This document shows, piece after piece, positions 1 to 64,000 of a stretch of 64,000 bases of DNA; positions within the stretch are counted from its first letter, which is position 1, and the number at the start of each line of letters is the position of its first letter. Position numbers and translations under genes: made by a program. Source of the stretch: Comamonas endophytica (lineage in GTDB: Bacteria > Pseudomonadota > Gammaproteobacteria > Burkholderiales > Burkholderiaceae_C). The notes below the pieces were generated by a model, which was given only the letters and a program-made list of their open reading frames with translations, had not been told where the DNA came from and made no database searches. The DNA lies in NCBI RefSeq assembly GCF_023634805.2, contig NZ_CP106881.1:2772001-2836000 (forward strand). Direction: 5' to 3'.

Positions 1-102
1 ACCTGGGACGACGCCCGCCAGCCCGCCGCGCGCACGCCTTCGATCAAGCCCAAGCGCAAGCTGGCAGCGCTGTTCCGGGCGCCGGAGATGGCGCAGTCTT
101 GA
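1..102 (+). CDS. 3' end of an unidentified gene
   Basis: An open frame runs in from the left edge and stops with TGA at 100-102, giving 33 residues that end in a basic stretch (KPKRKL) followed by LFRAPEMAQS. The start lies outside the window and no family can be recognised from the tail. Codon use is GC-rich like the neighbouring genes. A strong hairpin at 219-247 could end its transcript. It could also be a chance open frame, because only about 100 bases are visible. Confidence 0.4.
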   Translation, partial: TWDDARQPAARTPSIKPKRKLAALFRAPEMAQS

Positions 103-108
103 TGTTTC

Positions 109-218
109 CGATCCGTTCGTCCTGAGCTTGTCGAAGGATGAAGGGCCTGTGCTCAGTTCTGAGAACAGGCCGTCCATGGTTCGACGGGCCCGCCCAGGCA
201 AGCTCACCACGAACGGAT
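109..218. repeat. Dispersed intergenic repeat, copy 1
   Basis: Two inverted copies of an element with core CGTTCGTCCTGAGC then TTGTCGAAGGATG lie at about 112-140 and, in reverse, at 179-217. The reverse half matches 26884-26940 closely, sharing TGGACGGCCTGT and GAGCTTGCCTGGGCGG. The copy sits between the end of the upstream gene and a bidirectional terminator. It has no coding potential. Confidence 0.75.
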
Positions 219-247
219 AAAAAAAGCGCCTTGCGGCGCTTTTTTCG
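219..247. terminator. Bidirectional rho-independent terminator
   Basis: The stem AAAAAAGCGCC / GGCGCTTTTTT surrounds a short TTGC loop. It has A-runs on one side and T-runs on the other, so it can serve both the gene ending at 102 and the minus-strand binding protein ending at 262. Confidence 0.8.
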
Positions 248-261
248 TTTGTGTGAGATGT

Positions 262-1257
262 TCAACCATCCACCTTCACATTTGCTTCTTTGATCACCGT
301 GGCCCACTTCGCCACTTCCGCCTTCTGGAAGGCCGCGACCTGAGCCGTGGACAGGGTGGATGGCTCCATGCCCATGGTCTTCAGGCGGCCCTGCATGTCG
401 GGCGTGGCCAGGACCTTGGCGATTTCCTGGTGCAGGCGCTGCACGATTGCGTCGGGCGTGCCCGTGGGCGCGAAGATCGCCTGCCAGGAGGTGACCTCGA
501 AATCGCCCAGGCCCTTGAGGCCGGACTCCGCCACGGTGGGCACGTCCTTGAGCGAATCGAGGCGCTGCCTGGAGGTCACGGCCAGCGCGCGCAGCTTGCC
601 GCTGGTGATGTGGGGCGCGGCCACCACGGTGGTGTCGAACATCATGTCGACCTGGCCGCCCATCACGTCCTGGATCGCCGGGCCGCTGCCCTTGTAGGGC
701 ACGTGGGTGAACTTGACGCCCGACTTCCAGGCCAGCATCTCCAGCGCCAGATGCTGCGAGGTGCCCGCGCCGGCCGAGGCCGAGGACAGGCCGCCGTTCT
801 TCGCCTGCGAGGCCTCGATCACGTCCTTGAGCGACTTGTAGGGGCTGTTGGCCGGCACGACCAGTACCAGCGGGTTGGTGCCGATCAGCGTGATCGGCGT
901 GAAGGACTTGGTCGGGTCATAGCCCAGCTTCGGATAGAGGCTGATGTTGATCGCATGCGAGCTGATCGTGCCGCCCAGGATGGTGAAGCCATCGGGCTGG
1001 GCGCGCGCCGCGAGCTCCGAGCCCACGCTGCCGCCGGCGCCGGCCTTGTTGTCAACGACCACCGTCGTGCCCAGCGCGGGTCCCAGTTGCTGGGCGATCA
1101 GACGGCCCAGCTGGTCGGTGGTGCCGCCGGCGGCAAAGGGCACCATGTACGTGATGACCTTGCCTTTGGGCCAGTTGCTCTGCGCCAGCACCGCAGCGGG
1201 CAGGCAGGCGAGGGCCACGGGTGCGACCGCGGCCTTGAGTAGTTGTCGGCGTTGCAT
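262..1257 (-). CDS. Bug/TctC-family extracytoplasmic binding protein
   Basis: A 331-residue protein of the Bug (tripartite tricarboxylate transporter TctC) receptor family. It starts with an export signal (RRQLLKAAVAPVALACLPAA, cleavage near AQS). The Bug hallmarks follow: the VPFAAGGTTDQLGR ligand loop, a VVDNKAGAGGSVG stretch, and VPYKGSGPAIQDVMGGQVDM. AGGAGA lies about 8 bases before the ATG. It follows the galactarate dehydratase gene on the same strand, so an aldarate or a related organic acid is the likely ligand, by context only. No TctA/TctB membrane genes are nearby, which is usual for the expanded Bug family in Burkholderiales. Confidence 0.92.
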   Translation of the reverse strand: MQRRQLLKAAVAPVALACLPAAVLAQSNWPKGKVITYMVPFAAGGTTDQLGRLIAQQLGPALGTTVVVDNKAGAGGSVGSELAARAQPDGFTILGGTISSHAINISLYPKLGYDPTKSFTPITLIGTNPLVLVVPANSPYKSLKDVIEASQAKNGGLSSASAGAGTSQHLALEMLAWKSGVKFTHVPYKGSGPAIQDVMGGQVDMMFDTTVVAAPHITSGKLRALAVTSRQRLDSLKDVPTVAESGLKGLGDFEVTSWQAIFAPTGTPDAIVQRLHQEIAKVLATPDMQGRLKTMGMEPSTLSTAQVAAFQKAEVAKWATVIKEANVKVDG

Positions 1258-1327
1258 GTTTCTTGTCTCCTGGGTAATGAATGCCGCCTGTGAATCCAGG
1301 CGTGCGGGGTTTGAAAACTTCCGGTAT

Positions 1328-2905
1328 TCAGGTCACAGGCGCGGGATTGAAAAGAACCAGCGCGTTGTGCAGCTTCCACTGCTCGGCCCAGGTCTTGCGG
1401 CGGCCGCTGGCCACCTCGAGCATCAGGCGGAACAGCTCCCAGCCCGTCTCCTCGATCGTCGCCTCGCCGTCGGCGATGCGCCCGGCGTTCACATCCATCA
1501 GGTCGTGCCAGCGGCGCGCCAGATCGCTGCGCGTCGCCACCTTGATCACGGGGCACGCGGCCAGGCCGTAGGGCGTGCCGCGCCCGGTGGTGAAGACGTG
1601 CAGGTTCATGCCGGCCGCCAGCTGCAGCGTGCCGCAGATGAAGTCGGAGGCCGGCGTGGCGGCGTAGGTCAGGCCCTTTTGCTGCAGCTTCTCGCCCGGG
1701 GCCAGCACGCCGGTGATCGGTGCGGAACCCGACTTGACGATCGAGCCCATGGCCTTCTCGACGATGTTGGACAGCCCGCCCTTCTTGTTGCCCGGCGTAG
1801 TGTTGGCGCTGCGGTCGGCGCGGCCGCGCGCGAGGTAGCTGTCGTACCAGGCCATCTGGTCGATCATGGCCTGCGCGACTTCGGGCGTGCTGGCGCGCGA
1901 GGTCAGCTGGTCGATGCCATCGCGCACTTCGGTGACTTCGGAGAACATGACGCTGGCGCCGGCGCGCACCAGCAGGTCGGTGGCGAAGCCCACCGCCGGG
2001 TTGGCCGTGACACCGCTGAAGGCATCGCTGCCGCCGCACTGCACACCAACCACCAGCTCGCTGACCGGCACGGTCTCGCGGCGGCGCTGGTTCAGGCGCT
2101 GCAGGTGCACGTCGGCCTGGCGCACGATGGAGTCGATCATGCTCATGAAGCCCACATGCTCCTCGGCCTGCAGGCAGACCACGTCGAGCGGGGCATCGGA
2201 TGCGGGCAGGGCAGGGGCGCCGGCCAGCCGCTGCATCGGCAGCAGTGGGGCCTCGGGCGGCAGCAGGCGCTCGGGCTGCAGCTTCTCGCAGCCCAGGCTC
2301 ACGACCATGACCTCGTTGCCGAAGTTGGGGTTGCGGCTGATGTTGCGCAGCGTGCGGATGGGAATGATCGCATCCGGCGCGTCGATGGCCACGCCGCAGC
2401 CGTAGGCGTGCTCCAGGCCCACGACGTCGTCGACGTTGGGATAGCGCGGCAGCAGTTCCTGCTTGATGCGCTGCACCGCGGTGTCGACGACGCCAGCCAC
2501 GCATTGGACGGTGGTGGTGATAGCCAGGATGTTGCGCGTGCCCACCGAGCCGTCGGCATTGCAGTAGCCCTCGAAGGTATAGCCTTCGAGCGGTGCCAGC
2601 GCGGGCGGCTTCACGGTGGCCATGGGCAGGCCCTCGAGCTCTGGCGCGCCGGGCATGCGCAGCACGCGCTCGTTCACCCAGCTGCCGCGCGGCAGCGCCT
2701 GCAGCGCATAGCCGATGACCACGTTGTAGCGCCGCACGGCATCGCCTTGCGCCAGGTCTTCCAGTGCGACCTTGTGGCCCTGCGGGACGTTCTGCACCAG
2801 GCGCAGGCCATCGGCGAATTCCGTACCGGCGGGCAGGCCGCCATCGTTGGCCACGATGGCAACATTGTCGGCCGCATGCATGCGGATATAGAGGGGACTG
2901 CTCAT
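1328..2905 (-). CDS. garD: Galactarate dehydratase (UxaA/GarD family)
   Basis: A 525-residue iron-dependent sugar-acid dehydratase expected to convert D-galactarate to 5-dehydro-4-deoxy-D-glucarate in the cytoplasm. The N-terminal ~90 residues form an SAF domain ([15 protein letters not shown] ... GHKVALEDL). A UxaA-type catalytic region follows, with [26 protein letters not shown] and VSLGCEKLQ. The length matches GarD of enteric bacteria (about 523). An upstream in-frame ATG would add 24 residues. I chose the ATG at 2905 because it gives the family N-terminus ([10 protein letters not shown]) and has GGAAAG six bases ahead. It is divergent from the FCD regulator and shares the operator region. 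Altronate dehydratase is a weaker alternative, since the next pathway enzymes here act on KDG. Confidence 0.88.
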
Positions 2906-3045
2906 CGTCTGCTTTCCATCTTCCATCGGGACAGGGCGGGGCGCCGGATCAAGGCAGCCAACCGCCGCAGGGCCCATTGCGTATCGCTGAATTCCGCCCT
3001 GGAGGGCAGGAAAACCATCTCACACAATGCGCTTATAAGTGATAT

Positions 3046-3058
3046 GTTGTCGTACAAC
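3046..3058. promoter_or_regulatory. Predicted FCD/GntR operator
   Basis: GTTGTCGTACAAC is a perfect palindrome around CGT and fits the FadR-subfamily consensus TNGTNNNACNA. It lies 22 bases before the regulator ATG and 140 bases before garD, so it could control both directions. A CTTATAAG element next to it (3032-3039) is a possible -10 region, but no convincing -35 is seen. Confidence 0.65.
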
Positions 3059-3080
3059 CTAAAACCATTATCATCAGACC

Positions 3081-3890
3081 ATGAGTACGCCGACATCGGA
3101 ATTACCCCAATCCGCCGCATCTTTGTTGCCCGCGGACGGGCCTGCACTGCGCAGCAAGGCCAGCCGCGGCAGCCGCAGCCTGGCCAATCTGTTGTCGGAA
3201 GAATTCGATCAAAAGATCCGCCAGGGCCTCTTGCACGAGGGAGACAAGCTGCCGACCGAATCGGAACTGGTGCGCAGCTACGACGTCAGCCGCACCGTGG
3301 TGCGCGAGGCGCTGTCCAAGCTGCAGGCCGCGGGCCTGGTCGAGACACGCCACGGCATCGGCACCTTCGTGCTGCCCACGCGTCCTGGCCCGGGCCTGCT
3401 GCTCGATGCGCACGAGCTCAGCGAGTCGGTGGATGTGCTGGCCGTGCTGGAGCTGCGCATCAGCCTGGAGACCGAAGCCGCCGGCCTGGCGGCGCTGCGC
3501 CGCGAGGCACGGCACCTGCAGACCATGCGCGAGGCGCTGCAGGCCTTCGAGCACCATTTCGCGCTCGGCAACGAGACCGTGAGCCAGGACCTGGCATTCC
3601 ATCTGAGCATTGCGCAGGCCACGGGCAACCGCTACTTCCAGGAAATCCTGCAGCATTTCGGCACCATGCTGATCCCGCGCAACCGCATCGCCTCGATCCA
3701 CGCGCCGGCGCGCGACCCGGACTACCTGCGCCGCGTCAACCGCGAGCACGAGGAGATCTATGCGGCGATCGAGCGCCAGGACGCGGATTCCGCGCGTGCC
3801 GCCATGCGCCTGCACCTGACCAACTCGCGCGAACGCCTGCGCCTGGCGCAGCGTCTGAGCCTGCCTTCCGGGTCCGCCACGTCGGCATAG
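3081..3890 (+). CDS. FCD-domain GntR-family transcriptional regulator
   Basis: A 269-residue DNA-binding regulator of the FadR subfamily. After a variable 35-residue leader comes a winged-helix domain (about 36-105) with the GntR signature GDKLPTESELVRSY, VSRTVVREALSKLQAAGLVE and GIGTFV. The C-terminal all-helical FCD ligand domain follows (about 115-260) with ELRISLETEAAGLAA, FHLSIAQATGNRYF and HEEIYAAIERQD; the histidines and Asp/Asn residues that bind metal in this family are present. It sits between garD and the aldarate operon, so an aldarate or KDG is the probable effector. The start has no good Shine-Dalgarno. Confidence 0.9.
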   Translation: MSTPTSELPQSAASLLPADGPALRSKASRGSRSLANLLSEEFDQKIRQGLLHEGDKLPTESELVRSYDVSRTVVREALSKLQAAGLVETRHGIGTFVLPTRPGPGLLLDAHELSESVDVLAVLELRISLETEAAGLAALRREARHLQTMREALQAFEHHFALGNETVSQDLAFHLSIAQATGNRYFQEILQHFGTMLIPRNRIASIHAPARDPDYLRRVNREHEEIYAAIERQDADSARAAMRLHLTNSRERLRLAQRLSLPSGSATSA

Positions 3891-3963
3891 CAGGAACATT
3901 TGCCGCGCCCGGGGCAGGGCCCCATCGACCTCGCGTTTACCCCTAGAAATTTGCAAGTGATTT

Positions 3964-3988
3964 TTGACAGGTCTAGTTGTATGATGAC
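3964..3988 (+). promoter_or_regulatory. Possible promoter and second operator ahead of the aldarate operon
   Basis: TTGACA at 3964-3969 is a perfect -35 hexamer. TTGTATGATGA at 3977-3987 matches the TNGTNNNACNA operator pattern with one mismatch and would overlap the spacer, the classical place for repression. No good -10 hexamer stands at 17 bases, so the promoter assignment is weak. Confidence 0.35.
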
Positions 3989-4013
3989 TGATCACTATAC
4001 GGAGACACTTCAA

Positions 4014-4991
4014 ATGCTTTCCCGCTCACGTTTTCTGTGCACCGCGCTGGCCCTGGCTGGCGCCACCCTGGTTTCCGCCCCCGCGTTGGCGAATGATGCC
4101 TGGCCCAGCAAACCCATCCGCCTGGTGGTTCCCTACCCTCCAGGTGGCAGCTCCGACATCATTGCCCGCTCCATCGGCCAGCTGATCTCGCAGGAGCTCA
4201 AGCAGACCGTCGTGATCGAGAACAAGCCCGGCGCCAACGGCAACCTGGGCGCGGAATTCGTGGCCCGTGCCCAGCCCGACGGCTACACCTGGATGCTGGC
4301 CGACCTGGGTGCGCTGGCCATCTCGCCCTCCGTCTACACCAAGCTGAGTTTCGATCCCTCCAAGGACCTGCGCGGCGCGGCCATGCTGGCCTATTCGCCC
4401 CACATGCTGGTGGTGCACCCCGGCGTGAAGGCCAGCAACCTGAAGGAACTGGTCGAGCTGTCGAAGAAGGAAGATCTGAATTTCGCCGTCACGGCCACCG
4501 GCAGCGCGCCCCACCTGGCCGGTGTCGAGCTGGCCCGCGTCACGGGTGCCAAGTGGGTCTACGTGCCCTACAAGGGCGGCGTGCAGTCGGTGCAGGACAC
4601 CGTGGCCGGCCAGACCCAGGTGCTGATGAACGGCATGCTGGCCACCTACCCGCACGTGCAGAGCGGCAAGCTCAAGCTGCTGGGCATCTCCAAGGAAACG
4701 CGCATGCCGCTGATCGCCGACGTGCCGACGCTGGCCGAGCAGGGCGCCAAGGGCTTTGCCTCGGGCACCTGGCAGGGCGTGGTGGTGCCGGCGAAGACGC
4801 CCGAGGCCATCGTCCAGCGCGTGAACAAGGCGCTGGTGAGCGCCATCCGCTCGCCCGACGTGCGTGCCCGCCTCACGGCCCAGGGCGCCGAGCTGGTGAC
4901 GATGACGCCCGCCGAAACCGACAAGTTCTTCAACGCCGAGCGCGCGCGCTGGCGCACCGTGGTGCAGACCTCCAATCTGCAGCTGGACTGA
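4014..4991 (+). CDS. Bug/TctC-family binding protein of the aldarate operon
   Basis: A 325-residue periplasmic receptor. The signal peptide is [25 protein letters not shown], and the mature part starts near [10 protein letters not shown]. Bug motifs are [39 protein letters not shown] and [21 protein letters not shown]. An earlier in-frame start at 3900 exists, but GGAGAC lies seven bases before the ATG at 4014 and that start gives a clean signal peptide. It is the first gene of a plus-strand run with the KDG dehydratase 41 bases downstream, which suggests capture of an aldarate. The permease partner is not in the window. Confidence 0.92.
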
Positions 4992-5032
4992 CGTCCATTT
5001 CTTTCGATACTGTTTTCTCCCTAAGGATTGCC

Positions 5033-5941
5033 ATGAGCCCCCAAGAAGTCAAAAGCGTGATGAGTTCCGGTCTGTTGTCGTTCCCTGTGACCGACTTCGA
5101 CAGCCAGGGCGACTTCAACCCCAAAGGCTATGCCGAGCGCCTCGAATGGCTCGCGCCCTACGGCGCCAGCGCGCTGTTCGCGGCCGGCGGCACCGGTGAG
5201 TTCTTCTCGCTGACGGCTGACGAGTATCCCCAGATCATCAAGACCGCGGTGGATACCTGCAAGGGCAAGGTGCCGATCATTGCCGGCGCCGGCGGCCCGA
5301 CGCGTTTTGCGATCCAGTGCGCCCAGGAAGCCGAGCGGGCCGGCGCCCATGGCATCCTGCTGCTGCCCCATTACCTGACCGAAGCCAGCCAGGAAGGCCT
5401 GGCCGCCCACGTCGAGGCGGTGTGCAAGAGCGTCAAGTTCGGCGTGATCATCTACAACCGCGGCCAGAGCCGTTTCACGCCCGAAACCGTGGCCAAGCTG
5501 TGCGAGCGCAACCCGAACCTGGTGGGTTTCAAGGACGGCGTGGGCGACATCGAAGCCATGTCCTCCATGTACCTGACCATGGGCGACCGCCTGGCCTATC
5601 TGGGCGGCCTGCCCACGGCCGAAGTCTACGCGGCAGCCTACAAGGCGCTGGGCACTCCGGTGTACTCGTCGGCCGTGTTCAACTTCATCCCCAAGACCGC
5701 CATCCGCTTCTATGAAGCGGTGCGCACCGACGACCACGCCACGCAGCACGAGCTGCTCAAGTCCTTCTTCATGCCCTACCTGGAGATCCGCAACCGCAGC
5801 GCCGGCTACGCGGTGTCGATCGTCAAGGCGGGTGCGAAGATCGTCGGCCACGATGCAGGCCCGGTGCGCGCACCGCTGCCCGAACTCAAGGCCGACGAGA
5901 TCGAAGCGCTGGCCGCGCTGATCAAGAAGGTCGAGCAGTAA
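5033..5941 (+). CDS. kdgD: 5-dehydro-4-deoxyglucarate dehydratase (KDG dehydratase)
   Basis: A 302-residue member of the DHDPS/NAL aldolase superfamily. It should decarboxylate and dehydrate 5-dehydro-4-deoxy-D-glucarate to 2,5-dioxopentanoate. Visible landmarks are [14 protein letters not shown] (residues 52-65), the catalytic-type tyrosine in [10 protein letters not shown] (Y141) and the Schiff-base lysine in [10 protein letters not shown] (K167). Length equals the family norm. AAGGA precedes the ATG by six bases. It uses the product of garD and feeds the semialdehyde dehydrogenase at 8202-9650. Confidence 0.93.
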
Positions 5942-5974
5942 GCTCTTCCCGACGGGGCTGAAATGGCCCCGGTG

Positions 5975-6021
5975 GCCGGAACGCCTGCAGGAAGCTCCTG
6001 CGGGCGCCCGGCTCTTTTTTC
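5975..6021 (+). terminator. Strong hairpin with T-tract after kdgD
   Basis: GCCGG..GCCTGCAGGA pairs with TCCTGCGGGC..CCGGC around an AGC loop, followed by TCTTTTTTC. It looks like a rho-independent terminator placed inside the run of aldarate genes. It would separate or attenuate the downstream three genes. Confidence 0.65.
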
Positions 6022-6046
6022 ATCCAGATTCCCAGGATTTTTCGGC

Positions 6047-7012
6047 ATGGCATCTTCCCGACCCCGCGTTCTCCAGTACGGCAAGATGCCGCTGCCCCAG
6101 CTCGATGCCGATCTGGCGCAGGCCTATGAAGTGCAGATCCTCTCCGAGCAAGCCGATCCCGGGCGCTTCCTCGCGGAGCAGGGCGCGCAGTTCGAGTACC
6201 TGGTGACGACGGCCGCCATGGGCCTGCCGGCGCGCGTGGTCGATGCGCTGCCGAACCTGAAGTTCGTCAGCAGTTTTGGCGTGGGCTTCGATGCGCTGGA
6301 CAAGGACGCGCTGCTGCGCCGCGGCGCGCGCGTGGGCTACACGCCCGGCGTGCTCGACGACTGCGTGGCCGACATGGCCTGGGCGCTGCTGCTGGACAGC
6401 GCGCGCGGGCTCAGCGCCGCGGACCGTTTCGTGCGCCGCGGCGAATGGAGCCAGCGGCGCTTCGGCATCACCACCCGTGTATCGGGCAAGCGCCTGGGCA
6501 TCTTCGGCATGGGCCGCATCGGCAGCGCCGTGGCGCGCCGCGGCGCGGGCTTCGACATGGAAGTCGCGTATCACAATCGCCGCCCGGTCGAAGGCTCGCC
6601 CCATCTGTACCAGGAATCGCTGCTGGAGCTCGCGCGCTGGAGCGACTTCCTGGTCATCACCGCGGCCGGTGGCGAAAACACGCGCCATCTGGTAAACGAT
6701 GAAGTGCTCGATGCGCTGGGCCCGCAGGGCTTCCTGGTCAATGTGGCGCGCGGCAGCGTGGTCGACGAGGCGGCGCTGGTCGAAGCGCTGCAAAGCGGCC
6801 GCATCGCGGGCGCGGGCCTGGATGTGTTCGAGGACGAACCCCGGCCGCACGCCGATCTGCTGGCGCTGGAAAACGCCGTGCTGGCGCCGCATGTGGCCAG
6901 CGGCACGCACGAGACCCGCCGCGCGATGGCCGATCTGGTGCTGGAAAATCTGCAGCAATTCATTGCCACCGGCCGCCCGGCGGTGGAAGTGCCCTGGTCC
7001 GCGGCGCGCTGA
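6047..7012 (+). CDS. D-isomer-specific 2-hydroxyacid dehydrogenase
   Basis: A 321-residue NAD(P)-dependent dehydrogenase. It has the catalytic domain split around a Rossmann fold: GIFGMGRIGSAVARR binds the cofactor, and the catalytic Arg (NVARGS, R235), Glu (DVFEDEP, E262) and His (APHVASGT, H282) are all present. It resembles glyoxylate/hydroxypyruvate reductases of the GhrB type. The ATG at 6047 has AGGA nine bases upstream and is preferred over a longer frame reaching into the terminator hairpin. In this locus it may reduce a 2-keto acid side product, but its exact substrate cannot be read from sequence. Confidence 0.85.
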   Translation: MASSRPRVLQYGKMPLPQLDADLAQAYEVQILSEQADPGRFLAEQGAQFEYLVTTAAMGLPARVVDALPNLKFVSSFGVGFDALDKDALLRRGARVGYTPGVLDDCVADMAWALLLDSARGLSAADRFVRRGEWSQRRFGITTRVSGKRLGIFGMGRIGSAVARRGAGFDMEVAYHNRRPVEGSPHLYQESLLELARWSDFLVITAAGGENTRHLVNDEVLDALGPQGFLVNVARGSVVDEAALVEALQSGRIAGAGLDVFEDEPRPHADLLALENAVLAPHVASGTHETRRAMADLVLENLQQFIATGRPAVEVPWSAAR

Positions 7013-7085
7013 GCGCCTGTCCCGCGGCGACTGCAGTGCCGGTGCGCTGCGCCCGCGCCATTTCACTAGACCTCAGGAGATTGCC

Positions 7086-8174
7086 ATGAACCGCCGCAAG
7101 CTGTTGAAAACCTTCAGCGCCACCGCCCTGGGTGCCTGGGGCGCCGCCGCAGGAGCCCAGTCCTTCGGCTTCGTGCCGCAGCAGCGCTACCCCGATCCGT
7201 CGGTCTTCATTCTCGATCCGAGCTTTGCCAAGTACCGCATCTACAGCAGCACCGTCGAGCAGCTCGGCACGGGCATGCGCTGGGCCGAGGGCCCGGCGTA
7301 CTTCCCGGAAACCGGCACGCTGATCCTGAGCGACATCCCCAACAACCGGCTGATGAAGTACGAGGAGAAGACCGGCCGGTTTTCCGTGCACAAGGAAAAT
7401 GCCAACTACGCCAACGGCAACGCGCGCGACCGCCAGGGCCGGCTGATCACCTGCGAGCATTCGGTGACGCGCCGCGTGGTGCGCACCGAGCGCGACGGCA
7501 GCACCACGGTGCTGGCCGACAGCTACCAGGGCAAGCGCCTGAATGCGCCCAATGACGTGGTGGTGAAGTCGGACGACAGCATCTGGTTCACCGATCCGCT
7601 GTTCGGCATCAATGGCGAATGGGAAGGCGCGCGCGCCACGCCCGAGCAGGCCGGCACCTATGTCTACCGCATCGGCAGGGACGGCCAGATCAGCGCCGTG
7701 GTGACCGATCTGGTCAACCCCAACGGCCTGGCGTTCTCTCCCGACGAGAAGAAGCTGTATGTGGTCGAGTGGAAGGGCAATCCCAACCGCGGCGTATGGA
7801 GCTTCGACGTTTCGGCCGATGGCACCAGCCTGTCGAACAAGACCCGGCTGATCGATGCCGATGGCCCGGGCGCGTTCGATGGCCTGCGCGTCGACCGCGA
7901 TGGCAATCTGTGGTGCGGATGGGGCTTCAGCGGCGCCTTCAGCCCCGAGGCGAGCGACATCGGCGGCGGCATGCGCGCCCATCTGCCGCTGGGCAAGTCC
8001 GAGGAGATGGACGGCGTGAAAGTCTTCAACCCTCAGGGCAAGCCGATCGGCTTCATCCGCCTGCCCGAGCGCTGCGCCAATCTGGAATTCGGCGGCCCCA
8101 AGCGCAACCGCCTCTATATGGCCAGCAGCCATTCGCTGTACGCCTTGTATGTCGAAGCCCATGGCGCGGCATGA
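7086..8174 (+). CDS. SMP-30/gluconolactonase-family lactonase, exported
   Basis: A 362-residue beta-propeller hydrolase of the SMP-30/LRE family. The N-terminus is a twin-arginine-like signal (NRRKLLKTFSATALGAWGAA, cleavage after GAQ). The mature protein carries the metal-site landmarks WAEGPAYFPETGTL, LNAPNDVVVKSDDSIWFTDP, VNPNGLAFSPDEKKLYV and GAFDGLRVDRDGNLW. Such enzymes open aldonolactones or aldarolactones. Given its neighbours, galactaro- or glucarolactone is a sensible periplasmic substrate, by inference. AGGAG precedes the ATG. No uronate dehydrogenase, the usual source of these lactones, is present in the window. Confidence 0.82.
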   Translation: MNRRKLLKTFSATALGAWGAAAGAQSFGFVPQQRYPDPSVFILDPSFAKYRIYSSTVEQLGTGMRWAEGPAYFPETGTLILSDIPNNRLMKYEEKTGRFSVHKENANYANGNARDRQGRLITCEHSVTRRVVRTERDGSTTVLADSYQGKRLNAPNDVVVKSDDSIWFTDPLFGINGEWEGARATPEQAGTYVYRIGRDGQISAVVTDLVNPNGLAFSPDEKKLYVVEWKGNPNRGVWSFDVSADGTSLSNKTRLIDADGPGAFDGLRVDRDGNLWCGWGFSGAFSPEASDIGGGMRAHLPLGKSEEMDGVKVFNPQGKPIGFIRLPERCANLEFGGPKRNRLYMASSHSLYALYVEAHGAA

Positions 8175-8201
8175 ATCCCTTTTTTTCGAGGAACCTTAGA
8201 A

Positions 8202-9650
8202 ATGACCCAATTCGACAATCTCATCAACGGCCAGTGGACTGCCGGCAAGAGCTACAGCCCCAACACCAACCCCAGCGACCTGTCCGACGTGGTGGGCGAG
8301 TACGCCCAGGGCGATGCCTCCGACGTCAATGCCGCAGTGGCCGCCGCCGCCGCCGCCTTCCCGGCCTGGAGCACCTCGGGCATCCAGGCGCGCCATGATG
8401 CGCTCGACAAGATCGGCAACGAGATCCTGGCGCGCAAGGAAGAGCTGGGCGACCTGCTGGCACGCGAGGAAGGCAAGACCCGCCCCGAAGCCATCGGCGA
8501 AGTCGGCCGCGCGGGCCAGATCTTCAAGTTCTTTGCCGGCGAATGCCTGCGCCTGGCCGGCGAGACGCTGCCTTCGGTGCGCCCGGGCATCGGCGTCGAG
8601 ATCACGCGCGAGCCCATCGGTGTCGTCGGCCTGATCACGCCCTGGAACTTCCCCATTGCCATTCCCGCCTGGAAGATCGCGCCGGCCCTGGCCTTCGGCA
8701 ACTGCGTGGTGCTCAAGCCCGCCGACCTGGTGCCGGGCAGCGCCTGGGCGCTGGCCGACATCATCCACCGCAGCGGCATCCCCGCCGGCGTGTTCAACCT
8801 GGTCATGGGGCGCGGGCGCGTGATCGGCGAGGCGCTGGTCAACCACGAGGATGTGGCGGCCATCAGCTTCACCGGCTCGGTGGGCGTGGGCAAGGGCATT
8901 GCCGCGGCCTGCGTGGCCAGCGGCAAGAAGGTGCAGCTCGAGATGGGCGGCAAGAACCCGCAGGTGGTGCTCGATGACGCCGATCTGAACCAGGCCGTCG
9001 AGCTGTCGGCGCAAAGCTGCTTCTACTCCACCGGCCAGCGCTGCACGGCCTCGAGCCGCCTGATCGTCACGGACAAGATCTACCCGGCTTTCATCGAGGC
9101 GCTGCAGGCGCGCATGGCAAAGATCAAGGTCGGCGATGCGCGCGCCGCGGGCACCGACATCGGCCCTGTGGTCAGCCAGGCGCAGCTCGAGCAGGATCTG
9201 AGCTATGTGGAGATCGCCAAGGCCGAAGGCGCGGTGCTGGCCGCCGGCGGCGCGCGCATCGCCTGCCACACCGGCAGCGCCAAGGACGGCTATTTCATGC
9301 AGCCGGCGCTGTTCGTGGATTCGACGGCCGGCATGCGCATCAACCGCGAGGAAGTGTTCGGCCCCGTGGCCAGCGTGATCCGCGTGCGCGACTATGAAGA
9401 GGCGCTGGCCGTGGCCAACGACACGCCCTTCGGCCTGGCCGCCGGCATTGCCACCACCAGCCTCAAGCACGCCACGCATTTCAAGCGCCACAGCCAAGCC
9501 GGCATGGTCATGGTCAACCTGCCCACGGCGGGGGTCGACTACCACGTGCCCTTCGGCGGCCGCAAGGGCTCGAGCTACGGCCCGCGCGAGCAGGGCCGCT
9601 ATGCGCAGGAGTTCTACACGACCGTGAAGACCGCCTACACGCTGGCCTGA
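8202..9650 (+). CDS. 2,5-dioxopentanoate (2-oxoglutarate semialdehyde) dehydrogenase
   Basis: A 482-residue aldehyde dehydrogenase, the last step of the aldarate route, giving 2-oxoglutarate for the TCA cycle. It shows ITPWNFPIAIPAWKIAPAL, FTGSVGVGKGI, the general-base glutamate in LEMGGKNPQVVL (E247) and the nucleophile in STGQRCTASSRL (C281). The C-terminal signature VPFGGRKGSSYGPREQG and the YHVPFGG context match the ketoglutarate-semialdehyde subgroup rather than generic ALDHs. GAGGAA lies upstream of the ATG, and the gap to the lactonase is 27 bases, so they are likely co-transcribed. Confidence 0.92.
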   Translation: MTQFDNLINGQWTAGKSYSPNTNPSDLSDVVGEYAQGDASDVNAAVAAAAAAFPAWSTSGIQARHDALDKIGNEILARKEELGDLLAREEGKTRPEAIGEVGRAGQIFKFFAGECLRLAGETLPSVRPGIGVEITREPIGVVGLITPWNFPIAIPAWKIAPALAFGNCVVLKPADLVPGSAWALADIIHRSGIPAGVFNLVMGRGRVIGEALVNHEDVAAISFTGSVGVGKGIAAACVASGKKVQLEMGGKNPQVVLDDADLNQAVELSAQSCFYSTGQRCTASSRLIVTDKIYPAFIEALQARMAKIKVGDARAAGTDIGPVVSQAQLEQDLSYVEIAKAEGAVLAAGGARIACHTGSAKDGYFMQPALFVDSTAGMRINREEVFGPVASVIRVRDYEEALAVANDTPFGLAAGIATTSLKHATHFKRHSQAGMVMVNLPTAGVDYHVPFGGRKGSSYGPREQGRYAQEFYTTVKTAYTLA

Positions 9651-9682
9651 TCCAGCCCGCGTTTCAACCAGCTTCTCTTTGC

Positions 9683-9706
9683 ACCGGGCCCTGGCCCGGT
9701 TTTTTT
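9683..9706 (+). terminator. Rho-independent terminator of the aldarate operon
   Basis: ACCGGGCC-CT-GGCCCGGT forms a perfect 8-bp stem followed by seven Ts. It ends the plus-strand operon just before the convergent apaH stop. Confidence 0.9.
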
Positions 9707-9714
9707 ATGCTTGT

Positions 9715-10560
9715 CTATTTGGTCGGCTGTTGCTGCTCGCAATGCACCTGGATGAGTTCGCGCTCGGCCAGAGAATCGCCAAAGCGCATCGCGCTCAGGC
9801 ACCCGCCCCAGACGCAACCGGTGTCCAGCCCGATCAGGTCGTGCCGTGCCACCAGCCCCTGCGTGGACCAATGGCCGAAGGCAATCGGCGTGTCTGCGGT
9901 ACGCCGCCCCTGCAGGTCGTACCAGGGCAGCAGGCCCGCGGATGCCTCGCTGGCGCTGTCGCTGCTGTCGAAATCCATGCGCCCTTCGGGCGTGCAAAAG
10001 CGCATGCGCGTGAGCGCATTGACGATGACGCGCAGGCGGTCGGCGCCCTCCAGGCCATCGCTCCAGGCCGCGGGGGCATTGCCGTACATCGTCGCGAGGA
10101 AGGAGGGCAGGTCGTCGCTGCGCAACGCCGCCTCGACCTCGCTGGCCAGCGCCAGGGTCTGGTCCACATCCCATGCCGGCAGCACGCCCGCATGCACCAT
10201 CAGCAGCCGCTCGCCGGCGGCCGTGGTGTGCAGGCGCGCCAGCGGCTGGCGGCGCAGCCAGTCCAGCAGCGCGGCGCGGTCCGGGGCCTGGAGGATGCCT
10301 TGCAGGGTGTCGCGCTTGCCCGGCGGGCGCACCCCATGGGCGGCGGCCAGCAGGTGCAGGTCATGGTTGCCCAGCAGCGGGCGCACCGCATCGCCCAGCG
10401 CGATGCAGCGGCGCAGCACCTGCAGTGATTGCGGGCCGCGGTTGACCAGATCGCCCAGCAGATAGAGGGTATCGCGGCTGGGCGAGAAATCCACTTCCTC
10501 GATCAGGCGGCCAAGGGCTTCGTCGCAACCCTGGATGTCGCCGATACAGTACATTGACAT
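9715..10560 (-). CDS. apaH: Symmetrical diadenosine tetraphosphatase
   Basis: A 281-residue metallophosphatase that splits Ap4A into two ADP. The family motifs are complete: IGDIQGCDEAL, LLGDLVNRGPQS, LLGNHDLHLLAAAHG and MVHAGVLPAWD, with IAFGHWSTQGL near the end. Length matches E. coli ApaH (280). The start is MSMYCIGDIQG, although a long upstream open frame exists. It starts only 24 bases from the divergent transporter gene at 10585, so the two promoters must overlap the opposite coding regions. Confidence 0.95.
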   Translation of the reverse strand: MSMYCIGDIQGCDEALGRLIEEVDFSPSRDTLYLLGDLVNRGPQSLQVLRRCIALGDAVRPLLGNHDLHLLAAAHGVRPPGKRDTLQGILQAPDRAALLDWLRRQPLARLHTTAAGERLLMVHAGVLPAWDVDQTLALASEVEAALRSDDLPSFLATMYGNAPAAWSDGLEGADRLRVIVNALTRMRFCTPEGRMDFDSSDSASEASAGLLPWYDLQGRRTADTPIAFGHWSTQGLVARHDLIGLDTGCVWGGCLSAMRFGDSLAERELIQVHCEQQQPTK

Positions 10561-10584
10561 GATGTTCTTTCTGTTTATAGATTC

Positions 10585-11883
10585 ATGGATTTTCTGCTGA
10601 TTGCGCTCTTGACCCTGCTCAATGGTGTGTTTGCGATGTCGGAATTGGCGCTGGCATCGAGCCGCAGGGCCCGCCTTGCAGGCATGGCCGAAGACGGCGA
10701 CAAAGGGGCGGAAGCGGCTTTGGTGCTGCTGGAAAATCCAACCCAGTTCCTGTCGTCGGTGCAGGTGGGCATTACCTCCATCGGCATGCTCAACGGCATC
10801 ATCGGCGAAGCCGCATTCAGCGATGACCTGGCCCATTGGCTGCGCAATATAGGCATGCCCGAAGGCGCATCGGGCGTGACCGCCACGGCCATCGTGGTGG
10901 CGGTAATCACCTTCATCACCATTGTTTTCGGCGAACTCGTGCCCAAGCGCATCGGCCAGCTATATCCGGAAACCGTGGCGCGGCTGATTGCGCGCCCCAT
11001 GACATGGGTGGCCAGCATTGCCAAGCCTTTCGTGCGCCTGCTCTCGGCATCGACGCAGACCGTATTGACGCTGCTGCGCATCAATGATTCGGCCAGCCGC
11101 GCGGTGACCGAGGAGGAAATCGTCGCCAGCCTGGAAGAAGGCCGCGATGCCGGCGTCATTGAATTTCACGAGCACCAGATGGTGCAGAACGTATTCCGTC
11201 TCGATGACCGCTCCTTGACTTCGCTGATGGTGCCGCGCTCGGACGTGCAATGGCTCGATGCCGATTTGTCGGTGGCCGAAGGTTTGCGTCTTTCGGCCGA
11301 TGGCCAGGAAAAGGGCAGCCATTCCTGGTATCCGGTATGCCGCGGATCGCTCGATGAGGTGGTGGGCGTCATCAGTGTGGCGCGCATGTTGGCGCTGGGT
11401 GCGGGTGCGCAAGGCAATTTGGGCATGCATGCCTTGCCCGCAGCGTTTCTGCCCGAAACCCTCACTGGAATGGAATTGCTCGACCAGTTGCGCGCCCGTT
11501 CGGGGCGCATGGTGTTCGTCGTCGATGAATACGGCGTGGTGCAGGGCATCATGACACCGCGCGATCTGCTCGAAGCCATTACCGGTGAACTCAAGCCCGG
11601 CGCCCATGCGGATGCCTGGGCCACGCCGCGCGAAGATGGCTCCTGGCTGCTGGACGGCGTCATGCCCATCTCGGAACTCAAGGCGCGGCTGGATATACGC
11701 GACCTTCCTGAAGAGGAGCGGGGCCGCTATAACACCATTGCCGGTCTTTTGCTGGCTGAAACCGGGCGCTTGCCTGCAGTTGGCGAAAGAATCGCCTGTG
11801 CAGGCTGGATCTTTGAAATCGTCGATCTGGATGGCAAGCGCATTGACAAGGTACTGGCAGAGAAACTGAAGGAATCCGAGTGA
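10585..11883 (+). CDS. CNNM/CBS-domain (CorC/HlyC-type) transport protein
   Basis: A 432-residue inner-membrane protein of the hemolysin/CorC family, linked to magnesium or cobalt efflux. An N-terminal DUF21/CNNM transmembrane domain (about 1-190) holds LLIALLTLLNGVFAMSELALASSRRARL and VAVITFITIVFGELVPKRIG. Two CBS repeats (about 200-340, MVPRSDVQWLDAD, FVVDEYGVVQGIMTPRDLLEAITGEL) and a C-terminal CorC/HlyC domain with YNTIAGLLL follow. The start is kept because the hydrophobic N-terminus is typical of the family, even though no clear ribosome-binding site is seen. Confidence 0.9.
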   Translation: MDFLLIALLTLLNGVFAMSELALASSRRARLAGMAEDGDKGAEAALVLLENPTQFLSSVQVGITSIGMLNGIIGEAAFSDDLAHWLRNIGMPEGASGVTATAIVVAVITFITIVFGELVPKRIGQLYPETVARLIARPMTWVASIAKPFVRLLSASTQTVLTLLRINDSASRAVTEEEIVASLEEGRDAGVIEFHEHQMVQNVFRLDDRSLTSLMVPRSDVQWLDADLSVAEGLRLSADGQEKGSHSWYPVCRGSLDEVVGVISVARMLALGAGAQGNLGMHALPAAFLPETLTGMELLDQLRARSGRMVFVVDEYGVVQGIMTPRDLLEAITGELKPGAHADAWATPREDGSWLLDGVMPISELKARLDIRDLPEEERGRYNTIAGLLLAETGRLPAVGERIACAGWIFEIVDLDGKRIDKVLAEKLKESE

Positions 11884-11949
11884 TCGGGTTGAAAATCACC
11901 GGTTAAATGATGAGGGAAGTACGTATGCTGGAGTGGTTTTTTATTTTTC

Positions 11950-11955
11950 TATAAT
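11950..11955 (+). promoter_or_regulatory. -10 hexamer ahead of the H-NS-like gene
   Basis: A perfect TATAAT lies in a very AT-rich stretch (about 11935-11970), 40 bases before the ATG at 11995. No strong -35 is visible at the right distance. AT-rich DNA of this kind is a typical self-regulatory target for H-NS proteins. Confidence 0.5.
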
Positions 11956-11994
11956 ATCCAATCACTTTTTACTTCTTCTGAAGACCCTGATACC

Positions 11995-12285
11995 ATGAAT
12001 TCCTACAAAGAATTGCTCAAGCAAAAAGAAGCGCTGGAACAGCAGATTCATGAGGCGCGCAGCCGCGAGTTGTCCGAAGCCATCTCGCGCGTCCGCTCGC
12101 TGGTCGCCGAATATGAAATGACGGCTGAAGACGTTTTCCCTCCTGCGCGTGCCGCCCGCAGTACGGGCACTGGTGCCAAGGTTGCTCCCAAGTACCGCGA
12201 TCCCAATACCGGCCAGACCTGGACCGGCCGTGGCAAGGCACCCAAGTGGATTCAGAACGAAGAGCGCGAGAAGTTCGCCATTTAA
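11995..12285 (+). CDS. H-NS-family histone-like nucleoid protein
   Basis: A 96-residue DNA-binding protein of the short betaproteobacterial H-NS type. Residues 1-45 form the coiled-coil oligomerisation part (YKELLKQKEALEQQIHEARSRELSEAISRVRSLV). A linker with basic residues follows, and the C-terminus is the DNA-binding motif YRDPNTGQTWTGRGKAPKWI. It probably silences AT-rich or horizontally acquired DNA such as the island at 46.4-64 kb. It is a single gene followed by its own terminator. Confidence 0.92.
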   Translation: MNSYKELLKQKEALEQQIHEARSRELSEAISRVRSLVAEYEMTAEDVFPPARAARSTGTGAKVAPKYRDPNTGQTWTGRGKAPKWIQNEEREKFAI

Positions 12286-12302
12286 TTGCTTGCAATTAAC
12301 CA

Positions 12303-12326
12303 AGGGCCTGCATTGCAGGCCTTTTT
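12303..12326 (+). terminator. Rho-independent terminator of the H-NS-like gene
   Basis: GGCCTGC-ATT-GCAGGCC forms a 7-bp perfect stem followed by TTTTT, 17 bases after the stop. Confidence 0.88.
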
Positions 12327-12401
12327 AATTTTCGGCATCAAGATGTAAAAGTTACTATCTAACTGAATGGATTTTGGCCGTACAACCTTGGTCTGCGATC
12401 T

Positions 12402-12418
12402 GTTCGATATTATCGAAC
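12402..12418. promoter_or_regulatory. Palindrome upstream of the FAD monooxygenase
   Basis: GTTCGAT-ATT-ATCGAAC is a perfect inverted repeat in the 243-base gap between the H-NS terminator and the monooxygenase start. It looks like a dimer-binding operator, but no regulator gene stands next to it and the cognate factor is unknown. The rest of the gap shows no other clear feature. Confidence 0.4.
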
Positions 12419-12569
12419 TTGCGCACGGTGCATGGTCCCTACGTCAATAGCGGCAAAACCGGCACGAAATCGCATCGATTCGAAGCACCGCGCACATAAA
12501 AGCCTGGATGGGTCCTACACGCCGGACCCGGCACCGTGCTTTATGCAAAAGCACGGGCACAATGCAGGC

Positions 12570-13778
12570 ATGAAAAAGCAGGTGTTGATTGCCGGCGGCG
12601 GAATTGGCGGATTGGCTGCGGGTATTGGGGCGACATGCGCTGGTTGCGATGTGCGGCTGTTTGAACGCGCGCGGGAATTCAGGGAAGTCGGCGCCGGCAT
12701 ACAGCTGGGGCCGAACGTGGTGCGCGGGTTGCAGGCCTGGGGGTTGCAAGGGAGCCTGCAATCGGTGGCGGCGGTTCCCGAGGCCCTGCAGGCGCGCAGC
12801 GCGCTCGGCGGCCACGCGCTGGCACGCCTGCCGCTGGGCAGCGCCGCGGTGCAGCGCTATGGCGCCGCCTACTTGACGATCCACCGTGCCGATCTGCATC
12901 AATTGCTGCTGGAGGCACTGCGCCGCCATGCCGACGTGCATCTGAACCTGGGGCAGGCCATGGAGAGCTTGCGCGAGTCCGACGGGGTGGTGACCTTGCG
13001 TGGCGCCGATGGCAAGCTGGTCGAAGGCGACGCGCTGGTCTGCGCCGACGGCGTGCACAGCCGCCTGCGCACGCAGCTGCTGGGCGACGGTCCACCGCGC
13101 CCGACCGGCCATCTGGCCTACCGCGCCATGGTGCGCCAGGCCGATCTGCCGCAGCAGCTGCGCACCAGCGAAGTGACGGCGTGGCTCGGCCCCCGGCTGC
13201 ATGTGGTCCAGTATCCGGTGCGCCGCGGCGAACTGCAGAACCTGGTGGTGATCGTCCAGGGCCCGGCGCCCGCGGACATGGAACGCTGGGACCACGCGGC
13301 CAACGCCGCGGACCTGGAATCTGCGCTGGCCGGCACCTGCAGCGCGTTGCAGGACTTGGTGCACGGCGTTACCGACGTGGGCGCCGAATGGCGCCTGTGG
13401 CCCCTGGCAGACCGTCCGCCGCTGCGCTCCGCGGGCGAAATGGCCCGTGGGCTGGTGGCGCTGCTGGGCGACGCGGCCCATCCCATGCGGCCCTATCTTG
13501 CGCAGGGCGCAGGCATGGCGATCGAGGATGCGGCCGAGCTGCAGCGGGCGCTGTCCATGCATGATCTCGAGATGGAACTGCGATTGAGGCGTTATGCGCT
13601 CAACCGGTGGCAGCGCAATGCGCGGGTGCAGGCCCGGTCGCGGCGTAATGGAAGGATCTTCCATGCCACCGGACCCGTGCGTTGGGGCCGGGATACCGCA
13701 TTGAAGTTGCTGGGGGCGCGGATCATGGATCTGCCTTGGCTTTATCAGGGGGATGGGTCCAGGGCAAGTTCGCTGTAG
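12570..13778 (+). CDS. FAD-dependent aromatic monooxygenase
   Basis: A 402-residue flavoprotein hydroxylase of the salicylate/3-hydroxybenzoate 6-hydroxylase group. It has the dinucleotide fold VLIAGGGIGGLAAGIG, the E/R FAD contact (LFERAREFREVGAGIQLGPN), the DG motif (VCADGVHSRLRTQL) and the GD motif (LLGDAAHPMRPYLAQGAGMAIEDA). A longer frame starts at 12432, but the ATG at 12570 gives the canonical N-terminus. The substrate is unknown. No ring-cleavage genes are adjacent. Confidence 0.87.
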   Translation: MKKQVLIAGGGIGGLAAGIGATCAGCDVRLFERAREFREVGAGIQLGPNVVRGLQAWGLQGSLQSVAAVPEALQARSALGGHALARLPLGSAAVQRYGAAYLTIHRADLHQLLLEALRRHADVHLNLGQAMESLRESDGVVTLRGADGKLVEGDALVCADGVHSRLRTQLLGDGPPRPTGHLAYRAMVRQADLPQQLRTSEVTAWLGPRLHVVQYPVRRGELQNLVVIVQGPAPADMERWDHAANAADLESALAGTCSALQDLVHGVTDVGAEWRLWPLADRPPLRSAGEMARGLVALLGDAAHPMRPYLAQGAGMAIEDAAELQRALSMHDLEMELRLRRYALNRWQRNARVQARSRRNGRIFHATGPVRWGRDTALKLLGARIMDLPWLYQGDGSRASSL

Positions 13779-13907
13779 GAGCTTTCGGCAGAGGCCGGGT
13801 CCCGGCCCGGCAGCCGGCTCACTTTGACGGATTCAGCAGCACGCCTGTGCCGAGGGCAGGAGCATGCAGTAAGCACCAAGCCCCAAAGCACCAAGCACGC
13901 AAATTCT

Positions 13908-15179
13908 TCAGCCCTGCTTCAAGCTCTCAGACTGCGGCAATGTCTGAAAAGCCGCCGCCCCCAGGCAAAGCATCCCTGCAATCCCCACCATCACCGCCCC
14001 GAATGGATCAACCCCATACCGCACAGCCACCGCCGCGAACACCCCGGTGAGCCACTGCATCAAAGCCGCCCCCAGGAACATCGCCATGGTCAGCAGCGCC
14101 ATCGCGCGTCCCGTGGCCTCAGGGGGGTAGGAGGAGCGCACATGGGCGTACTGCAGTATCGAGCAGCCCGAAACGATGACGATCAGGATGATCAGCGCGA
14201 CATTGAGCCAGGCGGCATGCAGCAGCCCGAGCGCCGCGAACATCAGCGCCACCGCGGACACCGCGCCCACGAGCAGCCGTCGGCGCCGCAGCGGCCCCGG
14301 GTCCATGCGCCCGAACAGGCCGGGGCTGACCAGCGAGATCAGGGACACCGTCAGCGCCAGGTGGCCGCTGGCCACCAGCGTCCAGCCGTGGCGCTCCATC
14401 AGCAGCGGGCCGAGCCAGAGCCCGCGCAGCGTCAGGAACGAGGCGTAGGTCACGAGCCCCATGGCCAGGATGCCCCAGCTGTGCGGCTGGGCCAGCAGCG
14501 CGCCGAATTCGCGCGTGGCCGCCAGCGGGCTCTGGCGCGGGCCGGGGCGTGCGCTCTGCACCGGCTCGTGCACCTTCCAGGCGATCAGCAGCCAGGACAG
14601 CAGCGACAGCAGCCCCAGTGCCGCGAAGGCCGCGCGCCAGCCATGCTGCTCGACCAGCCAGGCCAGCGGCGAGCCGGTGAACAGCATGCCGATGCCGCCC
14701 AGCCCCATGCCGATGCCGGACACGGCGGCGAATTGCGCGGCCGGGAAATGGCGCGCGATGAACACCGTGCACGCCAGAAAGGCCGGCGCGCAGCCCAGCC
14801 CGATCAGCGCCTGGCCGGCCAGCAGCCAGCCATAGCCGGGCGACCAGGCGGAGAGGGCTGCGCCCAGGATGCTCAGCGGCGCGGTCATCAGCACCGTGCG
14901 GCGCAGGCCATAGAGGTCGATGCCCACGCCCATGAACAGCTGCACGGCGCCGAAAGTCAGCGCAAACAGGCTGGCGAACAGGCCCAGCGAAGAGGGCGAC
15001 AGGCCGAAGTCGGACTGCAGTGCAGCGGCAATCATTGCCGTGACGGTGCGATAGGCCTGGCTCAGGGCAAAGCCGCTGAGCAGCACGAGCAGCATGGCCC
15101 ATGCCGTGTGCCTGGAAAGTGCGGGGGCGGCGCTGCTGCACGCGTCGCGCGCGGGCGTCGGGTTCGGGGTGGTCCTCAT
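13908..15179 (-). CDS. MFS transporter
   Basis: A 423-residue major facilitator with about 12 hydrophobic segments, for example TAWAMLLVLLSGFALSQAYR, LGLFASLFALTFGAVQLFMG and WLLAGQALIGLGCAPAFLAC. The loop 2-3 signature is GIDLYGLRRTVL. It is 70 bases downstream of kynA on the same strand, so it could be part of that transcript, but nothing in the sequence fixes its substrate. The 129-base gap to the convergent monooxygenase holds a GC-rich inverted stretch (GGCCGGG..CCCGGCC) and no gene. Confidence 0.85.
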   Translation of the reverse strand: MRTTPNPTPARDACSSAAPALSRHTAWAMLLVLLSGFALSQAYRTVTAMIAAALQSDFGLSPSSLGLFASLFALTFGAVQLFMGVGIDLYGLRRTVLMTAPLSILGAALSAWSPGYGWLLAGQALIGLGCAPAFLACTVFIARHFPAAQFAAVSGIGMGLGGIGMLFTGSPLAWLVEQHGWRAAFAALGLLSLLSWLLIAWKVHEPVQSARPGPRQSPLAATREFGALLAQPHSWGILAMGLVTYASFLTLRGLWLGPLLMERHGWTLVASGHLALTVSLISLVSPGLFGRMDPGPLRRRRLLVGAVSAVALMFAALGLLHAAWLNVALIILIVIVSGCSILQYAHVRSSYPPEATGRAMALLTMAMFLGAALMQWLTGVFAAVAVRYGVDPFGAVMVGIAGMLCLGAAAFQTLPQSESLKQG

Positions 15180-15249
15180 GCCTCGAGCCTAGCCGCAACC
15201 GGCGGCATCCGCTGTCGCCTCGGGCTCGGGGTAACCCCGAATCGCGCGC

Positions 15250-16107
15250 CTACAGCGCCGAGCGCAGGCTCCAGATCTCGGGAAACAGCACCACGTCCAG
15301 CATCCTGCGCAGATAGCCCACGCCGCTGGTGCCGCCCGTGCCGCGCTTGAAACCGATGACGCGCTCCACGGTGCTCACATGGCGGAAGCGCCAGAGCCTG
15401 AACGCGGCCTCGAGGTCGGTGAGTTCCTCGCCCAGCTGGTACAGGTCCCAATGGGTCGCGGGATCGCGGTAGACCGTGAGCCAGGCCTGCTCCACGCCAG
15501 GATCGGCGCGGTAGGGTTGGCTCCAGTCGCGCGTGCAATGGCTTTCGGGCACGGCAAGGCCGCGGCGCGCCAGCAGGCGCAGCGCTTCGTCGTACAGCGA
15601 GGGGGCGCGCAGCGCGGCATCGACCATCGCCAGCAGATCGGGCCGATGGGCATGGGGTCCGAGCATTGCGGCATTCTTGTTGCCCAGCGCGAACTCGATG
15701 CGGCGGTACTGGTAGCTCTGGAAGCCGCTCGACTGCGCGAGATAGGGGCGGATGGCGCTGTACTCCGGGGGTGTCATCGTGGCCAGCACATCCCAGGCGT
15801 GGACCAGCTGCTCCATGATCCGCGACACGCGCGCCAGCATCTTGAATGCCTTGGGCAGCTCGTCGCCCGCGACATGCGCGATGGCGGCGTGCAGCTCGTG
15901 CAGCATCAGTTTCATCCACAGTTCGCTGGTCTGATGCTGGACTATGAACAGCATCTCGTCGTGGTTCGGCGACAGCGGCTTTTGCGCCGAGAGCAACTGG
16001 TCGAGCTGCAGATAGTCGCCATAGCTCATGCGCTGGCTGAAGTCGAGCCGGGCGTGCTCCTGCTGCACGCTGGACTCAGGGTCGGACGGGGGGGACTGGA
16101 AGCTCAT
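15250..16107 (-). CDS. kynA: Tryptophan 2,3-dioxygenase
   Basis: A 285-residue heme dioxygenase that opens the indole ring of L-tryptophan to N-formylkynurenine, the first step of the pathway completed by kynB and kynU at 20543-22452. It shows [39 protein letters not shown] and the region with the axial heme histidine, [22 protein letters not shown]. In-frame ATGs at 16137 and 16140 would extend it. I chose 16107 because the family N-terminus is variable and the following sequence is already complete. No strong ribosome-binding site supports any choice. Confidence 0.94.
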
Positions 16108-16281
16108 GGCGGCGCGGCAGGCAGTGGGCAGATCCATCATAGGCGCGTGCCGGCGCCGGCGCGCGGCATGGGTGCCGGATCGCTGCCATCCGCGGTTGTA
16201 CCGCAACGCATGGGAACCCTGGGGTGGGCCAGGTTACTCACCTCAGGCTTGGCTCTTTTCAAAGGAAGGAATCGTTGCTCC

Positions 16282-16707
16282 ATGGCGCGCCCCTACCCGC
16301 CAGCTCTTGCCGAGCTTGTCCTGCCCATTGAAGGGAATGTCCGCGGACTGGCGGCGGATAGGGTTTGCCAGAGCGTTCGGCAGTCCCCGGTGCATGAATC
16401 GTTCATGCTGGTGGTGCGGACCGCGCAAAACCTCGGGTTGGCCACCGGCATGAGCCTCGATGCCCATGAAAAGCAGTTGCAGATCGAAGGCCTGCCTTAC
16501 ATCGATACCACGCTGGCCTGGCTCAAGAAGGAAATTCTCACGCTGCCCGAGCACTGCGCCCCGCATCTGAGCCTTCTCGACCATCTCGTCCAGACCCAGG
16601 CGGCACTTGCCGCCGCTCTGGGGCCGCAGGGTACGCAGCCGGTCTATCCGGGGATCGAGCGCCGTGCCGCCCCACCGCCGGATGGCCCGGATTTGCCCCA
16701 CGCCTGA
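16282..16707 (+). CDS. Short paralogue of the middle region of the putative effector
   Basis: A 141-residue protein with no known domain. Residues 12-130 align by eye with residues ~345-470 of the 697-residue protein at 17349-19442: SPVHESFMLVVRTAQNLGL against TPVHEPFMQVIKSAEKLGL, then DAHEKQLQIEGLPYIDTTLA against DAHKELSKEKGFPHLEETLA, and GIERRAAP against GIERRGAE. It may be a decayed duplicate of the effector or a free-standing copy of one domain. GGAAGGA lies 11 bases before the ATG, so it may be translated. The chaperone gene follows 104 bases later on the same strand. Confidence 0.6.
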   Translation: MARPYPPALAELVLPIEGNVRGLAADRVCQSVRQSPVHESFMLVVRTAQNLGLATGMSLDAHEKQLQIEGLPYIDTTLAWLKKEILTLPEHCAPHLSLLDHLVQTQAALAAALGPQGTQPVYPGIERRAAPPPDGPDLPHA

Positions 16708-16811
16708 CCCGGAGCCCCTGCCAGGCGCTGGGCTCATCTGTGAGTTGACATGCGCTCTCGGATAGCGCCCGCTGCGTGCTCCGAGGCAGGCCGCGACTCG
16801 AGGGAACCACT

Positions 16812-17327
16812 ATGCCACCGCCGTTACTCAAGGTGTGCCCTGACCTTTGTCGCTCCTGCCACTGGCGCTCCATGACCCATCCCTACCAAAATCTTTTGAC
16901 GGATCTGGCCCAGCACATCGGTGTGGATCCGCCAAGCCTGCTGGCCGAGCAGGAACTGCGCATCGATGCGCTGAGCATCTTTGTGCAGCAAAGCGGTGAG
17001 GAAGAGGCGCCCGATGTGTTGCTGTGCACGGTGCTGGGCGAACTGCCGCAGCCACGGTTCGCGCAGGTGGCGCGCACGCTGCTGCAAGCCAACCATCTAT
17101 GGGTGGGCACGGGCGGGGGCACGCTGGGTCTTTCGCCCGAGGGGGATACGGTGACCTGGTGCCTGCGTCTGCCCTTGCAGAAGCTGGATGCGCAAATGCT
17201 GGCGGTCTTGCTGGCGGATTTCGCCAAGCTGGGCCTGGCGTGGAGGGAGTATCTCGAGGCGGACGAGGGTGCGGCACCGGAGGCGCCGATGCAAATGCCC
17301 TCGATGATGTTCGCCATGCGGGTGTGA
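16812..17327 (+). CDS. CesT-like type III secretion chaperone
   Basis: A small acidic protein (171 residues from ATG 16812, or 151 from ATG 16872) with the length and fold pattern of Tir/CesT-family secretion chaperones. It has an N-terminal helix (YQNLLTDLAQHIGVDPPSLL), alternating hydrophobic strands (LLCTVLGELP, NHLWVGTGGGTLGLSPEGDTVTWCLRLPL) and a final amphipathic helix (MLAVLLADFAKLGLAWREYLEA). AGGGA six bases before 16812 favours that start, while domain comparison favours 16872. Its position immediately upstream of a large unknown protein is the standard chaperone-effector arrangement. The call rests on pattern rather than a firm motif. Confidence 0.6.
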   Translation: MPPPLLKVCPDLCRSCHWRSMTHPYQNLLTDLAQHIGVDPPSLLAEQELRIDALSIFVQQSGEEEAPDVLLCTVLGELPQPRFAQVARTLLQANHLWVGTGGGTLGLSPEGDTVTWCLRLPLQKLDAQMLAVLLADFAKLGLAWREYLEADEGAAPEAPMQMPSMMFAMRV

Positions 17328-17348
17328 GCAGCGTCAGGAACGACGACC

Positions 17349-19442
17349 ATGAATGCCATTACCCGCGCGCCCAGCGGCAGTCCTCTCGCAGCGAACCTGC
17401 GCCAGACGCCCACCGGGGCTGACAAGGCATCCGTTGCCGAACGCGGCAATGTGCATGAGACGAAGGTCGGCACGGGCGCATTGCAAGGGCACCAGATCGG
17501 TGTGGGCGATTCCGGTTCGCCACCCCAGCCCGCAGCCTCTCAACAGTTGCCGCGCGCAGTGCAGGCGGCAGTCGTGGGCGTGCAGTTGCAGGTACCGCAG
17601 ACGCCGCAGGCCAGGCAGGCAATCCTCACGCGGGCCGCAGCGCAGCCGCAGCCTTTGCCCTCCAAGTCATCGCTGTATGCGCCCCAGCCTGGCGGCCTGG
17701 CGACGAACGCTGCAGTCCTCGAGAAACTGCAAGCCCATGCAAAAGCGGCTGGAACGGACCTGACTCCCAAGGAGATCGCTGGCTACGTGGCCTTGGGCGA
17801 GCACGCCGCGAATGCCCTCCAGCAGCCCGCTACAGCGCTTGCGCGGCAGCTGGGGGAGGTCGTGGTGAATACGGTGAATCCGCCCGTGGTGCTGACGCCC
17901 AACATGGAGACGGCGCGCGGCATCTCCTGGTATATAGCGGCCTGCGCAGCGCAGCAGGATGTGAACCAGCAGGCCACGGGTTCGGCCGCCATGGTCAATG
18001 GCAAGGAGGTTAGCAACCTGACGGTCAAAGGGGCCTTCGTCTTCAATGACCCCAACAACGCGATCTACAAATTCCTGCAATCCAGCCCGCTTGCCTATTC
18101 GCGCATCTCCAGCCATTTCCATGAGCGCTCGGCAAGTGACGGCATGATCGGTTCGCGGCCGGAGCAGCGCGGCATCGAGGACTATGACCGGCGGCTGCCG
18201 GGTCAGAACGGTGCCATGCTGTTCGACAAGCTGAAGGGCGCGCCCGGCAAGGAGGAAATGTTCCTCAAGTTCGAGCACACGGGATATCCCGAGGTGTCCA
18301 CCAGTGCGCAGCGGGTGGACGACCAGGGCCAGGGCCTTGCCAGCGGATGGCGGGCCCTGGGGCGCAAGATCGCGCATGCGCTGAGCTTCATCCAGACCCG
18401 GTTCGAGGGGGCCATGGGCGTGAACCGCAAGGAGCATGTCCACAAGGGCCTTTTGAAGACGCCAGTGCACGAACCATTCATGCAGGTGATAAAGAGCGCA
18501 GAAAAGCTCGGGTTGTCGACGGGTGCGAGTGCGGACGCCCATAAAGAGCTGTCGAAAGAAAAGGGATTCCCCCATCTGGAGGAGACCCTGGCCCAGCTCA
18601 AGAAAACCATCGGCGCGCTGCCCGAGCTGTCCGATGAGCACCTGAGACTGCTCGACAGCCTTGTCCAGGCGCAGGCAGCCATCATCACCGTCAAGTCGGA
18701 GCTGGGGGCACAGTCGGACCATCTGGGCATCGAGCGCCGGGGCGCAGAAACGCATATCGATCTGAATCCACCGCGGGCCCATCTGGAGGCGGCGCACAAG
18801 GATTTCGTGACGTTGGAGCCCGGCTTGCGCAGTGCGCAGGGCGTGCTCGCGCCCTACGTTCCTCCGGCCGGCGTCCAGGGCAAGCACACGATTCCCGCAG
18901 GTGTGAACATCACTGCCGTGAAGGACTGGAACCGCAATGGTATTGCCATCAATGGCACTGTCTACCCCGCTTACGGCAAGAAGGATAACGTTCCGGTGCA
19001 TCAGGACGGCCAGCAGTCCACTCTGGAGCAGGCGTGCAGCGCTTTCGTGCAAGCCTGCGGCAACAATCCCGTGGCGGCCGAATGGATCAGCCGGTTTGCG
19101 CACCAGGGCATGGCCGTACCCATGCTGCAATACCTCGAGCGCGAGTCGCTGGGGCCGGCAGGAACCGGGGTGATGGTGTCGCAGGGAACGCAGTCCTTCG
19201 ACATCAATACGCTGCCCAATGGGTCTGTAGAAGTAACCATGAATTACCGCTACCAGAACAGTGCAGATTCCGCGCCATTGATCATCAACGGGGACCTCGT
19301 GTACATGAACGAGAAAGCCAGATTGAACGCGACGGTCACGCTGCGGTTCGACAATCCCTCGACGTACACGTCCACTCAGGTGCCGGTACCCGTCATCAGC
19401 GCGCCATTGACTTACAGCACAGCGGATTTTTCCCGGGCGTAG
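17349..19442 (+). CDS. Putative type III secreted effector
   Basis: A 697-residue protein with no recognised catalytic domain. The first ~110 residues are polar, Ala/Gln/Pro-rich and low in complexity, without a Sec signal, as in type III effectors. A middle part (about 180-330) includes GISWYIAACAAQQDV, SSHFHERSASDGMIGSRPEQ and EMFLKFEHTGYP. A repeat-like helical region (about 345-470) is shared with 16282-16707. The C-terminus (about 480-690) includes KDWNRNGIAINGTVYPAYG and beta-rich NGSVEVTMNYRY. AGGA lies about ten bases before the ATG, and the chaperone stop is 21 bases away. No secretion apparatus is in the window, so the call is inferential. Confidence 0.5.
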   Translation: MNAITRAPSGSPLAANLRQTPTGADKASVAERGNVHETKVGTGALQGHQIGVGDSGSPPQPAASQQLPRAVQAAVVGVQLQVPQTPQARQAILTRAAAQPQPLPSKSSLYAPQPGGLATNAAVLEKLQAHAKAAGTDLTPKEIAGYVALGEHAANALQQPATALARQLGEVVVNTVNPPVVLTPNMETARGISWYIAACAAQQDVNQQATGSAAMVNGKEVSNLTVKGAFVFNDPNNAIYKFLQSSPLAYSRISSHFHERSASDGMIGSRPEQRGIEDYDRRLPGQNGAMLFDKLKGAPGKEEMFLKFEHTGYPEVSTSAQRVDDQGQGLASGWRALGRKIAHALSFIQTRFEGAMGVNRKEHVHKGLLKTPVHEPFMQVIKSAEKLGLSTGASADAHKELSKEKGFPHLEETLAQLKKTIGALPELSDEHLRLLDSLVQAQAAIITVKSELGAQSDHLGIERRGAETHIDLNPPRAHLEAAHKDFVTLEPGLRSAQGVLAPYVPPAGVQGKHTIPAGVNITAVKDWNRNGIAINGTVYPAYGKKDNVPVHQDGQQSTLEQACSAFVQACGNNPVAAEWISRFAHQGMAVPMLQYLERESLGPAGTGVMVSQGTQSFDINTLPNGSVEVTMNYRYQNSADSAPLIINGDLVYMNEKARLNATVTLRFDNPSTYTSTQVPVPVISAPLTYSTADFSRA

Positions 19443-19629
19443 CACGCCGTGCCGCGTCAATGTGCTGCCCATTTCTTCGGGGTGGGCGACGCCGGGAATC
19501 CGGCCGCGCCGCAGGCGGTTTGCCCATGCCCCTGCGTGGCTGTGGCCGAGCGCGGTGCGTGCCTGCTGCACAATGGCTCCAAGGACCCACCGGCCTTTGC
19601 GGCCGGCATTGCTTTTCTGGAACCGATCC

Positions 19630-20541
19630 ATGCCGCCTGCCTGCGCCACGCCTACGGGTTGGCATCTGCCTTTGCCGACGGATTTCCGCTCCCAGGACTT
19701 CCTGGCCTTCCATGCACGTGACCGCGAGGCGCTGGCCGAGCGGGTCGGACCGGCGTCGCTGTGCAAGGGCCTGCTCTGGCGCGGGCAGCCGGCCTGCCTG
19801 CAGATGGACTTCACGCCGGGTGCGGCGCAGGTGCAATGGCAGGTGGCGCCAGGGCAACGGACGCCGGCCGCGCAGGAAGTGCTGCCCCTGGTGCAGCGCA
19901 TGCTGGGCCTGGCGCAGGATGTGGCGGCTTTCGAGGCGCGGTGGGCCGCGCATCCACAGCTCGGGCCCTTGATCGCGCGGCAGCCGGGTCTGCGCGTTCC
20001 GGTCACGGCCACGCCCTTCGAGGCGCTGGCCTGGGCCATCATGGGCCAGCAGATCAGCGTGGCGGCAGCGCTTTCGCTGCGCCGGCGGGTGATTCTCGCC
20101 GCCGGCCTGCGCCATGAAAGCGGGCTGTACTGTCATCCGCAAGCCGCGCAGCTGCTGGCGCTGGGCAGCGAGCGGCTGCGCGCGGCGGGGCTGTCGCAAT
20201 CCAAGGCCCAGAGCCTGCTGGCGGTGTCCGAGGCGGTGCAATCCGGCGCCTTGCCGCTGGACGCCTGGGCGCTTTTGCCGCAACCGCCCGCGGCCGAGAT
20301 CCACGCCGCGCTGCTGGCCATCAAGGGCATCGGCCCGTGGACCGTGAGCTATGCGCTGCTGCGCGGCTTCGGCTGGCTCGATGGCTCGCTGCATGGCGAC
20401 GTGGCGGTGCGCCGCGGCATTGCGCAGTTGCTGCAGGCCGATGTGGACCAGCGGCGTGCGCAAGCCTGGCTGGCGCCGTTTGCGCCCTGGCGCGCGCTGG
20501 TGGCGGCGCATCTGTGGGCGATGCTGGCGATGAACGCCTGA
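19630..20541 (+). CDS. alkA: DNA-3-methyladenine glycosylase II (AlkA-like)
   Basis: A 303-residue base-excision repair glycosylase. An AlkA N-terminal-like region precedes the HhH-GPD core with FEALAWAIMGQQISVAAALSLRRR, the helix-hairpin-helix LLAIKGIGPWTVSYALLRGFG, and the catalytic aspartate in GSLHGDVAVRRGI. The frame is open upstream to 19462, but the ATG at 19630 gives the usual domain start. The gene ends one base before the kynU stop and is convergent with it. Confidence 0.85.
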   Translation: MPPACATPTGWHLPLPTDFRSQDFLAFHARDREALAERVGPASLCKGLLWRGQPACLQMDFTPGAAQVQWQVAPGQRTPAAQEVLPLVQRMLGLAQDVAAFEARWAAHPQLGPLIARQPGLRVPVTATPFEALAWAIMGQQISVAAALSLRRRVILAAGLRHESGLYCHPQAAQLLALGSERLRAAGLSQSKAQSLLAVSEAVQSGALPLDAWALLPQPPAAEIHAALLAIKGIGPWTVSYALLRGFGWLDGSLHGDVAVRRGIAQLLQADVDQRRAQAWLAPFAPWRALVAAHLWAMLAMNA

Positions 20542-20542
20542 A

Positions 20543-21823
20543 TCAGGTGACTTTCGGGCGCTGATGGAAACGGGCTTCGCGCCATTCGCCGCTTTCCAGC
20601 ACCTGGCGCAGCTGCTCCACCGCGTGCCAGACCTCCTCGAAACCCACATACAGCGGCGTGAAGCCAAAGCGCAGGATGTCCTGGTGCAGGCCGCCGTCGC
20701 CCTCGCGGAAGTCGCCGATCACGCCGCGTGCGATCAGCGCCTGGACCACGGCGCAGGCGCCGCCGCCATCGCGCGCGAAGCAGACCTGCGAGCCGCGCCT
20801 GTCATGCGCGCGTGGCGTCACCAGCGTCAAGCCATGGCCCGCGCAGCGCTGCTCGACCAGCGCGATGAACAGATCGGTCAGCGCCAGCGACTTGGCGCGC
20901 AGCGCCGCCATGCCGCCAAGCAGCTCGGCCGCGCTGAACACATCGAGCCCGCATTGCAGCGCCGACAAGCCGAGGATAGGCGGAGTGCCACACAGATAGC
21001 GGTCAATGCCCTCGGCCGGGGCGTAGCCGGGCGTAAACCGGAAGGGCGCCGCATGCCCGAACCAGCCCGCCAGCGGCTGCGCGCAGCGGTTCACGACGCG
21101 CGGATGGGCCCAGACAAAGGCCGGCGCGCCCGGGCCGCCGTTGAGGTATTTGTAGCCGCAGCCGACGGCGAAATCGGCGTCGGCCCCATGCAGGTCGATG
21201 GGCACCGCGCCCGCGCTGTGGCACAGGTCCCAGACGCAGACAATGCCGCGCGCATGGGCAGCGGCCGTGAGCCCTTCCATGTCGTGCATGGCGCCGGTGC
21301 GGTAGTTCACATGGGTCAGCAGCACGATGGCGGTTTCGTCATCGAGCGCGCCAAGGATTTGCTCCGGCTCGAGCAGCACCAGCTCCAGCCCATGCTGCGC
21401 GCAGACCGACTCGGCGATATACAGGTCGGTCGGAAAGTTGCTGCGCTCGGTCAGCAGTTTCCTGCGCGCCGGGCCGTCCTCGGCCGCAATGCGCGCCGCG
21501 GCGCTGAGCACCTTGAACAGGTTGATCGAGGTGGTGTCGGTGAACACCAGCTCGCCCTGGCGCGCGCCCAGCCAGGGCGCGAACTGGTTGCCCAGGCGCT
21601 GCGGCAGATCGACCCAACCAGCCTGGTTCCACGAGGCGATCAGCTCCTGCGACCATTCGCGCTGCACCACGTCGGCCATGCGCGCGGCCGTGGCCTTGGG
21701 CGTCGCGCCCAGAGAATTGCCATCGAGGTAGATGCGGCCTTCGGGCAGCGCGAACAGGTCGCGCAGCGGGCGCAGCGGCTCCAGGGCATCGCGCTCGCGG
21801 CAGTCTTGCAGGGTCGGTGTCAT
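20543..21823 (-). CDS. kynU: Kynureninase
   Basis: A 426-residue PLP enzyme that cleaves L-kynurenine to anthranilate and alanine. It shows YLDGNSLGATPK, the aromatic/PLP contacts SNFPTDLYIAES and WDLCHSAGAVPIDLH, and the Schiff-base lysine in GCGYKYLNGGPGAPAF (about residue 225). GTPPILGLSALQCGLDVF follows. Its ATG overlaps the kynB stop by four bases (ATGA), showing translational coupling. Confidence 0.96.
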   Translation of the reverse strand: MTPTLQDCRERDALEPLRPLRDLFALPEGRIYLDGNSLGATPKATAARMADVVQREWSQELIASWNQAGWVDLPQRLGNQFAPWLGARQGELVFTDTTSINLFKVLSAAARIAAEDGPARRKLLTERSNFPTDLYIAESVCAQHGLELVLLEPEQILGALDDETAIVLLTHVNYRTGAMHDMEGLTAAAHARGIVCVWDLCHSAGAVPIDLHGADADFAVGCGYKYLNGGPGAPAFVWAHPRVVNRCAQPLAGWFGHAAPFRFTPGYAPAEGIDRYLCGTPPILGLSALQCGLDVFSAAELLGGMAALRAKSLALTDLFIALVEQRCAGHGLTLVTPRAHDRRGSQVCFARDGGGACAVVQALIARGVIGDFREGDGGLHQDILRFGFTPLYVGFEEVWHAVEQLRQVLESGEWREARFHQRPKVT

Positions 21824-22452
21824 GGGAGGGCTCTCAGGACTGCGCGTACGGGGGAAGCATCGGCCTGGGTCAGCTTGAGCGGCAGCGCAATCAGCTCGTA
21901 GTCGCCCTCGGGCACGGTATCGAGCACCAGGTTCTCCAGCACGCGCAGGCCGCGCCGGCGGATCGCCTGGTGGCTCTCCAGCGCCTTGCTGCTGGCCGGA
22001 TCGATGCTGGCGGTGTCGATGCCTATCAGCTGCACGCCCAGATCGGCCAGGCGCTCGATGGTTTCGGGCGCGTAGGCGGCGAGATCCTCGTCCCAGCCCG
22101 CGGGTGCGCGTTCATAGGTGCGCACCAGCACCCGCGGCGGCAGATCGGGCGTGATCGCATGCGCGAGGTCCTGCCAGCGCAGCAGCGGCCCGCGCGCAAT
22201 GGCGTGGATCACGCGGCATGGGCCGAGAAAGGGTTCGAGATCGACCGCGCCGATCGCCGCGCCCTCGGGGTCGTAGTGCAGCGGCGCATCGGCATGCGCA
22301 CCGATATGCGGCGACATGGTGATGGCGCTGACATTGACCGGGCAATCCGGCGTGATGGTCGCGCACCATTGCTGGCTGTAGCGCGTGTCGCCGGGGAACA
22401 CCGGGCTGGCGCCGTGGATTGGCGGGGAGATGTCCCAGAGAAGCTGTGTCAT
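21820..22452 (-). CDS. kynB: Kynurenine formamidase
   Basis: A 210-residue metal-dependent cyclase-family hydrolase that converts N-formyl-L-kynurenine to kynurenine. The zinc motif HIGAHADAPLHYD is intact, with LWDISPPIHGASPVFPGD at the N-terminus and LIGIDTASIDPASS and ENLVLDTVPEGDYELIALPLKL near the end. It lies between the permease (36 bases upstream) and kynU (overlapping), forming a permease-kynB-kynU operon. Confidence 0.96.
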   Translation of the reverse strand: MTQLLWDISPPIHGASPVFPGDTRYSQQWCATITPDCPVNVSAITMSPHIGAHADAPLHYDPEGAAIGAVDLEPFLGPCRVIHAIARGPLLRWQDLAHAITPDLPPRVLVRTYERAPAGWDEDLAAYAPETIERLADLGVQLIGIDTASIDPASSKALESHQAIRRRGLRVLENLVLDTVPEGDYELIALPLKLTQADASPVRAVLRALP

Positions 22453-22488
22453 GGCTGACGACTCTAACCCCCTGGCCCGCGCCGTCTG

Positions 22489-23868
22489 TCAGCGGCCAGG
22501 CCTTGCGCGGCGCCGAAACCAGAAAGCGTAGATCAGCAGCAGCAAGCCCAGGAAGGGCACCCCGGTCAGCAGCGTGAGATGGAATTCCTCGGTGAAATAG
22601 GTCGTGACCAGCACGCCCAGCATCAACGCCGCGCCCAGCAGCGTCAGCGCCGGGAAACCCCACATGCGAAAGGCCAGCGGGCGGCTGCCCTCGGCCTTCC
22701 AGCGCGCGCGGAAGAACAGGTGCGTGACGAACACCATGAACCAGGTGAACATCGCGCCGAACATCGCGATGCTCATCATCCAGACCAGCGACTTCTGGGG
22801 CTGCCAGACATTGAGCACCATGGCCACGGCTATGCCCATGCACGACACGGCAATGGCGCGCGTGGGCACGCCGCGCGCGTTGAGGCGGCCCAGCGCCTTG
22901 GGCGCATAGCCGCCGCGCGAGAGGCTGAACATCATGCGAGAGGTCACATACAGCTGGCTGTTCATCGCCGACAGCGCCGCCACCAGCACCACGAAATTGA
23001 GCACATGCGCGGCGCCGGGTATGCCGATGATCTCCATCACCTGCACGAAGGGGCTGCGGTCGGTGCCGGCCTGGTGCCAGGGCACGATGGCCAGCATCAG
23101 CGCCAGCGTCAGCAGATAGAACAGCACCAGCCGCAGCACCGTCGTGCGGAAGGCGCTGGTGATCGCCTGCTGCGGATCGCGCGCCTCGCCCGCGGCCACG
23201 GCAATCGCCTCCAGGCTCAGGTAGCTGAAGATCGCGACGATCACGCCGACCCAGCAGCCCCACAGGCCGTTGGGAAAGAAGCCGCCCTGCGCGGTGTAGT
23301 GGTGAAAGCCGATGTCCGGGCGCTGCGCGCCGAACACCACATAGGCGCCGATCAGGATGAAGGCGACGATGGCCACGATCTTGACCATCGAGAAGACGTA
23401 CTCGACCTGGCCGAAGGCCTTGACGCTCGAGGCGTTCACCGCGATCAGCGCCGCCGAGAAGACCGCCACCCAGAGCCAGCGCGGCGATTCGGGAAACCAG
23501 TAGCCCATGTAGAGCCCGACGGCCGTGACCTCCATGCCCACGGCCAGCACCACCGCGGCCCAGTAGGCATAGCGCACGAGAAAGCCGGCCCAGGGCGCGA
23601 TGTAGTGCTCGGCATAGGCACCGAACGAGCCCGAGATGGGGTGGGCCACGGTCATCTCGGCCAGGCAGCCCATCAGCAGCAGCGCGATCAGCGCGCCGAT
23701 CGCATAGCTCAGCAGCACGCTCGGGCCGGCGAAGCCGATGGCAAACGCGCTGCCCATGAACAGCCCCGTGCCGATGGCGCCGCCAATCGCGATCATCACG
23801 ATCTGCGCGCCGCTCAGGTGCTGCTGCAGCCCGGTCTCGCGTTGCTGTATCTCTTCAAAGGAGGGCAT
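22489..23868 (-). CDS. APC-family amino acid permease (AroP/AnsP-like)
   Basis: A 459-residue inner-membrane carrier of the amino acid-polyamine-organocation superfamily. The signature is in TM1: SGAQIVMIAIGGAIGTGLFMG. About 12 hydrophobic segments follow, including FGAYAEHYIAPWAGFLVRYAYW and SYLSLEAIAVAAGEARDPQQAI. It heads the operon with kynB and kynU, so tryptophan or kynurenine is the likely substrate, by context. The ATG at 23868 (MPSFEEIQQRETGLQQHLS) is preferred to a longer frame with no family similarity. Confidence 0.88.
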   Translation of the reverse strand: MPSFEEIQQRETGLQQHLSGAQIVMIAIGGAIGTGLFMGSAFAIGFAGPSVLLSYAIGALIALLLMGCLAEMTVAHPISGSFGAYAEHYIAPWAGFLVRYAYWAAVVLAVGMEVTAVGLYMGYWFPESPRWLWVAVFSAALIAVNASSVKAFGQVEYVFSMVKIVAIVAFILIGAYVVFGAQRPDIGFHHYTAQGGFFPNGLWGCWVGVIVAIFSYLSLEAIAVAAGEARDPQQAITSAFRTTVLRLVLFYLLTLALMLAIVPWHQAGTDRSPFVQVMEIIGIPGAAHVLNFVVLVAALSAMNSQLYVTSRMMFSLSRGGYAPKALGRLNARGVPTRAIAVSCMGIAVAMVLNVWQPQKSLVWMMSIAMFGAMFTWFMVFVTHLFFRARWKAEGSRPLAFRMWGFPALTLLGAALMLGVLVTTYFTEEFHLTLLTGVPFLGLLLLIYAFWFRRRARPGR

Positions 23869-23951
23869 GGCGGAATCTTTCTGCACGCGTTGGCGGCAGG
23901 GGAAAAAGGATGCCTGCGGCAAGGCGCAAATACGCATCGCCAAATGCAGTG

Positions 23952-23998
23952 CGACGGGCCCGGTGCGAACGTTGGAACCGTTCGCACCGGGCCCGTCG
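23952..23998. repeat. Perfect 20-bp inverted repeat, variant of the dispersed element
   Basis: CGACGGGCCCGGTGCGAACG at 23952-23971 is repeated in exact reverse complement at 23979-23998 around a 7-base loop. The right half continues into GTCGAAGGATGA as in the other dispersed copies. It lies downstream of argF (ending at 24021) and upstream of the permease, and could act as a terminator or mRNA 3' stabiliser. Confidence 0.8.
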
Positions 23999-24020
23999 AA
24001 GGATGACGGCCTACGCCGCT

Positions 24021-24944
24021 CTAGTCCACCTGCTTGCCGAGTAGCAGATACTCCATCAAGGCTTTTTGCACATGCATCCGATTCTCCGCTTCTTCCCAGA
24101 CCACGGATTGCGGACCGTCGATGACCTCGGCCTCGACCTCCTCGCCGCGGTGCGCCGGCAGGCAGTGCATGAACAGCGCGTCGGGGCGCGCCGCGGCCAT
24201 CATCTCGGCGTCCACGCACCAGTCGGCAAAGGCCTTCTTGCGCGCTTCGTTCTCGGCCTCGAAGCCCATGCTGGTCCAGACATCGGTCGTGACCAGGTCG
24301 GCGCCGGCGCAGGCCTCGAGCGGGTCCTTGAAGACCGCATAGCTGCCGGGATTCGCGGCCTTGCCGTTGAAGGCCAGGCGCTCGTCCACTTCATAGCCGC
24401 CGGGCGTGCTCAGATGGACCTTGAAGCCCAGCAGGTCGGCGGCCTGCAGCCAGGTGTTGGCCATGTTGTTGCCGTCGCCGACCCAGGCCACGACCCTGCC
24501 CTGGATCGAGCCGCGGTGCTCGATGAAGGTGAAGATGTCGGCCAGGATCTGGCAGGGGTGGAATTCGTTGGTCAGCCCGTTGATGACCGGCACGCGCGAG
24601 TATTCGGCAAAGCGCTCGATGCGCTCCTGGCCGAAGGTGCGGATCATCACCAGGTCGGTCATGCGGCTGATGACGCGCGCGCTGTCCTCGATGGGCTCGG
24701 AGCGGCCCAGCTGGCTGTCCGTCGAGGTCAGGTGGACCACCGAGCCGCCGAGCTGGTACATGCCGGCCTCGAAGCTCACGCGGGTGCGCGTGCTGGCCTT
24801 CTCGAAGATCATCGCCAGCGTGCGGTCGCCCAGCGTGTGGTGCTTCTCGTAAGCCTTGAATTTCTTCTTGATCAGCGCCGCGCGCTCGAACAGGTAGGCG
24901 TATTCCTCGGCGGTGAAATCGCTGAATTGCAGGTAATGCTTCAT
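24021..24944 (-). CDS. argF: Ornithine carbamoyltransferase
   Basis: A 307-residue enzyme that makes citrulline from ornithine and carbamoyl phosphate in arginine synthesis. It has the carbamoyl-phosphate motif EKASTRTRVSFE, the HPCQILAD motif and the ornithine-binding MHCLPAHRGEEV. Length is typical for the family. It begins 13 bases after argD on the same strand, so the two are co-transcribed. Confidence 0.97.
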   Translation of the reverse strand: MKHYLQFSDFTAEEYAYLFERAALIKKKFKAYEKHHTLGDRTLAMIFEKASTRTRVSFEAGMYQLGGSVVHLTSTDSQLGRSEPIEDSARVISRMTDLVMIRTFGQERIERFAEYSRVPVINGLTNEFHPCQILADIFTFIEHRGSIQGRVVAWVGDGNNMANTWLQAADLLGFKVHLSTPGGYEVDERLAFNGKAANPGSYAVFKDPLEACAGADLVTTDVWTSMGFEAENEARKKAFADWCVDAEMMAAARPDALFMHCLPAHRGEEVEAEVIDGPQSVVWEEAENRMHVQKALMEYLLLGKQVD

Positions 24945-24957
24945 AAAGTCCTTCCGT

Positions 24958-26154
24958 TCAGGCCGCGAGCACGGCCTGCACCAGCGGCAGCAACCGGTCC
25001 ACGATCTCGTCCGCTTCCTGCGTCGTCAGGATCAGCGGCGGCACCAGGCGGATCACGGTGTCGGCGGTCACGCTCAGCAGCAGGCCGGCTTCTGCCGCCT
25101 GGCCGATCAGCTGGCCGCAGGGCTTGGACAGCTCGATGCCGATCATCAGACCCTGGCCGCGGATGTCGACCACGCCCTCGAGGCGGCCGAGCTTCTCGCG
25201 CAGCGCGGCCTTGAGATGCTCGCCGACGCGGCTCGCCTGCTCGAGCAGGCCGTCTTCCTCCATGATGCGGATGGTCTCGATGCCCGCGCGCATGGCCAAC
25301 GGGTTGCCGCCAAAGGTGGAGCCATGGTTGCCGGGCTTGAGCACCTCGGCGGCCTTGCCGTGCGCCACGACGGCGCCGACCGGCACGCCCGAGCCCAGGC
25401 CCTTGGCCAGCGTCATGACGTCGGGCACGATGCCGGCCCACTGGTGGGCGAACCACTTGCCCGTGCGGCCCATGCCGGCCTGCACTTCGTCGAGCATCAG
25501 CAGCCAGCCGCGCGCGTCGCACAGCGCGCGCACCTGCTGCAGGTATTCGGCGCGCATCGGGTGCAGGCCGCCTTCACCCTGGATCGGCTCCATCATCACG
25601 GCCGTGATGTTGTCATTGCCTTCGGTGGCCGCCAGCAGCGCCTCATAGTCGTTGGGCGCCACGCGGATGAAGCCGTCGAGCAGCGGGCCGAAGCCGTCGC
25701 GCACCTTGGCGTTGCCGGTGGCGGTCATGGTGGCGATCGAGCGGCCGTGGAAGGCATGGTCATAGACCACGATCTCGGGGCGGGCAATGCCCTTGTCGAC
25801 ACCGTACTTGCGCGCGATCTTGATCGCGGCTTCGTTGGCTTCGAGGCCGGTGCTGCAGAAGAACACGTTGGTCATCGACGAGCGTTCGACCAGCAGCCTG
25901 GCGAGGGTTTCCTGGCCGGGCACATGGTAGTAGTTCGAGGTGTGGATCAGCCGCGTGAGCTGCTCCTGCAGCGCCGGCACCAGCCGCGGGTGGTTGTGGC
26001 CCAGCGTGTTCACGGCAATGCCGCCGAGCGCATCGAGGTACTCCTTGCCATTCACGTCCCAGACGCGGCAGCCCTGGCCTCGCTCCAGAGCGATCGGGAC
26101 GCGGCCATAGGTGTTCATCACGTGGGGCGAGGCAGCCTCAATGAAATCGGTCAT
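24958..26154 (-). CDS. argD: Acetylornithine aminotransferase
   Basis: A 398-residue class III PLP aminotransferase. It shows FFCSTGLEANEAAIKIARKYG, HAFHGRSIATMTATGN, LDEVQAGMGRTGKWFAHQ and the PLP lysine in MTLAKGLGSGVPVGAVV. It acts on N-acetylornithine and possibly succinyldiaminopimelate. The true ATG is at 26154 (MTDFIEAASPHVMNTYGR) with GGGAG upstream. A longer open frame to 26496 has no family match. It is followed by argF. Confidence 0.95.
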   Translation of the reverse strand: MTDFIEAASPHVMNTYGRVPIALERGQGCRVWDVNGKEYLDALGGIAVNTLGHNHPRLVPALQEQLTRLIHTSNYYHVPGQETLARLLVERSSMTNVFFCSTGLEANEAAIKIARKYGVDKGIARPEIVVYDHAFHGRSIATMTATGNAKVRDGFGPLLDGFIRVAPNDYEALLAATEGNDNITAVMMEPIQGEGGLHPMRAEYLQQVRALCDARGWLLMLDEVQAGMGRTGKWFAHQWAGIVPDVMTLAKGLGSGVPVGAVVAHGKAAEVLKPGNHGSTFGGNPLAMRAGIETIRIMEEDGLLEQASRVGEHLKAALREKLGRLEGVVDIRGQGLMIGIELSKPCGQLIGQAAEAGLLLSVTADTVIRLVPPLILTTQEADEIVDRLLPLVQAVLAA

Positions 26155-26309
26155 TGCAAAAATCTCCCAAGAAAGCGGGGGCGGCATGGACATTGCATCC
26201 ATGGCCCGGGTTGAGCGAACTACAATTTTAGTTGGACGCGGCAGGATGAAAATTGAGGAATATGCACTACAGCCGTGCGATGGGCCCATGGAGTGTCCGG
26301 TAGCCTGGG

Positions 26310-26331
26310 CTAACTCTTGTATAAGAGTTAG
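26310..26331. promoter_or_regulatory. Palindrome between argD and the DUF3579 gene
   Basis: CTAACTCTT and AAGAGTTAG flank GTAT as a perfect 9-bp inverted repeat, 65 bases before the DUF3579 start and 156 bases before argD. It is a good candidate operator in the divergent promoter region. It does not clearly match an arginine-repressor box. Confidence 0.45.
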
Positions 26332-26395
26332 AATCTTCCATTGACCTGCCGGCGGCGATCCCGCCCGGGTCGCATCACTTTGCACAACGATATCG

Positions 26396-26731
26396 ATGGT
26401 CTCCCCCAACTCACAAGAACTGTTCATCCAGGGTCTGACCCGGGACGGAAAAACCTTCAGGCCCAGCGACTGGGCCGAACGCCTGGCCGGCGTCATGAGC
26501 CAGTTCCGCCCTGGGGGGGCACGTCCCGGCAGCCATCTGAGCTATTCGCCCTGGTGCATTCCCACCACGCTCAACGGCACCAAGTGCGTGGTGCTGCACG
26601 CCGACCTGCGCGAGCACGAGCCCATGGCCTGGGATTTCGTGATCAACTTCGCCAAGGACAATGATCTGCAGATCGCGGAGGCTTGTTTGTTGCCGGATGT
26701 GCCGCCAAAGGGCTCGGCCGGCGGTGCCTAG
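26396..26731 (+). CDS. DUF3579 family protein
   Basis: A 111-residue small cytoplasmic protein of the conserved betaproteobacterial DUF3579 family. It is recognisable by the aromatic-rich middle (LSYSPWCIPTTLNGTKCVVLHADLRE) and the helix MAWDFVINFAKDNDLQIAEACLLPD. The function is unknown. It is divergent from argD and followed by its own terminator. Confidence 0.8.
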   Translation: MVSPNSQELFIQGLTRDGKTFRPSDWAERLAGVMSQFRPGGARPGSHLSYSPWCIPTTLNGTKCVVLHADLREHEPMAWDFVINFAKDNDLQIAEACLLPDVPPKGSAGGA

Positions 26732-26757
26732 TGCACGCTGCTTTTGCATCCCGACCG

Positions 26758-26781
26758 AGCCGGCCTTGCGCCGGCTTTTTT
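26758..26781 (+). terminator. Rho-independent terminator after the DUF3579 gene
   Basis: AGCCGGC-CTTGC-GCCGGCT forms a 7-bp stem followed by six Ts. Confidence 0.88.
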
Positions 26782-26821
26782 GTAAGCGGCGCAGTGCAGT
26801 GCTATGCGTGAGCCGTGCCCT

Positions 26822-27006
26822 AAAACGCCCTTCGACAGGCTCAGGGCGAACGGTGGTGGGGTATTTGGGCGGGTTTCGTCTTTACCGTTCGTGGCGAGCT
26901 TGCCTGGGCGGCCCCATCGAACCATGGACGGCCTGTCCTCAAGCAACAACCATTGAAACCGTTCGTCCTGAGCCCGTCGAAGGATGGACGGCCTGTCCTC
27001 AAGCAA
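26822..27006. repeat. Dispersed repeat cluster, copy 3
   Basis: Three units follow one another: an inverted core at 26826-26852 (CCCTTCGACAGGCTCAGGGC), a variant with GAGCTTGCCTGGGCGG at 26884-26940, and a direct core at 26959-26983 (GTTCGTCCTGAGCCCGTCGA). The last two each end in ATGGACGGCCTGTCCTCAAG, giving a direct repeat about 60 bases apart. No gene is seen in this 250-base gap. Confidence 0.75.
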
Positions 27007-27031
27007 GAAGCACCATTCATGACTTACAACG

Positions 27032-27054
27032 AAAAAACCGCCCGAAGGCGGTTT
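27032..27054 (-). terminator. Rho-independent terminator of rpsT
   Basis: On the minus strand AAACCGCC-TTCG-GGCGGTTT is followed by a T-run. The UUCG-type tetraloop makes it very stable. It lies 75 bases after the rpsT stop. Confidence 0.85.
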
Positions 27055-27128
27055 CATCGTTCGCAGACAGCGCACCCGTTACAAACGGCAGATGGCTTGC
27101 GCCATCCGTGCGATTGCTTAAATGAGCT

Positions 27129-27428
27129 TTAAGCGGCCAGTGCCAGGGCCTTGACCTTGGCGGACAGGCGGCTCTTGTCGCGAGCTGCCTTGTTCTTGTG
27201 GAAGATACCCTTGTCGGCAATGGTATCCAGCACGGACTGTGCCTTGGCAAACAGTTCCGATGCCTTGGTCTTGTCGCCGGCCAGAACGGCCTTTTCGACG
27301 TTCTTGACGGCGGTGCGGTACTTCGAGCGCAGCGAAGTGTTCGCAGCGTTCAGGACCACGTTCTGGCGGGCGCGCTTGCGGCCCGATGCCAGGCGGGGGT
27401 TCTTTTTCTTGGGTTTAGCAGATGCCAT
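27129..27428 (-). CDS. rpsT: 30S ribosomal protein S20
   Basis: A 99-residue basic protein that binds 16S rRNA in the small subunit. The N-terminus [22 protein letters not shown] and the helix region [23 protein letters not shown] are diagnostic, with [23 protein letters not shown] at the C-terminus. Its divergent pairing with murJ is a common betaproteobacterial arrangement. Confidence 0.97.
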
Positions 27429-27538
27429 GATTCAAATTCCTTGAGTGTCTGAGGATGATGTCAGCGAAGCCGAAGATTGTAGCATCTGTTGTGCGCGGAT
27501 GCACGGCGCCAAGCCCTTGCAGCGCATACACTGCTTGG

Positions 27539-29104
27539 GTGTCATTGCTCAAAGCCGCCTCCACCGTCTCGCTGCTCACGCTGGCTTCCCGGATCACCGG
27601 GCTGCTGCGCGACCTGCTCATGGCCTCCATGTTCGGCGCCAACGCGCTGACCGACGCCTTCAACGTCGCCTTCCGCATACCCAACCTGTTCCGGCGGCTG
27701 TTTGCCGAGGGGGCGTTCAGCCAGGCCTTCGTGCCGGTGCTGGCCGCGACCAAGGAGAAGGAGGGCGAGGAGGCGACGCGCCAGCTCATCGCCAACGTGG
27801 CAACGGTACTGACCTGGGCACTGGTGCTGACCTGCGTGCTGGGCGTGCTGGGGGCGCCGCTGCTGGTCTGGCTGCTGGCCAGCGGGCTGCAGCAGCAGGG
27901 CGCCAGTTATGACGCCGCCGTGCTGATGACGCGCTGGATGTTCCCCTATATCGGCTTCATGTCGCTGGTGGCGCTGTCGGCCGGCGTGCTCAACACCTGG
28001 AAGCGCTTCGTGGTGCCCGCGGCCACGCCGGTGCTGCTCAACCTCAGCATGATCGGCGCGGCGCTGGTCGGCGCGCCCTGGTTCGCCGCGCGCGGTATCG
28101 AGCCGATCTATGCGATGGCGGCCGGCGTGATGCTCGGCGGCGTGCTGCAGCTGGGCGTGCAGCTGCCGGCGCTGCGCCGGCTGGGCCTGCTGCCGCGCAT
28201 CGGCCTGCGCTGGAGCGCGGTGCGCGCCGCCTGGCAGGACGCGGGCGTGCGCCGCATCCTGTCGCTGATGGCGCCGGCGCTGCTGGGCGTGGGCGTGGCG
28301 CAGGTCTCGCTGATGATCAACACGCAGATCGCCTCCTATCTGGCGCCGGGCAGCGTGTCCTGGCTGTTCTATGCCGACCGGCTGATGGAGTTCCCCACGG
28401 CGCTGCTGGGAGTGGCGCTGGGCGTGGTGCTCACCCCGCAGCTCGCCGCGGCCAGGGCGGCGGCGGATGGCGAGCGCTATTCGGCCATGCTGGACTGGGG
28501 CCTGCGCCTGGTGCTGGTGCTGGCCGTGCCCTGCGCCGTGGCGCTGCTGGTGTTTGCCGAGCCGCTGGTGGCCACGCTGTTCCACCGCGGCGCGCTGACG
28601 GAGCGCGACGTGGGCCAGATCGCGCTGGCGCTGGCCGGCTACGGCGCCGGGCTCGTGGGACTGGTGGCGATCAAGGTGCTGGCGCCTGCGTATTACGCGA
28701 GCCAGGACATCCGCACGCCGGTGATGATCGCGGTGGTGGTGTTGGTGATCACCCAGCTGCTGAACCTGGCGCTCGTGCCCTGGCTGGCGCATACCGGGCT
28801 GGCGCTGTCGATCGGTCTGGCGGCGCTGGTCAACGCGGCCTGGCTGCTGGTGGTGCTGCTGCGCCGCGGCACCTTCCGCCCGCGGCCCGGATGGGGCCGG
28901 CTGCTGCTGCAGGTGCTGGCGGCCAGCCTGCTGCTGTCCGGCTTGCTGGGCTGGAGCGCGCAGGCACTGGACTGGACCGGCCTGCGTCAGCACGACCTGC
29001 AGCGCATGGGCTGGCTGGCGCTGGCCATCGTGGCTGCGGCGCTGGTGTATTTCGGCGCGCTCTGGGCGGCGGGCCTGAAGCTGCGGCAGTTGTTGCATCG
29101 GTAG
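27539..29104 (+). CDS. murJ: Lipid II flippase MurJ
   Basis: A 521-residue MVF-family membrane protein that flips lipid II across the inner membrane for peptidoglycan synthesis. The conserved start region SLLKAASTVSLLTLASRITGLLRD, then FGANALTDAFNVAFRIPNLFRRLFAEGAFSQAFVPVL, is unmistakable. About 13-14 hydrophobic segments follow. I place the start at GTG 27539, which lines up with the family N-terminus (MSLLKA). An ATG at 27455 would add 28 unmatched residues that overlap the rpsT promoter region. Confidence 0.93.
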   Translation: MSLLKAASTVSLLTLASRITGLLRDLLMASMFGANALTDAFNVAFRIPNLFRRLFAEGAFSQAFVPVLAATKEKEGEEATRQLIANVATVLTWALVLTCVLGVLGAPLLVWLLASGLQQQGASYDAAVLMTRWMFPYIGFMSLVALSAGVLNTWKRFVVPAATPVLLNLSMIGAALVGAPWFAARGIEPIYAMAAGVMLGGVLQLGVQLPALRRLGLLPRIGLRWSAVRAAWQDAGVRRILSLMAPALLGVGVAQVSLMINTQIASYLAPGSVSWLFYADRLMEFPTALLGVALGVVLTPQLAAARAAADGERYSAMLDWGLRLVLVLAVPCAVALLVFAEPLVATLFHRGALTERDVGQIALALAGYGAGLVGLVAIKVLAPAYYASQDIRTPVMIAVVVLVITQLLNLALVPWLAHTGLALSIGLAALVNAAWLLVVLLRRGTFRPRPGWGRLLLQVLAASLLLSGLLGWSAQALDWTGLRQHDLQRMGWLALAIVAAALVYFGALWAAGLKLRQLLHR

Positions 29105-29214
29105 CAGTTGCTTACGCGGTTTTTCGCTGTAAGGTAGGCAGCCCCCGCGGTTTGAAAACCGGACGGGCCGCCATCCTACTTGCGCCATTGGGCGCCTGGT
29201 CGTACAAGGACAGC

Positions 29215-30054
29215 ATGTCACTGCGTTTCGATGCGCCTTCTTCCCTGCAGTACTTTGCCACCCTGGTGCAAAGCGATGAGCAGTTGCCGCTGATGGAGGC
29301 GGCGATCTGCATCGCGCAGGATGAATTCCCCGAGCTCGACATCCAGGCCGTGCTGGCCGATATCGACCAGATGCAGATGCGCCTGACGCGCCACCTGGCG
29401 GGCGTGCACACGCCGCTGCAGCGGCTCAAGGTGGTCAACCATTTCTTCTTTGGCGAGATGGGCTTCGGCGGCAACGTCAACAACTACTACGCTCCCGAGA
29501 ACAGCTATATCCCGGTGGTGCTGGCCACGCGGCGCGGCATTCCCGTGAGCCTGGCGCTGGTGTGGCTGGAGCTGGCCCAGGCCGCGGGGCTGCAGGCCGC
29601 GGGCATTTCCTTTCCCGGCCATTTCCTGCTCAAGGTGGGGCTGCCCGAGGGCCAGGTGGTCATGGATCCGCTGACCGGCACCTCCTTTTCCGCGCAGGAA
29701 CTGGCGCAGCGGCTCGAGCCCTTCGGCCTGGGGCGCGGGCGCCGCGAGGACAGCATTCCCCTGGGCCTGCACCTGCAGGCGGCCACGCCGCGCGACATCC
29801 TCGAGCGGCTGCTGCGCAATCTCAAGGAAATCTACTTCGCGCAAAGCCAGTGGGCGCTGCTCACGGCCACGCTCGACCGGCTGATCGTGCTGCTGCCCGA
29901 AGACTGGGCCGAGTACCGCGACCGCGGCGCGGTGCTGGCCGAGCAGGGCCGCACGCGCGAGGCGGTGGCCGACTGGGAAACCTACCTGGAGCACGCGGGG
30001 GACCGGCCCGATGCGGGGTTGATTGCGAATCGGCTGGCGGTGTTGCGGGGGTAG
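29215..30054 (+). CDS. SirB1-type transglutaminase-like/TPR protein
   Basis: A 279-residue protein of the SirB1 family. The N-terminal transglutaminase-like part (about 40-170) shows LKVVNHFFFGEMGFGGNVNNYY and RRGIPVSLALVWLELAQAAGL, then SFPGHFLLKVGLPEGQVVMDPLTG. The C-terminus (about 210-279) is tetratricopeptide-like (LNRL/IVLLPEDWAEYRDRGAVLAEQGRTREAVADWETYL). The exact biochemical role is not established. AAGGA precedes the ATG. Confidence 0.82.
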   Translation: MSLRFDAPSSLQYFATLVQSDEQLPLMEAAICIAQDEFPELDIQAVLADIDQMQMRLTRHLAGVHTPLQRLKVVNHFFFGEMGFGGNVNNYYAPENSYIPVVLATRRGIPVSLALVWLELAQAAGLQAAGISFPGHFLLKVGLPEGQVVMDPLTGTSFSAQELAQRLEPFGLGRGRREDSIPLGLHLQAATPRDILERLLRNLKEIYFAQSQWALLTATLDRLIVLLPEDWAEYRDRGAVLAEQGRTREAVADWETYLEHAGDRPDAGLIANRLAVLRG

Positions 30055-30091
30055 GGGCGATACCGTACCAGTGGGCCAAGACTGGAGCACT

Positions 30092-30183
30092 GGCCGTCCA
30101 TCCTTCGATCCTTCGACAAGCTCAGGATCAGGACGAACGGAGGTTTTAACCGTTCGCCCTGAGCCTGTCGAAGGGTAAACGGT
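30092..30183. repeat. Dispersed repeat, copy 4
   Basis: An inverted pair of cores: CCTTCGACAAGCTCAGGATC at 30110-30129 and, reversed, CGTTCGCCCTGAGCCTGTCG at 30151-30170. GGCCGTCCATCCTTCGA lies at the left edge. It fills most of the gap between the SirB1-like gene and the convergent transporter gene. Confidence 0.75.
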
Positions 30184-30246
30184 CATTGGTCTAATTGTGT
30201 CTGCTACTCTTTGACGGCTCTGGAAAAACGGTGAGACAAAGGGCCC

Positions 30247-31305
30247 CTACACCAGCCGCCGCGCCTCGAGCTCTTTCTTCAGATACGCATAGAACAGCGG
30301 CGCCGCCACCAGCCCCGCCGGGCCGAACACCGCCTCGGCCACGAACATCACCGACAGCAGCTCCCACACGCCCATGTGCGTGCGCCGGCCGACGACCTTG
30401 GCGTTGATCACGTACTCGGCCTTGTGGATCAGGATCAGGAAGCCCAGGCAGGCGGCGGCGGCCACCGGCGACACCGACAGGCCGACCAGCGTGATGACCG
30501 CGTTGCACAGCAGGTTGCCGACGATCGGGATCAGCCCGGCGAAGAAGGTCAGCATGATCAGCGCCGGGGTATAGGGCAGCGCCAGGTCCCAGTGGGGCAG
30601 CACGAACAGCAGGAACATCGCCGTCAACACGGCGTTGAGGGTCGCAATCCAGAACTGGGCGGCAACGATCTGCGCGAAGGCCTCGCCAAACAGCATGATG
30701 CGCTGGTAGAGCGCATCGACCAGCGGCGGGCGCTGCAGCGGGATGTGGCGCACCGCGGCCAGTGCGCCGATCAGCAGGCCGACATAGGCATGCAGCAGCC
30801 CCGACAGCCAGGCCCTGCCGGCCTGGGCCAGCACCCCGGCCTTGGCGCCGAGGTAGGAGGCGATCATGGCCTGGATCTCGCGCGCGCCGTCGGGCAGCTG
30901 GCTGGCGATATCGGGCGGCAGCTTGTGGCGCAGCTCGAGCACGGTGCGCGCCAGGTAGTCGAGCAGTTCCTTGTACTGCTGCGGCGCCTCGACGATGTAG
31001 CCACGGGTATGGGGCAGGGCGCTGCTCAGCAGCGCCAGCGGCGCCAGCACGACCAGCGTGGCCGCAAGCACCTGCGCCCAGTGCGGCAGGTAGCCGGGGG
31101 CGCGGCGGCGCTGCGCACGCGCCAGCAGCCGGGCCAGCGCGCGCGTGAGCATGAAGCCCACGCAGACGCTCAGCAGGCCGGGCAACAGGCCTTGCCACAT
31201 GACCAGCAGCAGGGTGCCGGCCATCAGCAGATAGCTGGCGTTGATCACGCTGCGCGAAGGTGTCTGGGAAAATTCTTCTCGGAGGACAGGAAGGTTATCG
31301 GACAT
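30247..31305 (-). CDS. AI-2E family transporter (YdgG/PerM-like)
   Basis: A 352-residue inner-membrane protein with about eight hydrophobic segments. They include NASYLLMAGTLLLVMWQGLLPGLLSVCVGFMLTRAL and the conserved C-terminal GLIPIVGNLLCNAVITLVGLSV and AEYVINAKVVGRRTHMGVWELLSVMFVAEAVFGPAGLV blocks. Members are linked to export or autoinducer transport, but the substrate here is unknown. It starts 25 bases after purM on the same strand and is probably co-transcribed. Confidence 0.88.
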   Translation of the reverse strand: MSDNLPVLREEFSQTPSRSVINASYLLMAGTLLLVMWQGLLPGLLSVCVGFMLTRALARLLARAQRRRAPGYLPHWAQVLAATLVVLAPLALLSSALPHTRGYIVEAPQQYKELLDYLARTVLELRHKLPPDIASQLPDGAREIQAMIASYLGAKAGVLAQAGRAWLSGLLHAYVGLLIGALAAVRHIPLQRPPLVDALYQRIMLFGEAFAQIVAAQFWIATLNAVLTAMFLLFVLPHWDLALPYTPALIMLTFFAGLIPIVGNLLCNAVITLVGLSVSPVAAAACLGFLILIHKAEYVINAKVVGRRTHMGVWELLSVMFVAEAVFGPAGLVAAPLFYAYLKKELEARRLV

Positions 31306-31330
31306 CTGGGCGCAGGTGGGTCAGGCTGGG

Positions 31331-32380
31331 TCAGCGCACTTCGACGGGTTCGCCGTCACCGCGCGCGGCGATACGTCCGATGGTATAGACCATTTCGCCC
31401 AGGCCCTGCAAGGTGGCCGCCGTGGCCTCGGCCTGCTCGGCGGGCACCACCACGACCATGCCGATGCCGTTGTTGAAGGTGCGGTTCATTTCCACGGCAT
31501 CGATGCCGGCCGTGGCCTGCAGCCAGGCGAACAGCTCGGTCTGGGGCCAGCTGCCGGCGTCGAGGTGGGCGGCCAGGCCGTCGGGCAGGACGCGAGGGAT
31601 ATTTTCCAGCAGGCCGCCGCCGGTGATGTGGGCCAGCGCCTTGATCGGGTGCAGGGCCAGTGCCTGCAGCACGTTCTTGACGTACAGGCGGGTGGGCTCC
31701 ATCACCGCTTGCTTGAAGGGCTTGCCGTCCAGCGTTTCGGGCAGCGTGCCGCCCGCTTCGGCGCGCTCGATGCACTTGCGCACGAGGCTGAAGCCGTTGG
31801 AGTGCACGCCTGCCGAAGCCAGGCCCAGCACCACGTCGCCGGCCTGCACGTTCTGGCCCGTGAGGATCTTGGACTTCTCGACGGCGCCGACCGCGAAGCC
31901 GGCGAGGTCGTATTCGCCTTCGGGGTACATGCCGGGCATTTCGGCGGTTTCGCCGCCGATCAGCGCGCAGCCCGAGAGCTCGCAGCCGCGCGCGATGCCG
32001 CCGACCACGGCCGCGGCGGTGTCCACGTCCAGCTTGCCGCAGGCGAAGTAGTCCAGGAAGAACAGCGGCTCGGCGCCCTGCACCAGCACGTCGTTGACGC
32101 TCATGGCCACCAGGTCGATGCCCACGGTGTCGTGCATGTTCCACTCGAATGCCAGGCGCAGCTTGGTGCCCACGCCGTCGGTGCCCGAGACCAGCACGGG
32201 TTCCTGGTAGCGCTTGGGCACCTCGAACAGCGCGCCGAAACCGCCAATGCCGGCCATGACGCCTTCGCGCATGGTTTTCTTGGCCAGCGGCTTGATGCGC
32301 TCGACCAGGGCATCGCCGGCAACGATGTCGACGCCAGCGTCTTTGTAGGAAATGGGAGTGGGGGTGGCAGAGGAGCTCAT
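31331..32380 (-). CDS. purM: Phosphoribosylformylglycinamidine cyclo-ligase (AIR synthetase)
   Basis: A 349-residue purine biosynthesis enzyme that closes FGAM to AIR using ATP. Motifs are [78 protein letters not shown] and [13 protein letters not shown]. Length matches the family. The 309-base gap on its 5' side (32381-32689) separates it from divergent hda. It holds a lone TAAAAT at 32529-32534 and otherwise only GC-rich DNA without a clear promoter. Confidence 0.97.
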
Positions 32381-32689
32381 GGATGGTCAGTGCAGTGGGC
32401 CCGGCAGGGGCGGAACTGGGGGATTTTACGGCCCTTGACCCTGGTCGCGGCGGGGCCTGGGCCGGGTTTCAGGGGCTTTTCACCGGGTCTGTGCAGCCCG
32501 GCTGCGTGCTTTGGTTGCGCGCGCAGACTAAAATCTGCAGCGGCGCTGCCCCGGCAGTGCCTTTCGAGCCCTGCCGCATGCACTGCGCCAGGGGCCTTTT
32601 GCTCTGTCGTCTGTGATGTTGCCGAACTTCCCCTTGCCAGCCTGTTGCGCGCGGCCTCCCCTGGTCCCAGGTAGGAGGGCGTGCCGCGT

Positions 32690-33397
32690 ATGCCGTTCAT
32701 GAAGCAGATGGCACTGGATATCGGCCTGGCAACGAGTCCCTCGCTGTCGCGCTTCTTTGCCGGCCCGAACACGGCGGTGCTGCAGCACCTGCGGCTGTGG
32801 GTCGGCGAGGGCCGCGCGGGCATGACGCGCTCGCCGGTGCCCACCTACCTGTGGGGCGAATCGGGCTCGGGCAAGACCCATCTGCTCAAATCGGTGCGCG
32901 AAGCGCTGCGCGAGCAGGGGGCCATCGTGGGCTGGCTGGATGCGACCATCGGTTATCCGCCTGAGTTCGACGAGCGCTGGTCGGCGGTGCTGATGGACGA
33001 TGTGCACCTGTACACCCCGATGCAGCAGGCACGCGCCTTCAACTGGTTCGTCAATGCCACCAGCCCCGCCACAGGCATCCCGCGCTGGGTGCTGGCGGCC
33101 GGCGAGACGCCGCCGGCGGACCTGAAGCTGCGCGAGGACCTGCGCAGCCGCCTGGGCTGGGGCCATGTGTTCCAGCTGCACCTGCTGGACGAACCCGCGC
33201 GCCGCGCGGTGCTGCGCCAGGAGGCCGATTCGCGCGGCGTGTTCCTCGGCGACGACGTGATGGACTACATGCTCAAGCGCTTCTCGCGCGACCTGGGCAG
33301 CCTCATGCAGTTGCTCGACATGCTCGATGGCTTTGCCTTGCGCAACAAGCGCGCCATCACCATTCCACTGCTCAAGACGATGTTGGAGACCGAGTAG
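32690..33397 (+). CDS. hda: DnaA regulatory inactivator Hda homologue
   Basis: A 235-residue DnaA-like AAA+ protein without the DNA-binding C-terminal domain. It promotes ATP hydrolysis on DnaA together with the sliding clamp. The clamp-binding N-terminus (KQMALDIGL), Walker A YLWGESGSGKTHLLK, Walker B AVLMDDVHLY and sensor regions (LREDLRSRLGWG) are visible. AGGAGG at 32673-32678 sits 11 bases before ATG 32690. A GTG at 32681 is too close to it, and an ATG at 32699 is another option. Confidence 0.9.
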   Translation: MPFMKQMALDIGLATSPSLSRFFAGPNTAVLQHLRLWVGEGRAGMTRSPVPTYLWGESGSGKTHLLKSVREALREQGAIVGWLDATIGYPPEFDERWSAVLMDDVHLYTPMQQARAFNWFVNATSPATGIPRWVLAAGETPPADLKLREDLRSRLGWGHVFQLHLLDEPARRAVLRQEADSRGVFLGDDVMDYMLKRFSRDLGSLMQLLDMLDGFALRNKRAITIPLLKTMLETE

Positions 33398-33430
33398 CCG
33401 CTGCTGCCCGGCCTCATTTTCTGGAACCCC

Positions 33431-34147
33431 ATGCCAACACCTTCCGCGCCCAGTCCCGCGCCCCAAGCCCGCAAGCGGCTGGCGCTGTTCGACCTGGACC
33501 ACACCCTGCTGCCCCTGGACTCGGACTACGAGTGGGGCGTCTTCACCACCCGCATCGGCTGGACCGATCCGGTGGAATTCGGGCGCCGCAACGATGCCTT
33601 CTACGCCGATTACCAGGCCGGAACGCTGAACGTGCATGACTACGTGCGCTTCGCCACCGAGGCGGTGCGCACGCGCGGCGCCGAGGCTGCGGCGGAGGCG
33701 CACGCACGGTTCATGCTGGAAGTCATCACGCCCGCGATCCACCCGGCGGCGCTGGCGCTGATCCAGGCGCACCGCGATGCCGGCGACGAGATCGTGATCG
33801 TGACCGCCACCAACGAGTTCATCACCCGCCCGATCGCGCAGGCGCTGGGCGTGGGCGAACTGCTGGCGGTGCAGCTCGCGCGCGATGCCGCGGGCTGGAT
33901 CACCGGCGACATCGACGGCCACCCGACCATGCGCGAAGGCAAGGTGCTGCGCATGCAGCAATGGCTGGCACAGCGCGGCCTGGACTGGGACGCGGTGGAG
34001 ACCACCTTCTACAGCGACTCCATGAACGACGTGCCCCTGCTGGAGAAAGTCGACCATCCGGTCGCGACCAACCCCGACGCGCGCCTGCGCGCCCTGGCCC
34101 TGGAGCGCGGTTGGCGCATACTGGACCTGTTTAACGAACACCCATGA
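33431..34147 (+). CDS. HAD-superfamily (HAD-IB) phosphatase
   Basis: A 238-residue hydrolase with motif I LALFDLDHTLLPLDSDYEW, motif II IVIVTATNEFIT and motif III/IV YSDSMNDVPLLEKV. It resembles SerB-like HAD-IB enzymes. The natural substrate is not evident. Its stop overlaps the pcnB start by four bases (ATGA), so hda, this gene, pcnB and folK probably form one transcript. Confidence 0.87.
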   Translation: MPTPSAPSPAPQARKRLALFDLDHTLLPLDSDYEWGVFTTRIGWTDPVEFGRRNDAFYADYQAGTLNVHDYVRFATEAVRTRGAEAAAEAHARFMLEVITPAIHPAALALIQAHRDAGDEIVIVTATNEFITRPIAQALGVGELLAVQLARDAAGWITGDIDGHPTMREGKVLRMQQWLAQRGLDWDAVETTFYSDSMNDVPLLEKVDHPVATNPDARLRALALERGWRILDLFNEHP

Positions 34148-35739
34148 TCAAAACCATCATCGACAAACTGCTGGGCAAGCCCGGCGCCGGCGCGCGTGCG
34201 CAGAAGCTGCGCTTTGGCAAGCGCGAGGAAGTGCCCGCCTCGGTGCATGGCATCGATCCCGAGCTCGTCGACCGGCGCGCCCTCGACGTGGTCGAGACGC
34301 TGCAGGATGCGGGCTTCGAGGCGTATATCGTGGGCGGCGCGGTGCGCGACCTGCTGCTGGGCCTGCGGCCCAAGGATTTCGACGTCGCCACCGATGCCAC
34401 GCCCGAGCAGGTCAAGAACCTGTTCCGGCGCGCGTTCATCATCGGCAAGCGCTTTCGCATCGTCCACGTGGTCTACGGCCGCGGGCGCGAGAACGAGGTC
34501 ATCGAGGTCTCGACCTTCCGCGCCTTCCTCGACAACAGCCAGGCCGAGAGCGTGCTGGGCAACGAGCGCACCAGCAAGGCGGTGCTCGCGGGCATGAAGC
34601 ATGCGGTCGATGCCAGCGGCCGCGTGCTGCGCGACAACGTCTGGGGCCCGCAGGACCAGGACGCGACGCGCCGCGACTTCACCATCAATGCCATGTACTA
34701 CGACCCTGCCACGCAGATCGTCGTCGACTACCACAAGGGCATCCAGGACGCGAAAAAGCGCGTGCTGCGCATGATCGGCGATGCCGCCACGCGCTACCGC
34801 GAGGACCCGGTGCGCATCATCCGTGCCGTGCGCTTCGCCGCCAAGCTGCATGACGTGGGCTTCAAGCTCGAGCCCAAGACCGCGGCGCCGCTGATCGCGA
34901 GCCAGCACCTGCTGGCCGAAGTGCCGCAAAGCCGGCTGTTCGACGAGATGCTCAAGCTGCTGCAGACCGGCCATGCGCTGGCCTCGATCGCGCGCCTGCG
35001 CGAGCTGGGCCTGGACCGCGGCATCTATCCGCTGCTGGACGTCGTCGTCGAGCGCGCGGACCATCCCTTCGTCAAGGCGGCGCTGGCCGACACCGACCGC
35101 CGTGTCAGCGAAGGCAAGCCCGTGGCGCCGAGCTTCCTGCTGGCCTGCGTGCTGTGGCAGGACGTCAAGCAGGGCTGGGAGCAGCGCCTGCAGCAGCGCT
35201 ACCATCCCTTCCCGGCGCTGCAGGAATCGATCGACGACGTGTTCCAGCAGCGCATCGGCGATGTCTCGGGCCGCGGCAAGCTGGCCGCCGACATGCGCGA
35301 GATCTGGGTCATGCAGCCGCGCTTCGAGAAGCGCTCGGGCGTCACGCCGCTGGGCCTGGTCGAGCAGGCGCGCTTTCGCGCGGGCTTCGACTTCCTGCGC
35401 CTGCGCGCCGATGTGGGCGAGGTCGAGGAGGCGCTGGCGAACTGGTGGCAGGAATTCCAGCAGGCCGACGACCTGCGCCGCGACGACCTGATCGCGCAGG
35501 CGCGCGAGGAGCAGCGCCAGCGCCAGAAGGCGGCCGCGCCCGCGCCACGCCGCGCGAAGGCGGCCGGCCCGGCTGCCGCGCCGGAAGCGGCGGAAGCTGC
35601 CTCGGCCCATGCCGCGCCGGCCGAGGCCGACGAAGGCGCCGCGCCGAAGAAACGCCGGCGCCGGCGCAAGCCCAAGAGTGCAGGCGATGCCGGCATCGAC
35701 CTGCACCGCGGCACCACCGATGACGCTTCGCCGTATTGA
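34144..35739 (+). CDS. pcnB: Poly(A) polymerase I
   Basis: A 531-residue RNA nucleotidyltransferase that adds A-tails and marks RNA for decay. It has the nucleotidyltransferase signature YIVGGAVRDLLLGLRPKDFDVAT, RIVHVVYGRGRENEVIEVSTFRA, QDQDATRRDFTINAMYYD, and RYREDPVRIIRAVRFAAKL. The C-terminal ~70 residues are Ala/Lys/Arg-rich with a run of arginines (KKRRRRRKPK), typical of RNA-binding tails. It is followed nine bases later by folK. Confidence 0.95.
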   Translation: MIKTIIDKLLGKPGAGARAQKLRFGKREEVPASVHGIDPELVDRRALDVVETLQDAGFEAYIVGGAVRDLLLGLRPKDFDVATDATPEQVKNLFRRAFIIGKRFRIVHVVYGRGRENEVIEVSTFRAFLDNSQAESVLGNERTSKAVLAGMKHAVDASGRVLRDNVWGPQDQDATRRDFTINAMYYDPATQIVVDYHKGIQDAKKRVLRMIGDAATRYREDPVRIIRAVRFAAKLHDVGFKLEPKTAAPLIASQHLLAEVPQSRLFDEMLKLLQTGHALASIARLRELGLDRGIYPLLDVVVERADHPFVKAALADTDRRVSEGKPVAPSFLLACVLWQDVKQGWEQRLQQRYHPFPALQESIDDVFQQRIGDVSGRGKLAADMREIWVMQPRFEKRSGVTPLGLVEQARFRAGFDFLRLRADVGEVEEALANWWQEFQQADDLRRDDLIAQAREEQRQRQKAAAPAPRRAKAAGPAAAPEAAEAASAHAAPAEADEGAAPKKRRRRRKPKSAGDAGIDLHRGTTDDASPY

Positions 35740-35747
35740 GGCCGGCC

Positions 35748-36257
35748 ATGGGGTCTGAAGCGCCCGAAGTCCTGGCCTGGATCGGTCTGGGCGCCAACCT
35801 GGGCGACCGCGGCGCGGCGCTGGCCGGCGCCGTGCAGGCGCTTGCGGCACTGCCTGGTACACGGCTGGCGCAGGTCTCCGGGCTCTACGCCAGCGCGCCC
35901 ATCAATGCGGGCGGGCCCGACTATCTCAACGCGGTGGCGGAGCTCGCCACGCGGCTGCAACCGCTGGCGCTGCTCGATGCGCTGCAGTCCATCGAGCAGG
36001 CCGCGGGGCGCGAGCGGCCCTACCGCAACGCGCCACGCACGCTGGATCTGGATCTGCTGATTTATGGCGATATTGCGCTGGCCACCGAGCGCCTGACGCT
36101 GCCGCATCCGCGGATGGGGGAGCGAGCGTTTGTGTTGCTGCCGTTGGCGGAGATTGCGCCGCATCGGGTCACGTCGGCGCAACTGGAGGCCGTCGAAGAT
36201 CAGCGGATCGAGAGGATCGAGGGGCCGGGGTGGGCGGGGGCTGCGGCTCTGTTTTGA
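35748..36257 (+). CDS. folK: 2-amino-4-hydroxy-6-hydroxymethyldihydropteridine pyrophosphokinase
   Basis: A 169-residue HPPK that transfers pyrophosphate from ATP to the pterin in folate synthesis. It shows AWIGLGANLGDR, SGLYASAPINAGGPDYLNAVAEL and the signature RNAPRTLDLDLLIYGD, then LTLPHPRMGERAFVLLPLAEIAP. GAGG overlapping the pcnB stop precedes ATG 35748 by six bases. A TTG at 35736 is less likely. Confidence 0.95.
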   Translation: MGSEAPEVLAWIGLGANLGDRGAALAGAVQALAALPGTRLAQVSGLYASAPINAGGPDYLNAVAELATRLQPLALLDALQSIEQAAGRERPYRNAPRTLDLDLLIYGDIALATERLTLPHPRMGERAFVLLPLAEIAPHRVTSAQLEAVEDQRIERIEGPGWAGAAALF

Positions 36258-36402
36258 GGACAGGCCCGTTACCCTTCGACAAGCTCAGGGCGAACGGATG
36301 TTTGAACCGTTCGCCCTTCGACAAGCTCGACGAGCGGATTTGAACCGTTCGCCCTAGGCGGGGCCCCCTGAGCCCGTCGAAGGGTGGACGGCCCCGCCTC
36401 AA
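36258..36402. repeat. Dispersed repeat cluster, copy 5
   Basis: At least three cores lie here: CCCTTCGACAAGCTCAGGGC at 36273-36292, a degenerate GCCCTTCGACAAGCTCGACG at 36313-36332, and GAGCCCGTCGAAGGGTGGAC at 36370-36389. Each is accompanied by TTGAACCGTTCGCCC. They occupy the gap between folK and the convergent Bug gene. Confidence 0.75.
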
Positions 36403-36436
36403 GTCGCCGCCACCTCCGCTCCAGGCCAACCTCCCA

Positions 36437-36474
36437 ATAAAAAACCCCGCCACAGCCATTTGCAGCGGGGTTTC
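36437..36474 (-). terminator. Rho-independent terminator of the third Bug gene
   Basis: On the minus strand AAACCCCGC pairs with GCGGGGTTT around a 14-base loop and is followed by a T-run. It lies 20 bases after the stop at 36494. Confidence 0.75.
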
Positions 36475-36493
36475 TTCATGGAAGCCCGAGAAG

Positions 36494-37462
36494 TCAGTCG
36501 ACCTTCGCCCCCGAAGCCTTCACCACCTGTTGGTACTTCCTGCGCTCGGCCGCCATGAACTGGTCGAACTGCGCCGGGCTCGAGGCCACGGGTTCGGCCA
36601 TCAGCAGCTCGAAGCGGGTCTTGGTTTCCGGTGCCTTGAGCGCATCGGTGAACGCCTTGTGGAGCTTGTCGAGCACCGCCTGCGGCGTGCCGGCCGGTGC
36701 CACCAGACCCCACCAGGTGTCGATGGAGAAGCCGGGGAAGGTTTGCGACAGCGCGGGCACGCCGGGCAGCAGCGAGGAGGGCGCCAGCGAGGTCACGGCC
36801 AGGGCCTTGAGCTTGCCCGAGCGGATGTTGGGCGCGGCCGCGGCCAGGTTGTCGATGTTGAAGTCGACTTCGCCCGACAGCAGCGCCAGCTGCGCCGGGT
36901 TGGCGCCGCGGTAGGGCACGTGCAGCGCGAAGATGCCGGCTTTCTGCTTGAGCATCTCGCCGGCCAGGTGGCCCGCGCTGCCGTTGCCGCCGCTGCCGTA
37001 GTTGAGCTTGCCGGGATTGCGCTTGGCATAGGCCAGCAGGTCGGCGATGGTGGCGATCTTCTGGCGCTCGGCGAAGTCGGCGTTCACCACCAGCACATTG
37101 GGCACGCGCACCATCTGCGTGATGCCGGCGAAGTCCTTGGCCGCGTCGAAGGGCATGCGCGAGTACAGCCAGGGGTTGACCGCATGCGTGGCGGTGGCCG
37201 CCAGGCCGATGGTCAGACCGTCGGGTGCGGCCTTGGCGATGGCATCGGCGCCGATGTTGCCGCCGGCGCCGGCCTTGTTCTCGATGATGACCACGCCCAG
37301 CGAGTCGCGCACGCGCTCGGCCAGCGCGCGCGAGGTGATGTCAAGCGGACCGCCTGGTGCGTAGGGCACGATCAGGCGGATGGGTTCCTGGGCTTGGGCG
37401 AGGGGGGCTGCCAGGGCCGCGGTGGCGGCGAGCAGCGATAGGAGGCTGTTGCGGCGATTCAT
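36494..37462 (-). CDS. Bug/TctC-family binding protein
   Basis: A 322-residue extracytoplasmic receptor with a signal peptide (MNRRNSLLSLLAATAALAAPLAQAQ). Bug motifs are IVPYAPGGPLDITSRALAERV, VIIENKAGAGGNIGADAIAKAAPDG and VPYRGANPAQLALLSGEVDFNIDN. It is a lone gene with unrelated neighbours, so the ligand cannot be guessed. The 125-base gap to the flavoreductase gene shows nothing clear. Confidence 0.9.
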   Translation of the reverse strand: MNRRNSLLSLLAATAALAAPLAQAQEPIRLIVPYAPGGPLDITSRALAERVRDSLGVVIIENKAGAGGNIGADAIAKAAPDGLTIGLAATATHAVNPWLYSRMPFDAAKDFAGITQMVRVPNVLVVNADFAERQKIATIADLLAYAKRNPGKLNYGSGGNGSAGHLAGEMLKQKAGIFALHVPYRGANPAQLALLSGEVDFNIDNLAAAAPNIRSGKLKALAVTSLAPSSLLPGVPALSQTFPGFSIDTWWGLVAPAGTPQAVLDKLHKAFTDALKAPETKTRFELLMAEPVASSPAQFDQFMAAERRKYQQVVKASGAKVD

Positions 37463-37587
37463 TGGCTGTCGATTCTTGCAAAAAAGCTGCGTTTTGTCCT
37501 GAGGGCTAACCCGTCAAAGCAGATTTCCTGTGCAAGATCGTAAATTTTGTATCTTTTAGGCCGCTCAGGCGTGGTCTGGATCAGGCT

Positions 37588-38643
37588 TCATGCGCCGTGC
37601 TTGTCGGCTTCCGACGTGAAGGCATCGGCATAGAACTCCTCCTCTGGCAATCCGCCCTGGCGGATATAGCTCTCGCGCGCGGAATCCACGACGATGGGTG
37701 CGCCGCAGGCATAGACCTGGTGGCCGCTCAGATCGGCAACGTCATCGAGCACCGCCTGATGCACGTAGCCGGTGCGTCCGGTCCACGCATCCTCGGGCAG
37801 CGCATCCGACACGACGGGCACGTAGCGCAGGAAGGGCATCTGCGCGAGCTGTTCGCGCAGCCAGCCGTCGAGGTACAGGTCCTGCGGCCGGCGCCCGCCC
37901 CAGTACAGCGTGGTCGGGCGCGTGATGCCCTTGTGCTGCATGTGCTGGAGCATCGCCTGGATCGGCGCGAAGCCGGTGCCCGAAGCCAGCAGGATGATCG
38001 GCTTGTCGCTGTCCTCGCGCAGATGGAAGCTGCCGAAGGGTCCCTCGATGCGCAGGATCTCGCGCTCCTTCATGCCGCCGAACACATGCTCGGTGAACAC
38101 GCCGCCGGGCATGTGGCGGATCTGCAGCTCGATGCCTGGCGCGCTTTCCTGCAGGTGCGGCGGCGTGGCCATCGAATAGGCACGGCGGGCGCCATCACGC
38201 AGGATGAATTCGACATACTGGCCCGCGTGGTAGCGGAATTTCTCCAGCGCCGGCAGCTGCAGGCGCACCCGCATGACGTCGTGCGCGAGCTGCTCCAGCG
38301 CCGCCACCCGCACCGGCATCTTCTTGACCGGGAACGCGCTTTCGTCGGTGACCTGGCGCGACTCCAGCACCACGTCGCTTGCAGGCGTGGCGCAGCAGGT
38401 GAGCACGAAGCCCGCGGCTTCCTCCTCAGGCGTCAGCGCCTTGGCCTGGTGCTCGCCATGCACCACGCTGCCGCTGAGCTTCCTGCATTTGCACGAGCCG
38501 CATGCGCCATCCTTGCAGCCGTAGGGCAGGCCCACGCCGGCGCGGATGGCCGCGGCCAGGATGGTCTCAATGCCCTGGCTGGCAAAGGCGCGGCCGCTGG
38601 GCTGTACGGTGATCTGGTGGGTGGGGGCTGCAATCAGGGTCAT
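37588..38643 (-). CDS. 2Fe-2S/FAD/NAD(P)H oxidoreductase (CDP-6-deoxy-glucoseen reductase type)
   Basis: A 351-residue electron-transfer flavoprotein. The N-terminal plant-type ferredoxin domain (about 1-95) has the cluster motif GCKDGACGSCKCRKLSG with a final Cys in LTCCATP. FAD binding RAYSMATPP and NAD(P) binding ILLASGTGFAPIQAML follow, with the C-terminal YACGAPIVV. It could reduce an oxygenase or desulfurase partner. Annotation as a glucoseen reductase is only by similarity. The start is ATG 38643, not the longer frame. It is divergent from the epimerase-like gene. Confidence 0.85.
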   Translation of the reverse strand: MTLIAAPTHQITVQPSGRAFASQGIETILAAAIRAGVGLPYGCKDGACGSCKCRKLSGSVVHGEHQAKALTPEEEAAGFVLTCCATPASDVVLESRQVTDESAFPVKKMPVRVAALEQLAHDVMRVRLQLPALEKFRYHAGQYVEFILRDGARRAYSMATPPHLQESAPGIELQIRHMPGGVFTEHVFGGMKEREILRIEGPFGSFHLREDSDKPIILLASGTGFAPIQAMLQHMQHKGITRPTTLYWGGRRPQDLYLDGWLREQLAQMPFLRYVPVVSDALPEDAWTGRTGYVHQAVLDDVADLSGHQVYACGAPIVVDSARESYIRQGGLPEEEFYADAFTSEADKHGA

Positions 38644-38714
38644 GTTGTCGTTATCCTTGGGTCTTTTGCAGGCGTGGCGGCATGGCTGTGCCGGCCTGCA
38701 CAACAGGGTGAATT

Positions 38715-39653
38715 TTGCCTTCAAACCAAAACCCTCTAGGCGCGCGTCCGGCGCGGTTTCGCCGCCAGCGCCTGCTGATCGTCGGCTGCGGCGATGTCGG
38801 CCAGCGCGTGGCGCGTGCCGTGCGCGGCGTGCGGCTGCTGGCACTGACCTCCTCGCCCGAACGCCGCGTGGCGCTGCGCGCGCAGCGCATCACACCGCTG
38901 CTGGGTGATCTGGACGACCCGCGCAGCCTGCGCCGCCTGGCCGGCCTGGGCACGCGCGTGCTGCACCTGGCGCCGCCACCGGCCACGCCCGAGGAAGCGC
39001 CGCAGTGGTGGCTCGATCCGCGCACCACGGCGCTGGTGCAGGCGCTGCGCCGGCGCACTGTGCCGCAGGCGCTGGTCTATGGCTCGACCAGCGGCGTCTA
39101 TGGCGACTGCGGCGGTGCCTGGGTCGACGAAAGCCGGCCGGCGGCGGCGCGCACCGGGCGCGCCATGCGCCGCGTCAATGCCGAGCGCACGCTGCGCTGG
39201 GCCGGGCGCCAGGGCCTGCGCGCCAGCATCCTGCGCATTCCCGGCATCTATGCGCCGGACCGCGCGGGCGGCACGCCGCGCACGCGCCTGCTGCGCGGCA
39301 CGCCGGTGCTGCGCGCCGAGGACGATGTCTATACCAACCACATCCACGCCGACGACCTGGCGCGCGCCTGCATCGCGGCGCTGTGGCGCGGCCGGGCGCA
39401 GCGCATCTACAACGTGGCGGATGCCAGCGATCTGCGCATGGGGGATTATTTCGACCTGGCCGCCGATCTCTATGGCCTGCCGCGCCCGGCGCGGGTCTCG
39501 CGCAGCCAGGCCCAGGGCGAGCTGCCCGTGACGCTGCTGAGCTTCATGGGCGAGTCGCGCCGGCTGCGCACCACGCGCCTCGTGCAGGAGCTGCGCGTGG
39601 CGCTGCGCTATCCGCATGTGGCACAGGGGCTGCAGGGACTGCCGGTGCGCTAG
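38715..39653 (+). CDS. NAD-dependent epimerase/dehydratase (SDR) family protein
   Basis: A 312-residue extended-SDR-like protein. The Rossmann motif is LLIVGCGDVGQRVARAV, with LVYGSTSGVYGDCGGAWVDE (Ser/Tyr catalytic region), ILRIPGIYAPDR and the end motif YNVADASDLRMGDYFDLAADL. It resembles YeeZ/NAD-dependent epimerases. The start is TTG 38715 with AGGGTG five bases upstream. Its stop overlaps that of the convergent DUF4124 gene by four bases. Confidence 0.8.
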   Translation: MPSNQNPLGARPARFRRQRLLIVGCGDVGQRVARAVRGVRLLALTSSPERRVALRAQRITPLLGDLDDPRSLRRLAGLGTRVLHLAPPPATPEEAPQWWLDPRTTALVQALRRRTVPQALVYGSTSGVYGDCGGAWVDESRPAAARTGRAMRRVNAERTLRWAGRQGLRASILRIPGIYAPDRAGGTPRTRLLRGTPVLRAEDDVYTNHIHADDLARACIAALWRGRAQRIYNVADASDLRMGDYFDLAADLYGLPRPARVSRSQAQGELPVTLLSFMGESRRLRTTRLVQELRVALRYPHVAQGLQGLPVR

Positions 39654-40288
39654 CGCGGGTAGACATTGCCCTGGTGGTCGTAGCAGCGAAACACATTGCA
39701 ATGGCGCATCTCCGGGCGCGGCGGCTGCATCGGCGGCGGCAGCGGCCGCACCGGGCGCAGCGGCGGCAGCACGACGAGCGGCGCCGCGGGCACGGCGGAG
39801 CGGGCACGCGACTGCTCCAGTTCACGGTAGGCCTGCGCGCCCAGGCAATCTAGCTCCACCTGTTGCTGCGCGGCGGCCAGTTGCTGGCTGTAGGCCGAAG
39901 CATCGCGGCCGGGGCGCGCCAGCAGGGACTGCAGTTGCTGGCGTGATTGGACGCAGCGCGGCGGCTCCACCGGCGCTGCGGCAGCGGGCGCCGGCGGCGG
40001 GTTCAGTGCCGCCGCGGCAGCCTCCTCGCGCAGACGCTGCTCCTTGCGGGCAATGGCCTGTGCGGCTTCCTCGCGTTCGCGCGCCAGCGCCTCGGCGCTG
40101 CGTGCGGGCAACACCTGCTCCACCTTCCCGCCCGATTCACAGCTGCCATCGGTATAGCTGACGGCCCCGGTGCGCGCATCGGTGCAGCGCAGCACCTGGC
40201 CCTGGGCCGGCGCCGCCAATGCGCACAGCGCGGCCAGTGCCAGGCCCAGGGCATGGCATTGCCGGGCTGGCAGATGCGCTTCTTTCAT
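39650..40288 (-). CDS. DUF4124-domain exported protein
   Basis: A 212-residue secreted or periplasmic protein. A signal peptide ends near APAQG. The DUF4124 motif VLRCTDARTGAVSYTDGSCE follows. A charged coiled-coil (SAEALAREREEAAQAIARKEQRLREEAAAAAL), a second helical part with paired cysteines (CVQS .. LDCLG), and a proline-rich tail ending in CNVFRCYDHQGNVYPR complete it. The function is unknown. Confidence 0.75.
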   Translation of the reverse strand: MKEAHLPARQCHALGLALAALCALAAPAQGQVLRCTDARTGAVSYTDGSCESGGKVEQVLPARSAEALAREREEAAQAIARKEQRLREEAAAAALNPPPAPAAAAPVEPPRCVQSRQQLQSLLARPGRDASAYSQQLAAAQQQVELDCLGAQAYRELEQSRARSAVPAAPLVVLPPLRPVRPLPPPMQPPRPEMRHCNVFRCYDHQGNVYPR

Positions 40289-40297
40289 CGCCTGGGA

Positions 40298-40870
40298 TCA
40301 ACGTTCGCCACGTGGTCCACCATCGCCACGGCGATCATCACCGCGCGGGCCGCCGTCGCCGCGGCGGTCCCCGCCACGGTCACGCTGCTGCTGCTGGCGC
40401 TGGCGCTCGGCTTCGGCGCGCTGCTGATCGCGCTGACGCTCGGCCTGGGCGCGCTGCTGGTCCCGCTGGCGCTCGGCCTGGTCGCGCTGGCGTTCGCGTT
40501 CGGCATGCGCGCGTTGCTGATCGCGCATGCGTTCGGCCTGGGCGCGCTGCTGGTCGCGTTGGCGCTCCTCCTGGGCGCGCCGCAGATCGTGCTGCATGCG
40601 TTCCCGGTCGCGCTCGCGTTCGCGCGCCCAGCGCATGCGCTCCATTTCCCGGAGCTGGTGCTCGCGCCAGGCGCGTTCGTCGCGCCGGTCGGGCACGGTG
40701 TAGACCGGGCCGCTGCGGTAGATGGTCGTGGGTTGCTCATACACGATCGTGCCGGGGCTGTCGTAGACCCGGCCCGGTCCGTCATAGTAGGGTTCGGGCG
40801 GAACCACACAGCCTGCAACCAGGGTGGTCAGCGTCGCTGCGGTCAGAAGGCGAATTGGAATATTGCGCAT
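40298..40870 (-). CDS. Lipoprotein with long Arg/Gln/Glu-rich repeat
   Basis: A 190-residue predicted lipoprotein with the lipobox LVAGC near residue 21. A short Tyr/Pro/Gly-rich part (PEPYYDGPGRVYDSPGTIVY) is followed from about residue 66 by a highly charged helix with RDQQRAQAER-type repeats. It ends in glycine-rich RGDGGPRGDDRR. The helix would be a long single alpha-helix or coiled coil in the periplasm. GGAG lies five bases before the ATG. Only nine bases separate it from the preceding DUF4124 start, so they may be co-transcribed. The function is unknown. Confidence 0.75.
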   Translation of the reverse strand: MRNIPIRLLTAATLTTLVAGCVVPPEPYYDGPGRVYDSPGTIVYEQPTTIYRSGPVYTVPDRRDERAWREHQLREMERMRWARERERDRERMQHDLRRAQEERQRDQQRAQAERMRDQQRAHAERERQRDQAERQRDQQRAQAERQRDQQRAEAERQRQQQQRDRGGDRRGDGGPRGDDRRGDGGPRGER

Positions 40871-41097
40871 AGGGTCTCCGTCGTGGGGGCATGGCCCGGG
40901 GCCAGGAAGCGGCTGCAACCGCGCTGCCTGGCTTTTATACGCGTGGCTGCAGGCTTTGGTTGACGGCCAACACCCCGTCGCACAAAGCTTTGCCTGCACG
41001 CCATGGTTGTTGCGGGATGTATCTCAAATGGCATTGCAGCCGCTGCGCGCGCCGGATGCCGGGCACCGCTAGAATCGACCTCGGTCCCCGCGTGGGG

Positions 41098-41257
41098 CCA
41101 GCGTTCTCAGGGCGGGGTGCAATTCCCCACCGGCGGTATCCTCGGCTCGGGCCCTGGCAGCCCGCGAGCGCCTGCAGCAGCCCGCGCCGCCGCAGGGTCA
41201 GCAGATCTGGTGCGATGCCAGAGCCGACGGTCATAGTCCGGATGAAAGAGATCGCGC
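41098..41257 (+). ncRNA. FMN riboswitch (RFN element)
   Basis: All conserved parts are present in order: TTCTCAGGGCGGGGTG, AATTCCCCACCGGCGGTA, AGCCCGCGAGCGC, GTCAGCAGATCTGGTG, CCAGAGCCGACGGTCATAGT and CCGGATGAAAGAGA. It binds FMN and controls the lumazine synthase gene about 100 bases downstream, most likely at translation initiation (see the hairpin at 41321-41360). Confidence 0.95.
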
Positions 41258-41320
41258 ATTCCTTCGCTGCCGCAGTGCGCCCGGTTTCCGGCCCTGTGGC
41301 CGCGCAGCGTCGCGCGCGCC

Positions 41321-41360
41321 CTGATTCATGTTGTCAACGTCACTACTTGTCATGAATCAG
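41321..41360 (+). promoter_or_regulatory. Start-codon-sequestering inverted repeat ahead of ribH
   Basis: CTGATTCATG (41321-41330) and CATGAATCAG (41351-41360) are perfect reverse complements separated by 20 bases. The two candidate ATG codons of the lumazine synthase (41328 and 41352) lie one in each arm, so the folded RNA would hide both. It is a plausible expression platform for the upstream FMN aptamer. Confidence 0.5.
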
Positions 41361-41879
41361 ACTTCCACTGCCATTGTTTCCTCCACTTCCTCCACCGTGG
41401 CCAAGGCCCCCTGGAGTTCCGTCGCGCGCAATATCCGCGTGGCCGTCATCTGCGCCAGCTGGCACACCGATGTCGTGCATCAGGCGCGCAACGCACTGGT
41501 GGGCGAGCTGACCAGCCAGGGCATGCCCGAAGCGCAGATCGCGCATTTCGACGTGCCCGGCGCCTTCGAGATCCCGCTGATGGCCAAACGCCTGGCGCTG
41601 ACCGGCCAGTTCGATGCCATCATCGGCTGCGCGCTGGTGGTGAACGGCGGCATCTACCGCCACGAGTTCGTCTCCAGCGCCGTGATCGACGGCCTGATGC
41701 GCGTGCAGCTCGACACCGACGTGCCGGTGCTGTCAGCGGTGCTCACGCCGCGCGATTTCCACGAGCATGCCGATCACCTCGAGTTCTTCCGCGCGCATTT
41801 CGTCAAGAAGGGCGTGGAGGTGGCGCAGTCGTGCCTGTCGGCAGTCGCGCAATTGCAGCGCGTGAAGTCGCTGGGCTGA
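41352..41879 (+). CDS. ribH: 6,7-dimethyl-8-ribityllumazine synthase (type II)
   Basis: A 175-residue riboflavin-pathway enzyme that joins the pyrimidine and the four-carbon phosphate. It shows VAVICASWHTDVVHQARNALVGEL, FDVPGAFEIPLMAKRLA, IIGCALVVNGGIYRHEFVSSAVIDGLM and VPVLSAVLTPRDFHEH. The residue pattern fits RibH2-type synthases rather than the large icosahedral enzyme. The start is uncertain between 41328 and 41352. Neither has a good Shine-Dalgarno, in keeping with riboswitch control. Confidence 0.92.
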   Translation: MNQTSTAIVSSTSSTVAKAPWSSVARNIRVAVICASWHTDVVHQARNALVGELTSQGMPEAQIAHFDVPGAFEIPLMAKRLALTGQFDAIIGCALVVNGGIYRHEFVSSAVIDGLMRVQLDTDVPVLSAVLTPRDFHEHADHLEFFRAHFVKKGVEVAQSCLSAVAQLQRVKSLG

Positions 41880-42041
41880 AACGCGCAGCCCCGGGCCGGA
41901 CCTGTTGACCGGAGGGGCGCCAAGGGCACTTGCCGCGCCGGCGGGTGGCGCACAGCCGGGCCGCTATGCTGCGGGCCGTGGGGCGTCCGTGAGGTCGTCC
42001 CCACGGCCCTTTGCGTCCTTACCGCGCGCCGCGCGCTCCCC

Positions 42042-43211
42042 ATGTCCACTTCCCATTCCCCACAATCGACCTCCTGGCTGGCGGTGGTCGCCCTGGCCAT
42101 CGCGGCCTTTGTCTTCAACACCAGCGAGTTCGTGCCGGTAGGCCTGCTCAGCGGCATAGGCGCGAGCTTCGGCATGCGCGTCGAGCAGGTCGGGCTGATG
42201 CTCACGGTGTATGCCTGGATCGTCGCGCTGGCCTCGCTGCCGTGCATGCTGCTGACGCGCAATGTCGAGCGCCGCCGCCTGCTGATGGGCGTGTTGGCGG
42301 TGTTCATCGTGAGCCACGTTCTGTCGGGCATTGCCACCAGCTATGCATTGCTATTGCTCAGCCGCGTGGGCGTGGCGCTGGCGCATGCGGTTTTCTGGGC
42401 GATCACGGCCTCGCTCGCGGTGCGCCTGGCGCCCCAGGGCAAGAAGGCGCAGGCGTTGAGCCTGCTGGCCGTCGGCACCTCGGTGGCGATGGTGCTGGGC
42501 ATTCCGCTGGGCCGCGTGGTGGGCGAGCTGCTGGGCTGGCGCACCACCTTCCTGGCCATCGGTGCGGTCGCCGCCGCCGCGATGTTCAGCCTGTTCCGGT
42601 TGCTGCCCCTGCTGCCCAGCCAGAATGCCGGCACGCTCTCCAGCGTGCCGCTGCTGCTGCGCCGGCGTTCGCTGATGTGGCTGTATGTGCTGCTGGCGGT
42701 GGTGATCACGGCGCAGTTCACGGGCTACAGCTATATCGAGCCCTTCGTGCAGCATGTGGCGGGCCTGGGCAGCGACAGCATCACCCTGGTGCTGCTGCTG
42801 TTTGGCGGCATGGGGCTGATCGGCAGCCTGCTCTTCAGCCGCTTCGGCATGCGCCATCCGCGCGGCTTCCTGCTGGGTGCGTGCGCCGCGCTGGGGCTGA
42901 GCCTGTGGCTGCTGCTGCCCGCGGCGTCCCATGCGCTGGCGCTCTACACCGTGGTCTCGTTCTGGGGCATCGCCATGATCTGCTTCGCCCTGGCCATGCA
43001 GTCCCAGGTGCTGCGCGAGGCTGCGGATGCCACCGACGTGGGTATGGCGATGTTCTCGGGCATCTTCAACATCGGCATTGGCGGCGGCGCGCTGCTGGGC
43101 AACCAGGTCATCCAGCATGGATCGCTCGGCCATATCGGCACGGCGGGCGGCACGCTGGCGTTTGCCGGGCTGCTGTGGTGCGCCTGGGCTGGCGCGCGCT
43201 GGAAGAGCTGA
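42042..43211 (+). CDS. MFS sugar efflux transporter (SotB/YdeA-like)
   Basis: A 389-residue major facilitator with 12 hydrophobic segments. The N-terminal motif [24 protein letters not shown] is typical of the SotB/AraJ drug:H+ antiporter-1 group, as are [19 protein letters not shown] and [22 protein letters not shown]. It likely exports sugars or small toxic compounds. It has no clear operon partner, because the riboflavin gene ends 160 bases upstream. Confidence 0.87.
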
Positions 43212-43272
43212 AGGCGCCATGCCGACTGCCCAAAAAACAGGCAGCTTCCCGATAGTCCTTTGGTGACAACGA

Positions 43273-43313
43273 CTTGGGCCAGTTATCCAGCCCAAGGGGC
43301 GCACTTGTCCACA
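43273..43313. promoter_or_regulatory. DnaA-box-like hairpin, left
   Basis: CTTGGGC (43273-43279) and GCCCAAG (43290-43296) form a stem whose loop holds TTATCCA. TTGTCCACA, one base from the DnaA consensus, follows at 43305-43313. Function unproven. Confidence 0.35.
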
Positions 43314-43445
43314 TGCTTCGGAAGCTCGCGCGGGGATAACTCGCCGCGCCGTGTCGGAGGTCGCGCCAACCTGCAGCTCAGCGCTTGCACGGGCATTTTC
43401 AAAGGGCTACGCTGGAAGCTTGTTTCGTTTCCCGGAGAGAGAGCC

Positions 43446-43670
43446 ATGAACATGAACGCCCATGCCCAACACCCGCATTTCGATCCCACCGTCGACGAAC
43501 TCGAAACGCTGAAGAAGCTCGAAATTGGCGAGACGATTTCCTTCGAGACCGCCGCGCGCGAACATATTCCCAAACGGCTGCTGGAATTCGGCCTGGTGCA
43601 TCAGGACGAAGACCGGAAGTGGACCATCACTCCGCTGGGACGTGATCAGATCCGCCGTCAGGAGGATTGA
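43446..43670 (+). CDS. Small conserved-looking cytoplasmic protein
   Basis: A 74-residue acidic protein (VDELETLKKLEIGETISFETAAREHIPKRLLEFGLV ... WTITPLGRDQIRRQED). The pattern of a short strand, helices and LxxFGLV..xxxWxITPLG resembles a small winged-helix-like fold, but I do not recognise the family. GGAG with GAGAGAG before the ATG supports this start over the longer frame from 43260. It stands alone between two DnaA-box-like clusters. Confidence 0.65.
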   Translation: MNMNAHAQHPHFDPTVDELETLKKLEIGETISFETAAREHIPKRLLEFGLVHQDEDRKWTITPLGRDQIRRQED

Positions 43671-43752
43671 GGCGCTGGCTGCGATGCCTCAAATTGCGGC
43701 AAGCCAGCGAGCCTGTTGACCGGGCAAGGACTTGCCGCGCTTTCGCACATGC

Positions 43753-43797
43753 AGGACACAGCTTATCCACAGCTTTGTCCTGCGCGTTTGTGGAAAA
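43753..43797. promoter_or_regulatory. DnaA boxes in a hairpin, right
   Basis: A perfect DnaA box TTATCCACA lies at 43763-43771, largely within the loop of an inverted repeat: AGGACACAGCT (43753-43763) against AGCTTTGTCCT (43771-43781), one mismatch. TGTGGAAAA at 43789-43797 is the reverse of another box (TTTTCCACA). The rest of the 299-base gap to 43969 shows no gene. Confidence 0.45.
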
Positions 43798-43969
43798 AAA
43801 ACGTCGGTCGAGGGTGGTGGGCTGCGTTACCGTATGTCGTTCATCCAAATTACCGTTGATGCCCTACCCGATATACCGACCGGATGAGTACATGAAGACC
43901 TCCATGTAGATGGCCGTTTGCCCAGGAAAAGCTGCACTGTTGCAGCGGCGGGCGGCCCATAGAGCCTTC

Positions 43970-44251
43970 ATGTATTCAAAAGACCAGAGCCGGGCCGAGC
44001 GCCGGCGCCATGTTGCGCGTCTCAAGAAGTCGCGCGTTCGCTACTGGGCCAATCAACCGGGCGAGTGGGAGGCTCGGCGCCTTGGCGCCGTCGTCCAGCA
44101 TCCGTGTATCTGCTCATGCTGGATGTGCGGCAATCCGCGCAAATGGACTGGCGAGCGCACCATCCAGGAGCGCCGCCTGTCGCAGGAAGCGGAGCGAGCC
44201 GGGGACCAGCCTGCATTCACCGGCCGCGGCACGCCAAGCCCTAGAGCTTGA
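43970..44251 (+). CDS. Small basic protein with CxC/CxxC cysteine cluster
   Basis: A 93-residue protein starting [23 protein letters not shown]. The centre holds [16 protein letters not shown], a cysteine cluster suited to metal binding, then [13 protein letters not shown]. Small proteins with a CSCxMCGNPRK core are widespread and uncharacterised. It is convergent with the chemoreceptor gene and overlaps its stop by 11 bases. A longer frame from 43910 is possible. Confidence 0.65.
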
Positions 44252-45797
44252 ACGACGCCGTCAAACGAGACAGCTTCTCCGATTCCTCCTGCAGGACCTG
44301 GGTCGCGGCCGACGACTGCTCGACCAGGGCGGCGTTCTGCTGGGTCACGCGGTCCATTTCCGCCACCGCCTGACCAACCTGGCCGATTCCGCTGCTCTGC
44401 TCGCGGCTGGCCGAAGCGATTTCGGTCACGATGCCGGTGATGTTGCGTACCGTCGAGACCACTTCGCGCATGGTTTGCCCTGCGTCGTTGACCAGCGTGG
44501 CGCCGGCGTCCACGCGTTCCACCGATGCCTGGATCATGGTCTTGATCTCGCGGGCTGCCGAGGCGCTGCGCTGCGCCAGCGTGCGCACCTCGCCCGCCAC
44601 GACCGCGAAGCCGCGGCCGTTCTCGCCGGCGCGTGCGGCTTCCACGGCCGCATTCAGGGCAAGGATGTTGGTCTGGAAGGCAATGCCGTCGATCACGCCG
44701 ATGATGTCGACCACACGGCGCGACGAGGTGTTGATCTCGTCCATGGTGGCCACGACCTGCTCCACCACCGCGCCGCCGCGCTCGGCCACCGTGCAGGCGC
44801 CGTTGGCGATCTGGCTGGCGCGCTGTGCATTCTCGGCGTTCTGGTGCACGGTGGCCGTCAGCTGCTCCATCGAGGCAGCGGTTTCCTCGAGCGCGCTGGC
44901 CTGGCGCTCCGTGCGCTGCGACAGATCCATGCTGCCGGTGGCGATTTCTCCCGCGGAGTGGTGAATGACGCCGGCCGTGGCGTGGATGCGCGTCACGAGC
45001 TCGCGCAGCTGCGCGCTCATCTGCTGCACGGCGGCGATGACACTGCCCTCGGGCGCACGCGATGCGCCTTCCAGCCCGGACTCCGACAGATCGCCGTTGG
45101 CGATTCGGTTGGCAATTTCCGCCGCCACCGTGGGCTCGCCGCCAATGGCATCGAGCACACTGCGTGTGGTCAGCCAGGCAATCAGCGTCAGCAGGGCGCC
45201 GAGCACGGCAAGCAGCGCGAGCGACTTGACGATGGTGGCGTTGAAGGCCTGCTGGATATCGTCGACATAGTCGCCCGCGATCAGATCCCAGTTCCAGGCG
45301 CTCGAGCGCTTCACGTAGGCCAGCTTCTCGCTGGGCTCCTTGGCACCCGGCCGCGGCCACCAGTAGCTGAGCGTGCCGCTGCCCTGGGCCGATGCGCCCA
45401 CGGCGGCGATGCTGCGGTAGAGATAGCTGCCCTTAGCATCCTGGAAGCCGGCCATGTTCTTGCCGTTGATGCCTGGGCTGGCGGGGTTGTTCAGAACCAC
45501 CGAGTCGGTGCTAATGCTGGTGATGTAGCCTGCGCCGCCCGCATAGCGCAGCTGGCCCACGCGGACGATGGCCGTGGCCTTGGCCTCATCCTCCGGCAGC
45601 TTGCCGGCCTTGGCCTCGGCGGCAATGCCCGAAATCAGGCTGTCCGCCGAATCGACAAAGTCGCGCAGCGCCTGCTGCCGCGCTTCGTAGGCTTTGCTGC
45701 GGGCCTCGTAGGCATTGAAAAGAGTGAGGCAGAGCAGGGCCAGCAGGCAGAAAACCAGCGGTGCCAGGAGCTTCTGGCGAAGGGAGAGGGCGGACAT
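44241..45797 (-). CDS. Methyl-accepting chemotaxis protein with single Cache domain
   Basis: A 518-residue chemoreceptor. A membrane segment ([19 protein letters not shown], about 10-30) is followed by a periplasmic single-Cache-like sensor (about 35-185, [19 protein letters not shown] .. [12 protein letters not shown]). A second membrane segment ([18 protein letters not shown], about 190-210), a HAMP region, and the long signalling helix hairpin with tip [22 protein letters not shown] come next. [20 protein letters not shown] follows. No CheR-tethering pentapeptide is seen at the end (ASFKL). The start [11 protein letters not shown] is preferred over one 11 residues longer. Confidence 0.93.
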
Positions 45798-45988
45798 AAG
45801 GGAATTTCGAGGAGGCTTGAACGGCGGCAATGCTACAGAAGCTTTTCTGGGGTATGACTCTGTTAACAGGTGGTGCTGGTGCCGTTATGTCGTAAAACTG
45901 ACAGTGGCTGGCTCTATTGCGCCGTTGCCCAAACCAGCACCAAACCGTGCAAGCCAGACTCGCCAAAGCCCTGCTAGATTGAGCAACC

Positions 45989-46156
45989 ATGCGCACAGCC
46001 CAGCCCACGGTGGAAATTGAAGAGGTACTGGATCGTGCCCGGCGGGGCGTGACGGAGCCTTTGATTTGCCGTGGAGACGATGGGCAGGTGTATTTCGTCC
46101 AAGGGCGCAGTGCAGGGCGGCGCAGCTTGGTCTCTCGGCGCCGCCCCATGATGTGA
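45989..46156 (+). pseudogene. Truncated HipA-like kinase remnant
   Basis: A 55-codon frame encodes TVEIEEVLDRARRGVTEPLICRGDDGQVYFVQGRSAGRRSL, which matches the N-terminus of small HipA-like kinase proteins. After GRRSLV the similarity ends and the frame stops. The kinase core is missing, so this is a deletion remnant. A TAGATT -10-like element lies just upstream. Confidence 0.55.
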
Positions 46157-46272
46157 AGGCCTTCCATGCGTTAGAAGAGATCCGTGGCGATCTCGAGGCG
46201 CAAGGAGTGCAGGTGGTGCCTGCGACGCAAGAGGAACAGATTCTCGATTTCGTGAAGAGACCGGCACCTTGA
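46136..46272 (+). pseudogene. C-terminal gene fragment fused to the HipA-like remnant
   Basis: In a different frame from the preceding remnant, 46136-46272 encodes SAPPHDVKAFHALEEIRGDLEAQGVQVVPATQEEQILDFVKRPAP and a stop. It reads like a genuine protein tail (helix, then a short strand) but I do not recognise the family. The junction suggests a deletion joined two genes next to the tRNA site. Confidence 0.35.
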
Positions 46273-46328
46273 GGCTTGCCCCGGCAGTGGCGCTGCAAGC
46301 CCCTGCCAATCACACCATTGATCCGCCA

Positions 46329-46372
46329 AAGAAAAAAGCCGCCAAGTCATTGGAACTTAACGGCTTTTCTGT
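46329..46372 (-). terminator. Terminator of the original tRNA-Leu transcript
   Basis: On the minus strand AAAAGCCGTTAAGT pairs with ACTTGGCGGCTTTTTT around TCCAATG, directly after the tRNA 3' end. It is the native downstream flank of the tRNA gene, now separated from its 5' half. Confidence 0.7.
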
Positions 46373-46373
46373 A

Positions 46374-46428
46374 TGGTGCCCGGGGCCGGAATCGAACCGG
46401 CACGCCTTGCGGCGGGGGATTTTGAGTC
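46374..46428 (-). tRNA. 3' fragment of tRNA-Leu(CAA), island attachment site
   Basis: The reverse complement reads GACTCAAAATCCCCCGCC, GCAAGGCGTGCC, GGTTCGATTCC, GGCCCCGGGCACCA. This is the anticodon loop, variable arm, T arm, acceptor 3' strand and CCA of a leucine tRNA. The 5' half is missing: the sequence diverges just 5' of the anticodon loop, where GGG would be expected. Such 3' tRNA duplicates are left by tyrosine-recombinase integration. The complete tRNA should lie at the other end of the island. Confidence 0.88.
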
Positions 46429-46499
46429 ACTGTGTGAGGGGCTTGGTCTGGGTAAGCGGTGCGAAGCTGAGCGAAGGTTGGAGTAGTAAAAAGTACTTA

Positions 46500-46548
46500 C
46501 AGATCAGTAGGTTAGCGAAGTTTTCCGAAATATTCGAAAACTGATCTG
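46500..46548. repeat. Inverted repeat near the attachment site
   Basis: CAGATCAGT (46500-46508) and ACTGATCTG (46540-46548) are exact reverse complements. Inside them lies TTTTC..GAAAA with CGAAATATTCG, and just outside is the palindrome GTACCGGTAC (46549-46558). These could be integrase or excisionase arm sites. The remaining sequence from 46430 to 47003 has no supported gene. Confidence 0.4.
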
Positions 46549-46880
46549 TGTACCGGTACTGTACCGAAACTTGATGTTCCAGGATGTGATTAGGTGCCGA
46601 AATTTTGCTCCACTGATTGACGTGGAGGGCAGCGGGTCGTGACGAGCGTCTTGGCTACAGAAATTGAGGCGCACCAGGCCATGGGGCATGACCGCAGTTA
46701 GCCGCTCTTAACACTCTTTGGAAGTAGCACCAGTTACGCTCGAGGTTGCTCCCTCTCTAGCGATGGCGACGTGTAGAAGTGAGAACTGCAGACCGCTGAC
46801 CCTGTCCGCATTGAAATACAAGGCAGTGCTGTCCCGCAAACTGACCAAAAAGCGGTTGCAGTCCACTGGTTAAAGCAGAG

Positions 46881-46909
46881 AGTTAGTCAAGAGTCGACGC
46901 CCGTATAAT
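46881..46909 (+). promoter_or_regulatory. Likely promoter of the four-gene island operon
   Basis: A perfect TATAAT -10 lies at 46904-46909, with only a weak -35 (AGTTAG, 17 bases upstream). It is 95 bases before the methylase ATG and is the best promoter-like site in the AT-rich leader. Confidence 0.45.
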
Positions 46910-47003
46910 GACCATTTCTTCAGCAACATGACCGCTAGGCGGATAGCTCGCTGTCTTGAATTTTAGACGGGGAGAAGGCTGTTATACCGACTCTGCGAAG
47001 CCA

Positions 47004-47792
47004 ATGACTTCAATATTACGATGGGCAGGGAGCAAGCGCAGAATTCTACCCGAGTTGCGCTCCATCGCCCCGCTGGATTTTGGTAGGTATCTTGAACCCT
47101 TCGCAGGCTCTGCAGTACTGTTTTTTGAGATCTTACCTGCGCGTGCAGTACTAGGTGACTTAAACCCGGAAATTTTTGCAACTTATTCCGCAATTAGAGA
47201 CAACCCCCTGGATGTACTCTATTATTTGAGCTCAATACCGCAGACCAGTGAGGCGTACTACACCTTGCGAGCAGTTGATCCATCCAGTTTGACAAGAGTT
47301 CAACGCGCGGCAAGGTTAATATATTTGATGAAATCCTGCTTCAATGGGGTTTATAGAACAAACCGCCAAGGAATTTTTAATGTGCCACTAGGTAGCAAGT
47401 TTTTTTCTCTTCCAGATGAAAAAAATCTGCAAGCAGCTTCCAAGGCTTTGCAAAAAGTTGAACTTGTCTGCGGCGATTTTGAAGAAACTCTTGTTTATGC
47501 ATCGAGTGGTGATTTCGTTTATTTAGATCCTCCCTACAGCGATGCTACTAGATTTCGCGGAGAATATAGCTATAAAGGAGCTTTTCATTCTGCTGATCTA
47601 GAAAGACTGGTGAATTCTTGCAAGACATTGACTGATAATGGCGTTCGAGTCCTTCTTTCATTCAAGGAGTGTGAGGCAGTTATGGACGTACTTAGCGGCT
47701 GGTCATTCAAGCATCTCGATGTAAATCGGAGCGTTGCCGGGTTCGCGCGTTCGCGCCGCTCTGCGCGCGAGATATTGGCTTATAACTATTGA
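47004..47792 (+). CDS. DNA adenine methylase (Dam/D12 class)
   Basis: A 262-residue N6-adenine methyltransferase of the alpha (D12) type. The N-terminal target/cofactor motif is LRWAGSKRRILPEL. Motif I (SAM) is YLEPFAGSAVLFF (29-41) and the catalytic motif IV is YLDPPYSD (173-180). It probably marks self DNA, or acts as the sensor arm, for the three genes that follow. An upstream TTG (46956) could add 16 residues. The ATG at 47004 gives the family start. The next gene begins six bases after its stop. Confidence 0.92.
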   Translation: MTSILRWAGSKRRILPELRSIAPLDFGRYLEPFAGSAVLFFEILPARAVLGDLNPEIFATYSAIRDNPLDVLYYLSSIPQTSEAYYTLRAVDPSSLTRVQRAARLIYLMKSCFNGVYRTNRQGIFNVPLGSKFFSLPDEKNLQAASKALQKVELVCGDFEETLVYASSGDFVYLDPPYSDATRFRGEYSYKGAFHSADLERLVNSCKTLTDNGVRVLLSFKECEAVMDVLSGWSFKHLDVNRSVAGFARSRRSAREILAYNY

Positions 47793-47798
47793 TTTTAT

Positions 47799-49016
47799 AT
47801 GCCGAAACGTCATGTCCGGCTTGCGCTACTTAGCGATCTCCACGCATTTCAAAATTTGCCTGGCAGGGGCATCGCTGGCCCCTCGTATCTTCCGGCAAAC
47901 CCTGGAGTTTCCGACCCCGATCCGTTTGGTGACTTAGATAAGCTAATTAATAAAGAGGCCCTTCGATCTGATCTAGTCATGTGCGGGGGGGACATCTGTG
48001 ACAAGGCCGACTTGGGCGGTTTTCAATTTGCATGGGCCAAACTAAACGCTCTAAAGGAGAAGTTAGGTGCAAGGGAGTTGATTGCCACTTGTGGCAACCA
48101 TGATTTGAATTCTCGACTTGTCGATGCTGAGGAAGACCCAGATCCTAAAGGCGCACTTCAGACCGTCCAGCCAATGTTTCCATTTTCAGATGAGCGCCTT
48201 ACTGATCGATTTTGGTCTCGGAACTTTGTGCTTGTGAATCCAATGCCTGGCGTACGAATCGTTGTGCTAAATACCAGCGCCTATCACGGTAACGGGGATA
48301 AAGAACATCACCATGGGCGAGTTTCGGAACGAACTATTACGGCTATCAAGAACGAACTGGATGCTCTTGAACCGGCCGATCTGAATATTCTTTTGTGTCA
48401 TCATCATGTGCGTCCGCTTCAGGGTATTTGGGGAAAGGCACCTGATTCGGAATTTATGAAAAAGGGCATTGAACTCATAAGTACACTGACTAAATGTACG
48501 GCTACGCCCTGGCTTACTTTGCACGGGCATCGACATATTCCGAATTTGGAATTTACCGTCGATCCGTCATCGGTGGTAGTAGGCGCGTCTACCTTTTCAG
48601 CACAGATTCAGGGGCGATTCAACCAATTCCATCTTCTAGATGTAGAGGTAGATGAGACTGCTGCAGCCCCACTAAGGGGGACCATTGAAACATGGACTTG
48701 GAATGTGACAGGAGGTTGGCAGCGTCGACCTATTATGAATGACGGTGAAGGATTTCCTCCTATGTGCGGGTTTGGTTCCACATTTCAGCCGCGCGCGATT
48801 GTCTCAAAAATTGAACAAGTTCTTGGTACAGTTCCAGGTTTTTTGGACTGGAAAGATGTATTGATTCAAGTGCCGGACCTTAAATTCACTACGCCTGCGC
48901 ACTTTCAACAAATAGAGTCTCTGCTAGAGAAGAGTCAAATAAACTTAAACAGAGATAGAGAGGGTCGCATATCCCAAGTTGGACGATCAGTGCCAAAATC
49001 TGAGGTTTCCGAATGA
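47799..49016 (+). CDS. Calcineurin-like metallophosphoesterase
   Basis: A 405-residue phosphoesterase with a complete two-metal site: LLSDLHA (D13, H15), CGGDICD (D65), TCGNHDLN (N100, H101), LLCHHHV (201-203) and LHGHRHIPN (H244, H246). The last ~130 residues form an unknown C-terminal extension. It could cut nucleic acid or hydrolyse a nucleotide. The context with a methylase and an ATPase favours a nuclease or effector role, by inference. The stop overlaps the ATPase start by four bases (ATGA). Confidence 0.88.
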   Translation: MPKRHVRLALLSDLHAFQNLPGRGIAGPSYLPANPGVSDPDPFGDLDKLINKEALRSDLVMCGGDICDKADLGGFQFAWAKLNALKEKLGARELIATCGNHDLNSRLVDAEEDPDPKGALQTVQPMFPFSDERLTDRFWSRNFVLVNPMPGVRIVVLNTSAYHGNGDKEHHHGRVSERTITAIKNELDALEPADLNILLCHHHVRPLQGIWGKAPDSEFMKKGIELISTLTKCTATPWLTLHGHRHIPNLEFTVDPSSVVVGASTFSAQIQGRFNQFHLLDVEVDETAAAPLRGTIETWTWNVTGGWQRRPIMNDGEGFPPMCGFGSTFQPRAIVSKIEQVLGTVPGFLDWKDVLIQVPDLKFTTPAHFQQIESLLEKSQINLNRDREGRISQVGRSVPKSEVSE

Positions 49017-50908
49017 GTAATCCATCTGCAGCGTCACCATTTTTTGGCTCTTATAATGCAAGACATATAACCGCAGAGGAAGTGGCTCACCAATTCGTAC
49101 CATCGAGCAAATTTTGGGAGTTGATCGCATTGAGGAATTCCCTTCTCATTGGACCACGGGGAAGTGGCAAAACGCATTTGTTGAAAATGCTTCAACCTAA
49201 GGCACTGGCCGCGTGGGAAGGGGAGGAAGGTGATATAGCGAGATCAAAGATTGACTACTGGAGTGTATTTACTCCAGCAGATATTAATTGGAAAACGCAG
49301 GTCGAGCACAAAGCCCAGTTGCTCTCAGGTGAAGCCCAGACACAGTTTTCAAACGCTGTTTTTTTGTCGCACTTTCGAGAAGCTTTTATATCTTGTTTGC
49401 TTCAAATAACACGAGATCGGCCTTCGAACGATCGCGGCGGCGAGTCGACCCGGGTTGAACTCTCAAGAGAGCGGGAAGTTGCTCTCTGTCTCGCTCTCGC
49501 TGATTCGTGGCATCTGCCGCTGAGGGTACCCTCGCTAAATGGTTTGAAGCTCGCTTTGGTCGAGGAAATGGTACACCTTGGTGTACCTCAAGCAATCGAG
49601 AATCTGTCACCCTACATGAAGCGATTGGCAAAGATGGATGTGCTCGGCGTTGCCCGTGAAATTGCCGAGAATTTTGTCAATGTCACCGAACTATACAACG
49701 CGCGCTGGGCACTGTGTTTTGATGAGCTTGAAATTGCTCCAATAACGATCCAGAAGGATCTTTTTAGATACCTCCGCTCAACAGATCAACGCTTTGTTTT
49801 CAAGCTGGCAATTAGTCCATCAAATGATGCGTCGGCACTTCTGAATCAAGAGTCAGCTGCATCTGCAGGTAATGATTTCGACGCGATCCCTCTTTGGTTT
49901 ATCGACCAGAGTGAGCGTGAAATATTTTGCCGTCGGCTTTGGGAGAAATATGTTTCGGGAACCAAAGCAGCGACATTGTCACCAATGGCAATCCTTCAGA
50001 GATCGCGCTTTCAGTTTGCCAACGAAAAAAGCGCCTATGGACGCCGTCGCTATGACGAGGCAAGTCCTTGGAGTAAAGATTTTCAAGACCTTGAGCGTAT
50101 TGATCGAAGTTTTTCCGATTACCTGCAGCAACGCGGAGTGAGGTCTTCGTCTCTAGAAAATGTCACTCGCGAAAAAATGAACTCGATTGTACGAAAGATT
50201 GCGCCGCTAGTTGGATTTAGGTCTGCTTATATGCAAGCGGCTAAGGGTGGCATAGTCGCAGAACCTGTAAGAAGGAAATTAAAGGGTCCGCCACCCGACG
50301 TTTTTTCTGGATGGGACGCAGTGTGTACTGCCACAGAGGGAAATCCAAGATGGTTCGGCGGTATCGCTTCGAGACTTATATTGAAATGGACACAGAGCCC
50401 TAGCGGGCAAGCGCTTACAAGAGAGCAGCAGACACACGAATTGCATGCGGCCGCAAAAAAATTTCTTGCATGGATCAACGCTATTCCTGTAGAAGTGACT
50501 CAGGAGAGTATGACTTATGTGAGTCTTCATGACTTAATAACTGCTCTTGCAAAGAGTTTTGAGCAAGAAGTCTTGGGGAAAATTTTTAAATCTGATCCGG
50601 TCCTCTCATTTACGGTCGATGAAGGAACGCCGCCCTCGGTGCAACGATTGGTGATTGCAGCACTAAATATCGGAGCTATTGTCATAGTAGATGATCAAGA
50701 CGTGAATTTCACAGTAACTACGCCCGTGGGTCGTGTATTTAGGCTTGTACACCTTCTTGCACCGCACTTTAATCTTCCCATGCGCAAAGGAAAGACGCGA
50801 AATTTATCTACTATACTTTCAAAACAGTTGGGTTCACTTGATAAATATCGCCCTGTTCCCATTAAAATTGCTAATGGTTCCGAATCGGAACAGTTAGGAT
50901 TATTCTGA
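49013..50908 (+). CDS. ORC/AAA-type P-loop ATPase
   Basis: A 631-residue NTPase. Walker A is LLIGPRGSGKTHLLK (45-58) and Walker B is ARWALCFDELEI (230-241). The N-terminal SYNARHITAEEVAHQFVPS leader and the organisation resemble ORC/CDC6-like or STAND ATPases. After the ATPase core come helical parts and a C-terminal winged-helix-like region (about 490-600). It may sense foreign DNA and drive the phosphoesterase. It is coupled to both neighbours: ATGA overlap upstream and TGATG overlap downstream. Confidence 0.75.
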   Translation: MSNPSAASPFFGSYNARHITAEEVAHQFVPSSKFWELIALRNSLLIGPRGSGKTHLLKMLQPKALAAWEGEEGDIARSKIDYWSVFTPADINWKTQVEHKAQLLSGEAQTQFSNAVFLSHFREAFISCLLQITRDRPSNDRGGESTRVELSREREVALCLALADSWHLPLRVPSLNGLKLALVEEMVHLGVPQAIENLSPYMKRLAKMDVLGVAREIAENFVNVTELYNARWALCFDELEIAPITIQKDLFRYLRSTDQRFVFKLAISPSNDASALLNQESAASAGNDFDAIPLWFIDQSEREIFCRRLWEKYVSGTKAATLSPMAILQRSRFQFANEKSAYGRRRYDEASPWSKDFQDLERIDRSFSDYLQQRGVRSSSLENVTREKMNSIVRKIAPLVGFRSAYMQAAKGGIVAEPVRRKLKGPPPDVFSGWDAVCTATEGNPRWFGGIASRLILKWTQSPSGQALTREQQTHELHAAAKKFLAWINAIPVEVTQESMTYVSLHDLITALAKSFEQEVLGKIFKSDPVLSFTVDEGTPPSVQRLVIAALNIGAIVIVDDQDVNFTVTTPVGRVFRLVHLLAPHFNLPMRKGKTRNLSTILSKQLGSLDKYRPVPIKIANGSESEQLGLF

Positions 50909-51867
50909 TGAGTAGCCGTCATACGTTTGTTCGGCCAAAAGTCGTCTCTATTGAGGAAGCTGACTGGCAGAAGGGAAATTATGATATTTCTGTATTTGCG
51001 CTAGGATTTGAAAGTCGTTCCACTTCTTTTTTAGGAAAAGTAAATGCTAAGGGGGCAATTGCTTATGGATTTGATCATGGGCATCAGATGGAGTATGAGT
51101 TAAATCTGAAGTTGTTTCAGAGCGCCGGAGTGGAGGTGCTTGATTTTTTAAGTGATAACGATTTTGAGGTTGCTTTTCGACAAACGTTGAGCGCACTTCC
51201 TGACGATAATCAGAAAAAAATATTCGTTGATGTTTCGTGCTTCACGCGTTTCCGTCTAGCGGCGATTGTTCATGAACTATTTATTCATGCAGGTTCGCGA
51301 CATCAGGACCTCGTCGTCGATTTTGCCTATGCCGTAGCGAAATTTGAGAAGCCTAGCATTTTTAGGCAACCTAACACGGTGGTAGGGCCGGCCCATCGTG
51401 CTTTTGCTGGCTGGTCACAAGGTAACTATTCGTCCACTGCCACGATTCTGGGTCTTGGTTACGAACAGGACCAAGCAATTGGCGTAGTTGAATATCTACA
51501 GTCTGGAGAGGTCTGGGCATTTTCCCCTATCTCGCCGGTAGATGAATACAAGCCTGCGGTCGCAAAAGCTAATGAACTGCTTCTCTCTGAAATTCCCCCA
51601 AGTCATGTGATTGAATATGACGTGTGTTCGCCTGCTTCGGTCGTAACGACGCTGGAGTCAGTCGTTCGGGGGCTGACTGATGAGCATAGTGTGGTACTTG
51701 TGCCTTTTGGCCCGAAAATATTCGTGCTTTGCACTCTCATAGTTGCTGCGATCCGACAGGATGTAGCTGTCTGGCGTGTTAGTCAGGGTAGTCATATCAA
51801 GCCTCATGATAGGTCTGCAAGTCATATAAAAGTTGGTCTCAGACTAATTTTTCGAGCTGAAAATTAA
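50908..51867 (+). CDS. Unknown protein, last gene of the four-gene island operon
   Basis: A 319-residue protein I do not recognise. It reads as alternating strands and helices. An early motif, DISVFALGFESRSTSFLGK (about 26-44), is followed by KIFVDVSCFTRFRLAAIVHELFI (about 108-130). A C-terminal VVLVPFGPKIFVLCTLIVAAIRQDVAVWRVSQG (about 263-295) looks like the core strand of a Rossmann-like fold. No membrane segment or signal is seen. The start overlaps the ATPase stop (TGATG). Its place as the last, tightly coupled gene suggests an obligate partner of the system. Confidence 0.7.
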   Translation: MSSRHTFVRPKVVSIEEADWQKGNYDISVFALGFESRSTSFLGKVNAKGAIAYGFDHGHQMEYELNLKLFQSAGVEVLDFLSDNDFEVAFRQTLSALPDDNQKKIFVDVSCFTRFRLAAIVHELFIHAGSRHQDLVVDFAYAVAKFEKPSIFRQPNTVVGPAHRAFAGWSQGNYSSTATILGLGYEQDQAIGVVEYLQSGEVWAFSPISPVDEYKPAVAKANELLLSEIPPSHVIEYDVCSPASVVTTLESVVRGLTDEHSVVLVPFGPKIFVLCTLIVAAIRQDVAVWRVSQGSHIKPHDRSASHIKVGLRLIFRAEN

Positions 51868-51979
51868 CCATGGTAGTTAATGTCGAAGTTTTCGAGATAA
51901 TAATGAATAGAGTTTTTATGGGTAGATCTGGCCCTAATGCTACGCAGCCAGCATCTTCAACCGAGATATCATCGATACA
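51868..51979. other. Gap between convergent island operons
   Basis: These 112 AT-rich bases separate the stop of the plus-strand operon from that of the minus-strand Res gene. I see no strong terminator hairpin and no gene. Confidence 0.6.
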
Positions 51980-54900
51980 TCAAGGCTCATAAGCCATTAA
52001 CCCATCCACATCCGTGAACTTGCCATAGATAGCGGGGTTCTCTCCCACTGCCAGCGCCTTGAAATGCGCTGTGCCGCACCTGATCTTGCCGCCCTCCCGG
52101 TCGCGCAGGTCATCGTCAAACAGGCTGCTCTTGGTTTCCACCACGAAGTACAGGTGCTCGTGCCCCTCGCGCTCCACCAGCACGGCCCAGTCGGGGTTGT
52201 AGCTACCCAAGGGGGTTGGTACTTTGAACCAACCGGGAAGCTTGGCATACACCTTGACCGCGTGGTTCTTCTCCAGCTGGTCTGCAAACTTCCATTCCAC
52301 GGCTGAATCAATGGCTACGTGTTCGTAAACTGACTTTTCGGCATCCACGCGGGCGCTGTGCTCGTTCAGGTAGCCCATCAACACGTTCTTGGGATCTTCG
52401 AATAGCTCTTGTGCCCAGTAGGCTTCCTCTCCTAGTCGCTGGTACTTGATGCCGTCCACCAGGGCAAGACGCTTGCAGCGGTTGATGGATTGAGCCGCCA
52501 TCTCGATGAAGTGTTGCGGGTTGCGCTTGAACTCGTTCAGCCGCGTGCTTTCAGTCAAGATGCGGACAATCGTCTTGCGCGTGAGCTGCGTGCGATCTTG
52601 CAGCTCGGTCAGGATGTCGGGTAGCTCGATATCGTTTTCGTTCAACGTGACTGAGTCTGCACCATTTTTTTCAGTGGCATCCACGCCAGACTTCGTAACC
52701 GAGATGCCGGCCTTGCGCCATTGCAGCCGCGTCTTGGCGATCTGTTGCATGTCGTTCAAGGCTTCAATGCACTTCTCAATCAGTTTCTCGTTGTCGAAGT
52801 GCACGCGGTAAGTAGTCTTGTGCTTGATGCGGTCCCACAAGGCCTGGAACTCGGCGCTGACCAACACCGACTTGCGGATGGCAATCTGCCTACGCTCGTC
52901 GGCGTTCTTCACTTCCAGCTTGCCGGATAGCTTTCTCAACACCCCTACGATTTGCGCGCGCTGGGCTTCAAATTCAACAGGCAGCATCAGCATGCCGTCT
53001 TTTAATGCGGTCTTCAGCGCGTCTTGAACCTTGCCCTTGTCCGTGATGTAGCCTTGTGCCTTCAAGTGCGCCCACAAAACCTTTGATGCCTCAAAGCCCA
53101 ATGCAGTAAGCTCCCCGTTTTCTTGCGTCACAGTGATCGCAGAAAAGGCGTGTTGCTTAACGACGCCGAAGTCGATGCCGGCATCCTCATAGTCCTTCTG
53201 CAGCTTCTCTGCGAACTGCTCATAGCTCTCCGTCGCAATCACGGTCAATGTGTTGATCTCAAAACCACGCAGACGCTCGCCTTGCTGGTTCACGCACAGG
53301 CGCAGGCCGCGGCCAATGGTCTGCCGACGCCAGCGTTCTGTCTCACGGGTTGAAAAGTTGCAAATCTGGAAGACGTTGGGGTTGTCCCAACCTTCCTTCA
53401 AGGCAGAGTGTGAGAAGATGAATTTCAGCGGTGACTCGAAGCTCAGCAGCTTTTCCTTGTCGCGCATGATGAGGCTGTAGGTATCGTCATCGGCCGCAGT
53501 GCTGCCGCTTGTGTCCTTCATCATCTCCACCGTTTTGCCGCCCACTTTCTTCTTATCGATAGAGAAGTAGCCGTTGTGTACCTCTCCGGCCGCTGTGCTC
53601 AGGTCAATCTCGTTGAACAGGCTTTGGTAGTCGGGGTGGCGTGCCCATCGCTTGTATTCCTCTTCGAACATCAAGGCGTACTCGCCCTTCACAGCATTGC
53701 CTTGTTCATCGTATTGGCGATACTTGGCCACCTCATCGATGAAGAACAGGCTCAGCACCTTCACGCCCAGTGGGCGCAGGCGCTTCTCCTTGTCGAGGTG
53801 CTCCTTGATCGTTCGGCGGATCATTTCGTGCTGCACGGCGCTGGCGTCCACATCGCCCCAGGCCTCTCCAGCGCGCAAATAGACCTCGCTGCCAGGCACC
53901 TTCAGTTCGATGAACTGGTCGCCCTTTGCGGTGCGTATTTCGCCAATGCGGATGTTCGTGTACATCGGGCGTTTGGTTTCCTGCTCAAGGTCGAAGCCGT
54001 CTTGCACCGTGATGGGTTCGCGGCGCACAACGCCAGCGGCGTTTTCCTTGTCTACCTCAATGCTGGCGGTGATGACTCCCTTCTTGTTGCTCACGGCCAG
54101 CAGCTTCACGTAGGGCTTGTTGCCGCCGCCGTGCACCGTGGCCGCAGCTACCTCAATTTGCTTGACCAGCTTTTGCTCGTAGGCGTCCACTGCATCCAGC
54201 TGATAGACCATGTTGTGTTTGTCTATGTGCGTGGCCGAGTAGCGCAAGGCGCACAGCGGGTTCATGTGGGCCATGGCCTTCTTGCCCTTGCCATCCATGC
54301 CGCCGTCCACACTCTGCGGTTCGTCCACGATCAGGATCGGTCTGGTACTGCGGATCAAATCAATAGGGCGCTCGCCGCCAGTCTTCTCGCTGACCCGGTA
54401 CATCTTGTTCTTCGACTTCTCGCGTCGCTTGGCCTCATCGGACTCTTCTGTCGCAGCTGCGGCCTCGTCGCCAAACTTGTTGATCGCACCCACGGTGATG
54501 ACCATCATTTGAATATTCGGGCTGGTCGCGAAGTTGCGTACCTGGCCTAGCTTCTCTGAGTCGTATTGGAAGAACTCGTAGCCCTTGGCCCCCGGATACA
54601 GGCCCTCGAAGTGCTCGCGGGTGATTTCAAGCGTCTTGTTGACGCCTTCTTTGATCGCGACGGAGGGAACCACCACCACGAACTTGGTGAAGCCGTAGCG
54701 CTGGTTCAGCTCAAATGCCGTGCGCAGATACACATAGGTTTTGCCCGTGCCAGTTTCCATTTCTACGGTGAAGTCCCGCGCCTGCTTCGGTTTCAACGGA
54801 TCAGAGGGTGGCAAGCCGTTGCGCAACTGCACCTTTTGCAGGTTCTCGCTCAGCTCTTCGTCCACGATCAGCTGCAAGGCATTGCCGATGCCGCCTTCAG

Positions 54901-55063
54901 CCGTAAACTGCTTGCCCTCGAAGCTCTGCTGCCCGGAATCGGTCAGGGCGTGTGTCCTAACGGAAAAGACTGAGTGGCAAATCTCCTGACCATGGAACAG
55001 GTCACACACGGCATCAATGGCTGCTTTTTGATAGGGCAGGTCGGGTTCAAAGTGGAGTTTCAT
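51980..55063 (-). CDS. Type III restriction enzyme Res subunit (helicase/nuclease)
   Basis: A 1027-residue SF2 translocase with an endonuclease domain. It shows Walker A METGTGKTYVYLRT (102-115), the DE(A/P)-type motif ILIVDEPQSVDGGMDGKGK, motif III-like LRYSATHIDKHNMVYQLDAV, motif V-like FSHSALKEGWDNPNVFQICNF and motif VI TIGRGLRLCVNQ. The C-terminal PD-(D/E)xK nuclease is NPDWAVLVE .. LYFVVETKS (D958, E976, K978). It works with the Mod gene at 58278-60173 but is separated from it by a helicase gene, unlike classical mod-res pairs. Confidence 0.93.
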   Translation of the reverse strand: MKLHFEPDLPYQKAAIDAVCDLFHGQEICHSVFSVRTHALTDSGQQSFEGKQFTAEGGIGNALQLIVDEELSENLQKVQLRNGLPPSDPLKPKQARDFTVEMETGTGKTYVYLRTAFELNQRYGFTKFVVVVPSVAIKEGVNKTLEITREHFEGLYPGAKGYEFFQYDSEKLGQVRNFATSPNIQMMVITVGAINKFGDEAAAATEESDEAKRREKSKNKMYRVSEKTGGERPIDLIRSTRPILIVDEPQSVDGGMDGKGKKAMAHMNPLCALRYSATHIDKHNMVYQLDAVDAYEQKLVKQIEVAAATVHGGGNKPYVKLLAVSNKKGVITASIEVDKENAAGVVRREPITVQDGFDLEQETKRPMYTNIRIGEIRTAKGDQFIELKVPGSEVYLRAGEAWGDVDASAVQHEMIRRTIKEHLDKEKRLRPLGVKVLSLFFIDEVAKYRQYDEQGNAVKGEYALMFEEEYKRWARHPDYQSLFNEIDLSTAAGEVHNGYFSIDKKKVGGKTVEMMKDTSGSTAADDDTYSLIMRDKEKLLSFESPLKFIFSHSALKEGWDNPNVFQICNFSTRETERWRRQTIGRGLRLCVNQQGERLRGFEINTLTVIATESYEQFAEKLQKDYEDAGIDFGVVKQHAFSAITVTQENGELTALGFEASKVLWAHLKAQGYITDKGKVQDALKTALKDGMLMLPVEFEAQRAQIVGVLRKLSGKLEVKNADERRQIAIRKSVLVSAEFQALWDRIKHKTTYRVHFDNEKLIEKCIEALNDMQQIAKTRLQWRKAGISVTKSGVDATEKNGADSVTLNENDIELPDILTELQDRTQLTRKTIVRILTESTRLNEFKRNPQHFIEMAAQSINRCKRLALVDGIKYQRLGEEAYWAQELFEDPKNVLMGYLNEHSARVDAEKSVYEHVAIDSAVEWKFADQLEKNHAVKVYAKLPGWFKVPTPLGSYNPDWAVLVEREGHEHLYFVVETKSSLFDDDLRDREGGKIRCGTAHFKALAVGENPAIYGKFTDVDGLMAYEP

Positions 55064-55137
55064 GCTTCATACCTTGTTCTGGTCAATGGGCGTAAGCGCA
55101 TGCCAGATTCAAATTCTTTTTTTGTCGAGCGGTCGGG

Positions 55138-58137
55138 TCATGGCTGACCTACCAAATTTTGATAGAGGGTACGCACTTCAGCCAACTGCGGAGCCAGGGC
55201 CTTGATACCAGATAGCAGCACCAGGCTTTGCCGCGCACGTGTGATCCCCACATACAGACGATTGATTTGCGACGCATTACCGAGGTCGTAGCGGTCAACT
55301 CCAGCCAGCAGCACTACATCGAACTCCAAGCCTTTGGAATTTGCCACGTCCGCGAAATGCCGCACATGGCGCCGGGCCAGATTGACCTTTTCTGAAAGTT
55401 CAGCCTCAACCATGCGTTCGCGCAACTCAACCTCAAGGCGCTTGTAGGTCTTTGCTGCTGTGGCGGCATCAGGGAACAGCACGGCCACGGTCTGATGGCG
55501 CTTGGCCGAGGCTAAGGCCTCAACAATTCGTGCGTCCATGGCGTCATCCGTTTCGCACACTTGAATGCGAGGCCGCACTAAGCTTGCGCCTTCTTGTCGC
55601 GCCGTCTCCGCCAAAGCTGTGGAGGGCTTTTTTCCGCCTTGTAAAACAGAACGGAAACTTGCGCTGAACAAAGCCAATCCCGGCGCATCGGCTTGACGAA
55701 GGTTTTGTGTCAGCAGCACGTGAGGCACTGATTGCCCCGGGAAGCAGGCTTTCAAGTCGATGCTGCTGCCATGGTGCAGCTTCTGTGCAATGTCTCCCAC
55801 TACGGTTACGGCTCGGTATTTTGGGTTCGACTGCTCAACCATCAAAAACACCTGCTGTTCGGTGAAATCTTGAACTTCATCGACAAACACAGCTTGATAG
55901 AACGTCAGCTCCTGCAGTTGCCGCAAGCCGCCTTGCTTCAGCCCGCGTCCCACCAAATGACTCAGACACAGCAGAAGGTCGATGTCCTCGTCAGCCAACT
56001 TGAACTTGCTCAACTGCGCATGCAGGCGCTTTGCCAGTGCTGCATCCGGGAACTGGTTGGAAGACTCTTGCAACGCAGTAAGGTACTGGTCGGCCACGCT
56101 GGCCAGGGGCTGCAATAGCTTACGGCGGAGCACGCGGCGGAAGACGGCATCCGGCGTGCTGCTGCGCGGCTGGCCCGGCGCTGATGTCTCGACCGTTGCG
56201 TCCGCGTCGTCATCAGTCAGCTCTTCGTCGCTTTTTCCATCGTCCGTGGGCAAGAGTGGAAGCTTGGCGCGTCCCCAACCAAACATTCGAGGTAAGCGAC
56301 GCAACGAGCCTTCTACCGGCGCGTAGACCAATTCGGTTGCCTCAGGTAAAAGCCGCATGAAAAGGTGGTTCACATCAGAGGCCACGGCGTAGACATTCTT
56401 GCCCGATGGTTCGCGTGCAATGACCTTGCCCGAAGTCATCAACGCCCGCGTCTCTTCAGACCATGCCAAGGATTCGCCGGTGGTGGTGAGCAACTGCAAA
56501 GTTGGGTCTATGGGGCCATCCGCATCGATAAATACTAGTCGCTGGCCCGAGACGAAGTACAACGCCGCCTTGCGCTCCACCAGTTTGCGTGCCAAAGCGT
56601 TTTCATCGTTTGCAAACAAGACTTGATCATCAACGCGAGTCCAAATCACCTTGGCACCCATCACGCGCTTGCGAACATCTTCCACTTTGTTCAGCAGTCG
56701 TAGTGCAAGCCGGTCTAACGCAAAGGTGCCCGGGCGCGGGGACTGGGCTAGCTCGGTGGAGATTTGTTGTAGGTCTTGTTGCAAGTATTCAAGCGCAACG
56801 TTGGCAACTCGCACGACCTTCGCTCGTGCAGCGGGCTCAAACGGTTCGGCTAGCTCTGATGCGCTGGGCAGAACGTCAGTCAGCCGGGCCGCAATTTGCC
56901 TGGCAATTGCCTGGTCTGCCGAATGCAACCATTGCATGGTTGACGCTGCGTGAGCCTCCCGAGCCTCAGCGAAACCAACCCACCGGCGGCCCGGCACCGG
57001 GCTACTGGTCAGGCGGCGGTGCTCCCGAAGTCGGGTTTGCAGTTCTTTGTATTCATGCACCGGAAGGTTGGGCAAGTCGATGCGGCGGCAAGTTTCTTGC
57101 AGATACTGAATCAGCTCTCCAGTACGTACAAAGCCAACGCAACTTTCTTGTGAAAACTGCCCGGCAAAATCCGCAGACCAGTAATCTTGGTCTTGCCCCA
57201 CAACATCGCGGAACAACTGTTCATCGGTCACGCTCGCTGCATTGAAAGTGGTCAGCATCTTCATGCGGCCCAACGCAGCCGAAGTCTTGCCAGAGCCTGC
57301 AATCCCTTCCACAAACATTGCGCCTACTGGGGAGCGAGCAATGATCTGGTTTTGTTCAACGGTTTGATGCGTGAAGAAGCGCTCGCTCAGGCCGAAATAT
57401 TCTTCCTGCTTCACTGGCGGCTCATCAAGATTCCCGTCCTCGTCGCCATCAATCTCCAGTTCGGTGTCGAAATCATCAGAGTCATCCACCACGACGAACT
57501 CTGCAATCTGCACCTCGGCAGGTGGCAGTTCAACCGGCGTAGCTTGCATAACTGGCGCGCTAGGAACAATGACCTGTATCGAAGGTTCTCCGGCTGGCGT
57601 CGTTGGCTTTGCTGCTCCTTTTTTACCAATGAAAGCACGCAAGTCCGAAACAACGTCTTTGCCTCCGTTGTCATCTGAGATGCGCATGTGCAGGAAGTTG
57701 CGCACATTGGGCTCGAAATCTGGGCCACCATAGCGGTCAAACGAGCGCGTCTCAATGATGCGGTAGTCGCCCCAGCGTTTGCTATGCCCTTCATAGCCCG
57801 GCTGGAAGAAAGTGGCCACGCGGCCCACCGCTGAGTGGGGCGTACAGTAACCAGATGCCTCGTTTGGATACACGGCCTCTGTGGAGCTCAAACGAAACTC
57901 TAAGCGGCCCTTCAACTCCGTTTCGATGACCACCGTTTTTGCATAGGCATTTCGTCGAAGTTGCTTGTATAAGGACGTGCTGGAATGCGACACGTACCCG
58001 CTTGTGTCCGCGAAACCACCTAAAGCATTGAGGTTCTGATCGTCGAAGATCATCCGGTCGGCGTAGTCGATCACGCCTTCCAGAACGGTGATCTCTTCTG
58101 CGCTGTATTCGCGCTTATCGTTATCGGTCAGAGCCAT
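55138..58137 (-). CDS. UvrD/Rep-like SF1 helicase with unknown N-terminal domain
   Basis: A 999-residue protein. The first ~170 residues (ITVLEGVIDYADRMIFDDQN .. GYVSHSSTSLYKQL .. RIIETRSFDRYGGPDFEPN) match nothing I know. They are followed by an acidic linker (VVDDSDDFDTELEIDGDEDG). The helicase part has Walker A EGIAGSGKTSAALG (278-285), Walker B AVFVDEVQDFTEQQ, VVGDIAQKLHHG, NSKGLEFDVVLLAG and LYVGITRARQSLVLLS. GGGAGA lies a few bases before the ATG at 58137. It is inserted between Mod and Res, so it is probably a functional partner of the restriction system. Confidence 0.85.
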   Translation of the reverse strand: MALTDNDKREYSAEEITVLEGVIDYADRMIFDDQNLNALGGFADTSGYVSHSSTSLYKQLRRNAYAKTVVIETELKGRLEFRLSSTEAVYPNEASGYCTPHSAVGRVATFFQPGYEGHSKRWGDYRIIETRSFDRYGGPDFEPNVRNFLHMRISDDNGGKDVVSDLRAFIGKKGAAKPTTPAGEPSIQVIVPSAPVMQATPVELPPAEVQIAEFVVVDDSDDFDTELEIDGDEDGNLDEPPVKQEEYFGLSERFFTHQTVEQNQIIARSPVGAMFVEGIAGSGKTSAALGRMKMLTTFNAASVTDEQLFRDVVGQDQDYWSADFAGQFSQESCVGFVRTGELIQYLQETCRRIDLPNLPVHEYKELQTRLREHRRLTSSPVPGRRWVGFAEAREAHAASTMQWLHSADQAIARQIAARLTDVLPSASELAEPFEPAARAKVVRVANVALEYLQQDLQQISTELAQSPRPGTFALDRLALRLLNKVEDVRKRVMGAKVIWTRVDDQVLFANDENALARKLVERKAALYFVSGQRLVFIDADGPIDPTLQLLTTTGESLAWSEETRALMTSGKVIAREPSGKNVYAVASDVNHLFMRLLPEATELVYAPVEGSLRRLPRMFGWGRAKLPLLPTDDGKSDEELTDDDADATVETSAPGQPRSSTPDAVFRRVLRRKLLQPLASVADQYLTALQESSNQFPDAALAKRLHAQLSKFKLADEDIDLLLCLSHLVGRGLKQGGLRQLQELTFYQAVFVDEVQDFTEQQVFLMVEQSNPKYRAVTVVGDIAQKLHHGSSIDLKACFPGQSVPHVLLTQNLRQADAPGLALFSASFRSVLQGGKKPSTALAETARQEGASLVRPRIQVCETDDAMDARIVEALASAKRHQTVAVLFPDAATAAKTYKRLEVELRERMVEAELSEKVNLARRHVRHFADVANSKGLEFDVVLLAGVDRYDLGNASQINRLYVGITRARQSLVLLSGIKALAPQLAEVRTLYQNLVGQP

Positions 58138-58277
58138 GTTTCTCCCATTGTTCGGTCTCAAATGCTATCTGTTAGGCTTTTGATGCGCTGGGCGGCGGCG
58201 GAGGGCAGCTGTCAACCACCGGTTGACGCCTGAGTCCACCTCGCCAATTCCGGCTACGTTGATACGGCATCCCCGCA

Positions 58278-60173
58278 TCACAGGCTTCGTACTTGCTTGA
58301 TGCCGTGCTGTTCTAGGATGGCAGCCAGATTGCTCTTGGCGACATCGTTCTCAAACGCACCGTCGCGGAAAACAACGGTGATGTCACCAGCGGTGTCTTG
58401 TGCCTCTCGCCACGCGGCGATGCCCAAGGCCAAGTGCTCGGCGTCGGCCACTGAAATGTGCTCATCCAAGCACGTCATTAAAGTGCCTCCGCCTACGCTT
58501 TGTACAACCTTGCCCGAGACTTCACGTTGTTCAATCGGAACGCAAAGATCTATTCCGAGTTTAAGCAGTACTTCGTAAAGTATGTCTTCCCTTGAGCGAC
58601 CGGGCTCGATGTGTTCTACGTTCGCCAGCAGTGATCCAGCTAAATCATTTGTATTCGGATTCCAAGACCGAATGTTGGAATCAGCAAGCCGGAAATACCG
58701 AAACCCGAGATCTCCGCCAAACATGGGATTCGCCTCATGCAATGATCGTCCTACTCGACGTAGTCGTTCACTCGTTATATCGGCGATTGTTTCCATCTCA
58801 CCATTGATTTGTGGAAGTTTTTCTGGAAGCTGAACTAGCAAAAATCTTCGGTTTCCGCCATCTTCGAGATTTGCATTGAAAACAGCGTGGCCAGTCGTTC
58901 CAGACCCCGCGAAAAAATCGAGAACGAGATCATTCTCGTTGCTAACCGTAGCCAGTCTGAGCATTCGGTCAATTAGCTTTGTGGGCTTTGGCGTGTCAAA
59001 GGATTCACTTTCCGGAAAAATGGACCTCAACTCGTTCTTAGATGTCCTGTTGCTACCTACGTCCTCTTTCCTCCAGAGCGTCCTAGGCGTGAGGTCGGCG
59101 ACCTCCGAAAGGTACCGTTTAATGCTTGGTCGAGCATCTTTTTTCGGGCCCCACCAAACCCTACCATCTGCATTGAGTTCGCGCAGCCTCTCTTCGGAAA
59201 CACGCCAAAATCGGCCGGGTGGAGGTGAGAAGTGGCGACCAGTAGGGCCCGCAATTGTGTATTGCCCTTTTGAGTAAGGTTTGTTGGCAAAAGGGTCGCC
59301 TGGAATCCATTCTCCCCTTGGGTCAGCATCTGGATTTGAGTAGATGGAATTTGCCTCTTCTGTACGTGGCAATCTGCGCGGTGACCATTCAGGATTCTTT
59401 GAATAAACAAGAACGAAGTCATGATCTTCAGAGAATTGCCGAGCGGTGTTGCGGGGCGAGTCAGCTTTCTCCCAAATCACAGTAGCAGCGAAATTTTCTG
59501 AACCAAAGACCTCGTCCATCACAACCCGAAGGTGGTGTACCTCTCGATCACCAATAGAGATGAAGATTGAGCCGTCGGGATGCAGGAGACTCCGTGCAAG
59601 CTTCAAGCGCGGGTAGATCATGTTCAACCAGTCGGTATGGAATCGGCCGCTGGTGTCCGAATTGCTACTGATTTTCTGGCCGCCTTCTCTCTGGCCTGTG
59701 AGTTCCAGATAGCTCTTAATACTGTCTTGAAAGTTGTCCGGGTAGACAAAATCCTGTCCGGTGTTATATGGCGGGTCGATGTAGATCAGTTTGACCTTGC
59801 CCGCGTAGCTCTTTTGCAGTAACTTTAATACTTCAAGGTTGTCACCCTCAATCATCAGGTTCTGAGTGGTGTCCCAGTTCACGCTCTCTTCGGGGCAAGG
59901 GCGTAACGTGCCGGTGCTGGGCGTCAATGCGATCTGCCGCGCTCGGCGCTTGCCATGCCAATTGAGGCCATACTTTTCTTCTGAGTCTGCAGCGGTAGCA
60001 TCGCCAATCAAGCTTTTCAGTACCTCGACGTTGAGCGTCGCTGTAGTCTTGCCGCCTTGGGTGGTTTCAGTCAACAGTTCGGGGAACAAAGCCTTGAGTT
60101 TGGCGATATTGTCGGTCATGAGGTCGGCACTTTGCGCTTCTGGCGAGTGCGCCTCGATCTTTTGTATTGTCAT
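58278..60173 (-). CDS. Type III-like DNA adenine methyltransferase (Mod)
   Basis: A 631-residue beta-class N6-adenine methyltransferase. Catalytic motif IV is LIYIDPPYNTGQDFVYPDNF (DPPY at 133-136) and comes before the SAM motif LVLDFFAGSGTTGHAVF (417-432), the order of type III Mod enzymes. The stretch between and after them, about 230-420, is the target-recognition part and is visibly more AT-rich in DNA than the two ends of the gene. A Mod-type C-terminal part follows. It should set the recognition sequence for the Res subunit. Confidence 0.93.
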   Translation of the reverse strand: MTIQKIEAHSPEAQSADLMTDNIAKLKALFPELLTETTQGGKTTATLNVEVLKSLIGDATAADSEEKYGLNWHGKRRARQIALTPSTGTLRPCPEESVNWDTTQNLMIEGDNLEVLKLLQKSYAGKVKLIYIDPPYNTGQDFVYPDNFQDSIKSYLELTGQREGGQKISSNSDTSGRFHTDWLNMIYPRLKLARSLLHPDGSIFISIGDREVHHLRVVMDEVFGSENFAATVIWEKADSPRNTARQFSEDHDFVLVYSKNPEWSPRRLPRTEEANSIYSNPDADPRGEWIPGDPFANKPYSKGQYTIAGPTGRHFSPPPGRFWRVSEERLRELNADGRVWWGPKKDARPSIKRYLSEVADLTPRTLWRKEDVGSNRTSKNELRSIFPESESFDTPKPTKLIDRMLRLATVSNENDLVLDFFAGSGTTGHAVFNANLEDGGNRRFLLVQLPEKLPQINGEMETIADITSERLRRVGRSLHEANPMFGGDLGFRYFRLADSNIRSWNPNTNDLAGSLLANVEHIEPGRSREDILYEVLLKLGIDLCVPIEQREVSGKVVQSVGGGTLMTCLDEHISVADAEHLALGIAAWREAQDTAGDITVVFRDGAFENDVAKSNLAAILEQHGIKQVRSL

Positions 60174-60210
60174 GTTGGTATTCTCTCGGTATTCGTCGGT
60201 TCAGGGCTGC

Positions 60211-62334
60211 TCAGGCGTCTTGAGGGCCGCCCATCTGGCGGTCGAACGACTGGCGAATCAGGCCCATCACGTAAGGCAGTTCATCCACATTGCTCAAGCC
60301 AATTTCCACATCACCATTGCCCCAGCGCCCAATGTTGGATATATCGCGACACAAGCCCTTGGGGTCTTCAATGTCGTCAATGCTTAGGTTGAGCACCAGC
60401 AGAAGGCGCTTGGCTTGGGGTACCACATCGACAAAATTCGTCTCGGCCTTGTAGGCCACGTAGAGCTTCAAGAATTCTTCGCTGACGCACGGGTCCAGCG
60501 CCACTACTGATTTGCGCAGCATCTCGAACAGTTCGCGCATGGGGCCGGTGGTCAGGTGGGCATGGTCCGTCACGCTGTATTGTTGACCGGGTTGGGCAGT
60601 TGCGGGCCGATAGGCATCGAGCACGTCGTTTGCTAGTTGTGGTGCAGCCCATATTTTGGTGGCATCAACGGCCAAGCGGTCGGCACGGGTTTTGATGGCA
60701 GCTTCGTCCCACGTGTTGACTTTGCCAAGCCCAAAGTTCAGCTTTAGCGGACTGTGGGCAAAGCCAACTGGGTTGCCGTCCTTATCGGTGACTTGATCGC
60801 GTTTGTAGGCGAAGGGGCGATCGCTGTATTCGCTGTTGTACCCCGTCAGCGTGAGGTTGCCCAAGGTGTGCAGCCAGTCCTTCTGAACGCGCTGCCAGTC
60901 TGTCCCCAGCTCGGTTTGCCATTCCTTGGATAGCGCATCGTTTTGCGGAAGGATGTGTTCGATGGTGTAGTCCTCCACCATCACACGCTCTTTGCGGCCG
61001 TGGTTTTCAAAACGGCGCAGCCAGTAGCTCCGGCTGCGGAAGTTGTAGAGGTCGCGGACCTTCACTTCGCGTTGGAATTCGTCGTCGCCGGGGAAGCGGC
61101 GGTACGACGGCAGCAGCAGGAATGCCGCCTGCACGCTTTCAAGGTAGCGGTCTTTCTTGAGCGTGCGGCTCATGCCCGCAAAGGTCTTGTTCAGCGAGTT
61201 CGTGGGGATGGCACAGATGGCACGGCGGAACACATAGCTTTCAATCAAGCGCACGATGCGCAGCACTTCGTCGCTGGTCAGGCGGCCTTGCTTGTAGTCG
61301 TGATATACATCGAGCAGGAAGGGGTAGGCAACGTCTACCTTCAGTTCGCGTAGGTCATGGAAAGCCTGTTTGAGCGCGGCATCGCTCTCGGTGCCTAACG
61401 CCATGGCGCAGTAGTAGGACGCATAGGCGTGGATGTCAGCCACCAAGTCGCGGGTATCGCCCTTGAGCCCACGCGCGAAGCCCTTGAACGCCACGTAGAC
61501 CTCGCGCACGTTCGGAATATCGCCGGTCTTGGCCGTCAGGTAGTGGCGCATGAATGCGTCGAAGTGCACCACGTAGGCTGCTTGGCCAAATGCCCGCTCC
61601 ATGGGGCGCCAGTAGGTTTTGTACAGCTCGGTTTGCAGCTTGGGTTCAAGGCCCATCAAGATGTAATTGCGGATGAGGTCTGCCTGGCTGAGTTCCAGTC
61701 CGGTGGAGTTCATACTTTCAAAGATCAGCTGCGGATTGTCTTGGGCGCGGTCCAGCGAAACGTCCACGATCACAAGTTTGGCAAGGCCTTGGCAGATGGC
61801 TTCCAGCTCGCCTTGGTTGGCAGCGATCAGCTCTTGGAACAAGGCGTAGTTCTCAGTGATGCGGCTGCTGGTCTCAGCGGGCATGGGGGTGTTCTGCAGG
61901 ATCGCCAGCAGCGTCTCTTTGTCTGTTTCAGACAAGATCAGCTTGAAGTGGCGTTCACCGTCTTCGTCTGGGTTTAACAGGTAGTAGTTGCGAAGCTTCT
62001 TGTTCGAGAAGGCTTCCAGCAGCTCGCCCAGGCCTTGGGTCTCGAAGTGCTTTGCTAGCGCCGCAATGAGCAAGGTGCTGGTGGTCAGGCGTTGCTGGCC
62101 GTCAATGACCAACAATGCTTCTTGGCTGGTTACAGAGGACAGGCCACGCTCCACATAAACAATGGAGCCGATGAAGTGTGCTTGAACCTTCTCATCGCGG
62201 CCAGCGCGCATCAGGTCAGACCAGAGTTGGCGGCACTGCGCCGCAGTCCACGAGTAGTTGCGCTGATAGATCGGGATGACGAACTGCGGAGATTTCCTGA
62301 GGAACTTGAGTAGGTTCGCTTCTGTTGCTTTCAC
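60211..62334 (-). CDS. DUF262/HNH (DUF1524)/DUF5655 protein, GmrSD-like
   Basis: A 707-residue protein. The N-terminal DUF262 domain has IPIYQRNYSW, the nucleotide-site motif VIDGQQRLTTST and ESMNSTGLELSQADLIRNYI. The HNH/DUF1524 part has YTIEHILPQND and LGNLTLTGYNSEYSD. The last ~110 residues look like DUF5655 (EEFLKLYVAYKAETNFVDVVPQAKRLLLVLNL). Relatives (GmrSD, BrxU) are type IV nucleases that cut modified phage DNA. It starts 10 bases after the DUF4391 gene, so it is part of the restriction operon rather than an add-on. Confidence 0.9.
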   Translation of the reverse strand: MKATEANLLKFLRKSPQFVIPIYQRNYSWTAAQCRQLWSDLMRAGRDEKVQAHFIGSIVYVERGLSSVTSQEALLVIDGQQRLTTSTLLIAALAKHFETQGLGELLEAFSNKKLRNYYLLNPDEDGERHFKLILSETDKETLLAILQNTPMPAETSSRITENYALFQELIAANQGELEAICQGLAKLVIVDVSLDRAQDNPQLIFESMNSTGLELSQADLIRNYILMGLEPKLQTELYKTYWRPMERAFGQAAYVVHFDAFMRHYLTAKTGDIPNVREVYVAFKGFARGLKGDTRDLVADIHAYASYYCAMALGTESDAALKQAFHDLRELKVDVAYPFLLDVYHDYKQGRLTSDEVLRIVRLIESYVFRRAICAIPTNSLNKTFAGMSRTLKKDRYLESVQAAFLLLPSYRRFPGDDEFQREVKVRDLYNFRSRSYWLRRFENHGRKERVMVEDYTIEHILPQNDALSKEWQTELGTDWQRVQKDWLHTLGNLTLTGYNSEYSDRPFAYKRDQVTDKDGNPVGFAHSPLKLNFGLGKVNTWDEAAIKTRADRLAVDATKIWAAPQLANDVLDAYRPATAQPGQQYSVTDHAHLTTGPMRELFEMLRKSVVALDPCVSEEFLKLYVAYKAETNFVDVVPQAKRLLLVLNLSIDDIEDPKGLCRDISNIGRWGNGDVEIGLSNVDELPYVMGLIRQSFDRQMGGPQDA

Positions 62335-62343
62335 TTCTAACCT

Positions 62344-63144
62344 TTAAATGTCGGTGGCGACTTGTTGGCGCTCTGCCAACAGTGCCTTGATTTCGAGATT
62401 TGCTGCCACTTGGCGAGCTATCTGCTTTTCTTTGCTAGCGGCTGAACGCAGGCTGGCGATTTGTACGTCCAAATCGCGGCAGCGATGTAATGCTGAGCGT
62501 CTAGTAACCGCTTGGGCGGGCGTTTCGGTCATGGTGAAGGACCCTGTGTATTGCATGGCCTCCCAAGCCGTCAGACAGTCCATCCAGCCCTGGTATAAGG
62601 CCAGAAAATTGGCCTGCGGCTGGCGGGGCAAGGCCAAGGCCTGCACGAAAGGGTATTTGGCCGTCAGATCAAGAGCAACTTTCACAGTGGCCGGCTCGCC
62701 GTCCAGAACCACCTTGCCGACTTCGTTCTGCGCCGAGCACTTGTGCGCCAGGGACAAGAATAGGCCCTGCGGAGCGGCAAGAAGCAACAGCACGGGGTAA
62801 GGCACGGCGCGATGCACAAGCTCGGCAAGGCGCGTGGTGTTAACAGGCTTGTTCGTTGCGTTGGCACCTTCGCCCTGGGGAGCATAGCGCGCGGTGATGG
62901 ACAACACCGCCACTTCCAAGTATTCACGCTGGTCGTCGCTGTACTCGCTCACCCCCACGGTATTGGGTTTGAGGGCTGCGAGCCATTGGATCTCTTCAAT
63001 GGAGTCGTTGATGAGACGCTTGTCGGCGCTGGTTGCTGCACCGTTCTCGGCCAGCATCTTTTTCGGTACGCGCTGATCCACGCGGCAAGAGGTGGGTAGG
63101 TCCAACGCCGAAACCAGCAGACTCATCACCGCCTGCGTCGTCAC
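62344..63144 (-). CDS. DUF4391 domain protein
   Basis: A 266-residue cytoplasmic protein of the DUF4391 family, typically found beside SNF2-type helicases and methylases in defence islands. It shows LPTSCRVDQRVPKKML, INDSIEEIQWLAALKPNTVGV, VAVLSITARYA and a long terminal helix (CRDLDVQIASLRSAASKEKQIARQVAANLEIKALLAERQQ). The biochemical function is unknown. Its start overlaps the helicase stop by four bases. Confidence 0.82.
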   Translation of the reverse strand: MTTQAVMSLLVSALDLPTSCRVDQRVPKKMLAENGAATSADKRLINDSIEEIQWLAALKPNTVGVSEYSDDQREYLEVAVLSITARYAPQGEGANATNKPVNTTRLAELVHRAVPYPVLLLLAAPQGLFLSLAHKCSAQNEVGKVVLDGEPATVKVALDLTAKYPFVQALALPRQPQANFLALYQGWMDCLTAWEAMQYTGSFTMTETPAQAVTRRSALHRCRDLDVQIASLRSAASKEKQIARQVAANLEIKALLAERQQVATDI

Positions 63145-64000
63145 GCGGACGCTCCCGGTAACACCACCAAGAAAGCAGCGACCTCGAAGTCATTGCTGCC
63201 GGCGAACTCGCCCTTCATGGCATGGGTGCCGCCTGGTGAAAAAAGGCTGGCCACGGCACGTTCTTCGTTCTTCCCTACCACGGACGCCACGGCGGCGGCC
63301 AGCAGCTTCTGCGCGTGGCGCATGTCCTCACCCTGTCGGGTGTTCTTGTCGAACTTGGCGCAAGCGCCTTCGTCGGCCAGTTCACGCCCAAGGGCCAGGC
63401 GCTTGAGCCGATCCAGGATGCGCTTGGCTTGGGGGTATGGCAGCAGCACGACGCCGTCGTCACCCACGTGGGCCAGGTAGATCGGCGCTAAGGGGTAGTC
63501 GGATCGCTGACCCTTCGCTGGCACAGCACCTTCGGCCCGTAGGCAGAAGATGATGCCGGGGGTGATGTCAGCGTCAATGCTGGTGGTGACAGCGTAAGTG
63601 CCCAGCGGCAGCGTATCGAGCTGGTCTGGGTGTTCCTTAAGATACTGCGCAAGATCGATGCGAAAGTCGGTCAGCGTCACGTCGGTGATGGACACGCCGT
63701 TGCTGAGGTCTTCCATGTCGATGACCGTGTCCTGCAATTTGAGCAACTGCTTACGCCGGTACTCCAAGTCGTTCATCGGGTTGCCAGACTGCTGCTCGAT
63801 GAGGTTTTCCTCGCCCGTGGCGGAGACGTCGAGCAACACCATGCGCCCGCTTACTCGCTGTTCCAGGCCGATGTATTCCTCCAGCTCCATGTTGGGCCAG
63901 AAGTTCACCAGTTGGATGCTTTGGTTGAGCGAGCCAATGCGGTCAATACGGCCGAAGCGCTGGATGATCCGTACAGGGTTCCAGTGGATGTCGTAGTTGA
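63141..64000 (-). CDS. SNF2-type helicase, C-terminal part (cut by window end)
   Basis: The open frame continues to the window edge, and its N-terminus lies beyond 64000. The visible first residues NYDIHWNPVRIIQRFGRIDRIGSLN are helicase motif VI with flanks, as in SNF2/RapA-like translocases. The following ~260 residues (VNFWPNMELEEYIGLEQRV .. IDADITPGIIFCLRAEGAV .. VGKNEERAVASLFSPGG) are the usual C-terminal extension of the defence-associated type. It is the most upstream visible gene of the minus-strand operon. Confidence 0.85.
   Translation of the reverse strand, partial: NYDIHWNPVRIIQRFGRIDRIGSLNQSIQLVNFWPNMELEEYIGLEQRVSGRMVLLDVSATGEENLIEQQSGNPMNDLEYRRKQLLKLQDTVIDMEDLSNGVSITDVTLTDFRIDLAQYLKEHPDQLDTLPLGTYAVTTSIDADITPGIIFCLRAEGAVPAKGQRSDYPLAPIYLAHVGDDGVVLLPYPQAKRILDRLKRLALGRELADEGACAKFDKNTRQGEDMRHAQKLLAAAVASVVGKNEERAVASLFSPGGTHAMKGEFAGSNDFEVAAFLVVLPGASA

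Follow-up and report, generated by a model that had tools for sequence, protein, structure and literature searches.

A four-gene cassette in Comamonas endophytica encodes a Dam-family adenine methylase (MT), a calcineurin-like phosphoesterase (PE), an ORC-CDC6-like ATPase (ORC) and a tandem CARF protein. The last three genes recur side by side in other genomes, and where the methylase is missing the host nearly always has a strong Dam-family gene elsewhere, a complementarity that appears to be new. The reading we favor, and consider reasonably probable, is that the cassette is a modification-based immune module in which methylation would mark self, ORC would read the absence of the mark, the CARF protein would gate the response and the hydrolase would execute it.

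A coupled four-gene cassette at the end of an integrated element

The cassette lies in a 64,000-nucleotide stretch of contig NZ_CP106881.1, the whole of which we refer to as the window. Its genes are four plus-strand open reading frames, set 6 bases apart at the first junction and overlapping by ATGA and then by TGATG at the next two, just as an earlier note on this DNA had placed them (Table 1). The cassette is also AT-rich, as that note had described it, with a GC content of 0.45–0.48 per gene vs 0.668 for window bases 1–46000, and the catalytic motifs of the methylase, phosphoesterase and ATPase, at positions read from the translations, are all intact. The single promoter-like site that the genes were thought to share was not recovered: a consensus scan of 46300–52000 returned two sites vs 7.0 expected, none of them upstream of gene 1.

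The cassette adjoins the left-hand terminus of an integrated element, 31.7 kb long, that contains an integrase, a relaxase and TrbL. The repeat at this end is an exact 56-base match to L107:16047–16102, which overlaps a complete tRNA-Leu at L107:16048–16132. Restriction-type genes surround the cassette in the window. The earlier picture of four genes that belong together, with the methylase as a functional part, held up; the set is conserved, and the island that carries it is mobile.

Table 1. Features of the cassette and the adjoining element end, in window positions.
Feature	Position	Strand	Remark
Direct repeat, 56 bases, of the tRNA-Leu(CAA) 3' end	46373..46428		Left end of the element; second copy at window-equivalent 78047-78102
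Gene 1, DNA adenine-N6 methyltransferase (MT)	47004..47792	+	D12/Dam family
Gene 2, calcineurin-like metallophosphoesterase (PE)	47799..49016	+	C-terminal winged helix; likely effector
Gene 3, ORC-CDC6-like AAA+ ATPase (ORC)	49013..50908	+	
Gene 4, stand-alone tandem CARF protein	50908..51867	+	CARF6 clade; likely nucleotide sensor/gate

Domain composition of the four proteins

The methylase matched PF02086 (Pfam, 141.7 bits) and TIGR00571 (NCBIfam, 206.7 bits, above the curated cut-off of 114.85), with RWAGSK at residue 6 and DPPY at residue 175. Its closest solved chain was DpnM (2dpm, 163 bits); E. coli Dam scored 74 bits. The protein retains the recognition hairpin FNGVYRTNRQGIFNVPLG and has lost the Y that occupies the next position in the Dam-type genes compared. 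Across the cassette methylases the hairpin core FNG-R-N-G-FNVP is likewise retained and the Dam-type continuation (Y) absent. If the hairpin residues have the roles that we assume for them in Dam-family methylases, this difference from Dam means that the methylated site may not be GATC.

The phosphoesterase matched PF00149 above cut-off, and its C-terminal winged helix corresponded to the Pfam family PF24408. The dimetal set D-x-H, GD, GNHD, H and GH-x-H is complete (SDLH at 12, D65, GNHD at 99–102, CHHH at 200 and GHRH at 243), and ten metal-site residues, including D65 and H101, are identical in 34/34 aligned homologs. The nearest folds were nucleotide and small-ester phosphodiesterases of the Rv0805/SMPDL3A type, a resemblance from which the substrate would most likely be nucleotides or a nucleotide messenger, rather than DNA.

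The ATPase matched PF24389 over its cut-off with 359.5 bits, spanning profile positions 2–571 of 571. Walker A (GPRGSGKT, 47–54) and the D237 and E238 of Walker B (DELE, 237) are invariant in 34/34 homologs, except for S51, which is nearly invariant. Within the window's own order, this family was present in 9/320 genomes, counting the window's genome, and in neither of the two congeners listed. Relatives were found in five plasmid records; three were inspected, two of them with a methylase and one (L044) without. Searching phage records with the ATPase gave no match, and viral contigs gave four weak ones.

Gene 4, which the earlier note had listed as unknown, instead belongs to a known sensor superfamily by both profile and fold likeness. 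It matched the PADLOC CARF6 model with 237.9 bits over residues 14–316, almost the whole protein, and has a CARF fold in both halves, closest to Can1, Csm6 and SAVED. Its candidate ligand-motif residues are identical in 39/39 sequences, and a sequence search of solved structures gave no relative. The CARF6 clade is said to originate in work by Makarova and colleagues published in 2020. Judged from its sequence, gene 4 is likely to be a nucleotide-sensing gate. Fusions of two CARF domains are named in published work (PMC4012209).

The PE-ORC-CARF core recurs across genomes

The earlier note had reckoned with the possibility that the genes do not occur together elsewhere. Gene 4, used as the sole query in a single scan of 84,980 species genomes, yielded 40 loci, and PE, ORC and CARF were adjacent and co-directional in 36 of them, a gene order far beyond chance, so this possibility was not borne out. 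Of the four exceptions, L022 and L041 are contigs that start inside the CARF gene, and L034 and L040 are remnants. Among the 36 loci, a Dam-family methylase lay directly upstream in 24 (in L005 visible solely as a 3' end at the contig edge), a divergent D12-type methylase of 438–479 residues was present in three (L012, L013 and L017, two of which were profile-scanned), and nine had none. Record titles placed loci beyond Proteobacteria in Bryobacterales, Pyrinomonadaceae, Gemmatimonadetes, SAR324 and Pedobacter. A distant DNA search of 20,395 E. coli records returned no copy of the cassette.

We also looked for a fifth conserved gene by BLAST clustering of 517 neighboring ORFs from 47 loci, and no cluster extended to more than six loci. 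The largest cluster appeared integrase-like by eye.

Cassettes without a methylase mostly occur in hosts with their own Dam

We searched each of 43 genomes with TIGR00571, 12 with an MT-less cassette and 31, the window's own genome among them, with a cassette methylase; L080, a repeat of L030, was counted once. In 11/12 of the MT-less genomes a Dam-family gene scoring 290–319 bits was found outside the cassette. In the cassette-MT genomes, a second Dam was present in 0/31 above 250 bits and in 1/31 above 200 bits, both cut-offs having been picked after the scores were seen. That single gene, in L005, scored 242 bits, and the next score was 188. The one MT-less genome with no Dam match either, L021, is a 1.3 Mb MAG and probably incomplete. 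In L037, one of the nine MT-less loci described above, the genome has two strong Dam-family genes. One is encoded on the opposite strand only 3 kb away from the cassette and neighbors a restriction-like gene; the second, at 290.6 bits, is on a different contig. The three genomes with the divergent cassette methylase gave no Dam-family match to TIGR00571 (0/3).

The association gave a Fisher p of 2e-9 at 250 bits and 2e-8 at 200 bits, computed on rows that are related to one another. To our knowledge, Dam is nearly universal in Vibrio/Alteromonas-like lineages, and 9/12 of the MT-less genomes belong to them. On an ORC tree of the quick kind with 49 rows (45 with both traits), two of them long (L085, L037), methylase state changed five times. 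All five independent contrasts (5/5) ran in the predicted direction, with L005 coded as lacking another Dam despite its 242-bit gene; the sign test p of 0.0625 is the minimum possible for five pairs. Two MT-less cases sit in groups where a strong Dam-family gene is rare. Such a gene was found in 6/101 genomes of the order of the Pedobacter case, and in 5/99 genomes at 250 bits (8/99 at E 1e-60) of the phylum of the Pyrinomonadaceae case, centers included in both counts. As a control, m5C methylases showed no such pattern, occurring in 6/11 MT-less vs 7/12 MT-bearing genomes (23 of the 43).

The complementarity with host Dam suggests that the cassette methylase site is GATC. Setting this beside the altered hairpin, our guess is that the site is most likely GATC or one contained in GATC.

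Sister cassettes exchange the methylase and the third gene

Searches with PF24389 produced 52 genome hits, from which we dropped seven repeats and two in frames longer than 1,200 residues, leaving 43 further loci. A CARF6-type gene stood beside ORC in 42/43 (L079: weak, 27 bits), and a DNA methylase was present in 34/43. Four of the nine loci without one were at contig ends, three (L047, L050, L051) were in Dam hosts, and L077 and L079 were left over, with no methylase found within the fetched stretch. The third gene was called PE in 10 loci, HD in nine and PRTase in 17, with no class call in seven; the profiles used for labeling had been built from some of the loci they label, and those loci match by construction. 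Independent scans with Pfam and PADLOC models agreed for HD-CE in 7/7, PRTase-CE in 7/7, CARF6 in 5/5 and m5C methylase in 2/2 of those tested.

Thus the ATPase and CARF6 protein are retained among these relatives, and the methylase class (m6A, m5C or other) and the third gene vary. Methylases of other families exceeded their cut-offs in L046, L053, L054, L056, L062, L081, L083 and L084. L056 and L057, both without a class call for the third gene, encode an ORC fused to a protein kinase domain; in L054 and L083 the fusion partner of ORC is a ParA-like domain. The genes of one divergent locus, L085, are arranged PE-ORC-CARF-MT, with a PE of 35 bits and a CARF of 49 bits. Because HD-CE or PRTase-CE can fill the PE slot, the third gene behaves as an exchangeable effector, and because methylases of other classes sit beside ORC and CARF6, the methylase likewise behaves as an exchangeable mark. 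With ORC and CARF constant and the other two exchangeable, the mark seems to belong to the system.

Relation to known systems

The claim that the cassette matches neither BREX, CBASS nor classical restriction was upheld, as their hallmark genes were not among the profile matches of the four proteins. No PglZ, BREX methylase or other BREX family was matched by the four proteins, no CD-NTase was found among the four genes, nor did BLAST clustering show a fifth gene that recurs, and no endonuclease family was among the Pfam matches at E 1. As in DpnII-type type II restriction-modification, the methylase is of the Dam family, with DpnM its closest solved structure, but no restriction endonuclease domain was found in the four genes, which encode an ATPase and a CARF protein in its place.

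The further claim that the cassette is undescribed fared less well. PADLOC (2023) and NCBIfam (2026) family models match the methylase and gene 4, the likeness of gene 4 to PADLOC CARF6 being at the level of the protein family only. No system-specific model in either collection fits the phosphoesterase well (best E 0.012 in PADLOC; in NCBIfam, DS9_1, NF053862, 48.4 bits vs a cut-off of 420, so that we rejected its assignment to DS-9) or the ATPase (best E 0.0052; ATPase_Sll1717, 27.5 bits vs a cut-off of 75). The parts are nonetheless named Pfam families, which makes the claim doubtful: PF24389 is the ATPase and PF24408 the C-terminal domain of the phosphoesterase, and PF24391 (HD-CE) and PF24390 (PRTase-CE) replace PE in sister cassettes, which keep the same ATPase family. 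These four families reportedly go back to computational work published in 2023 by Nicastro and colleagues on immune effectors that target nucleotides, which is said to have introduced HD-CE, PRTase-CE and Calcineurin-CE. Since the effector names reportedly come from that work, the architecture may already have been predicted. No paper among the literature matches listed recognizably describes the four-gene set, which is not the same as absence from print, and no experimental test of this architecture was among them.

PMC12839542 cites Nicastro et al. 2023 on phosphoesterases at work in immune systems that target nucleotides. The anti-phage systems DS-8 and DS-9 from DefensePredictor depend on a metallophosphatase domain that is essential and whose target is unknown, according to excerpts of PMC13092281. 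The same excerpts describe DS-8 as a single protein that has a NACHT NTPase and DS-9 as paired with a HAD phosphatase, and mention neither a methylase nor an ORC or CARF protein for the two systems.

Proposed mechanism and alternatives

In the model we favor, the Dam-family methylase would mark host adenines. The ORC ATPase, probably together with the PE winged helix, would scan DNA and assemble where the mark is absent, on DNA newly entering the cell. As a nucleotide-controlled gate, the tandem CARF protein would join this complex, and activation would switch on PE, whose hydrolysis of nucleotides or of a nucleotide messenger would stop infection. Where the host has a Dam of its own, the cassette could dispense with its methylase and use Dam's mark. 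The earlier note had proposed that the ATPase senses unmethylated DNA while the methylase protects the host; Dam complementarity strengthens this, though it is something we infer rather than observe. Overall, what that note had observed was confirmed, and its interpretation only partly supported.

An unlikely but serious alternative is a variant of restriction-modification in which PE is an Mre11/SbcD-like nuclease, loaded by ORC, that cuts unmethylated DNA, with CARF merely tuning it. The presence of PRTase-CE in the same slot argues against plain DNA cutting as the output. Less likely still, PE could be an off-switch that destroys a CARF ligand, the output coming from ORC-CARF or from host factors. 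A CARF protein beside an Rv0805/SMPDL3A-type phosphodiesterase does suggest a messenger made and broken down, and CARF-linked ring nucleases are established, but no messenger synthase or other CARF-ligand maker recurs nearby by BLAST clustering, which divergent families could escape, and substitution by HD-CE or PRTase-CE suits an effector slot better. Least probable is a selfish addiction module that stabilizes the mobile element by killing cells on methylase loss: the position at the end of an element with integrase and relaxase and the plasmid-borne ATPase relatives would fit, but MT-less copies in Dam hosts could not serve this way, and the surrounding restriction-type genes speak for defense, both roles being compatible.

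Beyond the immune module itself, we entertain more tentatively a widespread modular form of immunity, in which any methylase could provide the self-mark, ORC and tandem CARF would read it, and an interchangeable enzyme (calcineurin phosphoesterase, HD, PRTase or perhaps an ORC-fused kinase) would execute the response, with housekeeping Dam as the self-mark in Dam-bearing bacteria. If so, loss of Dam, or phage interference with it, would turn the system on its own cell.

If the immune-module model is right, the cassette would join modification-based discrimination of self from non-self with CARF-gated, nucleotide-directed effectors, two branches that are usually separate. The stand-alone CARF6 protein would gain a concrete operon role, and housekeeping Dam is predicted to double as an immune password.

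Genomic setting of the cassette and its relatives

The cassette lies on a 31.7 kb element that is bounded by copies of a tRNA-Leu(CAA) 3′ end and whose contents include an integrase, a relaxase and TrbL. Adjoining the cassette on this island are type III restriction genes, with the gene for a 1007-residue UvrD-like helicase lying between Res and Mod. The GmrSD-type, DUF4391, SNF2/helicase and PHP/SMC-like ATPase genes are likely additional defence genes of the same element.

Among the relatives in other genomes (loci numbered L), the genes adjoining two copies that have the phosphoesterase, the ORC-CDC6-like ATPase (ORC) and the CARF protein without the cassette methylase (L019:45-4299 and L026:4813-8801) resemble, by eye, those with which CRISPR-associated transposons encode their type I-F Cas proteins and TniQ. 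Because of this resemblance, these two methylase-less copies may be transposon cargo. The Dam-family and DUF6997/DUF7226 genes near another such copy look like a restriction-modification pair separate from the cassette.

Locations of features of the element and of related loci (L107 continues the window's own element)
Feature	Location	Remark
Direct repeats, 56-base, tRNA-Leu(CAA) 3′ end	window 46373-46428; L107:16047-16102	bound the element
Type III Res and Mod (methylase) genes, either side of UvrD-like helicase gene	window 51980-60173, minus strand	
GmrSD-type, DUF4391 and SNF2/helicase genes; gene matching PHP and SMC-like ATPase	window 60211-63144; L107:1141-7925	
Paired strong Dam-family and DUF6997/DUF7226 genes	L037:1782-3939, minus strand	3 kb from methylase-less cassette
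CHAT-domain gene and second metallophosphoesterase	L042:8472-11836	alongside plasmid copy, Methylobacterium
HD-CE replacing phosphoesterase	L055, L059, L065, L071, L072, L074-L077	sister cassettes
PRTase-CE	L045, L046, L048, L049, L052, L053, L060-L062, L067, L069, L073, L078, L079, L081, L082, L086	sister cassettes
N-terminal protein kinase domain fused to ORC	L056:4854-7343; L057:4866-7493	
N-terminal ParA/MinD-like domain fused to ORC	L054:5029-7869; L083:2672-5488	

Exchange of the probable effector

In sister cassettes, which keep ORC and the tandem CARF protein (CARF6), the effector family HD-CE or PRTase-CE takes the place of the phosphoesterase. An m5C methylase adjoins most of those with HD-CE, and methylases of other classes adjoin most of those with PRTase-CE. 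The PADLOC model PRTase_III-A, a retron type, covers the same effector type as PRTase-CE. At L055, a short gene 3′ of the CARF gene resembles Vsr by eye.

ORC itself is also found as fusions. The ParA/MinD-like fusions have an N6 methylase and CARF6 alongside; the kinase fusions, which may represent a fourth effector type, lie next to a methylase gene and a gene that matches CARF6 weakly.
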